From an uncultured Sphingomonadaceae bacterium (GTDB taxonomy: Bacteria; Pseudomonadota; Alphaproteobacteria; Sphingomonadales; Sphingomonadaceae): DNA of 64,000 nt. Made by a program: the position numbers and the translations under genes. Each line of letters opens with the position of its first letter. Position 1 is the stretch's first letter. The notes under the pieces are model-generated. The model ran no database searches and was not told the DNA's origin. It worked only from the letters and a program-made list of their open reading frames with translations. Location of the stretch: contig CANLSQ010000001.1 in NCBI GenBank assembly GCA_947493955.1, positions 1,302,001 through 1,366,000 of the forward strand, written 5' to 3'. Below are positions 1 to 64,000 of the stretch, piece after piece.

Positions 1-1
1 T

Positions 2-2440
2 TTGATCGTGATCGCGCTAACCGTCACCTATTTCCTTGACGGGAATGCAGACCTGATGCTCGGCTTTCAACTGCACCTTTTAGGCAGCCTGGCGATCTTT
101 ATCGCTTATCGCTTAAAGCCTGGGCCAAGCAACAGTCGACGATTGGCGGGCTTGGTGGTTGACTTCGGTGTGTCGACCTATTTGTTTGAAATTGGCGGCG
201 GAGCAGTTGCTGCGCTCTATCCATTATATCTGTGGGTAATATTAGGCTATGGCTTCCGCTTTGGTATCAAATGGCTTGGCATTGCGGCTGCGCTAGGAAC
301 AATGTCATTCGGTTGGACTATATATTCCGTGCCCTACTGGCATCACAATTTATCCCTGTCTTTAGGCCTCTTGGGTGGTTTGATCGTCGTTCCTGCATAT
401 TGCTCGACCCTGATTATCAAAATATCCAAAGCAACCAAAGAAGCTGAAAGCGCAAATAAGGCGAAGAGCCTGTTTTTGGCAAGTATAAGCCACGAACTGC
501 GAACGCCGCTGAATGCCATTATCGGGTACGGCACACATTTGCTCGACATGAAACTGCCTGAAGCACAACAACAGATGGTCAGCACCAGCGTGTCCGCTGG
601 TCAACATCTGTTACATCTGATCAATCAGTTACTGACCTTTGCAAGATCGGATACTCAGGAAGAATTACCGGAACCAAAAGAGTTCAGTATCGTGGATGTC
701 ATGACAGATGTACGTGACATCTTGCAGTTGGCGGCGGCGGAAAAAGGTCTGAGAATTCATCTAGAAGCCGAAGCGCTGAGCGACCAAGCTGTTGCGGCGC
801 AGCTTGACCATATCCGCAATATCCTGATCAACCTGACCAGCAACGCCGTAAAGTTTACGGAAACAGGTACGATAACGTTAAAGTGCGGGATTGAAGATGA
901 TGTCTCTGAAGCTCCCGTATTGTGGTGCTCAGTCACTGACACCGGGCCGGGCATACCCGCCGAAGCGCATGAGAAAATATTCGGCGTTTTCCAACAAGCA
1001 GATGACAGTATTATTGATAACTTTGGCGGCACGGGTTTGGGCCTTGCTATCTGTAAACAACTGGCGATGCAGATGGGCGGCGATATTGCGTTGGAGAGTA
1101 CTGTCGGAAAGGGCAGCACGTTTACCCTTGCTTGCCCGGTTGAACCGGTCGTCGACGTCCAGGTTGTTCCCAATCCCGAAAGCTATCGAATATTGTCGCT
1201 GGGATTTGGTCTGAACGGACCGGACATTGAGCAAGAGGACGAAGGATCTGTTGTAATTGAGCATATTCAATGTGCTCCAAATGACCGTTTGGAATCAATC
1301 CTTAAAAACCGCCCACTCTCTTCATACGACATGGCTCTTCTCGATGAAGAAATCGCGGAACAACACAAAGATGACTCGATATTCTGGAATCACTTTCGCG
1401 AGGCCAAACTGCCACCTGTCCTACTCTCCAAAAGTGGCAGCAAGAGCCTGGACGAGATCAAACTGCGGGCCGCTTTCGCATCAGTATTACCGGCATCTGC
1501 AGACTTTGATACCGTGCGCAGCGTTGTTCAAATTGGTTGTTCTTTCAGTCGTATCGGCAAGAAATTGGAAGACAACCCTGACCGCATCATTCGAACATCT
1601 GCTTCGCTCAAGATATTGGTTGCTGATGATAATCGCACCAACCAGATGGTCTTGCAAACCATCCTTATTAATGCTGGCCATGAAGTAGTCGTTGTTTCTG
1701 ATGGCGAGCAAGCTCTTGATGAACTGGAGCAATATTCCTTCGACATCGTGTTTCTGGACGTCAATATGCCCAATATTGGTGGCATAGAATGCTGCAAGCT
1801 CTGGCGCCAGATAGAAGGTCCTCGTCATCATATCCCGATCATCGGCCTGACTGCCGATTCTACGTCGGAAACAGAGAAAAAATGCCTTGATGCCGGCATG
1901 GATTTACGGCTCACAAAACCAATAGAAGCAAGCGTTTTACTTGACACCGTTGCAGAACAGACAGGCAATTTCCATAAGGCAAATGAAGTGCAAGAATCGC
2001 TGCGTGATGATCCATTTAATGTAGTTCAAGTCATCGGATCAGAGTTGACAGATGACCCTCAACCACCAATTGACGCGGGGCAGATGGATTATTTGAAATC
2101 CATAGGCGACGAGGCGTTCGTTCAGTCAATCATAGATGCATATGTTGAAGACGCGTCGGACATTATGAGGGCCTTCAAAAAGTCGGTTGAAGACGGCAAG
2201 GTAGAAGATTTTCGTTTCCATGCTCACGCTTTTAAGAGCGGTGCCAACAATGTCGGCGCAAAAAAATTATCTCAAATCTGCAGCCACCTGGAAATCATAA
2301 CGGAATCAGAATTCACGCAAAAGCGATTTGAATATCTCGTACAAATCGAACAAGAAGTGTCACTCATCAAAGCTTTCTTGAACGATCCGGAAATGGCTGA
2401 AGACGGCAAGACCGATAATGGGTATAGTGCAGCAGGCTAA
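2..2440 (+). CDS. rpfC: RpfC-like hybrid sensor histidine kinase (5' end cut off)
   Basis: Inner-membrane hybrid kinase, probably the sensor for the diffusible signal factor made by the facing gene. The visible 812 residues start in hydrophobic sequence: several membrane helices to about residue 140, HisKA with H-box SISHELRTPLN (His164), an HATPase domain with N box near 282, G1 DTGPGIP (313-319) and G2 GGTGLGL (342-348), a linker at about 385-530 that looks like a degenerate receiver, a true receiver (ADDN 541-544, phospho-acceptor Asp586, Lys639), and a C-terminal Hpt domain with His742 in HAFKSG. This is the RpfC layout. The frame is open at the window edge with no convincing start, so the true N-terminus lies upstream. 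It ends 8 bp from rpfF, facing it. No RpfG-type HD-GYP partner is visible. Domain calls are firm; the RpfC name rests on architecture plus neighbour. Confidence 0.82.
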   Translation: MIVIALTVTYFLDGNADLMLGFQLHLLGSLAIFIAYRLKPGPSNSRRLAGLVVDFGVSTYLFEIGGGAVAALYPLYLWVILGYGFRFGIKWLGIAAALGTMSFGWTIYSVPYWHHNLSLSLGLLGGLIVVPAYCSTLIIKISKATKEAESANKAKSLFLASISHELRTPLNAIIGYGTHLLDMKLPEAQQQMVSTSVSAGQHLLHLINQLLTFARSDTQEELPEPKEFSIVDVMTDVRDILQLAAAEKGLRIHLEAEALSDQAVAAQLDHIRNILINLTSNAVKFTETGTITLKCGIEDDVSEAPVLWCSVTDTGPGIPAEAHEKIFGVFQQADDSIIDNFGGTGLGLAICKQLAMQMGGDIALESTVGKGSTFTLACPVEPVVDVQVVPNPESYRILSLGFGLNGPDIEQEDEGSVVIEHIQCAPNDRLESILKNRPLSSYDMALLDEEIAEQHKDDSIFWNHFREAKLPPVLLSKSGSKSLDEIKLRAAFASVLPASADFDTVRSVVQIGCSFSRIGKKLEDNPDRIIRTSASLKILVADDNRTNQMVLQTILINAGHEVVVVSDGEQALDELEQYSFDIVFLDVNMPNIGGIECCKLWRQIEGPRHHIPIIGLTADSTSETEKKCLDAGMDLRLTKPIEASVLLDTVAEQTGNFHKANEVQESLRDDPFNVVQVIGSELTDDPQPPIDAGQMDYLKSIGDEAFVQSIIDAYVEDASDIMRAFKKSVEDGKVEDFRFHAHAFKSGANNVGAKKLSQICSHLEIITESEFTQKRFEYLVQIEQEVSLIKAFLNDPEMAEDGKTDNGYSAAG

Positions 2441-2448
2441 GCTTGTAG

Positions 2449-3402
2449 CTAAACAGTCTTGAGCGAGCGGGCAATTCGACGCTCTTGCGCATTTGCAAGG
2501 CGTTCCATTTTTCTTACATCGACCTCATCAAGGTAAAGTGCCGTTTCTGCCCACATCTCTGTAATTTCGAGCAATTCATCGATCGTTACGGGATTGGCGA
2601 GGCGACGCGCTTTGTAGACAGCACGTTCAGCGTGGAACCGCTTCCGGTTTTGCTTGGTATATTCAATAATGGCTTGCTCGCCCTTACCGTCCTCCGCGAG
2701 GATATCAATCACGCCCATCTCATAGAGCTGTTCGGCGGTGAATAATTTTCCTTCGAGAATGAACTGTTCTGTCTCTTTGCGGCCGAGACGCTGACGCAGA
2801 TAACTGTAGGCACCCATACCGGGGAAGAGATTGAATAAAATTTCGGGCAGGCCCAGCCTTGCACTTCTCTCGGCCACCAGAATGTCAAAAGCCAAAGCAT
2901 GCTCAAAACCGCCGCCCAACGCATCACCCTGCACCAAAGCCATGGTAATGATCGGGGCGCCAAAACCTGTGCTGTTCGCATATTGCATATGCACGCAGGT
3001 ACGGGCGTATTTCTTTAAAGCACCCAAGTCGCGACGCCGAATACAGTCCGCAAAATGTTTCAGGTCGCCGCCGAGATTGTAAATGCCAGGGGTACGCGAT
3101 CCACAAACAAAATAGCGCATTGGGTCCTCGGTATGGGTTCCATCCATGGCATAATTTGTATGAATCCAGTCTTGGACCATCTGGATTTCATCGCCCAATT
3201 CATATGTGTAGCTGGGGCGAGATTTCTGGTTCATATAGCACCAGAAAATTTCATCCGTTTTGTCGAACCGCAAATCAATTTCATTGAAGTTCTGTTTGAA
3301 TATATCGTAGCCAAGACCACGGTGCGGTGTGATCAGTGTTTCTGTCGCGTCGAATACGAGATCAGTCTCAGCATCGTTTACGGCTTGGCTTCGTAAATCC
3401 AT
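2449..3402 (-). CDS. rpfF: RpfF-like DSF synthase (crotonase family)
   Basis: Crotonase-fold enzyme expected to make cis-2-unsaturated fatty acid signals (DSF family) from acyl-ACP/CoA by thioesterase and dehydratase steps. Family hallmarks are all present: NLGGDL, VQGDALGGGFEHAL and GLPEILFNLFPGMGAYS. The two glutamates matching the catalytic pair of Xanthomonas RpfF (Glu141/Glu161) are Glu167 and Glu187 counted from the start used here, with the same 20-residue spacing. The N-terminus is roughly 25-30 residues longer than in Xanthomonas. The ATG at 3402 is preferred because GGAGAG lies 7 nt upstream; ATG 3408 and GTG 3417 are alternatives. It converges on the rpfC-like kinase, an arrangement also known from Xanthomonas. 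A generic enoyl-CoA hydratase is the alternative, but the GGGFE and LFNLFPGMGA blocks argue for RpfF. Confidence 0.85.
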   Translation of the reverse strand: MDLRSQAVNDAETDLVFDATETLITPHRGLGYDIFKQNFNEIDLRFDKTDEIFWCYMNQKSRPSYTYELGDEIQMVQDWIHTNYAMDGTHTEDPMRYFVCGSRTPGIYNLGGDLKHFADCIRRRDLGALKKYARTCVHMQYANSTGFGAPIITMALVQGDALGGGFEHALAFDILVAERSARLGLPEILFNLFPGMGAYSYLRQRLGRKETEQFILEGKLFTAEQLYEMGVIDILAEDGKGEQAIIEYTKQNRKRFHAERAVYKARRLANPVTIDELLEITEMWAETALYLDEVDVRKMERLANAQERRIARSLKTV

Positions 3403-3693
3403 ATACATACTCTCCACATAATCGGGGCTACGTCGAAACTCTGACGTAACAATTTCCGAAGTGCTTGAGAGATATTTTTATGGCACGCCCCAAAAAGAAG
3501 CAAGCAAAAGTCCTTAGCTTAAATTACATCCTTAATGGACCAAAAAAAATACCAGTCTTTGGCGATGCTTAGTGGTAAATAAGTTTTTGTAAAATCTAGT
3601 AAATTTTTAGACCAGTATGACTGTTTTCGACAATATGGCTTGACCTTTTCGGCCAATCTTTCCCGGATAAATTACAGTTTCTTTCGATACTAT
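3403..3693. other. AT-rich intergenic region upstream of rpfF
   Basis: About 290 bases between the rpfF start and the end of gpsA, clearly richer in A and T than the flanks. It must hold the rpfF promoter on the minus strand; a TTGCTT / TAAAAA pair with 17 nt spacing can be found at about 3471-3499 but is weak. On the plus strand there is a 30-codon open frame (3480-3572) with a basic start (MARPKKKQAK). No terminator hairpin for gpsA or rpfF is evident. Confidence 0.4.
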
Positions 3694-4695
3694 CTATCCG
3701 GCATCAGCCTCTGAGCCTGCAGATGCACTGATTAGACCACGATAAGCACGGACAGCCGAACGCGTTCCTTTTGTTACTTCAAACACGTCTTCTGCAATCG
3801 GCATTGCAACATTATACTTTTTGGCCAAAGCCATGACCGTCGGCGCACTTTTGACACCTTCAGCAACCATCAGCATTTCTTCTATAATATCATCAATTTT
3901 GCGCCCCTTGCCAAGCTCGACACCGACATGCCGGTTTCGGCTCAACGGGCTCGTGCAGGTGGCGATCATATCCCCCATTCCCGTCAGGCCGGCAAAAGTC
4001 TCGGGCCGGCCACCCATGGCCACTCCTAATCGCGTAATCTCTGCCAAACCGCGAGTGATCAGAGCGGACCGGGTATTGTCCCCTGCCCCCAATCCATCCC
4101 CCATGCCAACGGCAATGGCGATAATATTCTTCAGGACTCCGCCCAACTCGCAACCCAGCAAATCGGTATTGGTATAGACACGAAACATTCCGGAGTGGAA
4201 AAGCTGCTGGAGTTGCTTGACGATAATCTCGTCTTCCATTGAGATCACGCTGGCGGCCGCCTGCCCGGCCATGATTTCCCGCGCCAGATTGGGGCCCGTT
4301 AGAACGCCCACAGGGTGGCCAGGTAAAACGTCTTCGATGACTTCAGTCATACGTTTGCCAGTGGAAAGTTCCAAACCCTTTGTCAGGCTGATGACAGGAA
4401 CCCATGGTCGCAAGTAGGATTTGGCTTCTTCTAGCACATTGCGGAAATTGCTGGACGGAATCCCCATAACGAGTACGTCAGCGTCAGAGACAGCCTCACC
4501 GATAACGCCCGTGGCTTCCAGTGCTTCCGGCAACGCGGCATCAGGCAAATATTTGCTGTTTCGGTGATTGTTATTAATATCGTCGACAGTGTCGCTGTCT
4601 CGGGCCCATATCTTTATCGGAGCATTGCGCGAAACCAGTGATGCCACGGTTGTCCCCCAGGACCCTCCGCCCAATAGCCCAACGCGCAATTTCAT
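3694..4695 (-). CDS. gpsA: glycerol-3-phosphate dehydrogenase [NAD(P)+]
   Basis: Cytosolic enzyme that reduces dihydroxyacetone phosphate to sn-glycerol-3-phosphate, the backbone for phospholipid and triacylglycerol synthesis. The N-terminus carries the dinucleotide-binding loop GGGSWGTT (residues 9-16), followed by the GpsA block LTGPNLARE (about 134-142), the ELGGVLKNIIAIAVGM stretch containing the catalytic lysine, and GLTGMGDMIATCTS in the C-terminal helical domain. At 333 residues it has the family length. The ATG at 4695 follows GGGGAAAAG. It is the last gene of the minus-strand lipid run and supplies the substrate of the PlsB encoded upstream, though 69 bp separate it from the preceding hydrolase. 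Confidence 0.95.
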   Translation of the reverse strand: MKLRVGLLGGGSWGTTVASLVSRNAPIKIWARDSDTVDDINNNHRNSKYLPDAALPEALEATGVIGEAVSDADVLVMGIPSSNFRNVLEEAKSYLRPWVPVISLTKGLELSTGKRMTEVIEDVLPGHPVGVLTGPNLAREIMAGQAAASVISMEDEIIVKQLQQLFHSGMFRVYTNTDLLGCELGGVLKNIIAIAVGMGDGLGAGDNTRSALITRGLAEITRLGVAMGGRPETFAGLTGMGDMIATCTSPLSRNRHVGVELGKGRKIDDIIEEMLMVAEGVKSAPTVMALAKKYNVAMPIAEDVFEVTKGTRSAVRAYRGLISASAGSEADAG

Positions 4696-4764
4696 AGCTT
4701 TTCCCCAAATTTTATCGCGACTCCTCTTCTTGAGAAGTTCTATGTGGCTAAACTGGCTGGAAAT

Positions 4765-5694
4765 TTAATGTTTTGCAAGAAATGCCCGGTGTACGGCAGC
4801 AGTCTCTTTGGGTTTTTCGATCATCGGAATATGGCCGGTCTCCTCGAAAATAACGGCTTCACTATCCTTGATACCTGCATCCAGCACCGCAACACAGCTA
4901 ACATCAATCAACCGATCATGGCGCCCCCAGATAATCAGGCTAGGCGCCGCTACCTCGCCGAGGCGATCATTGAGAGGATGATTGATACCGGCACCGGCAA
5001 TTTGCCAGAATATTTTGTCGAGAACTTCTCTATGGGCTTCGGCCTCTGCAAAGAATATTTTCTTGAAGTTCTTTGGCATCGGCACTGGTTTATAAGAAAC
5101 GAAAGCCATAAGCCGATCAACATCGGAGACGTCGCTCAGCGCCAGGGAATTTTCTCCCTTTTCCGCCGCAATTGCCAATTCGCTCTTCACGTCGCCCATG
5201 ACGCCAGCATTGTTAAACAAGGTCAATGATGCAACTTTATCCGGATATTCCATTGCAAATTGCAAAGCGATAAATCCGCCCATGCTATTGCCGCCGATAT
5301 GACATTTGGGGACATTGATAGCGTCCAGAAACGCACTCAGTCGATGGACCTGCGAGAGGATATCATAGTCACGATCCAGAGATCGGTTGTTCTCACCAAA
5401 GCCTGGCAGGTCCGGTGCAATCAAACGATGATCCTTGGTGATATGCGGTGCGTAGATTGACCAGTTATCCTTGTCACCACCAAAACCATGCAACAAAACG
5501 AGTGGCACACCCTCCCCTCGTCCACCTTCCAGATACGGCCAGGCATTGTCACCGACTTTGACGGATTTTTGCCGCATTCCTCCCCGAAAGCGCAGCGAAG
5601 CTGTCATGAGATCATAAAGCGCCTTCGGAAACACGAAATAGGCGACCAGTACAGCCAATATTATGGCGCATAAAATATATAGAATGATCATCAT
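4765..5694 (-). CDS. alpha/beta hydrolase with N-terminal membrane anchor
   Basis: A 309-residue alpha/beta-hydrolase-fold protein. Residues 1-22 form one hydrophobic helix, probably a membrane anchor. The oxyanion block LLHGFGGDKDNW is at 68-78, the nucleophile elbow GGNSMGG places Ser137, an acid is likely in WGRHDRLI near 265, and the histidine is in TGHIPMIEKP near the C-terminus. The triad is intact, so it is probably an esterase, lipase or haloperoxidase-like hydrolase; the substrate cannot be read from sequence. The location between a monoacylglycerol-lipase-like gene and gpsA suggests a lipid ester substrate. It lies 31 bp downstream of that lipase and is probably co-transcribed. Confidence 0.82.
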   Translation of the reverse strand: MMIILYILCAIILAVLVAYFVFPKALYDLMTASLRFRGGMRQKSVKVGDNAWPYLEGGRGEGVPLVLLHGFGGDKDNWSIYAPHITKDHRLIAPDLPGFGENNRSLDRDYDILSQVHRLSAFLDAINVPKCHIGGNSMGGFIALQFAMEYPDKVASLTLFNNAGVMGDVKSELAIAAEKGENSLALSDVSDVDRLMAFVSYKPVPMPKNFKKIFFAEAEAHREVLDKIFWQIAGAGINHPLNDRLGEVAAPSLIIWGRHDRLIDVSCVAVLDAGIKDSEAVIFEETGHIPMIEKPKETAAVHRAFLAKH

Positions 5695-5725
5695 TGCGAA
5701 ATTCCCCCGTTCGCACTTCTGGTCG

Positions 5726-6580
5726 CTATTTTGTCAATATGCGATCCATCCAGTCAGTCATATCCGTCAGCACCGCATCTTTTTCCGGTTCATTAAAAAT
5801 CTCGTGAAAAAGTTCCGGATAGATCTTCAACATTTTTTCGCCGGAGCCAATATTCTCATTGAGAAACACCGACCCTTCCGGCGCTGTTAGGCTGTCTTTT
5901 CCGCCGTGCAGCAGCAATATCGGTAATGTTATTTTGGCGGCGTGGCTTTGCACCAATTCCATATTGGTCATCATTTCGGCTGCCAGCCGGGCACTGATCT
6001 TGGTACCGGACACCAACGGATCGGCCAAATAATCCGCGACAACCTTCGGATCGCGGCTAACTCCATTGGCATCCAATGCCAAAACGCCCATTGTGGGCGC
6101 CAGTTTTGAGAGAAGTTTACTGAGCCCTTTCATGACTGCAGAAGGCTCTTCCGTCGCTTTAATCGCAGGACCAGACAACACAGCTGCCGTGAAACGAGAC
6201 GGATTTTTGAGCAGGTAGGTCGCACCAATTAAACCGCCCAAACTATGTCCGACCAATATCAGTGGTAGCCCTTTTTGTTCCGCAGGCAATTGTTTGATCA
6301 GGCTATCCAAACCATCATGATAAACTGAAAAGTCAGGGACGAAACCATTTGCTCCGTCTGACCTTCCATGCCCCCAATGATCAAGGGTTTGAACGGCAAA
6401 TCCGTGTTTAGTGCAATGATCCGCAAAATATCCGTATCGCCCGCTATGTTCATCATAGCCATGAACCAATATAATGACCGCTTTCGCAGCAGTTTCCGGC
6501 GTCCAGCTTTGGCAATAAAGCGATGCGCCCGCCGCTGCAGAGGACTCGGCCAGCGTCAATTTGCCTTCGTCATGCCTCAA
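5726..6580 (-). CDS. monoacylglycerol lipase / lysophospholipase-like serine hydrolase
   Basis: 284-residue hydrolase of the Hydrolase_4 (monoglyceride lipase) group. It has the HG block VHGYDEHSGRY (39-49), DHWGHGRSDG (67-76) and the nucleophile elbow GHSLGG (Ser113), then a later LHGGKDSLT acid site and LFHEIFNEPE with the histidine. The family typically cleaves monoacylglycerol or lysophospholipid. The start is a TTG at 6580 inside a TTGA overlap with the upstream patatin gene; a strong GAGGAAG sits about 6-7 nt before it, so translational coupling is likely. With the patatin-like lipase it would give a two-step breakdown of acylglycerols. The exact substrate is inference. Confidence 0.85.
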   Translation of the reverse strand: MRHDEGKLTLAESSAAAGASLYCQSWTPETAAKAVIILVHGYDEHSGRYGYFADHCTKHGFAVQTLDHWGHGRSDGANGFVPDFSVYHDGLDSLIKQLPAEQKGLPLILVGHSLGGLIGATYLLKNPSRFTAAVLSGPAIKATEEPSAVMKGLSKLLSKLAPTMGVLALDANGVSRDPKVVADYLADPLVSGTKISARLAAEMMTNMELVQSHAAKITLPILLLHGGKDSLTAPEGSVFLNENIGSGEKMLKIYPELFHEIFNEPEKDAVLTDMTDWMDRILTK

Positions 6581-8055
6581 GCGATCTTCCTCTTCATCGC
6601 AACCACATGATCATGAGCCAGTTCGTTTTCATATTCGAACAATATACGATCCAGCGTCTGGCTGATTTTTGTCTGAGTCCGCACCATTTCAATTTTCGGC
6701 CAGGTCGTCCGCTCGCCAAGTTGTATCAGTTCACTAATTTCTTCCACCGACAAATCGCTTAGTATTTTAGCCGGACTCCAGAACATCGTCGGCCGGATGA
6801 TGTTGATATCGCCGGTATAGTCCTGATTAATGACGGATAGCGTCATATTGGCCATACTGTTCAAACGCGGAAAATAGGATAGCGGCTTCTGCATAATTTC
6901 GACATTGGCGTTGAGCCAAGCCTTCATCGTCGAAGTCGTTGCGTTCCGGATCGCGGAAATCGGAGTCCTCTGCTGCTTCACATCAGTCGCAAAGGGCGTG
7001 ATTAGCGGATTTGCTTGACTGACAATATGGTGATTAACCCCATAAAGCCGGCCCAACCGTTTTGCCGGCAAGTCATGGGTTACAGAACCGTCAACCCATT
7101 TGCGATTGGGAAGATAAGGTTTACGTTCCCCTTTGTGATCCTTGGCTGCCAATGTCACAGGAGGATAAACGCCCGGTACGGCGCAAGAAGCCATAACCGC
7201 TTCCCGTATATAGACATTGGGTGACGCAATAGCGTTCAAAAGGCGTGATGTTTGGTGCTTTTCCGCTGGAGCGATCGAAACATTCAAATGTCGCCCGGTC
7301 AGTTCATAAGCCTCCTGAAACGTCAGATCCGGGATCATATTGCTGATACGCTCTCGGATCTCATCTATTTTCAGGCGCCTTGTGCCACCGAATATGCTCA
7401 ACCCGGTCTGCGAGGCTATTTCATCACTGCCTTCAGTGACTAGGTTTTCGGGTTCAAAAAATGGGGGAATCTCATGATCCACATGCGTGCTAATCAAAGC
7501 GCCAACGATAGAACCGCCACTGGAACCCGACATGATGTGCGGCAATAGCCCTTCCGACCACAAAGCTTTCACCACGCCCATATGGAAATACAGAAAGGCG
7601 CCTGAGCCGCTCATTAAAAAGGCAGAGCGACCGTAGCAATGTTGCGCCCGACGAAAGAAATCGAGTTTCTCTTCAAAGGGAATATCATCAACCTTGTCAC
7701 TCGCCAGATATTCCAGCGAATTGACAATGGCATCCACATAATCCTGGATCAGCTGCTTGGTACCAAATTTGGCTTTTTGGTGCAGGCGGTCATTGCCCAT
7801 ACCATCCATATTGCCGTGGATACCTTCATTCAGTGCATAAAGCAGGCCCGCATTATCCTGGGCTTTCCAAAGCTTTGACAGGCGTTTCAAACGTCTGCGA
7901 ATAGAGGCATTATCAAAATGCTTGCTATCGTCAGAGGCCTTCCACTTGTCGACACCAGTGGAGCGATCGTGGGCGGCTGCGGCATCAGACCAGTCGGAAT
8001 AATTTTCCGCTTGGGCCATCGCCTTTTCCATCTTCAAAGTTGTATTCAAAATCAT
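6577..8055 (-). CDS. patatin-like phospholipase / triacylglycerol lipase with DUF3336 region
   Basis: 492-residue patatin-family acyl hydrolase. An N-terminal helical DUF3336-like region (about 50-140) precedes the patatin core, a layout shared with yeast Tgl3/4/5 and plant SDP1 triacylglycerol lipases. The core shows a GSGAFLYFHMGV glycine-rich oxyanion segment (150-161), the GSSGG elbow with Ser179, and the catalytic Asp in KWVDGSVTHDLP. A storage-lipid lipase is therefore likely. Starts at 8055, 8031 and 8019 are all possible; the last gives a protein beginning MAQAENYSDW. It overlaps the following hydrolase by 4 bp and lies 86 bp after the wax ester synthase gene. Confidence 0.85.
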   Translation of the reverse strand: MILNTTLKMEKAMAQAENYSDWSDAAAAHDRSTGVDKWKASDDSKHFDNASIRRRLKRLSKLWKAQDNAGLLYALNEGIHGNMDGMGNDRLHQKAKFGTKQLIQDYVDAIVNSLEYLASDKVDDIPFEEKLDFFRRAQHCYGRSAFLMSGSGAFLYFHMGVVKALWSEGLLPHIMSGSSGGSIVGALISTHVDHEIPPFFEPENLVTEGSDEIASQTGLSIFGGTRRLKIDEIRERISNMIPDLTFQEAYELTGRHLNVSIAPAEKHQTSRLLNAIASPNVYIREAVMASCAVPGVYPPVTLAAKDHKGERKPYLPNRKWVDGSVTHDLPAKRLGRLYGVNHHIVSQANPLITPFATDVKQQRTPISAIRNATTSTMKAWLNANVEIMQKPLSYFPRLNSMANMTLSVINQDYTGDINIIRPTMFWSPAKILSDLSVEEISELIQLGERTTWPKIEMVRTQTKISQTLDRILFEYENELAHDHVVAMKRKIA

Positions 8056-8106
8056 AATTTACTCGCTTACTGTCAGACCGAATACACGCATTGCTGAGGA
8101 AAAACA

Positions 8107-8118
8107 CCCGTTAACGGG
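8107..8118. repeat. perfect 12-base palindrome between patatin and DGAT genes
   Basis: CCCGTTAACGGG is a perfect palindrome in the 86-base gap between the wax ester synthase and patatin genes. Read on the minus strand it is followed by TGTTTTT, so it could be a small hairpin giving partial termination after the acyltransferase gene, or a dimeric regulator site before the lipase gene. The 4-bp GC stem is too short for a confident terminator. Confidence 0.3.
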
Positions 8119-8141
8119 AAAATTAGGTAGTTATCCACTAC

Positions 8142-9680
8142 TTATTTGGCCTTATTCTTTGGTGCTCGTCTCGGCGTCTTGGATACCCGGCGATACATGA
8201 CCGAAGCATCTTTGGGTTGCGGTGCCTTTTTGGCGGGCGTGGTCCTTGCCTTCCGTCTGCCCGCCGCTGGCTTTGCATCCCTAAGTTGGACAAAGGCGGC
8301 CTCAATGCATTCGCGGAAAAATTCAATGTCAGGCATGATTTTTCTGTCGGTTGTAACCGCAAAGGACATCGTTCCATTGTAGCTGGGTGTCGCGATAAAC
8401 AAGCCCATTCCATTACCAAGCGGCGCCATGCCATATTGATGCGTAAGTTTCGCACCATTCATATACATCGGCATTTGCGGTCCCGGCACATTGGAAATGA
8501 AGACGTTGCTCATCTTGGGAGCGAAACGCTCACTGGTCAGGATCTTAGCAACGCCAGCCATAGTCGCACCGGGAATATGCTGGGTAAGGTCCGTCATGAT
8601 CCGTGCACTCAAACCAGATTTGGCGGCTTTCGTTTCCCTTGTCGTATTGCGCACTGCTTCCAGTCGTTCCAGCGGATTGGCAATATTGGTCCACAGATTG
8701 ACTGTCATCGCGGTAATCTTGTTACCGGGTGTATTTTCCTGACCATCCCGCTTTCGTGCATTGACCGGGGCTACACCCACCAGCGTTTCTTTTGGCAGTT
8801 CCTTATGTTTCATCAGATATTTACGCAGTGCGCCGCTACAAATGGTCAGTACGACATCGTTAATTGTCGCACCCTCCACTTTGGTCCGCATCGCCTTTAG
8901 CTCGTTCAAATCGAAACTGACAGCATCGAACATTTTGTGCGGTGAAACTGCACCGTTGAACCGGGTCTCGGGAACAGTGAGTCCACCCACTCCCCCATCA
9001 CTGGAAATGTTTTTCTGCGCTGCATCCCAAAGGGTAGGAGTTAGCTTTAATACAGCGTTGGCCAGCTTAACGGGTGACGACAGATTGCTGGAAAGGGCAC
9101 GGTTCATGACATCCGACGAAGACGGCACATCACCATAGTCCCAATCGGAAGACGGCACCTCTATCGCCGGTGTGCCCTTGGTATCCATGTCGCTGAGCGC
9201 GGTAAAAAAATAAGCAGCCGAGGCACCGTCAATCGCGGCATGATGCACCCGTGTCAAAATTGCATAGCTACCCTTGCCATAGCCTTTGACCCGATCGAGC
9301 CCTTCCACGACATACATATCCCACAAGGGTCGATTCATATCCATCGGCTTGCTAAAATGGCGAGCCACATGAATGCAAAACTGCCGCCAATCGCCTGGCT
9401 CCGGCAATCGACCATGGGAAATATGCGCTTCGATATCGAAATGCTGGTCTTCTACCCAATAGGGATGATCAATATCAAAAGGCAGCCGGTAAAGCTTACG
9501 TTTGAATACCGGGGATATATGAAGCCGACTGCGGACATGATCGATAATGTCCTTAAATCGCACCTTTTTAGTAGGCGCAGTCGATGGATCATAGACGTAG
9601 ACCGCCATAACATGAGTCAAATTTTCCGGTGTCTGGATATAAAGGAACTGGGCGTCTTGGGCACTAAGCTGATGCAACAT
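8142..9680 (-). CDS. wax ester synthase / diacylglycerol acyltransferase (WS/DGAT)
   Basis: 512-residue bifunctional acyltransferase of the bacterial WS/DGAT family, which transfers acyl groups from acyl-CoA to fatty alcohols or diacylglycerol to make wax esters or triacylglycerol. The catalytic HHxxxDG motif is intact (HHAAIDG, 146-152), and the N-terminal LSAQDAQFLYIQTPENLTHV and the later NVFISNVPGP block are typical. Residues about 467-512 form a Lys/Arg/Ala/Pro-rich tail not expected in the family core. The ATG at 9680 has GAGGAA at good spacing. It lies 26 bp downstream of plsB, pointing to one operon. Whether it prefers alcohols or diacylglycerol cannot be read; no fatty acyl reductase is in the window, so triacylglycerol is the simpler guess. 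Confidence 0.92.
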   Translation of the reverse strand: MLHQLSAQDAQFLYIQTPENLTHVMAVYVYDPSTAPTKKVRFKDIIDHVRSRLHISPVFKRKLYRLPFDIDHPYWVEDQHFDIEAHISHGRLPEPGDWRQFCIHVARHFSKPMDMNRPLWDMYVVEGLDRVKGYGKGSYAILTRVHHAAIDGASAAYFFTALSDMDTKGTPAIEVPSSDWDYGDVPSSSDVMNRALSSNLSSPVKLANAVLKLTPTLWDAAQKNISSDGGVGGLTVPETRFNGAVSPHKMFDAVSFDLNELKAMRTKVEGATINDVVLTICSGALRKYLMKHKELPKETLVGVAPVNARKRDGQENTPGNKITAMTVNLWTNIANPLERLEAVRNTTRETKAAKSGLSARIMTDLTQHIPGATMAGVAKILTSERFAPKMSNVFISNVPGPQMPMYMNGAKLTHQYGMAPLGNGMGLFIATPSYNGTMSFAVTTDRKIMPDIEFFRECIEAAFVQLRDAKPAAGRRKARTTPAKKAPQPKDASVMYRRVSKTPRRAPKNKAK

Positions 9681-9706
9681 ATATCGTTCCTCTAAACCTA
9701 AATATC

Positions 9707-12052
9707 TTAGTCAAAAATCTTGTCAGCCAGGCTAAGCACCTCAAGCCTCGATTTTTCCATTCGGCGCGACAATGCTCGGAATTTGCGGAGCAAAGCCTTT
9801 CGTTTCGCTATGGTTTCTTCGGTTGTTTCGCCGGTTAAATCCTGACTGGCAGCCATCTTAAAGCCATTTTCAAACAGAATCTTGCCAATGGACGCTTCGC
9901 TGGTGATGCGCCGCAGCAAATATGCCTGCCGCCCCTCTTTCAGAGCCTCTTCGACACAATGCTTCTTGTCAATGACCTGCCCTGGCTCCAACCGGGACAA
10001 TATATCCAGCACTACCGTGTAAGATTCCACGAATGGCAAGAACACTGCGTGACCAATAAGCGGTTGAAACCGGTTCGTCAGACTCTTGAGCATAACGCCG
10101 CCCTGATCGAGCTTCATCTGCCAATCCGGGCAAGCACGGGTCAATTCTGCTTTGAGGTTTTCGCGATATTCGTCCTTCGGTGGATAGAAAAACTCAAACT
10201 TAAACAGGTCTCGTAACCTGTCTGTTTCATCCCAAAAAACATCCGCAGCAACTTTATCCTTATCTTCCCTAGCCTTAAGCAAAGACATTTCGATAATTGC
10301 CTTGTCCAAGAAATGATGGACGATTGAATTGCGATAATAGCTTGCCAGTGGATGTTTTTCGGGCTGGATAGCGTAGACAGTACTCGATCCCTGATCGTAG
10401 CGCACAAACAGGCCACTATTAACCAAGGTATCGACAACCCTTTGAATGCCTTCCAGATTTTGCCTGGTCAGATCATCGCTGAACCGAATATTGCGTTCCT
10501 GCGCCCATTCCACGAAGAAGTTAATCACAGCGCGCAATTCATCGGCCGTCATAGCGCGGGGCGCAGTACCCAGCAGACTGAGGCACATGAGTGAAGTCAG
10601 CGTTAGAGGCGTGGCCCGGTTGGCCTCCACTGCCACTTCAAAGGCAATTTTGGATAACCCAATACGATCATCAGGCTCCGGGGCATTGCCAACAACAACC
10701 GGCTTGCCAAAATCCACATAGACCTTGCCCATAGGTTCTCGCAGGCTACGTAGATAACCCACGAACCAGCTCAGCGACTCTGCCTTTTTGACCCGCCCTG
10801 TTTGCTCGGTCGCATATTCCTCGACATCACGAATCAAGTCGAAACTAGTCACGACCGGGATGATATGGACATTTTCAATGTCATTCAGATTGGCGCTATC
10901 CATGACATATTTGAGCAAGCCGTAGCGTGGCGGCATCAGCTTTCCGAGCCGTGAGCGCGTACCTTCAAAAGCCCAGGTCATCGGGAAGCGCTTTTCCAAT
11001 AAATAGCTGACATAGTGGCGGAGGACGAGCTTGTAGACCGGGTTATTTTCGAAGCTGCGGCGAATAAAAATCGTGCCCGCGCGTCGCAAGACAAACCCGA
11101 GCCCAAAGAAATCAAGATTAATCCCACCAAAAACATGCACCATCGGCAAGTCATTTTGGTACGCTAGATCAGTGGGCGTCACGCCATCAATATAGGTTTT
11201 GTGTGTGAAGAGCAGCAAGGTGGGATGGTCGCGCATCGTCTTGCGCAGGCGCGCAAGCTCATTTTTGTCAAACACGATTTCATCTTCATAGCCCTGCGAC
11301 AGCATGAAGCGATCCAGCCGGGCCTTCATATCGATGAAAAACGCGCTGGGCCGGGCTATCAGCTCCTTCATATATTTGCCGGCCTCTTCGTAAAGAGCCG
11401 ATTCCGGCTTATCCAGGTCGGTGGCGAGCTCTGTCATCGCTGCACGAAACTTTGAGCTGGTGCGCAATCCATCAGCCACAAACCGGGGTACTTTATACCG
11501 TCGCCCTCGAAGGCCGCGTTCTTCTATGTCGAGAACCAAACCAGCCTGACGCGCCACAAATCCGGCAAACTCATTCTCATCGTCGCCCTCGGCATGCAGC
11601 GCATTTTGATGTTCAAATCGCTCTCGTAATTCGCCGATAGTGGCCGGTTGCCCAGTCAAGCAATGGGCGCGGCGCTTGTTGCGAACCAGTATCATGCGAG
11701 CCCGAAAGCTCCCGGGCGTCCGGGGATCGCCAAAAAGAGCATGCCGTTTTTTGAGAGCCCGGCTCTTCTCGAAATTCGGTATGCGCCAGGCAATACGGAC
11801 CGGTATCACCATTGTATCAGGATCAGCATCCAGTTTTCGGCCCAACTCCTTCAACCGCAATCGGGCGCGCTCATCGGATATTGGAAGGCTGACCCAGTTT
11901 ATCTCCCGGTCCGGACCGCCTTCAGCCAGCGACGTATGAAGCCAATCCAGCAGATGACGTCGCTCCACCCGGTTACGGGCATCAATGACAAATAGTTTGG
12001 GCCCCTGTGTGAGTAGAGGTACCGCCTTTGCTATTGCCTTCGATTCATCCAT
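9707..12052 (-). CDS. plsB: glycerol-3-phosphate 1-O-acyltransferase (PlsB type)
   Basis: 781-residue membrane-associated acyltransferase catalysing the first acylation of glycerol-3-phosphate. Motif I HKTYID gives His284 and Asp289, the GGINLDFFGLGFVLRRAGTIFIRR segment (309-332) carries the substrate-binding arginines, and FEGTRSR (362-368) is motif III. Length and C-terminal region match PlsB rather than the shorter PlsY or PlsC enzymes. The ATG at 12052 follows GGGAG. Only 9 bp separate it from the upstream HAD-PlsC gene. Many alphaproteobacteria make phosphatidate by PlsX/PlsY, so a PlsB beside PlsC and WS/DGAT suggests a dedicated storage-lipid route; mycobacteria have the same combination. 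Confidence 0.93.
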   Translation of the reverse strand: MDESKAIAKAVPLLTQGPKLFVIDARNRVERRHLLDWLHTSLAEGGPDREINWVSLPISDERARLRLKELGRKLDADPDTMVIPVRIAWRIPNFEKSRALKKRHALFGDPRTPGSFRARMILVRNKRRAHCLTGQPATIGELRERFEHQNALHAEGDDENEFAGFVARQAGLVLDIEERGLRGRRYKVPRFVADGLRTSSKFRAAMTELATDLDKPESALYEEAGKYMKELIARPSAFFIDMKARLDRFMLSQGYEDEIVFDKNELARLRKTMRDHPTLLLFTHKTYIDGVTPTDLAYQNDLPMVHVFGGINLDFFGLGFVLRRAGTIFIRRSFENNPVYKLVLRHYVSYLLEKRFPMTWAFEGTRSRLGKLMPPRYGLLKYVMDSANLNDIENVHIIPVVTSFDLIRDVEEYATEQTGRVKKAESLSWFVGYLRSLREPMGKVYVDFGKPVVVGNAPEPDDRIGLSKIAFEVAVEANRATPLTLTSLMCLSLLGTAPRAMTADELRAVINFFVEWAQERNIRFSDDLTRQNLEGIQRVVDTLVNSGLFVRYDQGSSTVYAIQPEKHPLASYYRNSIVHHFLDKAIIEMSLLKAREDKDKVAADVFWDETDRLRDLFKFEFFYPPKDEYRENLKAELTRACPDWQMKLDQGGVMLKSLTNRFQPLIGHAVFLPFVESYTVVLDILSRLEPGQVIDKKHCVEEALKEGRQAYLLRRITSEASIGKILFENGFKMAASQDLTGETTEETIAKRKALLRKFRALSRRMEKSRLEVLSLADKIFD

Positions 12053-12061
12053 TCCGGCTCC

Positions 12062-13849
12062 CTATTTTTTCGTTTTTATCGGCTTTTTGGCGGGTGACTT
12101 TTTGGGCGCAGGTTTTCTCGCTGATGTGCCGCCGGCCGCTGCTTTTTTAACAGATGGCTTTTTGACCACAGGCTTGCGCGTTGCAGATTTCGGTGCTGTT
12201 TTTCTAGCAGCAGGTCGAGGAGTTGCTTTTGCGGCAGTCGCTGTTTTTCCGACCGTCGGCTTTCGGGTCGACCCAACCTTCTTCGCAGCCGAAGCCGCTT
12301 TCTTGGGAACAGCCTTTGCTTTTGACTTGCCGCGACCAACCGCCTTTGCAGTGGATGTTCGCTTCGACGCTGTCTTGACGGGTGCGGCCTTCGTTTTGAC
12401 GGGCGCGTGCACGGGTTCCTCATCCTCTTGCCCCAAGGCCTCCAGGAACATGCCTCGTACCTCGGCAACATGAGCATCAAGCGTTGATTTTTTCCACTTG
12501 TTGGTGTCGACTGGCGGCAAAATATCGACTTTCACCGTGGCCGGTCGCATCACAAATTCATTTTTGGGAGCCACATCGCCAGCATTGTGGATAACAATCG
12601 GAACCATAGGGACACCAGCTTGCATCGCCAGATGGAAAGCACCTTTCTTGAATGGCCCCACTTTCGGCGACAATGTCCGGGTCCCTTCGGGTGCAATACA
12701 AATTGATTTACCGTCAATTTTGATCGCATCAATCAATGGCTCCATCGCTTTGATCGCATTGCGACCATCGGCCCGGTCCACAAACACGGTTCCGGCCATT
12801 TCCATGACCTTGCCGATAATTGGCGTATCCTTCACCTCTTTCTTGGCAATGCCGCCAACATCTTTACGTACCAGCTTTGCCATGATCATCACATCGGCTT
12901 TGCTCTGGTGGTTAAAGACAAAGATGCACGGCCGATTGACCCAGAGATTTTCTTCGCCAGTGATATCCAGTTCCACGCCGGTAAGTGCCGTGGCGATGTC
13001 ACCAAATAATCCGGTCGAAAAGTTGGTCGCCTCCCGCTGAGATCCGGTTAAGGCCCAAATCGGCAATCCAGCAACAAAAGACGTAACTAGCGAACCTGTG
13101 GCATATATCGTTCTGAGATAATCAACCGGCTTGCCTTGCCCGCGGCTGTCAAATTTCTGCAGAGGCCAACCACGTTCCTTGGAAATTTCAGTAAGCTTGC
13201 CGTTGGGATTCAACGGCCGTGGTTTACCGACCCGCTCCAACAACTCCAGATCATCATCACTATCTGAATAGAAATAACTCTTGCCCAAATCCAGCTTGTG
13301 CTCTTTCGCAAGCCTTTCCGCAGCGATGACCTTGCCCTCACCAAAACAAAGTGGGCGAACTATATTCCCGGTAAATTCTCCATTTTCGACTTCATATTGC
13401 GAGCACAAGACATGCTCGATATTCAGATCCCGCGCGGTGGGTTCAATCTGGTAAATGGTAGCCGACGAAACGATCGCAACAGTATGACCCTTCGCAATAT
13501 GCGCTTCAATAAGTTCACGGGATTCCGGGTAAACTTTGCGCGCGATATGTTTTTCATAGAGCTCTTCGCCAAACTCGAAATAGCTGTCCTCGGTTACGCC
13601 TTTCATGAATTTCGAGGCAGCTGACATCAAACCTGAAAAGCCCATGCTTCCCATGCTGTATTGGGCCATTACATTAGCAGTTTCGACCAGCTCTTCCGCA
13701 GTCATCTCCCGGCGCTTGATCTTTTCCCATAACATGGCTGTGGCAGAGTAGCCGGCGATAATTGTGCCATCAAAATCAAACAGCGCACCAATATGCGGTC
13801 CGTCAGGCGCCTTTAGCACGTCCTGCAAATGGGAATCCCGATCAGCCAT
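12062..13849 (-). CDS. HAD-IB phosphatase / PlsC acyltransferase fusion with histone-like tail
   Basis: Two-domain lipid enzyme. The N-terminal HAD-IB (SerB-like) phosphatase has motif I FDFDGTI, SSAT as motif II and YFYSDSDDDLELL as motif III (about 25-210). The second domain is a 1-acylglycerol-3-phosphate acyltransferase with NHQSKAD (HX4D) and PEGTR, about 290-480. After that come roughly 119 residues almost wholly of Lys, Ala, Pro, Thr, Ser and Arg, like histone H1 tails. The acyltransferase should convert lysophosphatidate to phosphatidate; the HAD part might remove a phosphate from a lipid phosphate, which is inference. The ATG at 13849 is chosen over GTG 13876 because GAGGG stands about 6 nt before it. 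It is the first gene of the lipid run, 9 bp before plsB. Confidence 0.9.
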   Translation of the reverse strand: MADRDSHLQDVLKAPDGPHIGALFDFDGTIIAGYSATAMLWEKIKRREMTAEELVETANVMAQYSMGSMGFSGLMSAASKFMKGVTEDSYFEFGEELYEKHIARKVYPESRELIEAHIAKGHTVAIVSSATIYQIEPTARDLNIEHVLCSQYEVENGEFTGNIVRPLCFGEGKVIAAERLAKEHKLDLGKSYFYSDSDDDLELLERVGKPRPLNPNGKLTEISKERGWPLQKFDSRGQGKPVDYLRTIYATGSLVTSFVAGLPIWALTGSQREATNFSTGLFGDIATALTGVELDITGEENLWVNRPCIFVFNHQSKADVMIMAKLVRKDVGGIAKKEVKDTPIIGKVMEMAGTVFVDRADGRNAIKAMEPLIDAIKIDGKSICIAPEGTRTLSPKVGPFKKGAFHLAMQAGVPMVPIVIHNAGDVAPKNEFVMRPATVKVDILPPVDTNKWKKSTLDAHVAEVRGMFLEALGQEDEEPVHAPVKTKAAPVKTASKRTSTAKAVGRGKSKAKAVPKKAASAAKKVGSTRKPTVGKTATAAKATPRPAARKTAPKSATRKPVVKKPSVKKAAAGGTSARKPAPKKSPAKKPIKTKK

Positions 13850-13903
13850 ATTAACCCTCAAATAATCCAGACCCACCCGGCCTTAAATCATCCTGCCAAA
13901 AAA

Positions 13904-13933
13904 ATACTGCGTTTCCCAGTCTTTATTGGTCAA
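13904..13933 (-). promoter_or_regulatory. candidate promoter of the lipid operon
   Basis: On the minus strand TTGACC (13928-13933) and CAGTAT (13904-13909) are separated by 18 bases and lie about 55-85 bases upstream of the ATG of the HAD-PlsC gene. This is the best sigma-70-like pair in the gap between tRNA-Ser and the lipid genes. Prediction only. Confidence 0.4.
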
Positions 13934-14042
13934 AATGGATATTAGACGACAGAGCAGACCACTTTGTCCGGATATGAGGCAACTAGCAGAATTCATACAC
14001 CGACGTAGAATGCTAGCCTCTTGCGCTCTTAGTGATCCAGTT

Positions 14043-14132
14043 TGGCGGAGAGACAGGGATTCGAACCCTGGGTACGATCGCTCGCACAACGGTTTTCGAG
14101 ACCGCCCCATTCGACCACTCTGGCACCTCTCC
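14043..14132 (-). tRNA. tRNA-Ser(CGA)
   Basis: A 90-base class II tRNA on the minus strand. The acceptor stem GGAGAGG pairs with TCTCTCC (one G-U), the discriminator is G and CCA is encoded. The anticodon loop CTCGAAA gives anticodon CGA, reading UCG serine codons. A long variable arm and a T arm CAGGG-TTCGAAT-CCCTG confirm a serine tRNA. It lies just upstream of the lipid operon on the same strand. Confidence 0.96.
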
Positions 14133-14249
14133 GCACTTGGTTGGAAACCATGGCTTGAGCAGCCATAAGCGTCGAATCTGCGGCGCGCTTAGACCATGAT
14201 TTGTGATTTGCCAAGCGAGAAACAGCGATGATGAACAAATGACCGGTGC

Positions 14250-14277
14250 TTGCATCTGTACCGGAACTGATTAGATT
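14250..14277 (+). promoter_or_regulatory. candidate hspQ promoter, possibly leaderless
   Basis: TTGCAT (14250-14255) and TAGATT (14272-14277) with a 16-base spacer. Exactly six bases separate the -10 box from the hspQ ATG at 14284, so transcription would start at or next to the start codon. No Shine-Dalgarno sequence precedes the ATG, which fits a leaderless transcript. Confidence 0.4.
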
Positions 14278-14283
14278 AGAACT

Positions 14284-14664
14284 ATGGCTCAAACCAAATA
14301 TCTTGCGTCCACCAATCCGCTGCCAAAAGGCACGCCGCCCGTGTTAAATGCGAATTTCACGATAGGCGACGTGGTAAAACATCGCTTATTTGATTTTCGC
14401 GGCGTGATTTATGACATTGATCCGGTCTTTGCTAACAGCGATGAATGGTATGATGCCATTCCAAAAGACTTGCAGCCTTCAAAGGACCAGCCATTTTATC
14501 ATCTATTGGCCGAAAATGCAGATAGCAGTTATGTGGCCTATGTCAGTCAACAGAATCTGCTCGAAGACGATAGCGGAGAGCCCGTTATGCATCCCGAAGT
14601 CGGAAAGATGTTCAAAGCCGAAGATGACGGCAAATACAAGCTGCACCGGATTCACCGGCACTAA
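14284..14664 (+). CDS. hspQ: heat shock protein HspQ (YccV family)
   Basis: 126-residue small cytosolic protein. The core (about 24-110) matches the HspQ/YccV hemimethylated-DNA-binding fold: FTIGDVVKHRLFDFRGVIYDIDP, then DQPFYHLLAENADSSYVAYVSQQNLL. In enterobacteria HspQ is a heat-inducible factor that stimulates or is degraded by Lon and affects mutant DnaA stability. Here it stands alone between tRNA-Ser and a converging ABC permease gene, with its own promoter-like sequence. The ATG has no Shine-Dalgarno; the roughly 20 residues before the conserved core agree with this start. Confidence 0.9.
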   Translation: MAQTKYLASTNPLPKGTPPVLNANFTIGDVVKHRLFDFRGVIYDIDPVFANSDEWYDAIPKDLQPSKDQPFYHLLAENADSSYVAYVSQQNLLEDDSGEPVMHPEVGKMFKAEDDGKYKLHRIHRH

Positions 14665-14677
14665 TCCTGTCGAAGAA

Positions 14678-15535
14678 CTAGGATTTGATCTTCCAACCTT
14701 TTGAGAGCAGAACGTAGCAAAGGGCGGTCAGCCCGATATTAATCCCCAGCAGAACAAAAGAACCGACAATTATCGGGGAATCGGCTGCGCCCAGAAACCC
14801 GTAGCGAAAACCGGAAATCGCGTAGAAAAACGGATTGAAGTGACTAAACGCCTGAAATGTGGGGGCCAGCCTGTCAATCGAATAGAATGTCCCTGATAGT
14901 AAGGCTGCGGGAGCCACAACAAAATTGGTCACAGCTGCCGCATGATCGAATTTTTCCGCCCAAATCGATGTGAGAACACCAAGCAGCGCTAGCATTGCTG
15001 AGCCCATAAAACCGAACCATAGCACGGCCCACCAATGATTTACGCTGACATTAACACCCGGCCAAAGTGCCATGGCCAGCCAAACAGCGAAACCAACCAG
15101 TGCTGCCCGGGTTATTGCAGCTCCGACGAGGCCTGCGAGCAATTCGCCGACAGACAATGGCGGCATAAGATAATCTACAATTGTACCTTGAATTTTTCCG
15201 ACCAAAAGCGAAAAACTGCTGTTAGCGAAGGCGTTCTGAATCATCCCCATGCAGATCAGGCCCGGTGCAATGAAATCAGCAAACGGCACCCCCAGGACAG
15301 TGCGATCGCCCCTGCCCAATGCTACGGTAAAAATCACTAAAAATAGCAAGGTAGTAATCGACGGCGCCCAGACAGTTTGAAGCTGCACCTTAAAAAAGCG
15401 GCGTACTTCCTTCCAGTAAAGCGCCAGGAAACCTCCCCAGTTGACGCCACGTATGGCCGGCACACCGGGCTCGGCATAAGTTTGTGGAATAAACTCGGAT
15501 TGGTCAGAATTGTTATTTTTAGGCTGGTCTAACAT
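14678..15535 (-). CDS. ABC-2 type transporter permease
   Basis: Inner-membrane permease of the ABC-2 (YadH/NodJ-like) group, 285 residues from the ATG at 15535 (MLDQPKNNN). After a hydrophilic 45-residue N-terminus come six hydrophobic segments: LLFLVIFTVALG, FIAPGLICMGMIQNAF, the LLAGLVGAAITRAALVGFAVWLAMAL stretch, WAVLWFGFMGSAMLALLGVL, VAPAALLSGTFYSIDRLAP and a final helix before the basic end. The PAALLSGTFYSI and FNPFFYAISGFRYG blocks are typical of drug, polysaccharide or haem exporters. No ATP-binding partner is adjacent, so substrate and partner are unknown. It diverges from gcrA and converges on hspQ. A longer frame to 15619 exists but its extra Cys-rich start looks spurious. Confidence 0.85.
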   Translation of the reverse strand: MLDQPKNNNSDQSEFIPQTYAEPGVPAIRGVNWGGFLALYWKEVRRFFKVQLQTVWAPSITTLLFLVIFTVALGRGDRTVLGVPFADFIAPGLICMGMIQNAFANSSFSLLVGKIQGTIVDYLMPPLSVGELLAGLVGAAITRAALVGFAVWLAMALWPGVNVSVNHWWAVLWFGFMGSAMLALLGVLTSIWAEKFDHAAAVTNFVVAPAALLSGTFYSIDRLAPTFQAFSHFNPFFYAISGFRYGFLGAADSPIIVGSFVLLGINIGLTALCYVLLSKGWKIKS

Positions 15536-15627
15536 AGGCTTTTCGCCTATCTGCTCCGGACAGCAATCACAACCCATATTATCTTGGCCATTCGCATATG
15601 ATTGAATATGCGGCGACAAGACTTATA

Positions 15628-15656
15628 TTGGGCGCAGCAGTGGAACAGATTAGGAT
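15628..15656 (+). promoter_or_regulatory. candidate gcrA promoter
   Basis: TTGGGC (15628-15633) and TAGGAT (15651-15656) with a 17-base spacer; the gcrA ATG begins five bases after the -10 box. The AGGA inside the -10 box could instead act as a Shine-Dalgarno for a longer transcript, so the leaderless reading is uncertain here. Confidence 0.35.
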
Positions 15657-15661
15657 TTTGC

Positions 15662-16336
15662 ATGGCTTGGACCGACGAACGTATCGATCATTTGAAACAA
15701 ATGTGGGAAAAAGGCCTGACAGCGAGCCAGATCGCCGAAGAATTGGGCGGCGTTAGCAGGAATGCAGTAATCGGCAAGGCGCATCGCCTCGGCCTGAAAT
15801 CCCGCCCATCACCAGTGAAAGCCAAAGCGAAGACGGCAAAGGGCGATAAACCGGCGCCCAAGCCGAAAAAGGCAGCGGTCAAAGCGACCAAGAAACCCAA
15901 GCAGAAAGAAGAACATGTCGCTCGCCGCGCGATGCCGCCACCAACGCCCGCTGCTCGCACACATGCTGCGCAACAGTCCAAAATGCCGAAGCCTGACGGA
16001 CCCAAAATCGTATCCGTTGGACCTGGCGGCTTTTTGCGTCAGGGCCCTGGTGATCAGCAGGCACCCATTCCGCCCGCACCGCCGCGCCGTCTGGTTCCTG
16101 CCAAACCCAGTGAGGAAATTGCTGACAAAACCAGTCTGTTGGACTTGAACGATAAAATTTGCCGCTGGCCGATGAACCATCCTGGTGAACCGGACTTTCA
16201 TTTCTGCGGTGAAGAGGTCAATCCAGGCTTCCCATATTGCGTAGAGCATTGCGGCAGAGCATTTCAGGCACAGTTGCCACGCGGCGCACGGCGTGCACCG
16301 CCACCACTGCCCTTTGGTGGCCCCAGAGTTCGTTGA
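15662..16336 (+). CDS. gcrA: GcrA cell cycle regulator
   Basis: 224-residue GcrA, the alphaproteobacterial regulator that binds sigma-70 RNA polymerase and activates promoters with GANTC sites methylated by CcrM. The N-terminal DNA-binding helix-turn-helix (MAWTDERIDHLKQMW to AVIGKAHRLGLKSRP, 1-49) is unmistakable. A long Lys/Ala/Pro-rich linker follows (about 50-160), then the conserved C-terminal block with DLNDKICRWPMNHP and FHFCGEEV...YCVEHC. The ATG at 15662 is chosen over an upstream in-frame ATG because MAWTDE is the family start. It diverges from the ABC permease gene and lies upstream of parE. ccrM is not in the window. Confidence 0.95.
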   Translation: MAWTDERIDHLKQMWEKGLTASQIAEELGGVSRNAVIGKAHRLGLKSRPSPVKAKAKTAKGDKPAPKPKKAAVKATKKPKQKEEHVARRAMPPPTPAARTHAAQQSKMPKPDGPKIVSVGPGGFLRQGPGDQQAPIPPAPPRRLVPAKPSEEIADKTSLLDLNDKICRWPMNHPGEPDFHFCGEEVNPGFPYCVEHCGRAFQAQLPRGARRAPPPLPFGGPRVR

Positions 16337-16369
16337 ATCAGGCAACAAGACGTTATTTTACAGACCATT

Positions 16370-16398
16370 TGGCAGGAGGCCCAACAAGCCTCTTGCCA
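16370..16398. other. stem-loop between gcrA and parE
   Basis: TGGCAGGAGGC and GCCTCTTGCCA form an 11-bp stem with one G-U pair around the 7-base loop CCAACAA. It lies 33 bases after the gcrA stop and 30 bases before the parE start. No T-run follows on either strand, so it is not a classical terminator; it could weaken read-through or shape the parE leader. Confidence 0.45.
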
Positions 16399-16404
16399 GT
16401 CTGA

Positions 16405-19722
<3,318 letters not shown>

Positions 19723-19726
<4 letters not shown>

Positions 19727-20271
19727 ATTTTCGGATCGACGTTCAGCCAATCATCACGCAGCAATCCAAAAATCAAACTGTCTCGGATTCCGATATGTGT
19801 TTCCCATTCCTGCCGCAAATGCGCTTCCTGTTGAAAGCACAGAATCTTCAGCAGCTTGATTGAAGGCAAGTTATCAGGATCAACATCTGCGTAGATGCGC
19901 CGAAGACCAAGTTCTTCGAAGCCATATTGGATTACCCTGTTAACAGCTTCTCGCGCTATTCCCGTTCCCCAAGCAGAACGGTTCAGAATATAACCAATTT
20001 CTCTAACATTCGGTCGGCCTTCCGATCTTATAAGGACAACCCAACCCAGCGCCGTATCGTCTTGGACTGTAGTGATCGCCCAAGTTCGCCAGCGCGTGCC
20101 TTCGCAATTCTGGGCCACATAGTCCCGCGTTTCCGCGACTGTTTCATGCGGTCCGCTAGACCACCAGCGCATCAGTTCTTCATCCGCAAAAACGGGATGA
20201 AGAACTTCAGCGTCATCGACACGCAAAGGACGCAAACGCAACCGCTCCGTCGGCAAAATAGGGAAGGTCAT
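19723..20271 (-). CDS. GNAT family N-acetyltransferase (RimJ/RimL-like)
   Basis: 182-residue GNAT acetyltransferase. The start TERLRLRPLRVDDAEVLHPVF is typical of the RimJ/RimL group; the acetyl-CoA loop region is REIGYILNRSAWGTGIAREAVNRVIQYGFEELGLRRIYADVDPDNLPSIKLLKILCF. The substrate, a protein N-terminus or small molecule, is unknown. The ATG at 20271 shares an ATGA overlap with the stop of the LysR gene upstream, so the two are translationally coupled. The 3' end overlaps the converging serine hydrolase gene by 4 bp. Confidence 0.88.
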
Positions 20272-21062
20272 GCTGTTAGCGCAGCGACCAGTGCCTTGAC
20301 CTTTTTCTGCCGCCATTGGGGAAGCGGGGCCACCAGCCAATAGCCGCGAGAGGATTTGCTGTCCTCTCCGATAACTTCTACCCGTCCTGCTGCAATATCC
20401 TGCTGTACCAACATCTTGGGTACCCAGGCATGCCCAAATCCGTTGGCAGCGGCCTCTATTGCCAAACCACCATCTGCCACGCGCATCAAGGTTTCTTCAC
20501 CTTCCGATATAGGACAGCCGGGCCAGTCAATTTTCTGTCCGGCCTTCCCGCCGGGAGCAGCCACTTTGACAAACATCGTGTCACCAATGATCACACCTTC
20601 ATTATCGCCGGGACCATCTGTCAGGCCAATCGCCACATCCAGATTGGCTTCGGTAAAATCCGCGCCGCCTTCTGATGCAACCAGTGCGAAACTGACATCT
20701 TTGTTGTCCTGTGAAAAGCTTGCCAGCCGTTCATTCAACCACTTCGCGGTCAAATCGCGCGGAGCTGCAATTGTAAGCTTATGGGAAGACTGACCGGCCT
20801 GCATAGCCCGCACCGCATCTTCAAATTCCAGAAAACCGGATCGCAGTGCGTCGAGGCCAGCGGCCGCTTCGTCTGTCAGTTCCAGTCCTTTTGGAGTGCG
20901 ACGAAACATGACAACGCCAAGCATGTCTTCCAGCGCACGGATTTGCTGTCCAACGGCAGCCGGTGTCACCGCCAGCTCATCAGCCGCCCGTGTAAAGCTG
21001 AGGTGCCGAGCGGCGGCATCGAGCACACGAAGCCCGTTAAGCGGCAAATGCGTACGCTTCAT
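20268..21062 (-). CDS. LysR family transcriptional regulator (GcvA-like)
   Basis: 264-residue LysR regulator. The winged-helix domain (1-60) has the typical LPLNGLRVLDAAARHLSFTRAADELAVTPAAVGQQIRALEDMLGVVMFRR and a GLELTDEAA wing, as in GcvA/AmpR-type regulators. The C-terminal part (about 90-264) is a substrate-binding-protein-like effector domain; the effector is unknown. It overlaps both neighbours by 4 bp: apaG upstream and the GNAT gene downstream, so all three may be one unit. Its target could be within this unit, but LysR regulators usually control divergent genes and none is present. Confidence 0.9.
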   Translation of the reverse strand: MKRTHLPLNGLRVLDAAARHLSFTRAADELAVTPAAVGQQIRALEDMLGVVMFRRTPKGLELTDEAAAGLDALRSGFLEFEDAVRAMQAGQSSHKLTIAAPRDLTAKWLNERLASFSQDNKDVSFALVASEGGADFTEANLDVAIGLTDGPGDNEGVIIGDTMFVKVAAPGGKAGQKIDWPGCPISEGEETLMRVADGGLAIEAAANGFGHAWVPKMLVQQDIAAGRVEVIGEDSKSSRGYWLVAPLPQWRQKKVKALVAALTA

Positions 21063-21460
21063 TGCTCTACAGTAGGTGCAGTAAGAGGGAAATGAGGAAT
21101 GCGAACTTCAAAAGCTTCTGGTTCTTCTCCTACGAACATGAAGTGTCCCGCCATCGCGCCGCTTGGCGTGTTGAGCGGACAACCTGATACATAATCGTGC
21201 GACTTGCCGGGCTGGATAATCGGCTGCTCACCAATAACACCATCGCCATCGACCCGGTGCAGGGCACCCCGGGCATCGGAAATTCGCCAATGTCTGGTCA
21301 TCAATTGAACGGCGCTATCGCGTTCATTCTCTATGCGAATATGATAGGCCCAGAACCAGCGCAAACCGTCAATGTCCGATTGTTCCGGTAAAAATGTGAC
21401 CGACACCCGAACGGTCACACCGTCGGTAGTTTCTGAAAATGGGAAGAACGCCTGCATCAT
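21059..21460 (-). CDS. apaG: ApaG domain protein (Co2+/Mg2+ efflux-associated)
   Basis: 133-residue ApaG, a single immunoglobulin/fibronectin-like beta-sandwich protein. Family features are clear: TVRVSVTFLPEQSD, FWAYHIRIENER, LMTRHWRISDARG, GDGVIGEQPIIQPG and the GCPLNTPSGAMAGHFMF block. Mutants in enterobacteria affect cobalt resistance and magnesium efflux; the biochemical role is unsettled. It lies 15 bp downstream of metZ on the same strand and overlaps the LysR gene by 4 bp. Confidence 0.93.
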   Translation of the reverse strand: MMQAFFPFSETTDGVTVRVSVTFLPEQSDIDGLRWFWAYHIRIENERDSAVQLMTRHWRISDARGALHRVDGDGVIGEQPIIQPGKSHDYVSGCPLNTPSGAMAGHFMFVGEEPEAFEVRIPHFPLTAPTVEQ

Positions 21461-21475
21461 CTTCTTACAATAGCG

Positions 21476-22684
21476 TCAAAGACCAATAGACGAAAGGGCC
21501 TGATCCAAATCTTCAACCAAATCGGCGGGATCTTCCAGGCCTACATTGATCCGCAGCATGTCTTCGCTAATCCCGATTTCCAATCTCGCGTCTTCACCCA
21601 AGCCATGATGGGTGGTCGACGCGGGGTGGCACATTAACGATCGACTGTCCCCAATATTGTTCGAAATATCTATCAAATTCAATGCATTAAGAAGCCCATG
21701 GGCCTGTTTTCGACCACCACCCACGTACAGCGAGAAGATCGGTCCTGTCGCTTCCATCTGGCTCATCGCCAGATTATGCTGCGGGTGGCTGGGCAGACCG
21801 GGATGCAATATTTTCTCTATCCGCTGCTCCAAAAACTTGCCCACCTCAATGGCATTATTGCTCTGTTTGCGAATCCTCAAGTCGAGCGTCTCGAGTCCCT
21901 TCAGCACGACCCAGGCATTGAAAGCACTGAGTGTGGGGCCCGTATTTCGGGTAAACGCAAGCAAGGTTTCCTCGATAAACTCTTCGCTGCCACATACCGC
22001 ACCGGCCAGCACACGCCCCTGCCCATCCATCATCTTGGTGGCGCTATAGGCAACAACGTCAGCGCCGAATTCCATCGGTCGTTGCAGCACATTGGTGGCA
22101 AAAGCATTGTCGACAACGCTGGTAATGCCTTTGGCGCGCGCCAAATCACAGACTGTCCGTAGATCAATAACATCCATGGTCGGATTGGCTGGCGTCTCAA
22201 AGAAGAAAATTTTGGTCTTGGGCGTGATGGCCTTTTCCCAATTCTCGATTTCGCGGCCATCGATGACGGTGGTGTCGATACCGAATTTCGGTAAAAGCGT
22301 GTCCGTTAGCCAGCGACAGGAACCAAAAAGTGCGCGGCTGGCCACGACATGATCACCCGTCTGCAACTGACACAACAAGGCGGCCGTCATTGCCGCCATG
22401 CCAGAAGCCGTGGCACGGCATGCCTCTGCGCCTTCCATCAATGCGATCCGTTCTTCCAACATTTGCACCGTCGGATTTTGCAGGCGGCTGTAGGTCATGC
22501 CTGATTGCTCACCGTTGAACCGTGCAGCGGCGTCTTCAGCACAATCATAAGTATAGCCAGAGGTCAGGAACATCGCCTCCGACGTCTCCCCAAATTCGCT
22601 GCGCATGGTGCCGCTACGGATGGCTTTAGTGGCGGGGCGCCAGTTTTTCGTAATCTCTCTGTTTTGGCCGGTATCTCTTTTCAT
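21476..22684 (-). CDS. metZ: O-succinylhomoserine sulfhydrylase
   Basis: 402-residue PLP enzyme of the Cys/Met metabolism family, which forms homocysteine directly from O-succinylhomoserine and sulfide. The PLP lysine lies in AYSATKMMDGQGR; SGMAAMTAALLCQLQTGDHVVASRALFGSC, ETPANPTMDVIDL and the C-terminal HHGLGEDARLEIGISEDMLRINVGLED are typical MetZ segments. AGGAAAAG precedes the ATG at 22684. It lies 24 bp downstream of leuB. The cystathionine gamma-synthase group is the alternative, but the MetZ-type start (NWRPATKAIRSGTMRSEFGETSEAMF) is distinctive. With cysK at the far end of the window it covers two uses of sulfide. Confidence 0.93.
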   Translation of the reverse strand: MKRDTGQNREITKNWRPATKAIRSGTMRSEFGETSEAMFLTSGYTYDCAEDAAARFNGEQSGMTYSRLQNPTVQMLEERIALMEGAEACRATASGMAAMTAALLCQLQTGDHVVASRALFGSCRWLTDTLLPKFGIDTTVIDGREIENWEKAITPKTKIFFFETPANPTMDVIDLRTVCDLARAKGITSVVDNAFATNVLQRPMEFGADVVAYSATKMMDGQGRVLAGAVCGSEEFIEETLLAFTRNTGPTLSAFNAWVVLKGLETLDLRIRKQSNNAIEVGKFLEQRIEKILHPGLPSHPQHNLAMSQMEATGPIFSLYVGGGRKQAHGLLNALNLIDISNNIGDSRSLMCHPASTTHHGLGEDARLEIGISEDMLRINVGLEDPADLVEDLDQALSSIGL

Positions 22685-22708
22685 GTCTTTTCCTAAGCCT
22701 GTTGACGC

Positions 22709-23758
22709 TTAACTGGCAAGCCGCGCGACGACGGCATCGCCAATTTCCTTCGTGGAAGCGCTGCCACCCAGATCATGCCCCAATATGCCCTGCTGCAATA
22801 CATCAGCGACGGCCCGCTCAATCCGTACAGCTTCTTCCTCCAACCCGAAACTGTGGCGCAGCATCATCGCAGCGGACAATATCATTGCAGAGGGATTGGC
22901 AATGCCCTGCCCCGCGATGTCAGGCGCGCTGCCATGAATAGGCTCATATAGGCCTTTCGTTCCAGTACCCAGGGAGGCTGATGCCAGCAGACCGATCGAC
23001 CCGACACACATGCTCGCTTGGTCAGACAGGATGTCACCAAAAATATTGCCGGTCAGCATGACATCGAATTGACCAGGATTGCGCACCAGCTGCATTGCCG
23101 CGTTGTCGACATACATATGGCTGAGCTCGACATCGGGATAATCGGCACTGACTTCATTTACGACTTCGCGCCAGAGCACCGATGTTTGCAGGACGTTGGC
23201 CTTGTCTACGGAGCAAAGTTTCTTGCGACGTCCTTGAGCGGCCTTGAAAGCGACATGTGCGATGCGGCTGATCTCTTCCTCGTCATAGGCCATGATATCA
23301 TAGCCTTCCCGCAAGCCGACATCAGTAGTCCGCTGACCCTTTTCACCAAAGTAAATATCACCGGTCAGTTCCCGCAAGATCAGCAGATCGATTGCACCGG
23401 CAATATCCGGTTTCAACGCTGACAGGTTTTCAAGGCCAGCAAAGGCTTTGGCCGGGCGCAGGTTCGCAAATGTCTGCATTTCCTTGCGCAACCCCAGCAC
23501 CGCTTGCTCAGGACGCAGGTGACGGTCCAGATCGTCACAGTCGGGATCACCAACAGCCCCGAACAACACGGCATCGGTGGCCATCACCAATTCGAGTGTC
23601 GCCGGCGGCAATGGATGACCGTGGTTTTTGTAAGCCACTCCGCCGACATCGGCTTGATCCAGCTGCAGATCGTGCAGCCCCATCGCTTCTAACACGCGCA
23701 AGGCTTCCGTCATGATTTCCTGACCTATGCCGTCGCCGGCGAGTACCGCAATATGCAT
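22709..23758 (-). CDS. leuB: 3-isopropylmalate dehydrogenase
   Basis: 349-residue NAD-dependent enzyme of leucine synthesis that oxidatively decarboxylates 3-isopropylmalate. Key blocks: [10 protein letters not shown] at the N-terminus, the substrate arginine region [35 protein letters not shown] with the catalytic lysine, [30 protein letters not shown] with metal-binding aspartates, and [18 protein letters not shown] for NAD. Length is normal. GAGGAAA precedes the ATG. It lies between recO and metZ on the same strand; leuA and leuCD are not in the window. Confidence 0.96.
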
Positions 23759-23805
23759 GCTTTTTCCTCAACTCTTTGCGCGCATCCCTGCCGCGCCTGA
23801 AGAGA

Positions 23806-24552
23806 TTAGGCAACCACCCTTTTTAAGCGATCCACCAAAACCGTGCGGGACGCCATGACGTCATTGCGACGATCCTCGAAAAAATGGCGCTTGAGGAAAA
23901 ATCCTGTGACTTTCAAACCGTCAAAAATATCTTTCCAGTCCGGGGTAGCGGGTTCCTTCAAAAAAGTGGGCAGTGGCAGAAGCTTGTCCTTGTAAACTTG
24001 CCCCGCCCCCAGACTAACCGCCGTCGCACTTTTGGGACTGATGAACACCAGGTCATCTGTACACCCCGTCACGGTACATTTTTCCAGTGACAGCCCAAAT
24101 CCCAGTTCGGACAGCAGAAGTAACTCATAACGCACAAGAGCGACTACCCATCCCTTAGCAGATGGCGCACCGCATATAGCGTCCAGCAATGCTGAAAGCG
24201 CACTGTGCAGCTGCGGGTAACTATGCTCTTCAGGAAGGATTGCCGCTGTTAACGCCGTAACCCATTCGAGCGCAGCGCTAGCGAGCGGTTCACCAAGATA
24301 AGCGCCGCGGCTTTGCTGCAGTTCAGCAGTCATCGACGCCAGTTGATCCTCTGTTCGTGCACGATAGTCGGCCTGAACGATGTTCGACGGAATAAGAACG
24401 GGCCGCATTGTCCGCGATCTCGCGCCCCTGACATATCCCGCCATCAAGCCATTTTCGGGCGTCAAAGACCGCACGACCGCGCCATGCTCGCCATGCTGGC
24501 GGACTGAACAGATGATCGCGGAAGTGCGCAGACTAGCCATGGAAATAGTCAT
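23806..24552 (-). CDS. recO: DNA repair protein RecO
   Basis: 248-residue RecO, which with RecR loads RecA on SSB-coated DNA in RecF-pathway repair. The N-terminal OB fold begins RTSAIICSVRQHGEHGAVVRSLTPENGLMAGYVRGARS, followed by the helical domain with RYELLLLSELGFGLSLEKC and the GCTDDLVFISPKSATAVS stretch where zinc-binding cysteines can occur. The ATG at 24552 (20-bp overlap with uvrC) or 24540 (8-bp overlap) can be the start; neither has a strong Shine-Dalgarno, so coupling to uvrC translation is likely. Confidence 0.93.
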   Translation of the reverse strand: MTISMASLRTSAIICSVRQHGEHGAVVRSLTPENGLMAGYVRGARSRTMRPVLIPSNIVQADYRARTEDQLASMTAELQQSRGAYLGEPLASAALEWVTALTAAILPEEHSYPQLHSALSALLDAICGAPSAKGWVVALVRYELLLLSELGFGLSLEKCTVTGCTDDLVFISPKSATAVSLGAGQVYKDKLLPLPTFLKEPATPDWKDIFDGLKVTGFFLKRHFFEDRRNDVMASRTVLVDRLKRVVA

Positions 24553-26449
24553 ACACTTTCTGCGCCACAGTCGCCGAAACCCCGGGCGCGCCTTGCAGAT
24601 CTTCCAGCGACGCGTTTTTCACCGCTCGTGCCGTGCCGAAATGCAGCAACATCGCGCGCTTTCGCGCAGGACCAATACCTGGAACGTCATCCAGAGAACT
24701 ATGGCCAATAGACTTGGCGCGCTTCTGGCGATGGGCACCGATCGCATAGCGATGTGCTTCATCCCGCAGCCGCTGAAGATAGAATAGAACGGGGCTGTTT
24801 ATTGGTAGGTTCAACTCGCGCCCATCCATGAAGTGGAACGTTTCGCGCCCAGCGTTGCGATCCGGTCCCTTGGACACGCCAATCATGTTGACATCCTCAA
24901 CCCCGATTTCTGCAAGTGCATCCTTGGCAGCACTCATTTGCCCCTTGCCACCGTCAATAAGTACAAGATCGGGCCATTCGCCCTTCTCACGATCAGGGTC
25001 TTCTTTCTGTGCCCGCGCGAAACGGCGTTCCAGCACCTCGCGCATCATCGCAAAATCGTCACCTGGTTTGGTGTCGGGGTTTTTAATGTTGAACTTGCGA
25101 TAGGCACTCTTTCGAAAACCTTCCGGGCCAGCGACCACCATGCCGCCGACCATATTCGTGCCTTGAATATGACTGTTATCGTAGATTTCGATGCGATCCG
25201 GTACTGTATCAAGCTCAAGCAAATCGACCATCTCGCGCATAATCTTCGCCTGTGTCGATGATTCTGCAAGCCGGCGGTCAAGCGCTTCTTCTGCATTGCG
25301 ACTTGCTTGTTTGAGCAGTTTTAAACGATCCCCGCGCTGGGGTCGGGATACGCTGACTTTATAGTCAGCTCGTGTTCCCAAAGCCTCTGCCAGTAACTCC
25401 TCATCGGGCAAATCCCGGTCTAGCAACACGAGCTTTGGCGGCGGCATACGATCATAGAATTGCATCAGAAAACTGGAGAGAACTTCCCCAATCTCAACAT
25501 TATTGGTGTGCGCCGGGAAGAAGCTGCGGTGCCCCCAATTCTGACCCCCACGAATGAAGAAAGCCTGTATGCAAACCGTCGATCCTTTAGCCGCCAGCGC
25601 GAATATATCAGCATCTGGAAGACCAGCTGCATTCACCGCTTGATTGCCCTGAATGAAGGTGAGCGCCTTTAATCGGTCACGATATAGAGCCGCCATCTCG
25701 AAATCGAGTTGCTCAGAGGCCCGTTCCATCTGGGCGCCGAGCTTTTGTTGCACCTCAGTCGATTTGCCAGAGAGAAAATTCCGAGAATCCTCAACCAGCT
25801 CGGCATAATCTTCCTTGGTGATCCGATCGACACATGGCGCCGAACAGCGCTTGATTTGATAGAGCAAACAGGGCCGCGAACGGTTGTTGAAAAAGCTGTC
25901 CGTACAGGACCGCAGCAGGAAGAGTTTCTGCAAGGCGTTGAGCGTCTGGTTTACCGAACCGGCACTGGCAAAGGGACCGAAATATTTGCCCTTGGCTTTC
26001 TGTGCCCCTCGATGTTTCTGGATACGCGGAAAATCATGATCTTCGCGCAACAGGATGAACGGAAAGCTCTTATCGTCGCGCAACAGAACGTTGTAAGCTG
26101 GTCGAAATTTCTTGATCAGCTGCGCTTCGAGCAGCAACGCTTCGGCCTCACTGCCTGTCGTCACAATTGTCATTGACCGGGTCTGCGCAACCATCCGCAA
26201 CAAACGGTGCGGCAAGCGATTCATCTGGACGTAGGAACCAACCCGGTTTTTCAGCGATCGCGCCTTGCCCACATACAGCACGTCGCCGCGACTGTCCTGC
26301 ATCCGGTAAACACCGGGCCGCGTTGGCAGGGTTTTCAATGTTTCGCGGATGGCGGCCATGCCGGTTTCGAGATCCGGTGTCTCGTTACCGCGCACTGAGT
26401 AGGTGGCCTTTTCTTCGTTAAAACGGTCGGGAGATTGCGGGCCGGACAT
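24533..26449 (-). CDS. uvrC: excinuclease ABC subunit C
   Basis: 638-residue UvrC, the dual-incision endonuclease of nucleotide excision repair. Domains in order: GIY-YIG nuclease (about 43-125, PGVYRMQDSRGDVLYVGKARSLKNRVGSY), a cysteine cluster (LRSCTDSFF...CLLYQIKRCSAPC), the UvrB-binding UVR motif (about 235-270), an RNase H-like nuclease with DNSHIQGTNMVGGMVV and DLVLIDGGKGQ, and two helix-hairpin-helix motifs at the end (VPGIGPARKRAML, APGVSATVAQKV). The ATG at 26449 gives a 30-residue lead before the nuclease domain. It is upstream of and overlaps recO. Confidence 0.97.
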   Translation of the reverse strand: MSGPQSPDRFNEEKATYSVRGNETPDLETGMAAIRETLKTLPTRPGVYRMQDSRGDVLYVGKARSLKNRVGSYVQMNRLPHRLLRMVAQTRSMTIVTTGSEAEALLLEAQLIKKFRPAYNVLLRDDKSFPFILLREDHDFPRIQKHRGAQKAKGKYFGPFASAGSVNQTLNALQKLFLLRSCTDSFFNNRSRPCLLYQIKRCSAPCVDRITKEDYAELVEDSRNFLSGKSTEVQQKLGAQMERASEQLDFEMAALYRDRLKALTFIQGNQAVNAAGLPDADIFALAAKGSTVCIQAFFIRGGQNWGHRSFFPAHTNNVEIGEVLSSFLMQFYDRMPPPKLVLLDRDLPDEELLAEALGTRADYKVSVSRPQRGDRLKLLKQASRNAEEALDRRLAESSTQAKIMREMVDLLELDTVPDRIEIYDNSHIQGTNMVGGMVVAGPEGFRKSAYRKFNIKNPDTKPGDDFAMMREVLERRFARAQKEDPDREKGEWPDLVLIDGGKGQMSAAKDALAEIGVEDVNMIGVSKGPDRNAGRETFHFMDGRELNLPINSPVLFYLQRLRDEAHRYAIGAHRQKRAKSIGHSSLDDVPGIGPARKRAMLLHFGTARAVKNASLEDLQGAPGVSATVAQKVYDYFHG

Positions 26450-26514
26450 AGAATATATCTAGGCGCTGGCGCTGATGATTACCAGCACCCAGTCCAAACC
26501 AAAATTACCTTATC

Positions 26515-27093
26515 TTAGTTAAGCTTTGTACCGAGATCACTGATCGTTTTGTCGATCATTGACTTGTCTGCTGCCGCATCATGTTTAGCAGCGATCAGGT
26601 TCTGGGCTGCGATTGTTGCCGCTCCAGCAGCCTTGGCACGAACGTCGGCAATCGCCGAACGTTCTGCAGCAGCGATCTTGTCTTCCGCCATCTTCTTCCG
26701 ACGTGCAATCAGGTCTGTAGTCGCTTTCTTCGCGTCTGCGACAACCAGTTCTGCTTCGCTTTCGGCTTGTGCCAAAATTTCAGCTGCTTCGTCATCGGCC
26801 GCCCGCAAACGGGATTCATATTTCGCGCGAAGCTCTTCGGATTCTTCCCGTAGCTTCTTGGCTTCATCGAGCTGTTCGCGAATATCGGCGATTTTCTTGT
26901 CCAACGATGCGCCGATCGCGGCAGGAACTTTTTTCCAGAGGACCAGGCCGATAACCACCAACATCGACAGCGAAACAAATACGGTTGCATTGAAGATCCC
27001 AAATACGGAAGGCGTAACATGCTCTTCACCAGCACCTGATGCCAGCATTGCAATGTCAGTCGGAGCTGAAGCGAGAATAGCGAAATCAACCAT
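26515..27093 (-). CDS. atpF: F0F1 ATP synthase subunit b
   Basis: 192-residue b subunit, part of the peripheral stalk. A short N-terminal lead and one membrane helix (about 30-52, FGIFNATVFVSLSMLVVIGLVLW) are followed by a long charged coiled coil rich in Ala, Glu and Lys that extends to F1. It overlaps the b' gene by 8 bp and is the last gene of the F0 cluster; the F1 genes are not nearby, as is usual in alphaproteobacteria. Confidence 0.93.
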   Translation of the reverse strand: MVDFAILASAPTDIAMLASGAGEEHVTPSVFGIFNATVFVSLSMLVVIGLVLWKKVPAAIGASLDKKIADIREQLDEAKKLREESEELRAKYESRLRAADDEAAEILAQAESEAELVVADAKKATTDLIARRKKMAEDKIAAAERSAIADVRAKAAGAATIAAQNLIAAKHDAAADKSMIDKTISDLGTKLN

Positions 27094-27580
27094 GTTTCAA
27101 AGCCGCCTTTGTTTCCTTCAAAGCTGCCGCTTTGGTCACTTTCGCGCCAGAGATTTTAGCAACCATATCTTGTGCAACTTCCGCTGAAACGCTTTCAATT
27201 TCTTTCAGGGCTTCGTCGGAGCGTGCCTTGATATCCGATTCTGCCGCTGCCAGTTTCGCGGCAATATCGGCATTAGCCTTGGTTTTGCGCTTCTCGGCAG
27301 CTGCATTGGCTTTCGCCTTGCTGGCTTCCACCACAGCTTGGGCCTCGCTACGGTCTTTTTCCATTTTGACCCGATAGCTTTCTTCAAGCTCGTCAGCCTT
27401 GGAATTGGCTGTGCGAGCCGCTTCCAGATCGTCTGCAATCCGCTTATCCCGAGCATCAACCGTGCCCTGGATTTTCGGAAACATGCCTAAACCGATAACA
27501 AGGAATGTGAACCCGAAAGTCAGCAAAAGCCAGAAAATCTGAGATCCATAGGTTGCGGCAATTTGATCAATTTGTGGCAT
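27086..27580 (-). CDS. atpF': F0F1 ATP synthase subunit b'
   Basis: 164-residue second b-type subunit (b'), which pairs with b in the peripheral stalk in alphaproteobacteria and phototrophs. It begins MPQIDQIAATYGSQIFWLLLTFGFTFLVIGLGMFPKI with the membrane helix at about 13-33, and continues as a coiled coil. The order c - b' - b downstream of subunit a is the alphaproteobacterial norm and decides which of the two b-type genes is b'. Confidence 0.9.
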   Translation of the reverse strand: MPQIDQIAATYGSQIFWLLLTFGFTFLVIGLGMFPKIQGTVDARDKRIADDLEAARTANSKADELEESYRVKMEKDRSEAQAVVEASKAKANAAAEKRKTKANADIAAKLAAAESDIKARSDEALKEIESVSAEVAQDMVAKISGAKVTKAAALKETKAALKHG

Positions 27581-27603
27581 CGAACCAGAGGCTCCAATAG
27601 TTT

Positions 27604-27642
27604 GAAACAGCGGAGCGGCGTTTCTGCCGCCCCGCCGGTTTC
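27604..27642 (-). other. strong stem-loop between atpE and the b' gene
   Basis: Read on the minus strand, GAAAC plus a GC-rich arm pairs with a matching arm ending GTTTC: about 16 bp with two G-U pairs and one bulged C, around the 5-base loop AGAAA. There is no long T-run, so it is more likely an RNA-stabilising or partly terminating element after atpE, which would favour expression of the ring-forming c subunit over the subunits downstream. Confidence 0.55.
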
Positions 27643-27652
27643 ATATCATATG

Positions 27653-27880
27653 TTAGGCAACGAAAATCAGGATCATTGCGACAACAAATGCCAGCAGACC
27701 CAAAAGCTCGGCAGCCGCAAAGCCGATGAACAAACGGCCCTGTTGGCCGTCAGCAGCGGATGGATTGCGCAGTGCGCTTTCCAGGAAGCTTCCGAATACG
27801 TTACCCACACCTACGGCGGCTACACCGGCACCAATTGCTGCCAGACCTGCGCCCAATAATTTTGCTGCTTCTGCGTCCAT
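27653..27880 (-). CDS. atpE: F0F1 ATP synthase subunit c
   Basis: 75-residue proteolipid with two membrane helices (about 8-32 and 50-73) and the polar loop ALRNPSA (36-42). The ion-carrying carboxylate is Glu58 in FAAAELLGLLAF. The extra acidic and polar residues that form a sodium site are not evident, so proton coupling is expected. Flanked by subunit a upstream and b' downstream. Confidence 0.96.
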   Translation of the reverse strand: MDAEAAKLLGAGLAAIGAGVAAVGVGNVFGSFLESALRNPSAADGQQGRLFIGFAAAELLGLLAFVVAMILIFVA

Positions 27881-27932
27881 GATAATAACTCCTGTTCAAA
27901 AATATCGTTTGGAAATAAAGTCTTGTTTCAAA

Positions 27933-28715
27933 TCAATGCAGGTTTTCTGCATCATTTATGTAAAGCGATGTCAGCAGCGCAAAGACATAAGCCTGCACCA
28001 CCGCCACCAGCAATTCGAGGGCGCTGATTCCTATCATCAGCGCAAAACTTGGGATACCAACCAGCACGCCATATCCGGCACCGGCGTTGGTGCTGTTGAT
28101 CACAAACCCGGCCAGAACCTTCAGCAAAATATGACCTGCGGTCATAGCGACAAAAAGCCGCAGCGCGAGGCTGAAAGGACGAACCAGAAAGGACAACAGC
28201 TCAACGATGAAGATGAAAGGTATCATCGGAAGCGGCGTCCCGTGCGGGATGAACAGCGAAAAGAAATGGAGCTTATGTTTGGCAAAGCCAACAATCAGCA
28301 CAATTGAGAAACTCATGATCGCCAATACGCCGGTCACGGTCAGATGGCTTGTAACGGTGAAGGGGTGCAATCCCAAGACGCCTACCGGCAGCAGGCCGAA
28401 AACGTTCGAAAACAGGATAAACATAAATAGGGAAAACACATAAGGCGCATATTTGCGGCCAGCGGGACCGATATTGGCCTCCATCATATTGTCGATAAAG
28501 CCTGTAAAACCCTCAACCATCATCTGCCAGCGACCAGGAACCAGCTCCCGCTTCATGCCGCCCAGCATGAATACCCAGAGCCCAGCGACTGCAACCAGCA
28601 TCCAGACCGCGCTATTGGTAAACGCAATCTGCTGTCCGCCTAATGAAAAGCCTTCCAAAATCGTCTGTACCTCAAATTGGTACATTGGATCGATTTTACC
28701 TTCTTCAGTCGCCAC
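27933..28715 (-). CDS. atpB: F0F1 ATP synthase subunit a
   Basis: 260-residue membrane subunit that forms the proton half-channels. The essential arginine lies in RPFSLALRLFVAMTAGHILL, and the C-terminal VAVVQAYVFALLTSLYINDA is typical. Five or six membrane helices can be counted. The ATG at 28715 gives MATEEGKIDPMYQFEVQTI, the usual alphaproteobacterial start. It is 36 bp downstream of atpI. Confidence 0.96.
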   Translation of the reverse strand: MATEEGKIDPMYQFEVQTILEGFSLGGQQIAFTNSAVWMLVAVAGLWVFMLGGMKRELVPGRWQMMVEGFTGFIDNMMEANIGPAGRKYAPYVFSLFMFILFSNVFGLLPVGVLGLHPFTVTSHLTVTGVLAIMSFSIVLIVGFAKHKLHFFSLFIPHGTPLPMIPFIFIVELLSFLVRPFSLALRLFVAMTAGHILLKVLAGFVINSTNAGAGYGVLVGIPSFALMIGISALELLVAVVQAYVFALLTSLYINDAENLH

Positions 28716-28751
28716 GCAAGGGACCCCTGTTTTCTAAACGGTGCGCAAAAG

Positions 28752-29066
28752 TCATTTATGCTTCTTTGCGCTCTCGTTTGAGAGTTTAATAATATTCCTG
28801 AATGCCACGATGATCCCCAGAAACAGGAAAACCAAAAGAAGCCATGGCGAGGTCCCGATAAAATGATCAAGCACCCAGCCGACCAAAGCACCGCCACCAA
28901 TGCCTGCAATCAAATCCGCCAAAACCCGATTTCCGAGCCGATAATTATCATCGACCCCTTTTTGGGTTTTGCCTGATCTGACCGCTTCTTCTGATGTTGC
29001 CTGATCGATCCGCTTTTTCAGCGCCTCTATCTTTGCATCATCGTCCATCAGATTTACCAGGTCCAT
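28752..29066 (-). CDS. atpI: ATP synthase assembly protein AtpI
   Basis: 104-residue AtpI/AtpZ-type protein at the head of the F0 operon. A charged N-terminal half (about 1-45) precedes two membrane helices (LADLIAGIGGGALVGWVLDHF and PWLLLVFLFLGIIVAFRNI) and a basic end. Family members help c-ring assembly and may move magnesium. Position immediately before atpB and the two-helix form are diagnostic. Confidence 0.9.
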   Translation of the reverse strand: MDLVNLMDDDAKIEALKKRIDQATSEEAVRSGKTQKGVDDNYRLGNRVLADLIAGIGGGALVGWVLDHFIGTSPWLLLVFLFLGIIVAFRNIIKLSNESAKKHK

Positions 29067-29163
29067 TCTCTGCCGTGATTCTTTGTAAAACTATTGAAAA
29101 TCAGCGGAAAAGCCGATTAATCTGGTTCTACTCACGACAGCGAGCAGCCCCGCTAACCGCGCC

Positions 29164-29192
29164 CGTTTAGAAAAGCGGGTGCGTCAAGTCAA
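29164..29192 (-). promoter_or_regulatory. candidate promoter of the atp F0 operon
   Basis: On the minus strand TTGACT (29187-29192) and TAAACG (29164-29169) are 17 bases apart and about 100 bases upstream of the atpI ATG. The -35 box is near consensus, the -10 weak. It is the best sigma-70-like pair in the 237-base gap between atpI and ydbL; the rest of the gap holds the ydbL terminator and nothing else I can recognise. Confidence 0.45.
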
Positions 29193-29242
29193 CAGCGATG
29201 CTGCACTGCAGAAAATTCGATAAAAAATCAGTGATTTGAAAC

Positions 29243-29276
29243 GAAAAAGGGCACGCCGATTTTGGCGGCGCGCCCT
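29243..29276 (-). terminator. rho-independent terminator of the ydbH-ynbE-ydbL operon
   Basis: On the minus strand an 11-bp GC-rich stem (one A-C mismatch) with arms AGGGCGCGCCG and CGGCGTGCCCT around a 7-base loop is followed by TTTTT. It begins 27 bases after the ydbL stop, the right place and polarity to end that operon before the atpI promoter. Confidence 0.8.
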
Positions 29277-29303
29277 TTGTAATAATAATATCTCCAAATG
29301 ACC

Positions 29304-29699
29304 TTACGGGCAGCGCGAGTCACGCGTTGGCGCGGCCGAAGTTCTGGTCTGCCAGCTGCCATTGGGTGCCTGATATTTCTCACCGGCCACCGTGCGCATG
29401 ATCAGATTGCATCCCGAGGTAAAAGCAAACTGCTCCACCGTCGAGTTGGTTTCCTGAGCCTTGCGGGTATAGGCCGCCTTGCGCTTGATGTTCAAATCTT
29501 CGACCATGGCTTTTACCGATGCCGATGGAGAGCTCACATAACCGAGATAGCCATCAGGCTTCTCACCAATTGCGCCAGAAGCGCGTGCTGCTGCATAGGC
29601 TGGATCGCGCTGTGCCATGACCGGCGTCGCAACAATTGCGGTCAAAGCCAAGCCACCAACGATGGCAGCCGCCTTATTTTTCCGTATAAACTCAAACAT
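29304..29699 (-). CDS. ydbL: YdbL family protein (DUF1318)
   Basis: 131-residue exported protein. A signal peptide (about 1-29, ending VMAQ) precedes the DUF1318 core: GAIGEKPDGYLGYVSSPSASVKAMVEDLNIKRKAAY and VEQFAFTSGCNLIMRTVAGEKYQAPNGSW. In E. coli YdbL is a periplasmic partner of YdbH-YnbE. It overlaps the ynbE stop by 1 base (TGATG), so translation is coupled, and a terminator follows. Confidence 0.9.
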   Translation of the reverse strand: MFEFIRKNKAAAIVGGLALTAIVATPVMAQRDPAYAAARASGAIGEKPDGYLGYVSSPSASVKAMVEDLNIKRKAAYTRKAQETNSTVEQFAFTSGCNLIMRTVAGEKYQAPNGSWQTRTSAAPTRDSRCP

Positions 29700-29896
29700 C
29701 AGAAAATCTCCGCTTCACTGTTAATCAAATCCTTCGCATCGCCATCCAGACGATACACGACCTCTTGTTTGATATTGATATTCAGGTTGATCACGATGGG
29801 TTTATCTGGCGCAGAAACCTGCACACATCCTGCCAGAACGGCACTTAGCCCCAAGGCGACACCAGATATCAGGCCGGTTGTCTTCCTATTCCTCAT
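29699..29896 (-). CDS. ynbE: YnbE-like lipoprotein
   Basis: 65-residue lipoprotein from the ATG at 29896. A basic n-region (MRNRKTTG), a hydrophobic core and the lipobox LAGC (Cys24) are followed by a short mature part with APDKPIVINLNINIKQEVVYR, the YnbE hallmark. In E. coli YnbE is an outer-membrane lipoprotein that multimerises with the C-terminus of YdbH to complete a periplasm-spanning bridge. A longer frame from 29953, overlapping ydbH, is possible but would place 43 residues before the lipidated Cys. Confidence 0.85.
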   Translation of the reverse strand: MRNRKTTGLISGVALGLSAVLAGCVQVSAPDKPIVINLNINIKQEVVYRLDGDAKDLINSEAEIF

Positions 29897-29942
29897 AATT
29901 TGTCGAATCGCATTTTCAGACCGATCCGTCAATTGGCATATC

Positions 29943-32900
29943 TTATGGTTCATTATCGCTTTCCCGTGGCTGAACAGTTGATTCAGAATTGTTTTCCAAC
30001 GCCTTTGCAGCCTCTGCAGCCCGCTCTTCCTGCGCTCTAAGCAGGGCTGGTAAATTCTGCCCCACAAGTATTTCTGGTTCATAAAAGGCCTTTGCACTGC
30101 TCATCAGCTGCATGAAAGGCGCCTGAATGCGGACATTGAATTCAAGGGGCACCTTGGCAATTTGCTTCGTGAAGAAATTTTTGCTCGCACTATCACCTTG
30201 CTGCAGCCCGGCAAATTTCACTTCGGTGATAATCTCACCATCAATAGCACCGTCCATGCCGATCGTTAGCTGCTCATATTTAAGCGATTTCAACGCGTTA
30301 AATGCGAAGTTTGCGAAGGTTCCCATATCTTCGTAGGTCAATTCACCAATATAGGATAGCGAGCCGCCGCCTTTGCGCGCCACCAGATACCCTCCGGCAA
30401 TCCGGCCGCCATCCTGATCAAAGACCATTGGCAATTTCCCATCAAAAACCCCCGAAGCCGTGATGTTTTCAAAATCAAATTGTGTCAAAAACTGTGCAGC
30501 ATCGACACCAACAACGGTGAATTCCAACCGCCGCTCCGCGTCCTCACCCAGATCAAGGATAGTCGGTTCGAGATAAAGCATTCCGCCAGCAAAGGGCCAT
30601 TGGCCGCCTTCCACCTGCATTTTATAATCAGGTAACAGACGATAGAAAAGCTGGCCATTAAAGGCCGCAACACCTGGATTGACCTCTGCCATCCGAACAA
30701 GCTGCCCCTCCGTGGTTTCGAGACCAAGCAAATCGGAAAATTCTATTACCCCGGACAGTCCGGTAACCGGTCCAAAGGCTGCGGCGAGATTGATAGAGTC
30801 CGTCTGAAATCTGCCCGTACTGCGGACGCCATCACCGGCTGCATCCCAATTGATTCTTCCGTTACCCGTCACGGTGCCGTCGACATTGGCAATCACACCA
30901 AGTGTCAAAGGCGTCAGCAATTCTGGCTGCAAACGGTCGTCAAAGGTTAACCCGGAAACCTCTATCACGGCCTCGCCCGTACTGCTGTCCAACACATGAA
31001 GGATGTTGACGGCGGCCACCGCACGCTCTGTAGTTGGTTCCCGCAACAAGCCTTCAGCGGTAATTTGTCCATCAGCAAATTTGATCTGGACATTTTTGCT
31101 GATCAGCGGGCGAAAGCGTTCAACCTGCTCTTCGTCCCGCACACGCAGCTGTGCGTCAGCCAGGAACGCGCCATCGAGATAGCGCCAGTCACCCTCAACA
31201 TCATTTAGTAGCAAGGGAACGTTCGCGATCTGCCCCTGTGCGCCGGTGATTTTGCCGGTGATCGTTTGCCCGAAAGCGGCACTGAGGCGCGCCATGTCAA
31301 GTTTCGTCATGCTGTCGGCTGTGCCCATGCGGAGGGAAAGATCCTGTGCCGTGACACCATTGGCCATGGAAAAACCAAGCGCACCGCTGGACAGGGCAAG
31401 TGGTGTTCCACCAACAGTACCATTCAGATCAAAAGACGGCGCGCGGGCCGCGACATTGAGATCGCCGCCCTGGCTGGACACGATGCCGCGACTGTTCTCA
31501 GGACAAAGCCGTGTGCGGGTCGGCCCAGCGACAAAAGACGCTGAGCGCAAACTGGCAAATTGCAAATCGACACATTCGCGGAACAGGGAAAAGCCCCCTC
31601 GCCCACCAAAACTGCCGTTAACCGGTACCTGAAGACCTGTAATCCGGCCGTCTGGTAGTGGGCCGGACAGGATCAAGCGACCATCGAAATTCGTTCCGCC
31701 GCCGGGAGCAGGCGCAAAGCTGAGGCTTGGAATATTGAGTTTCGCGGTTCCGGCCTGATAAGCGGCCATATTTACGCTGCCGGCAAAACCGCGTGAGAGG
31801 CTGCCGTCATTCAAATCTATTCTGGCGTCGGGGAAACCGCCGCCATTGAGCAGGAGATCGCCTTGCGCGAGCATCCTCACATCATCGCCGACAAAGGTAA
31901 GCAAGATCGCGTTATCCAACGCCATCTCTCCACCGGAACGGGAAGTTGCATTTAGCGCATTAATCGCCAATTTGGTTCCCGCCGCTCCTGTATCAAATCG
32001 GACATCGCCGGTTAGATTGAGAGAATTGCCCGCGTTACGAATCGCTGTAGCCAGCTTTGCCGCAATGGGTCCGATCGGCGTCCCATCCGTCGACGTTGCC
32101 AGCCGTGCCGTTTGCCCGAGCATGCTGGTGGATAATTTTGCTGACCGAATTTCAGGCGCGCCCTCAAACCGCGCTGTTATCGGATCATCGCCATAGCCAA
32201 TTTGAAAAGGTCCACTAACCCGCGCAATGTTCGATCGACCATAAGGTGAAGCCACTTCATTTGTTGTCAAATCGATATTGCCACTGCTGCGGTCTAGATC
32301 GCCGTTAAAGCCAATTGTCGATTTTACTTCCTTGGCACTATAGTCGGCGTAAGCCAGTGGTCCGCCCGATATACCGGCATCGCCTGACCAGCTTGTAAAA
32401 TCCTGACCCAGTTCCAATGCAAGCTGAACGCCTATATCTTTCGCTGACAAGTCCAGATCGGGACATTGCACATCGGGAAGGCGCAATGGACCATTCAAAC
32501 GGGGTTTGCGCTGGCTGATCGCAATCTCCCCAAAATAACTGGGATCGGAAATCAAGCAGCCGCCCAAATTCAGGCTTTTGCTCAGTGCAGCGAGCTCACC
32601 TTCAAAGCCGTCATGCAAGTTGCCAGCGCCGTTTAACGCCAACCCAACCGCACCAAAGTCGCTATCGATCCGCAGTTGCGCGCTTTCTACAGTCAGTGCA
32701 ATATCAGGCAGCGCGAGAGGACTATCATCTTCCGGATCCGAAAACTTGTCCAGTGCTCCAAGGGACAGTTTACCGTCTTGCAAACGACCAAATGCCTTGA
32801 CCCCTGTTGCTCGAACCCAGTTTATTCCGGCCCCGCCTGTCCCCACACTATTTCCGATTTCCACCAGGTCCGCTGTCAAATCAGGCTGCTGGGGATCGCC

Positions 32901-33128
32901 AATTACCAAATTGCGGATGACCTGCTTTCGCAAACCGATATCTTCGATCTCGTAACTCGCCTCTATGTCCAGATCATTGAGCTGCGAGCGGACGAAATTA
33001 TCGGCAATAGTGATCCGACTGAACCACAAGATGAGAAAGCCGACCAGCAACAGAAACAGGACCAGATAGACAAATAGCCGTCGCCCCAATCGGCGCCCTA
33101 TCGGACCTTGGTCGGTTTCTTCCTCCAT
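29943..33128 (-). CDS. ydbH: YdbH family AsmA-like intermembrane lipid transport protein
   Basis: 1061-residue protein from the ATG at 33128. A basic cytoplasmic N-terminus (RRLGRR) and one membrane helix (about 20-40, LFVYLVLFLLLVGFLILWF) anchor it in the inner membrane; the rest is a long beta-rich periplasmic region with Gly/Asp/Leu repeats and a C-terminal part (EPTILDLGEDAERRLEFTVVGVDAAQFLTQFDFENITASGVFDGKLPM and onward) typical of the YdbH/TamB/YhdP bridge proteins. In E. coli these three proteins redundantly carry phospholipids to the outer membrane. The order ydbH-ynbE-ydbL matches E. coli. No Shine-Dalgarno is evident; a TTG at 33164 is an alternative. Confidence 0.88.
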   Translation of the reverse strand: MEEETDQGPIGRRLGRRLFVYLVLFLLLVGFLILWFSRITIADNFVRSQLNDLDIEASYEIEDIGLRKQVIRNLVIGDPQQPDLTADLVEIGNSVGTGGAGINWVRATGVKAFGRLQDGKLSLGALDKFSDPEDDSPLALPDIALTVESAQLRIDSDFGAVGLALNGAGNLHDGFEGELAALSKSLNLGGCLISDPSYFGEIAISQRKPRLNGPLRLPDVQCPDLDLSAKDIGVQLALELGQDFTSWSGDAGISGGPLAYADYSAKEVKSTIGFNGDLDRSSGNIDLTTNEVASPYGRSNIARVSGPFQIGYGDDPITARFEGAPEIRSAKLSTSMLGQTARLATSTDGTPIGPIAAKLATAIRNAGNSLNLTGDVRFDTGAAGTKLAINALNATSRSGGEMALDNAILLTFVGDDVRMLAQGDLLLNGGGFPDARIDLNDGSLSRGFAGSVNMAAYQAGTAKLNIPSLSFAPAPGGGTNFDGRLILSGPLPDGRITGLQVPVNGSFGGRGGFSLFRECVDLQFASLRSASFVAGPTRTRLCPENSRGIVSSQGGDLNVAARAPSFDLNGTVGGTPLALSSGALGFSMANGVTAQDLSLRMGTADSMTKLDMARLSAAFGQTITGKITGAQGQIANVPLLLNDVEGDWRYLDGAFLADAQLRVRDEEQVERFRPLISKNVQIKFADGQITAEGLLREPTTERAVAAVNILHVLDSSTGEAVIEVSGLTFDDRLQPELLTPLTLGVIANVDGTVTGNGRINWDAAGDGVRSTGRFQTDSINLAAAFGPVTGLSGVIEFSDLLGLETTEGQLVRMAEVNPGVAAFNGQLFYRLLPDYKMQVEGGQWPFAGGMLYLEPTILDLGEDAERRLEFTVVGVDAAQFLTQFDFENITASGVFDGKLPMVFDQDGGRIAGGYLVARKGGGSLSYIGELTYEDMGTFANFAFNALKSLKYEQLTIGMDGAIDGEIITEVKFAGLQQGDSASKNFFTKQIAKVPLEFNVRIQAPFMQLMSSAKAFYEPEILVGQNLPALLRAQEERAAEAAKALENNSESTVQPRESDNEP

Positions 33129-33275
33129 GGCGATTGAAATGCAGAAGTCTAGCTTAAGTTGCAATGTACAAGTGCGCAGGACGAATAGTTTTTACGTCAT
33201 TTTTTTGGAATTGGACATATTCGGCCAATTCAGCGGGTTAATGGGCTTTCTTATCTCATTTCCCGACAAACAATC

Positions 33276-33281
33276 TATAGT
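33276..33281 (+). promoter_or_regulatory. -10 box of radC, probable leaderless start
   Basis: TATAGT lies exactly six bases before the radC ATG at 33288, and no Shine-Dalgarno is present. A transcript started from this box would begin at or next to the start codon. I cannot find a good -35 box at the usual distance. Confidence 0.4.
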
Positions 33282-33287
33282 TCGGCC

Positions 33288-34004
33288 ATGCCCGCTCTGG
33301 ATAACGCCCAAAACTCCAAACGAAAAACAAAAGGCCATCACGGCGAAGGCCATCGCGCCCGACTGCGTGAACGCTTGCTAAACGGTGGCAGCGAAGCACT
33401 TCTGGATCACGAGCTCGTCGAATATCTGCTTGCTCTAGCCATCAGGCGACAAGACACGAAACCGTTGGCAAAGGACCTTATCGATACATTTGGTAGTCTG
33501 TCCGCGGTGCTGACTGCCGATGGGGAGTCGATAAAGAAAGTGCCTGGAATGGGCGAGAAAAGTGCAGCAGCTATCAAAATCGTCCAGGCTGCTGCACTCC
33601 GCATGATCTCCGAACCCGTCCGTGAACAACCGGTTCTGACAAGCTGGCAAGCGCTACTTGACTATCTTCGCGCGGATATGGCGCATCTTGTCCACGAAAG
33701 AGTTCGGGTATTGCATCTTAACAGCAAAAACCGTTTGATCCGTGATGAGCTGGTCAGCGAAGGCTCGATCGATCAGGCGGCGATCTACACAAGAGAAGTC
33801 ATCAAACGAGCGCTGGAACTCGGGTCTGCGGCGATAATATTGGTCCACAATCACCCAAGTGGTGATAGCACACCCAGCCGTCAGGATATCGCCGTTACCA
33901 AGGATATATGCGATGCCGGCAGAAAACTCGGCATTGCGGTACATGACCATATCATCATCGGTATCGACGGCCACACATCCTTTCGATCAAAAGGTTTGAT
34001 CTAG
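33288..34004 (+). CDS. radC: RadC family JAB-domain protein
   Basis: 238-residue RadC-type protein. An N-terminal helix-hairpin-helix-like region (RLRERLLNGGSEALLDHELVEYLLALAIRRQDTKPLAKDLIDTFGSL to VPGMGEKSAAAIKIVQAA) is followed by a JAB/MPN-like metal-binding domain with the motif VHNHPSGDSTPSRQDIAVTKD. The JAMM histidines and aspartate are intact. Despite the name, the role in DNA repair is disputed. It diverges from ydbH and converges on the DoxX/NDH-2 gene with 7 bp between. Confidence 0.92.
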   Translation: MPALDNAQNSKRKTKGHHGEGHRARLRERLLNGGSEALLDHELVEYLLALAIRRQDTKPLAKDLIDTFGSLSAVLTADGESIKKVPGMGEKSAAAIKIVQAAALRMISEPVREQPVLTSWQALLDYLRADMAHLVHERVRVLHLNSKNRLIRDELVSEGSIDQAAIYTREVIKRALELGSAAIILVHNHPSGDSTPSRQDIAVTKDICDAGRKLGIAVHDHIIIGIDGHTSFRSKGLI

Positions 34005-34011
34005 TACCGCT

Positions 34012-36174
34012 TTAAGCACCGCTATCCTTGCCAGTGATCAAGCGAATGCCGAGTTGCAGTGTGAAATAGGACCATATCCAGTTTACCAACACTGCTATCC
34101 GGTTTCGCATCCCGGAGAGAAAACCGACATGCACCGCGCCCCATAGCCACCAGGCCAAAGCGCCGTGTAATTTCATAAAGCCAAAATCAGCCACAGCGCT
34201 TTTGCGGCCTATGGTCGCAAGACTGCCTTGGTGTTTGTACTGGAACGGCGCAATCTGCTTGTCGTCCAGAAGCTGTTTTTGGATATAGTTGGCGACATAG
34301 ACCCCCGCTTGCTTGGCGGCAGGAGCCAGTCCCGGAACCGGATTGCCTTCCCACGCATTGCTACCTGCCGTATCGCCAATAGCGAAGACATTCTCGTGGC
34401 CTGCAATCCGCAAATAGTCATCCACAGCGACCCGCCCTGCTCGATCGGTTTCGGCATCCAGCCATTTACCGGCAGGAGAGGCAATCACTCCGGCGGCCCA
34501 GAGCACCGTTTCCGTCGCAATTTCCACATCATCGCCGATTTTGACGCGGTCAGCGGCAATATCCGTCACGCGCGATTTCAGCCGGATATCCACACCCAGG
34601 TTGCCAAGCGAAGCCGCTGCATGCGCCGACAAATCTTCAGGAAACGCTGGTAATATCCGGTCGCCTGATTGCACCAATATGATCTGCGCTTGAGCTGGGT
34701 CAATTCTACTAAACTCATCCTTCAGCCCCTGATGGGCCAGTTCGGCAATCGCGCCCGCCAATTCCACGCCGGTAGGCCCTGCCCCCACGATGACAAAGGT
34801 CAGCAAGCGTTTCACCCGCTCCGGATCATTGGATGATTCTGCCCGTTCAAAAGCGCGTAGCACGTGGGCACGCACAGACACGCCATCTTCAATGGTTTTC
34901 AGGCCGGGTGCATAAGGGGCCCATTCATCCTTGCCGAAATAACTGTGCGAAGCGCCGGTGGCGAGAACCAGATGGTCATAGTCCAGGCTGTTCTGCCCAT
35001 AAGTCAACGTCTTCGTTTTGCTGTCAACGCTGCTAACCTCACCCAGCAGCACCCGCACATTGCCGTCATTGCGAAACAATCCCCGGATCGGGGTAGCCAC
35101 ATCGGCAGGTGACAGCGCGGCTGTTGCAATTTGATAAAGCAGTGGCTGGAACAAATGATAGTTATGTCGGTCAACAAGCGTGATCCGCACAGGCAGGTTT
35201 TTTAATTTGGCCACACAGGCCAAGCCACCAAAACCGGCACCCGCAACGACAATATGCGGCCAATGTTCGGGTACATCCTCATATTTGCGATCAAACAAAA
35301 TATTATGTTCCAGCCAGTTTGAGATCATCCGGTCGACAGATAGATAGCCAGCGCCAAATATGATCATCAATCCAAAGAGCAACATGGGATAAAGTGTCAA
35401 ATCCGGATGCAGCCCCATTACCGCCAATGTGCTGAGAGCGACTATCAACGCAAAGCCAGTTAGCGGAATAACCATTCCGACAACCAGCAGCAGGGCCAAT
35501 CCAATGGCTATGATTGGATCAATGCCAGCAAAGCTCTTCACGGGCAGAAAAAGCTCCGCCTCTGTCATGCTTGTCATACCGGCAACAACGAGCAAGGTTA
35601 CCGCCAGCCATATCCGAATGATCAGCAGCCAGGCCAACGCAGCCTTATCCGTCAAATATTCAAAAAAGCGCATGATGGGATCAGCAAATGGCAGAGCGCT
35701 GCCGCTCAATCCTCCGGCCACGGCGCGATCGAAGGAAAATCCTTTTGCCCCGCGCAAAACAAACCAACCCAAAATAGCGATCAGCCACAAATTGAGATCG
35801 GTCGGAACATACTCAACCTGACTCACCACGAGCAGCATCAATATGGCGAGCGCGGCTTCCCGGGTTAACAGGCCGATCAGGAGCAATATCGGCGCTACGA
35901 TTTCGATGGTCACGCCAATCACCGCCGCAGTCTCTGGCGCCATCCACGCAACGGGGTATTCGAACCGTGCAAGGCTCAGCGCCGTATCCCAATCTGATAG
36001 TTTCACGACACCAGAACGAAATATCGCCTGCGCGACAAAAAGCCGGACAAGCAGATCGAAGACCGGGCTGATCAAGCCGATTATGGAACGATAGGTCTTC
36101 ACCCATATACGGAGCGTTACCCGCAAAAAAGGTGACAGGCGTTCTTCTTGCAGCATGGATTGATCGACAGTCAT
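34012..36174 (-). CDS. DoxX-like membrane domain fused to type II NADH dehydrogenase
   Basis: 720-residue fusion. Residues about 1-295 are membrane sequence: a DoxX-like four-helix unit (about 38-150, with RLFVAQAIFRSGVVKL and a second set ending in LRGAKGFSFDR) and further helices at about 180-285. From about 306 a complete NDH-2-type FAD/NAD(P) oxidoreductase follows: the FAD loop VVAGAGFGGLA (309-319), RHNYHLFQPLLYQIATAALSPADVATPIR, a second nucleotide-binding GAGPTGVELAGAIAELA and AIGDTAG near the C-terminus, with a final hydrophobic segment. The enzyme should pass electrons from NAD(P)H to quinone at the inner membrane without pumping. GGGGA precedes the ATG at 36174. DoxX domains occur in thiosulfate:quinone or other quinone-linked systems, so the fused part may bring the substrate or quinone; that is inference. 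Confidence 0.88.
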   Translation of the reverse strand: MTVDQSMLQEERLSPFLRVTLRIWVKTYRSIIGLISPVFDLLVRLFVAQAIFRSGVVKLSDWDTALSLARFEYPVAWMAPETAAVIGVTIEIVAPILLLIGLLTREAALAILMLLVVSQVEYVPTDLNLWLIAILGWFVLRGAKGFSFDRAVAGGLSGSALPFADPIMRFFEYLTDKAALAWLLIIRIWLAVTLLVVAGMTSMTEAELFLPVKSFAGIDPIIAIGLALLLVVGMVIPLTGFALIVALSTLAVMGLHPDLTLYPMLLFGLMIIFGAGYLSVDRMISNWLEHNILFDRKYEDVPEHWPHIVVAGAGFGGLACVAKLKNLPVRITLVDRHNYHLFQPLLYQIATAALSPADVATPIRGLFRNDGNVRVLLGEVSSVDSKTKTLTYGQNSLDYDHLVLATGASHSYFGKDEWAPYAPGLKTIEDGVSVRAHVLRAFERAESSNDPERVKRLLTFVIVGAGPTGVELAGAIAELAHQGLKDEFSRIDPAQAQIILVQSGDRILPAFPEDLSAHAAASLGNLGVDIRLKSRVTDIAADRVKIGDDVEIATETVLWAAGVIASPAGKWLDAETDRAGRVAVDDYLRIAGHENVFAIGDTAGSNAWEGNPVPGLAPAAKQAGVYVANYIQKQLLDDKQIAPFQYKHQGSLATIGRKSAVADFGFMKLHGALAWWLWGAVHVGFLSGMRNRIAVLVNWIWSYFTLQLGIRLITGKDSGA

Positions 36175-36249
36175 TTCATGATCCCCTCATCACCTTATTC
36201 GCGCTATGCCTGTTTAAGTTACACCACCTCAACACGCTCAAATATCGTC

Positions 36250-37350
36250 TTAATATAGAAACATCGGCATACCTTCTATCTGCACGAGATTGGCCCGATA
36301 TTCGCGCGCATCGTAAAGACCAGATACGTTAACGCCTTTGGTTCCGCCCAGCAGCGTCCCAATAGGCACGACACCGTAGTTGCCATCTTCAAGGCAAACC
36401 ATGTTCGATGTGCGGCCTTCCTCGATCAGTTGCACCGCCAAGGCGCCAAATGCGAATCCGACCATCCGGTCCATTGCATCCGGCTCACCAGCCCGCATCA
36501 GGTAGGCGAGTTCCTGAACAATTGTCCGCTCGGGCGACCGTGCCTCAATTTCTCTCGCCAATTGCGTGCCAATGTTAACGCCGATCCGATTGGTGTTGGA
36601 TTTGCTCATCTCGCCATCATCCGTATCGCTACCAGCCAATTGAGCCCCTTCCGATACAAGGCAGATGGCGTAGCTTTCCGGATTATTCGCCTTGTCTTGC
36701 AGCAATAAGGGCAACAGCACATCAATATCCGCAGGAACTTCGGCAATTACAGTGCGGTCTGCTTGGGATAAAAATCCGGACAACAATGCGGTTTCTCCGG
36801 AACGGCGTCCAAACAGTTCTATAACCGCGATCCGTTCGTGGCTGGCCACTGTCGTCCTGAGCGCATTTATAGCGGCGACGGATCGGGTGACGGCGGTTGA
36901 AAAGCCGATACAATAGTCGGTACCGAACACATCATTGTCCATAGTCTTGGGGATTGAAATGACATTGCGTCCCAAACTGGCGAGATGCGCCGAAAAGCGC
37001 AATGTTCCATCGCCGCCCATGGTGATCAGCGCATCCACCTTCAGCGCATCGAGTATATCCAGAACCTTTTGTGTTTGGTCACCTTCGCTGGTGTTTCTGG
37101 GGTCGCAGCGTGAGCTGTGCAATATGGTTCCGCCCTGCCGATCAATACCCCGCACTGCATCTCTATCAAGCACCATCGCCGAATTTTCCAGCGACCAGGG
37201 ATCGGTTGGATCTGTTTCCAGTACCCCTTCCCAACCGCGGCGCAGTCCAATGACATCCCAACCGCGCTGCCAGGCTGCCATCGCAATCGAGCGGATACAT
37301 GGGTTAAGGCCAGGGACATCGCCGCCGCCGGTTAATACTGCCAGACGCAT
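36250..37350 (-). CDS. 6-phosphofructokinase
   Basis: 366-residue phosphofructokinase of the PfkA superfamily. Visible sites: LTGGGDVPGLN (phosphoryl-donor loop, 6-16), MGGDGTL (111-117), PKTMDND with catalytic Asp138, FGRRSGETALLSG, and LVSEGAQ. The residue after the conserved GGD is Gly (115), as in ATP-dependent enzymes, while the position before TMDND is Lys (135), as in PPi-dependent and actinobacterial ATP enzymes. I lean towards ATP, but the donor is not certain. GGGGAG precedes the ATG. It diverges from purB. Many sphingomonads use the Entner-Doudoroff route, so a PFK is worth noting. Confidence 0.88.
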   Translation of the reverse strand: MRLAVLTGGGDVPGLNPCIRSIAMAAWQRGWDVIGLRRGWEGVLETDPTDPWSLENSAMVLDRDAVRGIDRQGGTILHSSRCDPRNTSEGDQTQKVLDILDALKVDALITMGGDGTLRFSAHLASLGRNVISIPKTMDNDVFGTDYCIGFSTAVTRSVAAINALRTTVASHERIAVIELFGRRSGETALLSGFLSQADRTVIAEVPADIDVLLPLLLQDKANNPESYAICLVSEGAQLAGSDTDDGEMSKSNTNRIGVNIGTQLAREIEARSPERTIVQELAYLMRAGEPDAMDRMVGFAFGALAVQLIEEGRTSNMVCLEDGNYGVVPIGTLLGGTKGVNVSGLYDAREYRANLVQIEGMPMFLY

Positions 37351-37469
37351 ATTTTTCTCCCCAATGAACCACGTTGCCGACTCATAATGTAGCTGCTAGC
37401 GGGTCCGCAAATCTCTGGTCATGCTATGATCGGATTAAACCAGCTTTTTTAGTTTCAAGGAAAGAAAAA

Positions 37470-38771
37470 ATGATCCCGCGCTATTCTCGCCCCGATATGG
37501 TTGCCATTTGGGAACCTGAATCCAAATTCCAGATCTGGTTCGAGATAGAGGCGCATGCGACCGATGCGCTGGCCGAACTGGGCGTTGTACCGAAGGAAGC
37601 GGCGGCTGCGATTTGGGCCAAAGGCAAATTTGATGTCGCCCGGATTGACGAGATTGAACGCGAAGTAAAGCATGACGTCATCGCCTTCCTGACCAATGTT
37701 GCTGAAAATGTCGGTGAAGAGGCCCGCTTCATGCACCAGGGCATGACATCAAGCGACGTACTCGACACCTGTGTGGCCGTCCAACTGACCCGCGCCACGG
37801 ACATATTGCTCGATGATATGGACAAGTTGCTCGCGGCGATCAAAACCCGTGCTTACGAGCATAAGCTGACCCCGACCATTGGCCGCAGCCACGGGATTCA
37901 TGGCGAGCCGGTGACTTTCGGTATGAAACTGGCGCAAGCTTATGCCGAGTTTGAACGGAACCGTGAACGACTGGTTTTGGCGCGCAAGGAAATCGCGACC
38001 TGTGCAATATCAGGCGCGGTGGGCACCTTCGCCAATATCGACCCGAAAGTCGAAGCGCATGTTGCCGAAAAAATGGGACTGGAAATCGAGCCGGTATCGA
38101 CACAGGTCATTCCCCGCGATCGCCATGCACAGTATTTTGCGACACTGGCTGTTATTGCTTCTTCAGTGGAACGCCTAGCGGTCGAGATTCGCCACTTGCA
38201 GCGGACCGAGGTTCTGGAAGCGGAAGAATATTTCTCACCGGGACAAAAAGGTTCGAGCGCGATGCCGCACAAGCGCAACCCGATTCTCACCGAAAATCTG
38301 ACCGGACTTGCCCGGATGGTGCGTAGCTATGCCCTGCCCGCGATGGAAAATGTCGCTCTATGGCATGAGCGGGATATCTCTCACAGCTCAGTCGAACGGA
38401 TGATCGGTCCGGACGCCACGATCACATTGGACTTCGCCCTCGCTCGTCTGACCGGCGTTGTCGAAAAACTCCTCATCTATCCGGAACGCATGCAGAAGAA
38501 TCTCGACCGGATGGGCGGGCTTGTGCACTCCCAGCGCGTGCTGCTGGCACTTACACAAGCAGGTATCAGCCGCGAGGACAGCTACCGGATCGTTCAGCGC
38601 AACGCGATGAAGGTCTGGGAATCAGATGGCGAAGTGGCCTTGCTTGACCTGCTGAAAGCTGATCCCGACGTAACGGCAAAGCTATCGTATGAGGAGTTGG
38701 AAGAAAGCTTTAATCTGGATTATCATTTCAAGCATATCGACACGATTTTCGATCGGGTTTTTGGCAGCTGA
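37470..38771 (+). CDS. purB: adenylosuccinate lyase
   Basis: 433-residue enzyme of purine synthesis that splits SAICAR and adenylosuccinate, releasing fumarate. The fumarate-lyase signature GSSAMPHKRNP is intact; MIPRYSRPDMVAIWEPESKFQIWFEIE is the usual start; HQGMTSSDVLDTC and GRSHGIHGEPVTFG carry the two catalytic histidine regions. The ATG at 37470 follows AAGGAAAG, so the longer open frame from 37374 is not used. It stands between the divergent phosphofructokinase gene and a LapA-domain gene. Confidence 0.97.
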   Translation: MIPRYSRPDMVAIWEPESKFQIWFEIEAHATDALAELGVVPKEAAAAIWAKGKFDVARIDEIEREVKHDVIAFLTNVAENVGEEARFMHQGMTSSDVLDTCVAVQLTRATDILLDDMDKLLAAIKTRAYEHKLTPTIGRSHGIHGEPVTFGMKLAQAYAEFERNRERLVLARKEIATCAISGAVGTFANIDPKVEAHVAEKMGLEIEPVSTQVIPRDRHAQYFATLAVIASSVERLAVEIRHLQRTEVLEAEEYFSPGQKGSSAMPHKRNPILTENLTGLARMVRSYALPAMENVALWHERDISHSSVERMIGPDATITLDFALARLTGVVEKLLIYPERMQKNLDRMGGLVHSQRVLLALTQAGISREDSYRIVQRNAMKVWESDGEVALLDLLKADPDVTAKLSYEELEESFNLDYHFKHIDTIFDRVFGS

Positions 38772-38875
38772 AGTCCGAGACAAAAAAATCCGCCATGTGA
38801 TCCAGAACGGCAACACTCTGGTCACTGGTCGAAATTACGGGTAATGTGCATGAAATGGGTAATTGAGGGTTCCGA

Positions 38876-39259
38876 ATGCAATTCATAAAAACACTTTTCT
38901 GGGTTATATTGGCGGTCATTTTGGTGGTGTTTGCTGTCAATAACTGGTCACCAACATCGGTGCTGATTTGGCAAGATATCCGTATCGACACGAAACTGCC
39001 CGTCCTCGTTATTGGCGCGTTTCTGTTGGGTTTCGTTCCTTTGTGGATCCTTCACCGCACATCAAAATGGCGTCTCAATCGCCGTATCAAAACACTTGAA
39101 GCAGCTGCCCGCCCTGCACCGGTGCCCGCAACTACGACAAGCTCTGCTACCAAACCCTCGCCGGCCGCGGCTCCGCTGGACTTGGGTAAGGAACAAATCT
39201 CCGAACCTGCGACTGCGGTTTCACCGATTACCGGCGACGATAAGGCTGCAGGCACATGA
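38876..39259 (+). CDS. LapA-domain (DUF1049) membrane protein
   Basis: 127-residue inner-membrane protein with two hydrophobic helices (about 4-22 and 42-62) separated by a short segment containing NNWSPTSVLIWQD, the LapA/DUF1049 pattern. A basic stretch (RTSKWRLNRRIKTLE) and a Pro/Ala/Thr-rich tail follow. In E. coli LapA works with LapB in LPS assembly control, but no lapB-like TPR gene is adjacent here. GAGGG stands six bases before the ATG. The stop overlaps the pyrF start (ATGA), giving a coupled pair at the head of the pyrF-trp block. Confidence 0.85.
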   Translation: MQFIKTLFWVILAVILVVFAVNNWSPTSVLIWQDIRIDTKLPVLVIGAFLLGFVPLWILHRTSKWRLNRRIKTLEAAARPAPVPATTTSSATKPSPAAAPLDLGKEQISEPATAVSPITGDDKAAGT

Positions 39260-39930
39260 GTAATCCCATATATGTCGCGCTTGATACGCCCATATTGGAC
39301 AATGCGGTCGCACTCGCCAAATCGATCAACGGCCATGTCGGCGGATTGAAACTCGGCCTCGAGTTTTTCTGTGCCAATGGCCATCACGGGGTTCACGAAA
39401 TTCAGAAAATCGGCTTGCCGATTTTTCTAGACCTGAAACTCCATGATATTCCGAACACGGTCGCCAAGGCTATGCAGGCGATTAATGTCCTTGAGCCCGC
39501 CATAGTCACGGTACATGCTTCCGGCGGACGGGCGATGATGGAAGATGCCAAAGCTGCGGCAGGCAGTAATACCAAGGTTGTCGGCGTTACCTTGCTAACC
39601 TCTCTCGATCAAAATGACATGGGCAAGATCGGTTATAGCGGCACTCCGCATGATCAGGTCGAACGCCTGGCCAATCTCGCCGCCGAAGCCGGCCTGGATG
39701 GCATTGTCTGTTCCGGCAATGAAGTAGGCGCGGCCCACAAAGTCTGGAAAGAGGGCTATTTTGTTGTACCCGGCCTGCGCCCTGCCAACGGCAAGGCTGG
39801 CGATCAGAAGCGCACGGTAACGCCCCGCGCAGCCCGCGATAATGGCGCCAGCGTCCTGGTCATAGGCCGCCCGATCACGGCTGCGGAAAATCCCAATGCG
39901 GCGGCGCGATCTATAGAAGCGACGCTTTAA
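39256..39930 (+). CDS. pyrF: orotidine 5'-phosphate decarboxylase
   Basis: 224-residue TIM-barrel enzyme making UMP from OMP, the last step of pyrimidine synthesis. The catalytic DxKxxD motif is DLKLHD in FLDLKLHDIPNTV; VTVHASGG, GVTLLTSLDQ and the phosphate-binding VIGRPIT near the end are all present. Length is normal. The start overlaps the LapA-domain gene by 4 bp and trpF follows after 8 bp. The pyrF-trpF neighbourhood is common in alphaproteobacteria. Confidence 0.96.
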   Translation: MSNPIYVALDTPILDNAVALAKSINGHVGGLKLGLEFFCANGHHGVHEIQKIGLPIFLDLKLHDIPNTVAKAMQAINVLEPAIVTVHASGGRAMMEDAKAAAGSNTKVVGVTLLTSLDQNDMGKIGYSGTPHDQVERLANLAAEAGLDGIVCSGNEVGAAHKVWKEGYFVVPGLRPANGKAGDQKRTVTPRAARDNGASVLVIGRPITAAENPNAAARSIEATL

Positions 39931-39938
39931 GCCAACCA

Positions 39939-40583
39939 ATGAAAACCCAAATCAAAATATGCGGCCTGTCCGACATCACGACGATCAACGCCGCTGCTGA
40001 TGCCGGTACCGATTATATTGGCCTTGTCCACTTCGAGAAAAGCCCGCGTCATGTGTCTCTGGAACGCGCAGCCGAACTGCGTGAAGCTGCTCCGGAGTCA
40101 TTGAAAATAGTATTGTTGCTGGTCAATGCAGACCCGAAGCTGACCGGACATGCAATCAACTTTGTCCGCCCCGATGTCATCCAGTTTCATGGCAGTGAAA
40201 CACCCGAATGGCTCAAACTGGTGCGCGATCAAAGCAATGTCGAGATATGGAAAGCCCTCGGCCTGCGCGACAAAGCAACGCTCGCAAAAAGCAGTCGATT
40301 CGATGATGCTGCTAACCGGCTGTTATTCGATGCTCCCGCAAAGGCCCTTCCCGGCGGAACAGGAACGAGCTTTGACTGGTCTGTCCTGAAGGGGCATGAT
40401 CACAAATTGCCATGGGGTCTCGCCGGTGGTTTGGATGCCGATAACGTTGTGAGTGCGATGAAAGCGACGAGTCCTCCACTCGTCGATGTTTCCTCGGGCG
40501 TAGAATCCGCGCCGGGCGTCAAAGATGTGGACAGAATCGCTGCCTTTTGCCAAGCGGTTCGCACATATGACGAAACACGATAA
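39939..40583 (+). CDS. trpF: phosphoribosylanthranilate isomerase
   Basis: 214-residue TIM-barrel enzyme of tryptophan synthesis. The catalytic cysteine is in KICGLSD (residues 5-11), followed by [45 protein letters not shown] and [14 protein letters not shown] carrying the catalytic Asp. It is followed by trpB, which overlaps its 3' end by 17 bp if the ATG at 40567 is used. No tryptophan leader peptide or attenuator is seen upstream; the pyrF gene abuts it. Confidence 0.96.
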
Positions 40584-41808
40584 ACTCTCGAACAGCTTCC
40601 GCAATCAGCCCGATGAACGTGGCCATTTTGGTCAGTTTGGCGGGCGCTATGTGGCCGAGACCTTGATGCCGCTGATCCTTGATCTGGAGAAGCATTATCG
40701 CGCCGCGCAGGCTGATCCTGCTTTTGCGGAAGAATTTGATGACTTGCTCGAACATTATGTCGGTCGTCCAAGCCCGCTCTATTTTGCCGAACGCCTGACC
40801 GAACATGTCCGGAAAGAGGCGCCGGAAGGCAAGGGCGCACAAATCTGGTTCAAGCGTGATGAGCTCAACCATACCGGCGCGCACAAGATCAACAATTGCA
40901 TCGGCCAGATATTGCTCGCCAAGCGCATGGGCAAGACCCGGATCATTGCTGAAACCGGCGCAGGGCAGCATGGCGTGGCGACGGCAACCGTTTGCGCTCG
41001 CTTTGGCCTGCCCTGTGTCATCTATATGGGCGCAACCGATATTGAACGGCAGAAACCGAATATTTTCCGGATGCGGTTGCTGGGTGCAGAGGTTGTACCC
41101 GTAACCAGTGGTTCAGCGACGCTCAAGGACGCAATGAATGACGCTTTGCGCGACTGGGTCGCCAATGTGCATGACACGTTCTACATCATCGGAACCGCCG
41201 CTGGCCCGCATCCCTATCCCGAGCTGGTGCGCGATTTCCAAAGCGTGATCGGTCGCGAAGCACGGGCACAGCTGCTCGAGCGCACCGGTCGCCTGCCCGA
41301 TCTTTTGGTGGCGGCTATTGGTGGCGGTTCTAATGCCATTGGTCTGTTTCATCCGTTCCTTGATGATCCAGACGTCGAAATGCTGGGTATTGAAGCGGCG
41401 GGCCATGGTTTAGAAAAAGAACATGCCGCATCGCTGGCAGGTGGTAAGCCTGGCATATTGCACGGTAACAAAACATATTTGCTGCAGGATGAGGACGGCC
41501 AAATTGACGAAGCCCATTCGATCAGTGCGGGCCTCGACTATCCTGGCATTGGCCCTGAACATAGCTGGCTGAAAGAGTCAGGCCGGGTTCGCTATGACAG
41601 CGTGACCGATACCGAAGCGCTGAGGGCGTTTCAGCTGCTCTGCGGCACCGAAGGGATTATCCCCGCACTAGAGCCTTCCCACGCTATTGCTGCTGTTGCT
41701 CGCGAAGCCTTGAAGATGAACAAGGACCAGATCATTCTAGCCAATCTATGTGGCCGCGGAGACAAGGATATTTTCACAGTCGCCGAGGCTTTGGGTACGG
41801 AAATATGA
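40567..41808 (+). CDS. trpB: tryptophan synthase beta chain
   Basis: 413-residue PLP enzyme that condenses indole with serine. Lys107 in [10 protein letters not shown] binds [22 protein letters not shown] (phosphate loop) and LCGRGDKD are classical. Start at 40567 (MTKHDKLSN) chosen by comparison with the usual lead before [18 protein letters not shown]; a frame from 40525 would overlap trpF further. Its stop is part of an ATGA overlap with the next small gene, which separates it from trpA. Confidence 0.97.
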
Positions 41809-42125
41809 AAGTAAGCCAAGACGAGTTCAAGCTGCATTTTCTTGATGCCTTATCGCAAGCAGCAAATGCCATGGGACTAGAGTCGAGCTTGGATTCGAAG
41901 ATAGAATTGCATCTGTTCGGTACGACAGATTGTTCTGTCGAAGAAGCTGTTTCGCGTTTGTTTCTGAGCGACGATATATTCTACTCGTGCATCGATGTTT
42001 CTGTTCATCCCAAGCGAGGACCTAGCGTGTTCTTTGTGCGAGCAAGCGGCCATCCACCATGCGGATGGCACAAAACATATCATGCAAAAACAACTGGACC
42101 CTTTAACATAATGACACCTGCATGA
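41805..42125 (+). CDS. unknown 106-residue protein between trpB and trpA
   Basis: I do not recognise this protein. It has 106 residues, no signal peptide, no membrane helix and no obvious domain. The first third looks helical ([21 protein letters not shown]), the middle could be mixed alpha/beta ([28 protein letters not shown]) and the end is rich in Gly, Pro, His and Thr ([19 protein letters not shown]) with three cysteines overall. Its ATG overlaps the trpB stop by 4 bp and its stop overlaps the trpA ATG by 4 bp (ATGA both times), so it should be translated with them. It appears richer in A and T than trpA. A real gene is likely because both junctions are tight; the function is open. Confidence 0.72.
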
Positions 42126-42910
42126 CACGCTTATCACAATCCTTCCCAACCGACCGCGCCGCCCTAGTCGCCTTCGTAACCGGAGGTGATCCGACCGCAG
42201 CAAACACCGGTGCAATCCTAGACGCACTCGTCGAAGGCGGTGCGGATATCATAGAACTCGGCATGCCCTTCACCGACCCGATGGCCGATGGCCCAGCCAT
42301 CCAAGCCGCGAATATCCGCAGCTTGAGCGCAGGTACAAAAACCGCAGACATATTGAACATCGCGAGTGCTTTTCGGGACCGCCATCCCACGGTGCCGCTC
42401 GTGCTGATGGGCTATGCCAATCCGATGACGATACGCGGAGCCGACTGGTTTGCCAAAGCTTGCGTTGACGCAGGGGTTGATGGCGTAATCTGCGTTGATA
42501 TTCCGGTGGAGGAAGATGATAGCTTGGGCGACGCGCTGCGCGCCGAGGATGTCGCAGTGATCCGTCTCGCTACGCCGACGACCGATGCCGAACGCTTGCC
42601 AGAAATCCTGAACAATGCCTCGGGCTTTCTCTATTATGTTTCTGTGGCCGGCATAACCGGACTGCAGCAGGCCGCACAGGCTAGCATTGAAGAAGCGGTT
42701 GCGCGCCTAAAAACCGGAACGGACCTGCCCGTCGCAGTCGGCTTTGGGGTTCGCACACCAGAACAAGCCGCCGATATCGCCCGCGTTGCCGATGGCGTTG
42801 TCGTTGGCTCGGCGATTGTCGAGATCATCGCCGAACATGGTTCCAATGCTGCGCCGCATGTCAAAGACTATGTAAAATCACTTTCTGATGCTATCAGAAG
42901 CGCACGCTAA
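42122..42910 (+). CDS. trpA: tryptophan synthase alpha chain
   Basis: 262-residue TIM-barrel subunit that cleaves indole-3-glycerol phosphate. The catalytic glutamate is in [19 protein letters not shown], the catalytic aspartate in VDIPVEE, and the phosphate site in [10 protein letters not shown] and [17 protein letters not shown] is typical. It begins in an ATGA overlap with the unknown gene rather than with trpB, and is followed by accD after 20 bp. Confidence 0.97.
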
Positions 42911-42930
42911 AATATCTGGGGAATTGACGC

Positions 42931-43785
42931 ATGTCTTGGCTTAGCAATGTCCGTAACAAGATCGCTTCGATCACCAAAAAGGAAACGCCGGATAACCTCT
43001 GGCACAAATGCAAAAAATGCGAAGCGATGGTGTTCCTCAAGGAATATGAGGACAATATGCATATCTGTCCGAAATGCGAGCATCATGGCCGCATCGGGCC
43101 GATGACCCGTTTTGAGCAGATCATGGATGAGAATAGCTGGAAGATAATACCTTTTTCAGCGGTCCCGGAAGATCCGCTGAAATTCAAGGATCAGAAAAAA
43201 TATACCGACCGCCTGAAAGCCGCACGGACCAAGACCGAAGAACAGGACGCTTGGGTGAATGTTACTGGTACGATCGAAGGACATAAGTGCGTAGTTGGTG
43301 TTCAGGATTTTGCTTTTCTAGGCGGCTCCATGGGGCTCGCCGTTGGACAGGCTTTTGTCGATGCAGCCAATCGTGCCATTGAAGATCAATGCCCACTTAT
43401 CTGTTTTACCGCTTCAGGTGGTGCGCGGATGCAGGAAGGCACCCTGTCTTTGATGCAGATGCCTAAAACAACAGTCGCTATTTCAATGATGAAAGAAGCC
43501 GGCATCCCTTATATTGTTGTTTTGACAGATCCAACTTCGGGCGGCGTTATGGCAGCTTATGCAATGCTTGGAGATGTTCAGATTGCAGAACCTGACGCTA
43601 CCTTAGCATTTACGGGGCGACGCGTGATTGAGAATACTATCCGTGAAAAATTACCTGACGATTTCCAAACTTCGGAATATTATTTCGATCACGGTATGCT
43701 GGACATGGTTGTTCACCGCAAGGAACTGCGCGCAGAACTGGCCCGCGTCATGAGCTATCTCATGGCCTGGAAAACAGCGGCTTAA
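42931..43785 (+). CDS. accD: acetyl-CoA carboxylase carboxyltransferase subunit beta
   Basis: 284-residue subunit that transfers the carboxyl group from biotin to acetyl-CoA in the first committed step of fatty acid synthesis. An N-terminal C4 zinc ribbon (Cys27, 30, 46, 49) is followed by the crotonase-like core with FLGGSMGLAVGQ, TASGGARMQEGTLSLMQM and TDPTSGGVMAAYAMLGD. Length is normal. GGGGA precedes the ATG. The trpA-accD-folC order is common in alphaproteobacteria. Confidence 0.97.
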   Translation: MSWLSNVRNKIASITKKETPDNLWHKCKKCEAMVFLKEYEDNMHICPKCEHHGRIGPMTRFEQIMDENSWKIIPFSAVPEDPLKFKDQKKYTDRLKAARTKTEEQDAWVNVTGTIEGHKCVVGVQDFAFLGGSMGLAVGQAFVDAANRAIEDQCPLICFTASGGARMQEGTLSLMQMPKTTVAISMMKEAGIPYIVVLTDPTSGGVMAAYAMLGDVQIAEPDATLAFTGRRVIENTIREKLPDDFQTSEYYFDHGMLDMVVHRKELRAELARVMSYLMAWKTAA

Positions 43786-43802
43786 CCCAGCCGTACCCAT
43801 TC

Positions 43803-45125
43803 ATGGCAGACGGCGCACGCTCCGACCATCCGGCGGTTCAGAAACAGCTCGATCGGCTTTCGTTGCTATCGCCCGGCCGCGATGTGCTAGGGTTGGAGCG
43901 GATCAAAGCGGTCATGGAGCGCGTGGGCAATCCGCATCTGAGTCTGCCTCCGGTTTTTCATGTCGCGGGGACAAACGGGAAAGGCTCCACCTGCGCCTTT
44001 TTGCGCGCGGCGATAGAGGCGGAGGGGATGAAAGCACATGTCTATTCCAGTCCGCACCTGGTTCGGTTCAACGAGCGGATCAGGCTGGCCGGGACACTGA
44101 TCGAAGATGAATATCTCGCGGCTTTACTAACGCACGTTCTCGACGCCAGCGAAGATATCAATCCCAGCTTTTTTGAAGCGACCACAGCGGCGGCCATGAT
44201 CGCCTTTGCCGAAACATCCGCTGATGCCTGCATTTTGGAAGTCGGCCTCGGCGGGCGGCTCGACGCAACAAATATTGTGCCTGCACCTGCAGCGACGGGC
44301 ATGGCAGCACTTGGCATCGATCATGAGGCTTTTCTTCTTTCTCCCGAAGGCGGAACCCCAGCCGATCCGATGGTGCGCATTGCATGGGAGAAGGCAGGCA
44401 TTGCCAAATCCGATGTCCCCCTGCTCACTCAAAAATACCGTGATGATATGGCGAAAGTCGTGGCGGAACATGCCGCCGCCACCCACGCAAAATATTTGCC
44501 GCGTGGCGAAAATTGGGACGCTGCGGTCTATGATGACCAGATGCATTATCGCGATGACAGGGGCAAACTGACCCTGCCCTTACCCGCCTTGCCCGGCCCT
44601 CATCAGGCGGACAATGCAGCTCTTGCGATCGCCATGCTGCGCCATCAACACAAAATAGAGATTTCCGAAGCAGCCTTTCGCGCCGCGATGGGCTGGGCGA
44701 AATGGCCTGCGCGCTTGCAAAAACTGTCACCGGGTCCGTTGCGGGACATTCTGCCAAGGGACACCGAAACGTGGCTCGATGGAGGGCATAATGTAAATGC
44801 CGGCGAGGCTTTGGCGGCCCATTTCGACAGCTGTGCCGACAGTTCCATCCACCTGGTTCTCGGCATGCTCGCTAACAAAGACCCTGCCGCGATTGTCGGA
44901 CCGTTAAAACCCAAAATCGCCAGTATCACCGTTGTGCCTGTCGAGGGTCACGAAGCGCATGAGATGGCGGATTTCATGGGCTCTGAAGTGCTTGTTTCAG
45001 ATGCTCCCAATGCTATTGAAGCTTTGAAGGTCATCGCCAAGCAGAAGCCCGAAACCGTTATGATTGCGGGATCTCTCTATCTGGCTGGCACGGTTTTGGA
45101 GTCTAATCGGCAATTGCCGGATTAA
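43803..45125 (+). CDS. folC: bifunctional folylpolyglutamate / dihydrofolate synthase
   Basis: 440-residue Mur-ligase-like ATPase that makes dihydrofolate and adds glutamates to folates. The P-loop is VAGTNGKGSTCAF; SSPHLVRFNERIRL, EVGLGGRLDATN, GIDHEAFL and the C-terminal WLDGGHNVNAGEAL are family signatures. It follows accD by 17 bp and its last 4 bases overlap the converging AmpG-like gene, leaving no room for a terminator. Confidence 0.95.
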   Translation: MADGARSDHPAVQKQLDRLSLLSPGRDVLGLERIKAVMERVGNPHLSLPPVFHVAGTNGKGSTCAFLRAAIEAEGMKAHVYSSPHLVRFNERIRLAGTLIEDEYLAALLTHVLDASEDINPSFFEATTAAAMIAFAETSADACILEVGLGGRLDATNIVPAPAATGMAALGIDHEAFLLSPEGGTPADPMVRIAWEKAGIAKSDVPLLTQKYRDDMAKVVAEHAAATHAKYLPRGENWDAAVYDDQMHYRDDRGKLTLPLPALPGPHQADNAALAIAMLRHQHKIEISEAAFRAAMGWAKWPARLQKLSPGPLRDILPRDTETWLDGGHNVNAGEALAAHFDSCADSSIHLVLGMLANKDPAAIVGPLKPKIASITVVPVEGHEAHEMADFMGSEVLVSDAPNAIEALKVIAKQKPETVMIAGSLYLAGTVLESNRQLPD

Positions 45126-46468
45126 GTTGTCTTCGGAGCTTCCTCTTCAATCGCATGTTCGGTACCCGCAGTACCTAAGGACCGGTCCACCAATCCCGAC
45201 CGGATCATCAGCCAGAACATGATAACCCCGGGCAAGGCGGCAAGCGTCGTCAAAAGGTAGAAGTTGACATAGCCCATCCACTCAATCAGCGACCCAGCCG
45301 TCGTTCCGGTTAGAAATCGTCCCAGAATACTGGCAGCCGCCGAAAGCAAAGCGAACTGGGTTGCCGTAAAACTCAAATTACAAAGTGCAGACAGATAGGC
45401 GACCACGGCGACGCCGCCGATACCACTGGCAAAATTCTCAAAACCAATGGCCGCTGCCATAGCCCAGTTATTGTGGCCGCTTGCCGCCAGTCCGGCGAAC
45501 GAGAGGTTGCTGACGGCCATTAAAATGAGACTCAGCATAACTGCTTTCTTCATACCCAATCGGGAATAGACGATACCGCCTACGAATATACCGATCAGAA
45601 AGGCGATGAAACCAAGACTGACATCATAAAAGGCAATCTCGTCATTGGTGAAACCGAGGTCCTCGAACAACAGCCGGAAAGTCAAATTTGCTAAAGTGTC
45701 GCCAATTTTGTGGACCAGTACGAACAACAAAACGACAGGCGCGCCGGAGCGTTTGAAAAATTCTACCAGCGGACTGACATACGCAATCGCCGCTTGTATC
45801 GGTCCTTTGAGTGGCTGCGGCTCCTGACGCCGAGCAGGTTCACGCATGATCAGCCCGACAAACACAGCAAACAGCGCGAACAACGAACAGACATAATATG
45901 CGATCGACCAGTTGCTGCGCGCTGCAATGACAAGCGCAACCGCACCCGCCGTGGCTGCGCCAATGCGCCAGCCATATTGCGACATCCCTGAGCCGACACC
46001 CAATTGTTCGGGCTCCAGCAATTCGATGCGATAGGCATCAATCACGACGTCAAAGGTTGCCCCCGCAACACCAACCAAAGTCGCGGCCACGGCGACCGCG
46101 ATTATATCGGCTTTGGGATCCAGTGATCCAAGATAGATGATCGCGGCCATTGCCAGTGCCGCAGTCAGGATCAGCCAGGACAAGCGCTGGCCCATTCGGC
46201 CGATGATCGGAAGTTTCACGACATCGATAATGGGAGCCCAGAGCCATTTGAAATTATAGGCAAGAAACGTCAGGGCAAAGGCCGTAACAGTGGATTTCTC
46301 GATCCCCGCCTGCGCCAGGCGTGTTGTAAGAGTTGCTGCTATCATCGTCAGCGGCAGCGCCGAAGAAATGCCGAGGAAGAAGGCCGATAACGGTGCCGCT
46401 TCACTATAGGGTCTGACACCAGCGGGTAATATTTTACGCCATCCGATGTCTGCTGTTTGTTCACTCAC
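45122..46468 (-). CDS. AmpG-like MFS permease (muropeptide/acetyl-CoA transporter family)
   Basis: 448-residue permease with about 12 to 14 hydrophobic helices, of the PAT subfamily that contains AmpG. The N-terminal FFLGISSALPLTMIAATLTTRLAQAGIEKSTVTAFAL and KWLWAPIIDVVKLPIIGRMGQRLSW stretches are close to AmpG, which imports anhydromuropeptides for cell-wall recycling. The start is a GTG at 46468 with GGGAGAG upstream. No recycling gene or ampC/ampR pair is adjacent, so the substrate is inferred from family only. It converges on folC with a 4-bp overlap. Confidence 0.82.
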   Translation of the reverse strand: MSEQTADIGWRKILPAGVRPYSEAAPLSAFFLGISSALPLTMIAATLTTRLAQAGIEKSTVTAFALTFLAYNFKWLWAPIIDVVKLPIIGRMGQRLSWLILTAALAMAAIIYLGSLDPKADIIAVAVAATLVGVAGATFDVVIDAYRIELLEPEQLGVGSGMSQYGWRIGAATAGAVALVIAARSNWSIAYYVCSLFALFAVFVGLIMREPARRQEPQPLKGPIQAAIAYVSPLVEFFKRSGAPVVLLFVLVHKIGDTLANLTFRLLFEDLGFTNDEIAFYDVSLGFIAFLIGIFVGGIVYSRLGMKKAVMLSLILMAVSNLSFAGLAASGHNNWAMAAAIGFENFASGIGGVAVVAYLSALCNLSFTATQFALLSAAASILGRFLTGTTAGSLIEWMGYVNFYLLTTLAALPGVIMFWLMIRSGLVDRSLGTAGTEHAIEEEAPKTT

Positions 46469-46543
46469 GCCATACTCTCCCTCGAACTGAGAGAAACACT
46501 AGCGGCAAATGCTTCGAATGCCAGTCAGATTTTTTGAGACAGC

Positions 46544-47329
46544 TTAAATATCGAGCAACTTGGCGCCCACAATCGTGCCTGCGCCGGGGCGCTGGACGAT
46601 GATCGCATATTTATCGGCCCCGGTGACATTCAGATCCGCATTTGACAGCTTGACCTCCATCGAGGTGCCGTCCCAGCTGCCCAGGCTACGCTCACTTTTT
46701 ACTACATTTGTGTAATGCAGCTTGCGTCCGCCATTTTCGCCGCGACCGACTTGTACGGTTTCAGAGGAGCTAAGCGCGAGCAAAGAAACCCCAGCCATGT
46801 AGCGAGATTGCCCTCTGATGGTAACGGTCACATCACCATTGTCATCGCGATTGGTCACGATCACAGGACCGGCGCTGTTTTTCGCCAAACGGACCAGCGA
46901 TCGTACATCGCCTTCACGGGAGCCGACGGCTCCGCCACCGCCATTGACAACCATCTGAGGTGTATAAACACCGGAACCAGCCTTACCTTTGGCGGCATAG
47001 GTTCGCTGCAGCCGGGTGTTTTCTTCCCGCGCCAGCGTATCTTTCCAACCAAGGCGATCCCAATAGGTTACAGGCCGCGAAATCACCAGCAGGGAGTCAT
47101 CTTTTGCTAGTCGGGATGCTAACATGTCTGCAGGAGGACAGGATGAACATCCCTGACTGGTGAAGAGTTCGACGACGACCGGGGTAGGGGGAACCGTTTC
47201 GTCGCCAAAAGTTTTCGCGGGTGTAGTTGCCTGCGCAGATGCCTCACTTGATGACTGGGCGATTTGGGCACCCATAAAGCCCGCAAAAGCAGCAGCTGCA
47301 ATCATTGCTGGCAGTATTACTTTACGCAT
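46544..47329 (-). CDS. DUF1223 secreted thioredoxin-fold protein
   Basis: 261-residue exported protein. A signal peptide (about 1-33) precedes a thioredoxin-like domain starting VVVELFTSQGCSSCPPADMLASRLA, with Cys61 and Cys64 as a CxxC pair; the YWDRLGWKDTLA and GKAGSGVYTPQMVVNG segments are typical of DUF1223. The C-terminal part is beta-rich and ends in a VVKSERSLGSWDG to VIVQRPGAGTIVGA stretch. The family is common in alphaproteobacteria with unknown function; a periplasmic redox role is likely. AGGAAGG precedes the ATG. It diverges from the pseudouridine synthase gene. Confidence 0.88.
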   Translation of the reverse strand: MRKVILPAMIAAAAFAGFMGAQIAQSSSEASAQATTPAKTFGDETVPPTPVVVELFTSQGCSSCPPADMLASRLAKDDSLLVISRPVTYWDRLGWKDTLAREENTRLQRTYAAKGKAGSGVYTPQMVVNGGGGAVGSREGDVRSLVRLAKNSAGPVIVTNRDDNGDVTVTIRGQSRYMAGVSLLALSSSETVQVGRGENGGRKLHYTNVVKSERSLGSWDGTSMEVKLSNADLNVTGADKYAIIVQRPGAGTIVGAKLLDI

Positions 47330-47416
47330 CGAGAGACCTTCCTAACAAGTAACTATTCTGTCATTCGCGCCCACCATCCTGCAGGTTACAGATTGCGACA
47401 AAGTTTTTTTTCCGCC

Positions 47417-48244
47417 ATGCGCAAAATCATGACCGATAAAGAATCAGGTAAAATCTATAAGGCCAAACCAACGCGCGGTGCAAAGCAGCAGCCAGCAAAG
47501 GCCAAGCCTGTCGAAGCACCCGTGCGTGAGGGACAGCGCATAGCCAAATTGCTGGCTCGTGCCGGTGTTGCATCGCGCAGGGAAATTGAACGGATGATTG
47601 GTGACGAACGGATTGCCCTCAACGGAGTGACTGTCGAACACCCTTCCTTGTTGCTGAAAAACCTGACCGGGATTACCGTCGATGGCAATCCCGTGGCGGA
47701 ACCTGCGCCTGCCAAACTGTTCCGGTTTCATAAACCCAATGGCTATATCACTGCCGAACGCGATGCTTCGGGCAAGAAAACCATTTATGATGTGCTGCCC
47801 AACGATATGGAACGCATCATGCCAATCGGTCGGCTCGATCTCAACACCGAAGGCTTGTTACTGATGACCACGGATGGCGAGTTCAAGCGCGAGATGGAAC
47901 TTCCCAAAACCGGTGTTGAGCGGACCTACCGCGCACGCACTTTTGGTGACATTACACAAAATCAGCTCGAGGAACTATATCGCGGCATCACCATCGAAGG
48001 CATGCATTACGGTCCGATCGAAGCCAATCTGGAGCGCCGCACTGGACGAAACCAGTGGATTGAAATGACCTTGACCGAGGGCAAAAACCGCGAAGTCCGC
48101 CGCGTGCTCGAACATCTTGGTCTAAAAGTTTCGCGCCTGATCCGCACCCGTTATGGGCCGTTTATACTTGGTGATCTCGCCAAGGGTGAGATTGACGCTG
48201 TCCGCCGCCATGATTTGGTCAAGTTTCGGAAGACTTTAAAATGA
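47417..48244 (+). CDS. pseudouridine synthase, RsuA/RluB type
   Basis: 275-residue enzyme from the ATG at 47417 (47429 also possible). A basic lead is followed by an S4 RNA-binding domain (AKLLARAGVASRREIERMIGDERIALNGVTV, about 38-70) and the catalytic domain with GRLDLNTEGLLLMTTDGEF holding the catalytic Asp, then EMTLTEGKNREVRRVLEHLGLKVSRLIRTRYGPF. This is the RsuA/RluB/RluF group; RluB-like modification of 23S rRNA is most likely but RsuA-like specificity cannot be excluded. rsmD follows after 13 bp, forming an rRNA-modification pair. No Shine-Dalgarno is evident at either start. Confidence 0.9.
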   Translation: MRKIMTDKESGKIYKAKPTRGAKQQPAKAKPVEAPVREGQRIAKLLARAGVASRREIERMIGDERIALNGVTVEHPSLLLKNLTGITVDGNPVAEPAPAKLFRFHKPNGYITAERDASGKKTIYDVLPNDMERIMPIGRLDLNTEGLLLMTTDGEFKREMELPKTGVERTYRARTFGDITQNQLEELYRGITIEGMHYGPIEANLERRTGRNQWIEMTLTEGKNREVRRVLEHLGLKVSRLIRTRYGPFILGDLAKGEIDAVRRHDLVKFRKTLK

Positions 48245-48257
48245 GGTTTGGGGAATA

Positions 48258-48794
48258 ATGCGAGTTATCGCAGGCGACTGGCGCGGACGCAAACTTGTTG
48301 CGCCTAAGGGGGAGACCACCCGTCCAACCGCGGACCGTACCCGCGAGCGGCTATTTTCTATGCTTACCAGTCGCTTGGGCGATTTTGCCGACCTGCAAGT
48401 GCTGGATCTGTTTTCAGGTTCCGGTGCACTCGGCCTTGAGGCTTTGTCGCGCGGCGCGGCGCATTGCACTTTTGTGGAGCAAGACCGTGATGCGTTAAAG
48501 GCTCTGGAGAAAAATATCGAAACGCTGGGTGCAAAGGCCGACATCCGCATAGGCTCCGTACTTGCGCTTGGTCCGGCGCGAACGCCTTATGATCTTGTTC
48601 TGATGGACCCCCCCTATGAAACCGGGGCCGGTGCAGTGGCGCTCGACAAGCTTAATCGCCATGGATGGTTCGCGCCGTCAAGCTGGATTGCTATTGAAAC
48701 GTCTCGCAAGGAAGAGGTCGACGTCAAAGGTTTCACGTTGGAAAGTCAACGCGATAGCGGCAAGGCTAGGCTCCATATTTTGCGACCCACCTAG
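48258..48794 (+). CDS. rsmD: 16S rRNA (guanine966-N2)-methyltransferase
   Basis: 178-residue SAM methyltransferase that modifies G966 of 16S rRNA. It has the RsmD start RVIAGDWRGRKLVAPKGETTRPTADRTRERLFSML, the SAM motif LDLFSGSGALGLEALSRGA and the catalytic DPPYE in LVLMDPPYETGAG. GGGGAATA precedes the ATG. It is co-directional with the pseudouridine synthase gene 13 bp upstream, a pairing consistent with ribosome maturation. Confidence 0.94.
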   Translation: MRVIAGDWRGRKLVAPKGETTRPTADRTRERLFSMLTSRLGDFADLQVLDLFSGSGALGLEALSRGAAHCTFVEQDRDALKALEKNIETLGAKADIRIGSVLALGPARTPYDLVLMDPPYETGAGAVALDKLNRHGWFAPSSWIAIETSRKEEVDVKGFTLESQRDSGKARLHILRPT

Positions 48795-48815
48795 TTGCCT
48801 TGCCGCCTCAAGAGG

Positions 48816-48941
48816 TCAGCTATTCGCTGCCTCAAAAGCAGATGCAGTTTCCTGCTCTTGATTTTGTGCGTGGGTATAAAAGGTCGTCGTCGCCATCAAA
48901 GCGGTCGCGAGGATCGCACTAAACATCAATCTTTTACTCAT
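48816..48941 (-). CDS. possible small exported peptide
   Basis: A 41-codon frame on the minus strand in the gap between rsmD and the helicase gene. It starts MSKRLMFSAILATALMATT and reads as a basic n-region, a hydrophobic core and a THAQ cleavage-like site, leaving only about 17 polar residues. The ribosome site is weak. It looks like a genuine signal peptide, but its size and lack of recognisable mature sequence leave it doubtful. Confidence 0.4.
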   Translation of the reverse strand: MSKRLMFSAILATALMATTTFYTHAQNQEQETASAFEAANS

Positions 48942-49024
48942 TATCGATTCCAATTCTTGGGAGGATTTTCTGTTGATCGCTATTTGGTGCAGCGCAACAT
49001 GAATTACAACCTGCACCTTGGGTC

Positions 49025-51364
49025 ATGTCAAAAGTGATATTGGCCTTGCCGCCGCTTACGATGTTCCCTAACTGTTCACCTGTGACCGATGCTTCGAATA
49101 TACCCGCCGAGAGCGATCCACCCTATGTCAGGGGCCTGAATGCGCCGCAGCGCGATGCTGTGCTGACAACCGAAGGACCGGTTCTGGTTCTGGCTGGTGC
49201 AGGCACAGGCAAGACTGCTGCTCTCACGCGGCGGCTGGCGCATCTGATTTACTCCCGCAAAGCGTGGCCATCAGAAGTTCTCGCGGTGACATTTACCAAC
49301 AAAGCAGCGCGCGAGATGAAAGAGCGGATTGGTGCGATTGTCGGTGATGCGGTCGAAGGCATGCCTTGGCTCGGCACATTCCACAGCATCGGCGCCAAAA
49401 TGCTGCGCCGCCATGCCGAACTGGTCGGACTGCAGAGCAATTTTACGATTCTCGACACAGACGATCAGTTGCGCTTGCTCAAACAGTTGATTCAAGCCGA
49501 AGAACTGGACGAGAAACGCTGGCCTGCGCGGGCGCTTGCCGGACTGATCGATCAATGGAAAAATCGCGGGCTAAACCCCGCTGATCTCGATGCCAATGAA
49601 AATGAACGCTATGCCAATGGCCGCGGTCAGGAATTTTATGCCGCCTATCAGGCGCGGCTAAAAGCTCTCAATGCCTGCGATTTTGGCGACTTGTTGCTCC
49701 ATATTCTCAACCTACTCAAAACCGATCGGGAAATATTGAAGCTCTACCAAGAACGCTTCAAATATATTCTGGTCGATGAGTATCAGGACACGAATAGCAG
49801 TCAATATCTCTGGCTTAGGCTGCTCGCGCAGGAACGCAAGAATATCTGCTGTGTTGGCGATGATGATCAAAGCATATATTCATGGCGCGGCGCGGAAGTG
49901 GCCAATATCCTGCGCTTCGAAAAGGATTTCCCCGATGCCAAGGTCGTCAAGCTGGAGCAAAATTATCGCTCTACGCCGCACATATTGGCTGCTGCCTCTG
50001 CGCTGATCGCTAACAATAGCGGACGCCTTGGTAAAACCCTGTGGACCGAGGAAGAGGACGGTGACAAGGTGCAAGTCACCGGCGTTTGGGATGGTCCTGA
50101 AGAAGCAAGGCGCACTGGTGAGGAAATGGAAAGCCTACAGAACAAGGGCGTTTCCCTCAACGACATGGCGATTCTGGTCCGTGCACAATTCCAGACACGG
50201 GAATTTGAGGACCGGTTTATCTCCATCGGTATGCCGTACAAGATTATCGGTGGTTTTCGCTTTTACGAACGCGCCGAAATTCGCGACGCCCTCGCCTATC
50301 TACGTGTGATAACCCAGCCGGCAGATGATCTGGCCTTTGAACGGATCGTCAATGTGCCAAAGCGTGGGCTTGGGGATAAAACTGTGGAAAAAGTCCATAG
50401 GTTAGCTCGAGCGCAAGGGATTCCGCTGGCAGCAGCAGCGCTCAGCATTTGCGATACGGACGAATTGCCGGCGCGGGCGAGAACCACGCTTCAGGAATTA
50501 ATGCGCAGTTTCGCCAGATGGCGTACCAATGCCGATGAAGTGCCGCATGCAGAATTGGCACGGATTGTTCTGGATGAATGTGGCTATACCACCATGTTGC
50601 AAGCCGATCGCACACCTGAAGCAGCTGGGCGGTTGGAAAACCTCACCGAGCTGACTCGCGCGATGGAGGAATATGAGACGCTCGGCGATTTTCTGGAACA
50701 TGTCAGCCTCGTCATGGACAATGATGCAACCGATCATGAAGCCAAGGTCACGATCATGACCATGCACGGCGCCAAGGGCCTGGAATATGACCATGTCTTT
50801 TGTGCCGGCTGGGAAGAAGGCGTGTTTCCGTCCCAGCGCAGCTTAGACGAAGGCGGGATTGCCAGCCTCGAGGAAGAACGCCGTCTCGCCTATGTCGCGA
50901 TCACGCGAGCGAAGAAAAAATGCACTATTTTCCACGCAGCTAACCGGCGGATCTATGGGCAGTGGACCAGCTCCATCCCTTCCCGCTTCATTGGCGAACT
51001 GCCAGCGGAACATATCGAAGAAGAAACCAGTATGATGGGCGGCGAAAGTCTGTGGCGTGCCAACTGGTCGGAACGTGCCGATCCCTTCGCCGATGCCGCG
51101 CGCGGATCAACACGAGGACCCGGATGGAAACGGGCGCGCAGCACGGGCAGTTTCGATAGTACACGCAAAAATATCAAGGAAGCCAGGCGAAGCGCAGTCT
51201 CCCTTGGCAACAAGGGCCGCGACGATGTTGCCGTAGGCATGCGCGTTTTCCACACCAAGTTCGGTTATGGCGAAGTGAAGGAAAAAGAGGGCAACAAGCT
51301 GGAAATCGAATTTGAAAAAAGCGGGCAAAAACGTGTTCTTGATAGTTTTGTAGAAGTCGCCTGA
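49025..51364 (+). CDS. uvrD: UvrD/PcrA/Rep-type ATP-dependent DNA helicase
   Basis: 779-residue superfamily 1A helicase. Walker A is AGAGTGKT (57-64); further motifs are TFTNKAAREMKERI, LGTFHSIGAKMLRRHA, ILVDEYQDTNSSQYLWLRLLA (Walker B), VGDDDQSIYSWRGAE, LEQNYRS, TMHGAKGLEYDHVFCAGWEEGVFPS and EERRLAYVAITRAKK. The C-terminal VGMRVFHTKFGYGEVKEKEGNKLEIEFEKSGQKRVLD is the Tudor-like tail of UvrD/PcrA, which binds RNA polymerase. It unwinds DNA in mismatch and excision repair. The first 30 residues are poorly conserved, so the true start could be downstream of 49025. Confidence 0.94.
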   Translation: MSKVILALPPLTMFPNCSPVTDASNIPAESDPPYVRGLNAPQRDAVLTTEGPVLVLAGAGTGKTAALTRRLAHLIYSRKAWPSEVLAVTFTNKAAREMKERIGAIVGDAVEGMPWLGTFHSIGAKMLRRHAELVGLQSNFTILDTDDQLRLLKQLIQAEELDEKRWPARALAGLIDQWKNRGLNPADLDANENERYANGRGQEFYAAYQARLKALNACDFGDLLLHILNLLKTDREILKLYQERFKYILVDEYQDTNSSQYLWLRLLAQERKNICCVGDDDQSIYSWRGAEVANILRFEKDFPDAKVVKLEQNYRSTPHILAAASALIANNSGRLGKTLWTEEEDGDKVQVTGVWDGPEEARRTGEEMESLQNKGVSLNDMAILVRAQFQTREFEDRFISIGMPYKIIGGFRFYERAEIRDALAYLRVITQPADDLAFERIVNVPKRGLGDKTVEKVHRLARAQGIPLAAAALSICDTDELPARARTTLQELMRSFARWRTNADEVPHAELARIVLDECGYTTMLQADRTPEAAGRLENLTELTRAMEEYETLGDFLEHVSLVMDNDATDHEAKVTIMTMHGAKGLEYDHVFCAGWEEGVFPSQRSLDEGGIASLEEERRLAYVAITRAKKKCTIFHAANRRIYGQWTSSIPSRFIGELPAEHIEEETSMMGGESLWRANWSERADPFADAARGSTRGPGWKRARSTGSFDSTRKNIKEARRSAVSLGNKGRDDVAVGMRVFHTKFGYGEVKEKEGNKLEIEFEKSGQKRVLDSFVEVA

Positions 51365-51398
51365 AACGCACCAAGCTGAAGATACGGAGAAGATCATC

Positions 51399-52334
51399 AT
51401 GAAAATCGCCATTATCGGCGCCGGTCTGTCCGGGCTGGCTTGCGCAGACCCACTGGCAGCGGCGGGCCATCAGGTTCAGCTGTTTGACAAGGCGCGTGGA
51501 CCAGGTGGCCGCATGTCAACGCGGCGCGCCCAGACTGCAGCAGGCGAATTGCGTTTTGACCATGGGGCGCAATATTTCAGCGCTCGGGCGCCCGGCTTTC
51601 AGGCCGTTGTCGAACAGTGGCAAGAGAATGAGCTAGCCGCGAAATGGCCAGCGGCGGGCGATGAGGCATGGGTCGGAACACCGTCAATGAATACGCCGGT
51701 CAAAGCGATGGCGACTCATCACGATGTCACTTGGTCTATGCGGATCAAGAGTCTGGTGAAGCAACAGGACCACTGGCAGATTCGCGGAGAAGACGGTGCG
51801 TTGGAAGTACTTTTTGACGCCGCGGTCATTGCAGTCCCGGCAGAACAGGCCGCAGACTTGCTTGACCCGCTGCACAGCCGTTTTGCCGACACAGCGCGCA
51901 GCACTGTTTCCGATCCCTGCTGGACGGTCATGCTGGCCTTTGCCGAACCTCTGGCGACCGACATAAGGATATTAAAAGACCGTGGAGCTATTGGCTGGGC
52001 CGCCAGAAATAGCGACAAGCCGATGCGCGAAGGCGCAGATAGCTGGGTCATACAGGGTTCGCCGGATTGGTCGCGGGACCATCTGGAAGATGATTCGGAG
52101 CAGGTATGCGAGGCTTTGATCAAAGAGTTTACCGACAACCTTGCAATGGAATTACCGGAGCCGATCCATGCCGTTGCCCATCGCTGGCGCTATGCGCGAT
52201 CGGGCAGCGCTGGTGTGGAAGCGCTTTACGACAATGAAGCCAAGCTAGGTGTTTGTGGCGACTGGTTGCTTGGTCCCCGCATCGAATGCGCATGGCTCTC
52301 TGGCAATGCGCTCTCGCAAATGATGCTGGGCTGA
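51399..52334 (+). CDS. renalase-like FAD/NAD(P)-dependent oxidoreductase
   Basis: 311-residue flavoprotein. The FAD loop IIGAGLSGLACADPLAAAGHQVQLFDKARGPGGRMSTRR is at the N-terminus (5-43), followed by FDHGAQYFSAR, a block typical of bacterial renalase-like enzymes; the C-terminus has the flavin-contacting LGVCGDWLLGPRIECAWLSGNALSQMML. Bacterial renalases oxidise wrongly reduced (2- or 6-) dihydro-NAD(P) isomers, a metabolite-repair role; that specificity is inferred from the family. It follows the helicase gene by 34 bp with its own leader and converges on rluE. Confidence 0.87.
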   Translation: MKIAIIGAGLSGLACADPLAAAGHQVQLFDKARGPGGRMSTRRAQTAAGELRFDHGAQYFSARAPGFQAVVEQWQENELAAKWPAAGDEAWVGTPSMNTPVKAMATHHDVTWSMRIKSLVKQQDHWQIRGEDGALEVLFDAAVIAVPAEQAADLLDPLHSRFADTARSTVSDPCWTVMLAFAEPLATDIRILKDRGAIGWAARNSDKPMREGADSWVIQGSPDWSRDHLEDDSEQVCEALIKEFTDNLAMELPEPIHAVAHRWRYARSGSAGVEALYDNEAKLGVCGDWLLGPRIECAWLSGNALSQMMLG

Positions 52335-52346
52335 CGGTTTACCGGA

Positions 52347-52895
52347 CTAGACTGGCACTTTTCGCCATTCGCCAGAAGGCAAATCGTCCAGACCCCATTC
52401 CCCGATACGCCAGCGCACCAGCCGTAAAGTCGGATGTCCCACCGCGGCGGTCATCCGGCGCACCTGCCGGTTTCGCCCTTCCCTAATAGTGAGCTGCAGC
52501 CAGCAATCGGGGACAGTTTTGCGATAACGGACCGGCGGATCGCGGGGCCACAGATCGGGTGCATCAATGCGCTCAACGTCAGCTGGCCGGGTCAAACCAT
52601 CCTTTAGATGCACACCTTGCCGTAACTGATCAAGGCTGCCTTCTTCAACATTCCCCTCAACCTGCACCAGATAGGTTTTCGGCATCTTGTATTTGGGATC
52701 GGCAATCCGTGATTGCAGCTTTCCATCATCGGTGAGCAGCAACAAACCCTCGCTATCCCGGTCCAGCCGCCCGGCGGGATAAACGTCAGGCAAGTCGATA
52801 TAAGCGGACAGAGTCGGCCGGGTGGTTTGCGTGCCGCGGTCGGTAAATTGCGACAGCACTCCAAAAGGCTTGTTGAACAGGATCAGTTGCGACAT
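52347..52895 (-). CDS. rluE: 23S rRNA pseudouridine synthase RluE type
   Basis: 182-residue pseudouridine synthase lacking the S4 domain, as in RluE. It starts at the catalytic domain (LILFNKPFGVLSQFTD), has the catalytic Asp in AGRLDRDSEGLLLLTDDGKLQ, KTYLVQVEG, and LQLTIREGRNRQVRRMTAAVGHPTLRLVRWRIGEWGL. RluE modifies U2457 of 23S rRNA. It converges on the renalase-like gene with 12 bp between and diverges in time from the methyltransferase upstream by 88 bp on the same strand. Confidence 0.92.
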   Translation of the reverse strand: MSQLILFNKPFGVLSQFTDRGTQTTRPTLSAYIDLPDVYPAGRLDRDSEGLLLLTDDGKLQSRIADPKYKMPKTYLVQVEGNVEEGSLDQLRQGVHLKDGLTRPADVERIDAPDLWPRDPPVRYRKTVPDCWLQLTIREGRNRQVRRMTAAVGHPTLRLVRWRIGEWGLDDLPSGEWRKVPV

Positions 52896-52983
52896 GGCAC
52901 GTCTTTGGCACTGACCGTGCCCATCGGCAAATGATTAGGTGTTTGTCCGTGGCTCTTTATATCAACACGAACATCGCGCCTTA

Positions 52984-53799
52984 CTAGCCAATGGCACCAT
53001 CTTGCCAATCCAGTACGGTCAGATAATTGGCCAGCCGGTTTTGCTCCAGCTTGGCGATCAGGGCATTATCATGAAACGGGACGAGCAGATCACTTAGCGG
53101 ACCAGCCCAGGGCGCATCGACATCGAACAATATGCCGAGCCCAAAGACCGCGGGAATTTCGGCATAGGCCATAACGCGTCCATTGGCTTCCGCTTCGTTG
53201 ATAAAGTCGATAACCGCGCATTTCACGCCGTTGCGCTCACCGCCTTCATGTAAGGCCCAGCCAAAATGACCCATTCCGCGCATACCCTGTTCGCGAAACA
53301 ATCCTGAATGCCCGGGTTTTGCACCGCTATCCATGCAGTAATCATGGCGATATTCATCCGGTATGGCATCGGGCGCATAATACATATCGCGGTGAGCCGC
53401 GGGCCAGCAAACATCATGCATGATCGCAAAGAACGGTTTTTTGTCCCGGGTGCTTGCCGCCTCAATGGCTTTGAGTTCGTGATAGACCGTAAACCAGTTA
53501 TGGTCCCCATCCACCAGCCAGAGATCGATATTCTTAAGCTTTGAGAACGCGTCCAGACTTGGCTTTGCGATATGCGTGACCTTTTTGTGGGCAGCCACCC
53601 AGTTCAGAAACTCAGGTTTTGGAGTTGGATCTATGCTGTAAAGATGACCATCATTCGCCTCGGCATAGTCCGCCAATATGCTTGTCATCCCGCCATATTC
53701 CGCACCGATTTCGGCAATTTTTGAAACACTGGCGATTTCCATCGCATTGACGATAACATCGGAAAATTCCGACATCGAATGAATCAGGAGATCGGGCAT
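52984..53799 (-). CDS. class I SAM-dependent methyltransferase (Methyltransf_24-like)
   Basis: 271-residue protein with a Rossmann SAM site: IAEIGAEYGGMTSIL (28-42), an acid at HLYSIDPTP (strand 2) and LWLVDGDHNWFTVYHELKAI, the DGDH pattern shared with CmcI/TylF-like and Methyltransf_24 enzymes that act on sugars or antibiotics. The substrate is unknown. It lies 2 bp downstream of the large HAD protein gene on the same strand, so the two form an operon, and the presence of a glycan-linked HAD family next to it makes a sugar or surface-glycan substrate plausible. AAGG stands upstream of the ATG. Confidence 0.8.
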   Translation of the reverse strand: MPDLLIHSMSEFSDVIVNAMEIASVSKIAEIGAEYGGMTSILADYAEANDGHLYSIDPTPKPEFLNWVAAHKKVTHIAKPSLDAFSKLKNIDLWLVDGDHNWFTVYHELKAIEAASTRDKKPFFAIMHDVCWPAAHRDMYYAPDAIPDEYRHDYCMDSGAKPGHSGLFREQGMRGMGHFGWALHEGGERNGVKCAVIDFINEAEANGRVMAYAEIPAVFGLGILFDVDAPWAGPLSDLLVPFHDNALIAKLEQNRLANYLTVLDWQDGAIG

Positions 53800-53801
53800 A
53801 T

Positions 53802-56207
53802 TCAGGCAACCTTTCGTGCTGCGATTTTGGGAGAATTACTCAACACTGTCGGCCGAAAAACGAGGTTGAGCATCAATGACTCACCGGTTGTAACAGTAGG
53901 TGGCGGAACGAGCATGAATGCATCTTTCCTGCCGCAACGGTGAAGTCCGGGACCATTTTCCGTCATGCCTTCATAGACCGGATGTGCCGCAATCGCGTCA
54001 TCATCGATTTTCTTCGCCATGAAATTCTCGATTTCCTGAAAATTGACTTCCTCTACCTGAAGCCATTCGCAGACTTGTCCCAGCATGATCGCAATATTGA
54101 ACCGCCCGTTGCCGGCTGGAATCAGGGCTTGATAGTAACCATCACCCGTTGGGTAAGCATCAATTTCCACCTGAATATGCTCTTGGTCGTCGGCGAGCAT
54201 AACCGGGATTTTCATACCCCCGCTCTGGAAATCGTTTTGCCGCAAATCAAGCCCGAAGCGATTGCCGGTAAACAGAGGAAGCAAAGCTTCCATCCCTCTC
54301 TGCTTTAATTCCCCAGGCAAATAAATCCGGGAGATGTTTTTAGTATAGAATAGCCCGCGGCGTCTTATGCCCTGTTCCGCCGATTCCGGATCGATAAACT
54401 TGAGCATGTCTTTTGTGCCCAGATTTACGTCATGATTGAAATTTTCAAAGATCCCGATCTCCCGTTCAACGGGCAGGAACAAGAGACGTGAAAGACAAGC
54501 TGTCGCCATTTGACGGGCGCAATCGCTGTCCCATGAGCGCGGCGTCGTCGCCCAACCGTGGCCGATTTTCTCAATATAGCTTAAACAAGCCGCTTGCGCC
54601 TGATCACGCTCCTCACTCTGTTCTCCCTTGATATCGGCCGTGTCGCGCTTTGGCTCTCCTGTCTCGCTATAGCCAAGAACGGAACCATTGGATTGCGTGC
54701 TGAGCTGCTCCAGAACTGCAATAGATTCGCACAGAGCGTTGAGTGCACTATTGTCATAGTGGCGGATATCGATGAGGCCTTTTTTATCGAGATCGGTGAT
54801 CATCAACTGACGAAGGAGGAGATAACGACCAGATATGTCGAGACCCATTTCGGAATTGAGCACCGGTTCGATCACATTCTGGACCGACCCATTATATCCC
54901 AGATCAACAAAAACAACGGAATCACTGTTTTCCACACCATTATTTTCAAGATGCGCGACGAGTCCGGCTCTGAATTTTCTGGAACGGGCAACGATTTTTT
55001 TGACGTTTTTCTGTTTTAGAACCTCACGGATAAATGCCTCGGGTGTTCTGATACCAGCCAGCTTCGCTATCTCGTCTTTGCCGAAAAGCAGTTGTCGGCA
55101 ATAAGCCGCTTGCCGCTGGCTTGAATATGCATCTTTCTTGTTGCTCGTTGCTTCGGCCATCAAAAAGGATTTGATCGCATCCTTGTTCGCGAAACTGGCT
55201 GCATTGGCGGTGAAGCGACTAAGTTCGACCATCGCAACTTGGTCAGCATATTCCGGATAGATTTTCGTGAAAGCCTGTGCCGGTAGATAGCCATCTCTCA
55301 ACAAGAACAGCAGTTTGGGCTTCTTTCCTGTCTTTGCTTCAATGTCCTTTGCCTCTTCTGCGATCCAGCGAGAGAAACCCTGAAATATCGGGCCCAGTAC
55401 ATCATGACCAAATTGAAAGGTCGGATCATTTTCTTGTCGCAGCGAAATCTGTGCGCGATGCGGCTGTAAAGCCGGGGAGACTTTACGGATATCTTTATCC
55501 ATTATGGTCGCCGCCACTGCTTCCAGTCTCAGTCGTTCGGAGGATTCATCATCAAACTGCTCGAAATGGACACCGTGAATTCCTAGTTTCGCAGGAGCGT
55601 TAAAGTCGGCTTCAAGATTGTCACCCAGATGGAGGATCTTGCCTGGCGAGATTCCCAGGTCAGCAAGCACGGGTTTGAAAAGGCCGCCTGCCTTGCCCAT
55701 GCCATATTCGCAGGAACAGAAAATCCGGTCAATTTTGTCAGCGATTTCCGAACCGGCTGCCTCTGTTATCAACCGGCGAAGCAACGGTTCTGGCAAATAT
55801 GTATCTGAGACGACGATGACTTTCAGGCCGCGACTCTTGGCCCGTTCTATCAAAGTACTGACTGGCTGAAAGGCGAAGCAATGCCGAGCTTCCGCCAACA
55901 GCTCTTCTTCAACGCATTGTGAAATGCGCGCATCATCGGCGTCCCGAAACATTTTTTGATAAATTTCGGCAATCGTGACGTCATTCTTATTCGCATTGAG
56001 AATGAGCGCCTTACGCGCCCGCTTCTCCGCCAGAACACGCAATTCCATGTTGCAGTTCGGGATGTCGAGATCGTGAAAAACGTCCGTTGGCCGATTCACA
56101 TTGCGCCAGATCAGCGTATCAAAACAGTCCAGCGACAATATTTTTATGTCTTCATCCAGGTCGTCCAGAAGCGTATCAATTTCCCAAGCTGCAACGGTTT
56201 TCTTCAT
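53802..56207 (-). CDS. large HAD-superfamily protein (COG5610-like)
   Basis: 801-residue protein. The N-terminal part (about 20-235) is a HAD hydrolase: SLDCFDTLIWR with Asp27 in the nucleophile position but Phe where the second motif I Asp usually stands, VIVVSDTYLPE as motif II, and ILHLGDNLEADFNAP as motif III. The middle (about 265-560) contains LFLLRDGYLPAQAF and VVFVDLGYNGSVQNVI, blocks I associate with the predicted HAD hydrolases found in polysaccharide loci. The C-terminal 200 residues are unlike anything I know. Function unknown; a link to surface glycan is inference from the family. GAGGA precedes the ATG. It diverges from the RoxA-type gene. Confidence 0.78.
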   Translation of the reverse strand: MKKTVAAWEIDTLLDDLDEDIKILSLDCFDTLIWRNVNRPTDVFHDLDIPNCNMELRVLAEKRARKALILNANKNDVTIAEIYQKMFRDADDARISQCVEEELLAEARHCFAFQPVSTLIERAKSRGLKVIVVSDTYLPEPLLRRLITEAAGSEIADKIDRIFCSCEYGMGKAGGLFKPVLADLGISPGKILHLGDNLEADFNAPAKLGIHGVHFEQFDDESSERLRLEAVAATIMDKDIRKVSPALQPHRAQISLRQENDPTFQFGHDVLGPIFQGFSRWIAEEAKDIEAKTGKKPKLLFLLRDGYLPAQAFTKIYPEYADQVAMVELSRFTANAASFANKDAIKSFLMAEATSNKKDAYSSQRQAAYCRQLLFGKDEIAKLAGIRTPEAFIREVLKQKNVKKIVARSRKFRAGLVAHLENNGVENSDSVVFVDLGYNGSVQNVIEPVLNSEMGLDISGRYLLLRQLMITDLDKKGLIDIRHYDNSALNALCESIAVLEQLSTQSNGSVLGYSETGEPKRDTADIKGEQSEERDQAQAACLSYIEKIGHGWATTPRSWDSDCARQMATACLSRLLFLPVEREIGIFENFNHDVNLGTKDMLKFIDPESAEQGIRRRGLFYTKNISRIYLPGELKQRGMEALLPLFTGNRFGLDLRQNDFQSGGMKIPVMLADDQEHIQVEIDAYPTGDGYYQALIPAGNGRFNIAIMLGQVCEWLQVEEVNFQEIENFMAKKIDDDAIAAHPVYEGMTENGPGLHRCGRKDAFMLVPPPTVTTGESLMLNLVFRPTVLSNSPKIAARKVA

Positions 56208-56550
56208 AAGTTTCGGTCCTCTTTTGCGGATCTGACCATCCTTGGCGATCCTGCCTCACCGCCATGCAAACACAGACGCAGGCGCGATATTTCGATATCT
56301 TGAGCCAAACAGAGCAAAGCCTGTGCCAGTTTTGGTTGCAGGCGTTGGAATGGACCATTTGCCGGCTTTTTCCCGGTTGAGAGGCTAGCAAAGCAGTCGT
56401 TTCGGCAAAAAATTGCCACCTACCGGAAAGAATTTGCCGCTTTCCACTGTCTGCAGCTATTTGAAAACCAACCGGACTTGATGAAGTGACTTTTCCGGGT
56501 TCGGGCTTTATTGTTGATGATTATCCCGCCCGCTTTTGTATAGGGCAGAT
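56208..56550. other. 343-base divergent intergenic region
   Basis: Gap between the divergent HAD protein and RoxA-type oxygenase genes. It holds the GAGGA ribosome site of the HAD gene near its left edge and a -10-like TATAGG at the right edge. Two overlapping minus-strand open frames here are of low quality and I do not believe them. No repeat, hairpin or RNA gene is recognisable in the rest. Confidence 0.5.
56514..56544 (+). promoter_or_regulatory. weak candidate promoter of the RoxA-type gene, possibly leaderless
   Basis: TTGATG (56514-56519) and TATAGG (56539-56544) are 19 bases apart, longer than ideal. The ATG at 56551 begins six bases after the -10 box and no Shine-Dalgarno is present. 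The same TATAG-N6-ATG arrangement occurs at the TPR/Asp-hydroxylase and radC genes. Confidence 0.3.
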
Positions 56551-57708
56551 ATGCATTTGACCGATTTCAACGCCGACAGTTTTCTGCAGGATTATTGGCA
56601 AAAAAAACCATTGCTGATCAAAAATGCGTGGCAATCTTGGAAAGATCCGCTGGAGCCTGACGATCTGGCCGGTTTGGCATGCGAAGAAGGCGTTGAATCA
56701 CGCCTGATCACGCAGACGGGCGCAGCGGGTGGTTGGGCGCTCGAACACGGTCCGTTCCCTGAAACACGTTTCGGCCAGCTCGGCGAAAAATATTGGACGC
56801 TGCTGATACAGGCCGTCGATCACTATGTGCCGGAAGTAGCCGCGCTGATGGAGCCGTTTCGCTTCATCCCCAACTGGCGGATCGATGATGTGATGGTCAG
56901 TTACGCAACCGAAGGCGGCGGCGTTGGCCCGCATTTTGATCAATATGATGTTTTCCTGATTCAGGGCTTGGGCCAGCGCAGGTGGCAGGTAGGCGTTTCC
57001 TGTGACGAGGACACCAAATTAATGCCGCATGATGATTTGCGACTGCTCTCCAGTTTCGACGCAACTGATGAATGGATTTGCGAACCCGGCGACATACTTT
57101 ATATCCCGCCCGGTCTAGCGCATAATGGCGTCGCTATTGGTCAGCACTGCATGACATACTCGATCGGCTTTCGCGCCCCGTCGCGCAGCGAACTGATCGG
57201 TTACTGGGCCGATGACCTGCTCGCGGATATGAAGGACGATGACCGTTATAGCGATCCCGCACTCAAGCTACAGGATAATCCCGGGGAGATTGAATCGGCG
57301 GCTATCGATCAGCTGCATAAAATGGTCATGGAAAAAATCGGCGATCGAGAAGCATTCGCACGCTGGTTTGGCCAATATAGCAGCACACCAAAATATCCCG
57401 ATGTCGACTGGCGCGCCGAAGAGGCCGTTGACGTGCTCCAGATCAGGGAAAACCTCACCAGTGGTTTGCCCCTTTGCCGTAATTCTGCCAGCCGTTTTTC
57501 CTATATCCGGCAATCGGCCGGTTCAGTTCTGCTATTTGTCGATGGTGCATGCTTTACCTGTGCCGATCAAACCGGCGTTTTCGCTGAGAAACTATGTGCA
57601 AGGGATCGCGTGGAACTGGATGAGAAACTTGTCGGTTCGGATGATGTTCTGACCCTGGTTTCCAAGCTATGCAGTCAAGGCAGTCTGGTATTCGATCACA
57701 ACCGTTAA
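56551..57708 (+). CDS. ribosomal oxygenase-like JmjC/cupin hydroxylase (RoxA/YcfD family)
   Basis: 385-residue Fe(II)/2-oxoglutarate oxygenase. The start MHLTDFNADSFLQDYWQKKPLLIKNAW is the YcfD/RoxA N-terminus. The iron site is His128 and Asp130 in GPHFDQYDVFLIQ and His191 in YIPPGLAHNGVAI; Lys/Arg groups for 2-oxoglutarate lie in RRWQVGV. A C-terminal winged-helix-like dimer region follows. In E. coli the homologue hydroxylates Arg81 of ribosomal protein uL16. Start at 56551 (ATG) rather than TTG 56536 because the family begins here. Confidence 0.9.
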   Translation: MHLTDFNADSFLQDYWQKKPLLIKNAWQSWKDPLEPDDLAGLACEEGVESRLITQTGAAGGWALEHGPFPETRFGQLGEKYWTLLIQAVDHYVPEVAALMEPFRFIPNWRIDDVMVSYATEGGGVGPHFDQYDVFLIQGLGQRRWQVGVSCDEDTKLMPHDDLRLLSSFDATDEWICEPGDILYIPPGLAHNGVAIGQHCMTYSIGFRAPSRSELIGYWADDLLADMKDDDRYSDPALKLQDNPGEIESAAIDQLHKMVMEKIGDREAFARWFGQYSSTPKYPDVDWRAEEAVDVLQIRENLTSGLPLCRNSASRFSYIRQSAGSVLLFVDGACFTCADQTGVFAEKLCARDRVELDEKLVGSDDVLTLVSKLCSQGSLVFDHNR

Positions 57709-57823
57709 AGCATAATGTTGAGAGGATATTTTCCGGTCCAAATCGACTTTCAACTTACGATTACGATCCAGATCAGAATTTAACATTTTCGGCCAGCGCA
57801 GTTATCTTTTGCCGAACTCCCTA

Positions 57824-57851
57824 TTGTCGAACTCCTTAAAAATGCTATATT
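57824..57851 (+). promoter_or_regulatory. candidate promoter of the GMC oxidoreductase gene with tandem repeat
   Basis: TTGTCG (57824-57829) and TATATT (57846-57851) with a 16-base spacer, about 62 bases before the GTG start. The -35 box is the start of TTGTCGAACTCC, which repeats TTGCCGAACTCC (57809-57820) with one mismatch at a 15-base step. A regulator could bind the repeat. The rest of the 205-base gap (57709-57913) shows nothing else. Confidence 0.45.
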
Positions 57852-57913
57852 TATGTTGGTAGGGTCATCTTCTGTGTTGCGGAACACGGAAACTGTTTGT
57901 TTGAGGCAGCCTA

Positions 57914-59530
57914 GTGATTATTGACCTGAGGAAATCCGATCCCTCGACGCGTTTCGAAGCGGATATTTGTATTATTGGAGCAGGCGCAGCGGGTATTACG
58001 CTGGCGCGTCGCCTGGATAATCTGGGCAAGAAAGTTTTGCTGCTGGAAAGCGGCGGCATTGATTTTGAACCTGATGTTCAGGCGTTGGCTGATGGACCAT
58101 CAACCGGCCATGACTATTATCCTTTGGTGGATTCACGGCTGCGGTTTTTTGGCGGAACCACTGCCATCTGGGGTGGGCGCTGTGCGGAGTTTAACCCGAT
58201 TGATCTCGAACGCCGGGACTGGATATCCCATAGCGGTTGGCCGATCTCGTTTGATGATCTCAAACCTTATTATGATAGCGCGCGGGCACTGCTTGATTTG
58301 CCGGCGAATCAATCGCCTGAGGATCTTTGGGAGCAGTTCGGACAACAGCCCCCTGCTTTCGAAAAAGAGGGCCTGACAACGGATTTCTGGCAATTTACAC
58401 CGCAAACTGAACGCTTTACATTGCGCAAATGTCAAGATCTGGTGGACAGTCAGAATGTGCACATCCTGTTACACGCGACCGTCACGGCCATTGAAACGGG
58501 CAACGACGGTCAACAGGTCAACGGACTGTCCGTTACTGACATTTCCGGGAAAACCGCCGCCGTCTGCGCACAGCAATATGTGCTCGCGGCAGGCGGGATA
58601 GACAATGCGCGGCTGCTTCTTAACGCCGATATCGGCAATGGTTATGATCAGGTCGGTCGCTACTTCATGGAACATCCCCATGCGCGCGGCGGTCAAGTCA
58701 GAAAGGGGCAGTTTTGGCAGCTACTGAAACTACTTAACGGACGGATGCGCGACTCCGGCGGAGATGTTCATGCAGCGCTGATACGTCCCTCCGACGCCAT
58801 GCAGCGGCGCGAAGGAATACTTAACAGCGCCTTCTCACTTGCCGTCAGACAGCAGGCAAAGGCAGACATGATCGCGACGATGAAAGCCTATCATGGCCTG
58901 AAACATTCCCTCTCCCCTACCCAGTCGAACCGGACGCTGTGGCTCAATATCAAAAGAGCCGCCATGCGCGCCCATGAAGTTGTGGATCCGCTTCGTCCGT
59001 GGATGCTTTTGGGTTTTGGCTGGCGTCTCAGCGCCGTGGTCCGGGCGGAGCAGGCCCCTAATCCCGCAAGTCGGGTAAAACTGGCCACGGAGCGCGACGC
59101 GCTGGGCATGCCGCTGGCAGAACTTGACTGGCGTTTTAGCGATATCGACAAGCATAGTGTCAAAGTCATGATGCAGGAATTTGCCAAAGAGCTCGAACGG
59201 CTTGGTATCGGAAAATTTGATCCGGCCCCATGGCTGGAAGATACCGAAACACTTTGGACCACCGACCGGCTTATCTCTACTCATGCCCATGGCGGTTATC
59301 ATCATATGGGAACGACCCGGATGTCAGGATCACCGCGCACCGGTGTTGTCGATGCGGATTGCCGTGTGCATGGATTGCATAACCTTTATGTCGCTGGCAG
59401 CTCGGTTTTTGCAACGTCAGGATGGGCCAATCCGACACTGGGTATCATGGCGCTTAGCCTCAGATTGGCAGACCACTTGATTCATCGAGAGGCAAAGGCA
59501 AGCCCAAGCATTTCGATGGCAAACGTGTGA
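57914..59530 (+). CDS. GMC-type FAD-dependent oxidoreductase
   Basis: 538-residue flavoenzyme of the glucose-methanol-choline family, which oxidises alcohols or sugars. The FAD loop IIGAGAAGITLARRL is at 20-34, then LRFFGGTTAIWGGRCAEFNPIDLERR, AAGGIDNARLLLNAD, and the catalytic-end motifs HAHGGYHHMGTTRMSGSP and DCRVHGLHNLYVAGSSVFATSGWANPTLGIMALSLRLADH. The histidine typical of the active site is in the HGGYHH segment. The start is a GTG at 57914 with a weak GAGGC upstream. No signal peptide is seen. The substrate is unknown. It converges on the L,D-transpeptidase gene with 6 bp between. Confidence 0.88.
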   Translation: MIIDLRKSDPSTRFEADICIIGAGAAGITLARRLDNLGKKVLLLESGGIDFEPDVQALADGPSTGHDYYPLVDSRLRFFGGTTAIWGGRCAEFNPIDLERRDWISHSGWPISFDDLKPYYDSARALLDLPANQSPEDLWEQFGQQPPAFEKEGLTTDFWQFTPQTERFTLRKCQDLVDSQNVHILLHATVTAIETGNDGQQVNGLSVTDISGKTAAVCAQQYVLAAGGIDNARLLLNADIGNGYDQVGRYFMEHPHARGGQVRKGQFWQLLKLLNGRMRDSGGDVHAALIRPSDAMQRREGILNSAFSLAVRQQAKADMIATMKAYHGLKHSLSPTQSNRTLWLNIKRAAMRAHEVVDPLRPWMLLGFGWRLSAVVRAEQAPNPASRVKLATERDALGMPLAELDWRFSDIDKHSVKVMMQEFAKELERLGIGKFDPAPWLEDTETLWTTDRLISTHAHGGYHHMGTTRMSGSPRTGVVDADCRVHGLHNLYVAGSSVFATSGWANPTLGIMALSLRLADHLIHREAKASPSISMANV

Positions 59531-59536
59531 ACCGGA

Positions 59537-60277
59537 TCAGCCCGCAACAATTGGCTCGCCAAGATCCAGCATCTTGCCATTGGTGACGATCACACGGTCA
59601 CCAAGCTTGACCTGCTCAAACAGCAACCGGGCAAATTCATGGGGCACGCCAATGCAGCCGCGTGTCCCATATCCCCATTTCACTTCAGCGGCATGAATGG
59701 CGATACCGTCATTGGTTAGGCGCAGCATATAGGGCATCGGGACATGATAGATGTTGGAGACATGATCCTTGCTTTTTTGGGTAATCGGAAAAACACCGGT
59801 CGGCGTCGGTTTCAGAGCATCGCCGAATTTTATTACCGTCGCCCCAATTTCATAGCCATCCCTGAAAACTGACAGTGATTCAGCCTTCAAATCGACGGTA
59901 ATAACAATCTCACCATCTGGCACGCCTTCATCATCCCATTTATAATAGCCATGCACAAATGGCTCATCAATCTGAAGGATACGCTTGACGACAAAAGGCG
60001 ATGCCGGTTTCGACTGTATCGCAGAAACCGTATCCACAGCATTCGCCACCGGTGGAATATTTATTGCAACATCCGTAGGCGGAACAGTTGCGGCTATAGA
60101 GGTATCAAGCGGTTTCTCGGGCGACTTGCTGGACAGTTCGCTTGTAGACTGAGTAGCCGGTGTCTCAACGACAATAGCCCGGGTAGCTCCCAGAGTCAGG
60201 AGTGCAGCAAGTCCAACTCCTGCCAAAAACAGTATCGTCTTGCTGATCCGCATTGCGATATCATGAGTCATGTCCAA
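59537..60277 (-). CDS. L,D-transpeptidase (YkuD domain)
   Basis: 246-residue envelope protein. A membrane-spanning or signal segment (about 11-35) is followed by a Ser/Thr/Pro-rich linker and the YkuD domain (about 120-240). The catalytic motif is IAIHAAEVKWGYGTRGCIGVP with His195 and Cys208. Such enzymes make 3-3 crosslinks in peptidoglycan or attach proteins to it. GAGGGG precedes the ATG. It diverges from the TPR/Asp-hydroxylase gene across a 224-base gap. Confidence 0.92.
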   Translation of the reverse strand: MDMTHDIAMRISKTILFLAGVGLAALLTLGATRAIVVETPATQSTSELSSKSPEKPLDTSIAATVPPTDVAINIPPVANAVDTVSAIQSKPASPFVVKRILQIDEPFVHGYYKWDDEGVPDGEIVITVDLKAESLSVFRDGYEIGATVIKFGDALKPTPTGVFPITQKSKDHVSNIYHVPMPYMLRLTNDGIAIHAAEVKWGYGTRGCIGVPHEFARLLFEQVKLGDRVIVTNGKMLDLGEPIVAG

Positions 60278-60467
60278 AGCCCCTCAAACGTTAAGAAGCT
60301 GTTTACCAAAATCAAAAACACGCAGCCATCACGGATTTCGGCCTGTACCGCTGGGAGACGGAGAAACAGGAAAGATTAAAAAGCATCGTTAAAAGCTGCG
60401 CTGACCATCTATTGGTCTACCGGACCGCATACAAAACTCACTTGTGGCAAGCAGCTGACAGAAGCAG

Positions 60468-60495
60468 TTGCACAAGACTTTTGATCCGATATAGC
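60468..60495 (+). promoter_or_regulatory. candidate leaderless promoter of the TPR/Asp-hydroxylase gene
   Basis: TTGCAC (60468-60473) and TATAGC (60490-60495) with a 16-base spacer; the ATG at 60502 starts six bases after the -10 box. There is no Shine-Dalgarno. If used, transcription begins at the start codon. Confidence 0.42.
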
Positions 60496-60501
60496 AAAAC
60501 C

Positions 60502-61671
60502 ATGACCTTATCAGCAGCAGATGCCCAGACACTTTTACAGGATAGCGTGACAGCCCTGCGGGCCGGAAACGCGGTAAAAGCGCGCTCCCTATTGGAAGAA
60601 TTGCAACAGGCTGGCGATGCGATCGATCCGCAATGGCTGCTGATGGCCCATGCCTGCCGTATGCTGGGCGATGACGAGGCGGAAGAAGCGGCCCTGCAAA
60701 AATTGCTCGCGATAGACAAACGCCATCTGGCGGCTTTGCTGTTGATGGGCGAACTAAAGGCCCGTCAAAATGATGACCGTGCGGCTAATGGTTTTTACAA
60801 AGCCGCCCTGAATATGGTTAGCGTCGGTGCCAGAGTAACCGATGATCTGCGCCCCAAACTAAAACAGGCTGAAGAATTTCTCGCCGGTGCACATGGCCGT
60901 TTTGAAAACTTTCTCTTGCGCAAACTCAACGAAGCCGGTCTCCAGGGCGATGACACACCAAAACCAGTGACCAATGCCATTGACATGTTGATGGGCAGAC
61001 GGGAGATTTTTCACCAGAAACCATCAATGTTCCATTATCCCGGAATGCCGCAGCGCGAATTTTACGAACGGAATGAATTTCCTTGGCTGGAGCAGTTGGA
61101 AGCGGCCATTCCCGATATGAAAGATGAGCTGGCCGCTGTACTCACAAGGACACAAAAATTCTCACCCTATGTCGAGTCGATTGCCAATCGCCCTCGCCCC
61201 AATAATCCTTTGCTGGATGATTCAAGCTGGGGAGCTTTTTATTTCTGGAAAAGCGGTGAAGAGATTACCGAAAATACCGCGCAATGCCCAAAAACCGTAT
61301 CAGCGCTGGGCGCTGCGCCTATCCCGATCATAAAAGAGCGTTCCCCAATGGCACTCTATTCAGTGCTGGAAGCAGACACCCATATCGCGCCACATTATGG
61401 TCTGCTCAATACACGTTTAATCTGTCACATACCGCTTATTCTTCCGGCCGATTGTGCGTTGCGTGTGGGTGGTGAAACACGGCCGTGGAAAGACGGTGAA
61501 GCACTTATCTTTGATGATTCTTTCGAACATGAAGCCTGGAACCGCAGTCAAGAACGGCGCGTGATATTACTGTTTGAAGTCTGGCGGCCGGAAATTTCCG
61601 AGACCGAGCGATCCGCGCTGACCACCATATTCGAAGCAATCAATGAATATCAAAAACCAGTGAATATCTGA
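60502..61671 (+). CDS. TPR-containing aspartyl/asparaginyl beta-hydroxylase
   Basis: 389-residue protein from the ATG at 60502; the frame open to 60412 is rejected as it would add a poorly composed lead across the promoter. The first 115 residues form tetratricopeptide-like helices (ALRAGNAVKARSLLEELQQAGD, LMAHACRMLGDDEAEEAALQKLLAIDKRHLAALLLMGELKARQNDDRAANGFYKAAL). The C-terminal half is an Asp/Asn hydroxylase cupin: APHYGLLNTRLICHIPLILPADCALRVGGETRPWKDGEALIFDDSFEHEAWNRS, with the iron-binding histidines. Target proteins or lipids are unknown (LpxO-like enzymes of this fold act on lipid A). Confidence 0.88.
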   Translation: MTLSAADAQTLLQDSVTALRAGNAVKARSLLEELQQAGDAIDPQWLLMAHACRMLGDDEAEEAALQKLLAIDKRHLAALLLMGELKARQNDDRAANGFYKAALNMVSVGARVTDDLRPKLKQAEEFLAGAHGRFENFLLRKLNEAGLQGDDTPKPVTNAIDMLMGRREIFHQKPSMFHYPGMPQREFYERNEFPWLEQLEAAIPDMKDELAAVLTRTQKFSPYVESIANRPRPNNPLLDDSSWGAFYFWKSGEEITENTAQCPKTVSALGAAPIPIIKERSPMALYSVLEADTHIAPHYGLLNTRLICHIPLILPADCALRVGGETRPWKDGEALIFDDSFEHEAWNRSQERRVILLFEVWRPEISETERSALTTIFEAINEYQKPVNI

Positions 61672-61912
61672 TCCACTTCGAACATTAGCGGTAACGATCA
61701 TCTGGATACCATGAGCGGTTGTTGCTGGCTGTGCTTGCTTCGCGATCCAAATAAACCTTCGGTTTGTCACTCCATGCAAACGGTTCAGCCGAATTCCACA
61801 CCCGATTTGCATAAAAATTGTCATCTTTGCAAAGAAACAACAGCTAATTTGTGTGATCAAATAAAAATTTGCTGTTCTCGCATGCTTACGCTGCGTAAAG
61901 TCATCCGAAATA
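61672..61912 (+). other. AT-rich gap before the MFS transporter gene
   Basis: About 240 bases with lower GC than the flanks. It contains a 68-codon plus-strand frame (61711-61917) that would encode a protein with nine cysteines, including CHLCKETTANLC, but no ribosome site or conserved motif supports it. A short inverted repeat AAACC-TTC-GGTTT lies near 61756. The MFS frame itself is open back to 61865 without an ATG. No RNA gene is recognisable. Confidence 0.4.
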
Positions 61913-61987
61913 ATTGATCTTCAAAGAAATCCAGCAACCATCGCCCAGACCGCACCTCATCCTTTTGCGATAGCCAATTACCGCTAT

Positions 61988-63223
61988 TTGTGGTTCTCAC
62001 GACTGGCATCCATGTTCGCGCTCTATGCGATGATGCTGATCCTCGGCTGGCAAGCCTATAATCTGGCCCGCGAAGATATGGGCATAGGCGCATCGGCTGG
62101 CATATTGGGCCTGCTCGGTTTGCTACAATTTGTGCCTCTGTTCATTCTTACTCCTTTAGTCGGGTGGGTAGCTGACCATATGGATCGGCGCTGGATTGCA
62201 CGAATTGTGCTGGGCGCTCAGGCCGCCATTGCGTTGGTCCTCGGATTGCTTACAGTTTCCGAACAGATTACTCTCTGGTCGATTTATATCATCGCCGTTT
62301 TGCTGGGAATATGCAGAGCTTTCCTTGGACCAGCGGTCACGTCGCTTGCGCCTAACCTGGTACCAAAGGAGTCTTTGCCCCGCGCTATCGCCCTTTCGAC
62401 CATCGCATGGCAGGTTGGCGTTATCGCAGGGCCCGGTATGGCAGGGCCACTCTACAAAATTGCGCCCGCCCTGCCCTATTTTGTCTGCGCTGCGCTTTAT
62501 GCGCTGGCGACGCTGGCGATCTTCATGATCGGTCCGGTTACGCGTAGCGCAATCGACCGCACCAAAGGCCCGCTGCGTCAGGTGATGGACGGCATGTCCT
62601 ATGTCTGGACCAACAAGCTGGTTCTGGGGGCAATTACACTCGACCTGCTGGTGATGTTTCTCGCCGGTGCGACAGCAATGATACCGGTTTTTGCCAAAGA
62701 CATATTGGGGGCTGGCGAGATTGGCCTGTCACTCCTGGCGGCGTCTCCCGCAGTTGGCGCGGTTATTGTCGCCGGCATATTTTCCTTTGCTCCGCTGTCA
62801 CGCAATGTCGGCAACATGATGTTGATAGCCATGGCGGTCTTTGGCATTGGAACGATCGGTTTCGGGCTCAGCACGTCCCTGCCCCTTTCGATGGCCTGCC
62901 TCGCTCTGTGCGGAGCGGCCGATATGTTCGGCGTTTATGTACGCAGTTCCCTGATACAACTGCACACGCCCGATGATCGGCGCGGCCGGGTCAATGCCGT
63001 CAGCCAGATGACAATCAGCGCATCCAACGAACTGGGTGATGCCCTGTCTGGCGGGCTCGCTGTTTTATTTGGCCCTATTGCAGCCATTGTCGCAGGCGGC
63101 GCAGGTGCTATAGTAGTGACAGGAATTTGGTCGCGCCTGTTTCCACAACTGGGTGCGGCCAAGACTTTTGATCCCCCGGAGGATTTGGAGAAAGACCAAA
63201 ACCAGACGGCTAGTGCCACATGA
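61988..63223 (+). CDS. MFS transporter (MFS_3-like, start uncertain)
   Basis: At least 411 residues with about 12 hydrophobic helices, of the major facilitator group related to EntS/enterobactin exporters. FALYAMMLILGWQAYNLAR, WVADHMDRRWIARIV (the loop 2-3 motif) and LGPAVTSLAPNLVPKE are typical. The substrate is unknown. The TTG at 61988 is the first recognised start, yet the frame is open and family-like further upstream (HPFAIANYRYLW), so the true start is probably a non-ATG codon such as ATT 61913, or there is a sequence problem. cysK follows after 22 bp. Confidence 0.82.
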   Translation: MWFSRLASMFALYAMMLILGWQAYNLAREDMGIGASAGILGLLGLLQFVPLFILTPLVGWVADHMDRRWIARIVLGAQAAIALVLGLLTVSEQITLWSIYIIAVLLGICRAFLGPAVTSLAPNLVPKESLPRAIALSTIAWQVGVIAGPGMAGPLYKIAPALPYFVCAALYALATLAIFMIGPVTRSAIDRTKGPLRQVMDGMSYVWTNKLVLGAITLDLLVMFLAGATAMIPVFAKDILGAGEIGLSLLAASPAVGAVIVAGIFSFAPLSRNVGNMMLIAMAVFGIGTIGFGLSTSLPLSMACLALCGAADMFGVYVRSSLIQLHTPDDRRGRVNAVSQMTISASNELGDALSGGLAVLFGPIAAIVAGGAGAIVVTGIWSRLFPQLGAAKTFDPPEDLEKDQNQTASAT

Positions 63224-63245
63224 ACATGTCTAGGAGAACAGACCA

Positions 63246-64000
63246 ATGATCGCCGATAATATTCTCGAAACCATCGGAAATACGCCGCATATTAAGATGC
63301 AGCGCCTGTTTGGTGGTGCCAATGTCTGGATCAAATCAGAGCGATCCAATCCGGGCGGATCGATCAAGGACCGGATTGCGCTGGCGATGATCGAGGATGC
63401 CGAGAAGTCCGGAGCATTGAAAGCTGGCGGCACGATTATCGAACCGACATCCGGTAATACCGGGGTCGGCCTGGCCATGGTCGCCGCAGTGAAAGGATAT
63501 AAACTGGTTCTGGTTATGCCGGAATCAATGTCGCTTGAACGGCGCCGCCTGATGCTGGCTTATGGTGCCAGCTTTGATCTCAGCCCAAAAGAAAAAGGCA
63601 TGAAAGGTGCTATCGAACGCGCACAGGAATTGATCGAATCCACGCCAGGGGCTTGGATGCCACAGCAATTTGAAAATCCTGCGAATTTCGAGATTCACAA
63701 ACAGACCACAGCGCAGGAAATACTGGCGGATTTCAAAGATGACCCGCTAGATGCGATTATTACCGGTGTTGGCACCGGAGGTCATATTACCGGTGTAGCC
63801 GAAGTGCTGAAACAGGAATGGAGCGGATTGAAAGTCTATGCCGTCGAACCAGCCGGTTCACCCGTCATCAGCGGCGGCCAGCCCGGCCCCCACCCCATTC
63901 AGGGCATTGGTGCCGGTTTCATTCCGGGCAACCTGCATACACAGAGCATCGACGGGGCCATTCAGGTGGAACCGGCAGATGCAAAAGCCATGGCGCTTCG
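63246..64000 (+). CDS. cysK: cysteine synthase A (3' end beyond the window)
   Basis: First 251 codons of a PLP enzyme that makes cysteine from O-acetylserine and sulfide. It starts at the ATG 63246 (AGGAGA eight bases upstream) and reads [21 protein letters not shown]; the PLP lysine is Lys41 in [10 protein letters not shown], the phosphate and substrate loops are TSGNTG and GTGGHITG. The frame stays open to the window end, so the C-terminal part is cut off. The family has about 300 to 320 residues. It lies 22 bp downstream of the MFS gene. Confidence 0.95.

Follow-up and report, generated by a model that had tools for sequence, protein, structure and literature searches.

The window, a stretch of 64,000 nucleotides from an uncultured Sphingomonadaceae bacterium, opens inside a gene for an RpfC-type hybrid kinase, which is met tail to tail by a gene for an RpfF-like crotonase of the DSF-synthase type (Table 1). 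The kinase frame, already open at base 2, ends with the stop at 2440 on the plus strand; its start lies in the upstream DNA, at L002:13858 (window -142, i.e., 143 bases ahead of base 1). The rpfF frame runs from 3417 to 2449 on the minus strand, with a GGAG nine bases ahead of the ATG at 3402. A gene for a REC-PAS-GGDEF-EAL effector ends 4 bases before the rpfC start, in the slot of rpfG, and probably shares one transcript with rpfC. The order of the effector gene, rpfC and the opposing rpfF matches that of rpfG, rpfC and rpfF. Downstream in the window, genes of lipid type follow (a wax ester/TAG synthase and a glycerol-3-phosphate acyltransferase). A PHROGs comparison gave no match, and the iron-containing redox domain PF14518 was not found in the bacterium's own genome.

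Table 1 Genes, domains and residues at the rpf-like locus
Feature	Position	Strand	Remarks
REC-PAS-GGDEF-EAL effector gene, 718 aa	G000:C1:1299697-1301853 = window -2303 to -147	+	outside window
rpfC-type hybrid kinase, 860 aa	1..2440 in window; whole gene G000:C1:1301858-1304440	+	TM input, HisKA, HATPase, REC, Hpt
HisKA of RpfC	461..655	+	residues 202-266, Pfam
HATPase_c of RpfC	806..1144	+	residues 317-429, Pfam
Receiver of RpfC	1613..1951	+	residues 586-698, Pfam; 3m6m RpfC receiver among solved relatives
Hpt of RpfC	2129..2296	+	residues 758-813, Pfam
Gap between rpfC and rpfF stop codons	2441..2448		8 bases, convergent genes
rpfF, DSF-synthase-type crotonase, 317 aa	2449..3402	-	ATG 3402; alternative GTG 3417 gives 322 aa
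E192 codon of rpfF	2844-2842	-	residue numbering from GTG 3417
E172 codon of rpfF	2904-2902	-	residue numbering from GTG 3417

RpfF contains an ECH_1 domain (Pfam). Its catalytic glutamates, E172 and E192, are 20 residues apart and invariant in 7/7 and 12/12 aligned rows; their counterparts in Xanthomonas RpfF are E141 and E161. An earlier, sequence-only reading of the window had described an RpfF-like enzyme with both glutamates at the Xanthomonas spacing, facing an RpfC-type kinase across 8 bp between the stops, and the residues, frames and Pfam domains bear this out. Solved structures most similar in sequence were RpfF/DfsA, which also took ranks 1-12 of the fold search (E 2e-24 to 1e-21), ordinary hydratases coming next at 2.5e-14. 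In the RpfF tree, the protein groups with the DSF synthases, as that reading had anticipated, and is separated at 100/99 from four crotonases of its own genome, all of them long branches. On tree and fold search, an ordinary enoyl-CoA hydratase was rejected. The NCBI equivalog model for RpfF counts against the Rpf reading, with a score of 218.7 bits below the cut-off of 550. This cut-off is a naming rule and no biological feature; RpfF proteins of full rpfG-rpfC-rpfF clusters (L160-L162) also stay below it (356-370 bits), and only 3 of 398 Pseudomonadota genomes reach it. A broader crotonase model, NF006452, is passed with 350.3 bits (cut-off 177). RpfF most likely makes a cis-2 fatty acid. 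The longer N-terminus, which had been called unusual, is confirmed: counted from the GTG, residue 56 aligns with position 25 of the 288-position NCBI model, an extension of 31 residues, or of 26 if the ATG is the start. It looks to be without evident importance in the predicted structure, where residues 1-30 have pLDDT values below 50 and are therefore probably disordered.

In RpfC, the HATPase_c, Response_reg, HisKA and Hpt domains all exceed their Pfam cut-offs, and four or five hydrophobic stretches, seen by hydropathy only, precede HisKA. One profile finds the transmembrane input region both in this protein and in RpfG-linked RpfC; extension upstream, as the earlier reading had proposed, yielded the kinase start as well as an RpfC-type input region. 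The kinase combines this region with HisKA, HATPase, REC and Hpt and is encoded convergently with rpfF. To judge by its sequence, it is of the RpfC family by descent, a statement that does not extend to DSF sensing itself. Five juxtamembrane residues of Xanthomonas RpfC (Arg15, Asp17, Ser18, Glu19 and Gln22) are essential for DSF sensing. In the RpfC proteins of the window genus (n = 17), Asp17 is kept in 15/17 and Glu19 in 17/17, and Arg15, Ser18 and Gln22 in 0/17 each, while an Arg stands one place after the Arg15 position in 16/17 and a His-rich tail lies ahead of the motif. Three of the five residues are altered in all 17, which counts against the Rpf reading and makes DSF as the ligand less sure than had been implied. 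Gln is found at the Gln22 position in 1/41 RpfC proteins from loci of the GGDEF-EAL type outside the genus, and in 17/18 of those from loci with a REC-PAS-kinase effector.

The receiver of the effector occupies residues 5-115 (Pfam), and the best model for its PAS domain is PAS_4. Exact GGDEF occurs in 53/58 GGDEF-EAL effectors and EALxRW in 58/58; the phospho-Asp and acidic pair are likewise kept in 58/58. All 78 REC-PAS effectors examined keep the phospho-Asp, and all 78 have Ser or Thr at the position of the conserved receiver Lys (Ser in the window effector; Ser/Thr in 20/20 with kinase output). Lys is present in the remaining 25 receiver matches of the own genome. Because its receiver is without the conserved Lys, a standard phosphorylation switch of the effector is doubtful, which counts against the Rpf reading; literature on such receivers gave no direct match among the matches listed (PMC9981736, in excerpt).

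The effector is thus neither an RpfG, in which a receiver is joined to HD-GYP, nor an RpfR, a PAS-GGDEF-EAL protein without a receiver. The rpfG sought by upstream extension was not there, its slot being held by the effector gene, and a search of the own genome (8 contigs, completeness estimate 100 %) found no REC-HD-GYP protein: none of the 26 receiver matches falls inside the single HD-GYP protein. As far as the assembly reaches, an rpfG elsewhere in the genome is therefore ruled out. In an unrooted receiver tree, the effector receiver belongs to the lineage of the RpfG receiver. The receivers of 74 effectors (45 GGDEF-EAL, 20 kinase and 9 HD-GYP) split from 34 others at 99.6 %, a branch that indicates one receiver lineage with three outputs; the tree includes 11 hand-picked RpfC receivers and omits the L129 double receiver and all but 4 same-genus copies.

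The RpfF tree places the window protein inside a 100-row group (99/91) whose members almost all bear the label Alphaproteobacteria; the RpfG-linked RpfF proteins stand apart from this group. The tree was built without L216_ECH and without 32 rows (12 same-genus and 20 hand-chosen, including the long rows L194 and L197). Because RpfF lies in this mostly alphaproteobacterial group, recent transfer from Xanthomonas is unsupported, and a recent origin from Xanthomonadaceae was rejected on this tree. Of the two origins suggested earlier, transfer or an under-described clade, the clade is favoured; exchange among alphaproteobacteria may have taken place. The GGDEF-EAL types do not form one clade in the best RpfF tree, which counts against the Rpf reading, although a single clade was not rejected (p 0.452). 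In the RpfC tree, from which 12 same-genus rows and L070, L119, L130 and L175 were left out, they split from the kinase and HD-GYP types at 99.9 %. Both clade tests were run without L196 and L180, named after their exceptions had emerged.

RpfF was found at 75-100 % identity in 29 of 31 same-genus genomes, one of which (G002) has a stop inside the match. G009, of the same genus and rated 100 % complete, has no close RpfF, which counts against the Rpf reading. The effector-rpfC-rpfF trio was kept in all 16 same-genus loci read, hand-picked out of the 29, and this retention together with the presence of RpfF in 29/31 genomes shows that the layout is not due to chance. For the three genes, dN/dS against L039 was 0.02-0.07; other pairs were saturated or nearly so, giving no estimate. 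With hits at E<=1e-50 in 24/385 genomes of the class and 43/246 of the order (own genome included in both), RpfF is patchy but not exotic. The named loci are the 80 out of 410 that most resembled an alignment headed by the window RpfF, and the order loci L198-L213 (n = 16) were hand-picked out of the 43. RpfC lies near RpfF in 52/71 alphaproteobacterial loci, mostly picked by likeness to the window RpfF, with the duplicates L055, L164 and L165 dropped and class labels assigned by hand (L077 is labelled Mycobacterium); L058-L060, L177 and L185 were also omitted from later counts and trees. An even class sample had RpfC with RpfF in 16/24 loci, the outputs being kinase in 15/24 and GGDEF-EAL in 1/24; no RpfC was recognized in 8/24, some at contig ends. 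GGDEF-EAL is the rare partner in this sample, which counts against the Rpf reading, and the idea that it is the main alphaproteobacterial partner was dropped, the kinase output prevailing here.

According to excerpts of PMC4504480, two core routes lead from DSF to c-di-GMP, by a kinase plus RpfG or by the one-piece RpfR. With the Xanthomonas system, as excerpted there, the window system has in common the RpfF family and fold, the RpfC domain chain, the convergent layout, an effector gene upstream of rpfC, the receiver lineage and c-di-GMP turnover as output. It differs in having PAS-GGDEF-EAL for HD-GYP, Ser for Lys in the receiver and no rpfG found, and its genus in the three sensor residues and the His-rich tail. 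With the RpfF/RpfR systems of Burkholderia and others it shares an RpfF homologue and a PAS-GGDEF-EAL output beside rpfF, whereas RpfR is described as a single-protein receptor that has neither receiver nor kinase (PMC4504480, same excerpts) and the window system interposes a membrane kinase and a receiver. The c-di-GMP partner looks to have been swapped, in an arrangement that occurs in other alphaproteobacteria too. Among the matches listed in the open-access literature searched, there was neither a description of the effector-RpfC-RpfF arrangement nor a described DSF system of Alphaproteobacteria.

Sequence, fold, tree and synteny agree on a synthase/sensor pair in an alphaproteobacterium, as had been claimed. 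The locus probably encodes an Rpf-type fatty-acid signalling system of alphaproteobacterial kind with output through the REC-PAS-GGDEF-EAL effector, to which we give about two chances in three. RpfF would convert 3-hydroxyacyl-ACP into a cis-2-enoic acid, which would act on the RpfC segment ahead of the first membrane helix. Phosphate would then pass along HisKA-REC-Hpt to the effector receiver, and the EAL domain, perhaps also GGDEF, would alter c-di-GMP in place of hydrolysis by the HD-GYP domain of RpfG. The PAS domain may provide a second input.

Alternatively, RpfF could be a metabolic crotonase or thioesterase serving lipid genes (gpsA, the acyltransferases and the wax ester/TAG synthase), with the kinase sensing something unrelated. 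gpsA adjoins rpfF in 16/16 same-genus loci read, lipid-type genes follow in the window, the RpfC sensor motif is altered in the genus, and RpfF relatives stand without RpfC in other sphingomonads. This role is unlikely, however, as tree and fold place RpfF among the DSF synthases and the linkage with rpfC reaches beyond this neighbourhood, in the mostly likeness-chosen loci as well as in the even class sample. It also seems improbable that the effector is mainly a cytoplasmic RpfR-like receptor, with a PAS domain that binds the fatty acid and a receiver that only docks to RpfC or RpfF. The missing Lys would fit such a role, as would the PAS-GGDEF-EAL make-up of RpfR and the PAS_4 model, which the DSF-binding PAS of Xanthomonas RpfS shares (PMC4504480, in excerpt). 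PAS_4 is, however, a broad family, the weak, generic PAS matches among solved structures name neither RpfR nor RpfS, and the conserved phospho-Asp and acidic pair speak against this role. Hardly credible at all is a canonical Xanthomonas system acquired through a recent transfer, its rpfG lying at another site of the genome: the convergent layout and full set of RpfC domains are present, but the only HD-GYP match is in a gene without a receiver match, and RpfF is nested among rows of its own genus and of Alphaproteobacteria.

As an extension of the Rpf-type reading, we tentatively propose, and consider somewhat doubtful, a third core DSF-like type across Alphaproteobacteria, in which one receiver lineage would serve HD-GYP, GGDEF-EAL and histidine kinase outputs and would switch in a non-standard manner without Lys. 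The RpfC sensor of the genus, rebuilt by the loss of Arg15, Ser18 and Gln22 and a His-rich, possibly metal-binding tail, would respond to another fatty acid, or to a fatty acid together with a metal. The loci look like a third route from DSF to c-di-GMP, with kinase and receiver as in the RpfG route and PAS-GGDEF-EAL as in RpfR. With their three outputs and two sensor motifs, they also provide natural variants in which to study receiver re-wiring and the residues behind signal specificity. The REC-PAS-kinase loci of other Alphaproteobacteria share with the window system RpfC, RpfF, the Lys to Ser/Thr change and a REC-PAS module, at 36-38 % identity for L055 and L054; they differ in a HisKA-HATPase instead of a GGDEF-EAL output and in keeping Gln at the Gln22 position of RpfC.

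By its parts, layout, conservation, and descent, the locus is a real alphaproteobacterial form of the Rpf-type signalling system. The first base of the window falls within the rpfC-type kinase gene, and the missing 5' DNA was taken from the genome (3.4 Mb, 8 contigs, completeness estimate 100 %). The upstream extension proposed in the sequence-only reading led to an ATG at window position -142 and a full hybrid kinase of 860 amino acids, of which HisKA, HATPase_c, receiver, and Hpt all score above the Pfam cut-offs; four or five hydrophobic stretches, membrane-like by hydropathy only, lie N-terminal of HisKA. That reading also had this kinase facing rpfF and both catalytic glutamates of RpfF at the Xanthomonas spacing, and so they were found: the rpfF stop lies 8 bases past the kinase stop on the opposite strand, and E172 and E192 are 20 residues apart. 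M201, W289, and L307, invariant across the seven rows of an RpfF alignment, match M170, W258, and L276 of Xanthomonas at an offset of 31 to the RpfF model. An AlphaFold model of RpfF (12-row alignment) had a mean pLDDT of 81.5, with residues 1-30 below 50. Foldseek ranked DfsA/RpfF chains 1 to 12 (E 2e-24 to 1e-21), followed by enoyl-CoA hydratases (2.5e-14), with Pseudomonas DspI at rank 41. A fatty-acid signal is its putative product.

An rpfG gene was sought upstream of rpfC without success: the slot holds a gene for a 718-amino-acid protein with receiver, PAS, GGDEF, and EAL domains, ending 4 bases before the rpfC start. The single HD-GYP protein of the genome (PF13487), which is among the five HD proteins given by PF01966, carries no receiver match; all 26 receiver matches genome-wide (25 over the cut-off) lie elsewhere. 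An exact GGDEF motif occurs in 53 of 58 GGDEF-EAL effectors and EALxRW in 58/58; the effector encoded next to this rpfC lacks the Arg of an RxxD inhibitory site. For its output, an active phosphodiesterase would be the safer guess; phosphotransfer and the direction of the c-di-GMP change are what we infer here.

The acidic pair and phospho-Asp of the effector receiver (positions 9, 10, and 55) are kept in 58/58 GGDEF-EAL and 20/20 kinase-type effectors. The usual receiver Lys is replaced in all 78 REC-PAS effectors (Ser 75, Thr 3), 17 of them near copies from the own genus. At that position, nine RpfG receivers have Lys (7) or Arg (2) and RpfC receivers Lys (98/98); among the 26 receiver matches of the genome the effector is the sole one without it. 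In a quick receiver tree (108 rows, 116 columns), one branch (99.6) parts 74 effector receivers from 11 taken from RpfC proteins and 23 others that this genome encodes. Mean identity of GGDEF-EAL-type receivers was 0.53 to the kinase type, 0.40 to RpfG, and 0.24 to other receivers. Tree and identities therefore argue that receiver identity was retained while the output was swapped.

The RpfF tree (121 rows, careful mode) set the protein of the window apart from four crotonases of its own genome, themselves long branches, at 100/99. A group of 100 rows (99/91) is nearly all alphaproteobacterial by label. Three rows are labelled otherwise (L071 Burkholderiales, L074 Terriglobia, L077 Mycobacterium), and some bear no finer label than Proteobacteria; the nine RpfG-linked RpfFs fall outside this group. 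Sphingorhabdus and Novosphingopyxis share a 10-row clade (100/98) with the RpfF of the window. GGDEF-EAL-type RpfFs do not form one clade, although a single clade was not rejected (p 0.452). The RpfC tree (83 rows, quick mode) separated 43 GGDEF-EAL types from 25 kinase and HD-GYP types across one branch (99.9). Locus L196 has a GGDEF-EAL effector, yet its RpfC carries Gln and its RpfF groups with the kinase types; it may be a separate exchange.

In X. campestris RpfC, Arg15, Asp17, Ser18, Glu19, and Gln22 are reported as essential to DSF sensing (PMC5391125). RpfG-linked (Gln 9/9) and kinase-linked RpfC (Gln 17/18) clearly show the aligned motif R-x-D-S-E-H-x-Q. GGDEF-EAL-linked RpfCs outside the genus (n = 41) have Arg in 29, Asp in 32, and Glu in 40, with Ser 17, Thr 10, and Gly 9 at the Ser18 place and Met 27, Ile 8, Leu 4, Thr 1, and Gln 1 at the Gln22 place. 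Own-genus RpfCs (n = 17) keep Asp in 15 and Glu in 17; Arg replaces Ser in 17, and Gln22 is matched in 0/17 (Met 16, Ile 1). Arg occupies the Arg15 column in 0/17, a loss that is alignment-dependent, since Arg sits one position later in 16/17. His makes up 21 % of the 40 residues preceding the motif in the own genus (3 to 14 His) versus about 1-2 % in 82 other RpfCs; part of those 40 residues may be untranslated in some, the start codons being unproven. The changed residues and His-rich tail thus make DSF itself less sure as the presumed ligand; descent from the RpfC family is unaffected.

RpfF was present at 75-100 % identity in 29 of 31 same-genus genomes, with no match in G009 (rated 100 % complete) and G022 (73 %). 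The order REC-PAS-GGDEF-EAL, rpfC, and convergent rpfF, plus gpsA, was kept in 16/16 of those 29 loci that were read (12 kb each). Against L039, dN/dS was 0.035 for rpfF, 0.069 for rpfC, and 0.020 for the effector, other pairs being saturated or nearly so.

The best 80 of 410 RpfF relatives were mostly alphaproteobacterial (Ancylobacter, Roseomonas, Inquilinus, Skermanella, Microvirga, Stappia, Sphingobium, Sphingomonas, and others). Together with further searches they gave 97 loci, 71 labelled alphaproteobacterial: RpfC with REC-PAS-GGDEF-EAL in 39 (convergent with rpfF in 39/39), RpfC with REC-PAS-kinase in 5, RpfC with neither partner recognised or the locus cut in 8, a GGDEF-EAL protein without RpfC in 9, and no RpfC in 10. 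REC-HD-GYP occurred in 9/97 loci and 0/71 alphaproteobacterial ones. Evenly spread draws, both including the own genome, had RpfF (E<=1e-50) in 24/385 genomes of the class and 43/246 of the order. The class draw (24 loci from 23 other genomes) comprised 15 RpfC with REC-PAS-kinase, 1 with REC-PAS-GGDEF-EAL, and 8 without recognised RpfC; the 16 order loci read comprised 2 GGDEF-EAL with RpfC, 5 GGDEF-EAL without RpfC, 7 with none, and 2 RpfF fusions to an iron-redox domain adjoining a REC-PAS-kinase. The arrangement of the window is therefore one of several, common around its own clade and less frequent over the class. Among titles and abstract openings of the open-access matches listed, no description was found of a DSF system in an alphaproteobacterium or of a REC-PAS-GGDEF-EAL partner of RpfC, which is no proof of novelty.

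Further features of the window and of compared loci (L numbers)
Feature	Location	Basis or remark
RpfF-PF14518 fusion	L054:7820-9886	Pfam
RpfF-PF14518 fusion	L055:7519-9411	Pfam; same contig as L107
RpfF-PF14518 fusion	L107, L203, L204	own profile
Lipid gene row adjoining rpfF and gpsA	window 4765-13876	alpha/beta hydrolases, wax ester/TAG synthase, glycerol-3-phosphate acyltransferase, HAD-phosphatase/acyltransferase
Patatin-like protein	window 6577-8055	by eye; no NCBIfam match
Serine hydrolase	window 18380-19726	matches class A beta-lactamase weakly, at 48 bits vs cut-off 200
MerR-PAS-GGDEF-EAL protein	L167:9270-11222	directly after rpfF, genome of another class

The fused domain (iron-containing, heme-oxygenase-like) is C-terminal in RpfF of other families of the order, next to REC-PAS-kinase, and a separate gene adjoining rpfF in L132 (Inquilinus sp.); it may modify the fatty-acid signal. 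No PF14518 was found in the own genome. Many sphingomonads have an RpfF relative without RpfC (L056, L057, L171, L174, L199-L202, L210, L211, L213), in L056 and L057 beside genes that we take by eye to be asparagine synthase, exosortase, and glycosyltransferase. In Sphingobium, Sphingomonas, and same-family genomes (L114, L118, L120, L133, L135, L136, L206-L208, L212), RpfF without RpfC stands beside a GGDEF-EAL protein, possibly another one-piece receptor; its N-terminal ~230-285 residues gave no Pfam match in the three scanned (L114, L118, and L120). In the Inquilinus-type loci L068, L070, and L077, one or two additional short genes between rpfC and the effector encode only the RpfC input region and HisKA. 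They resemble rpfH, described as a gene similar to the RpfC input domain (PMC4504480).
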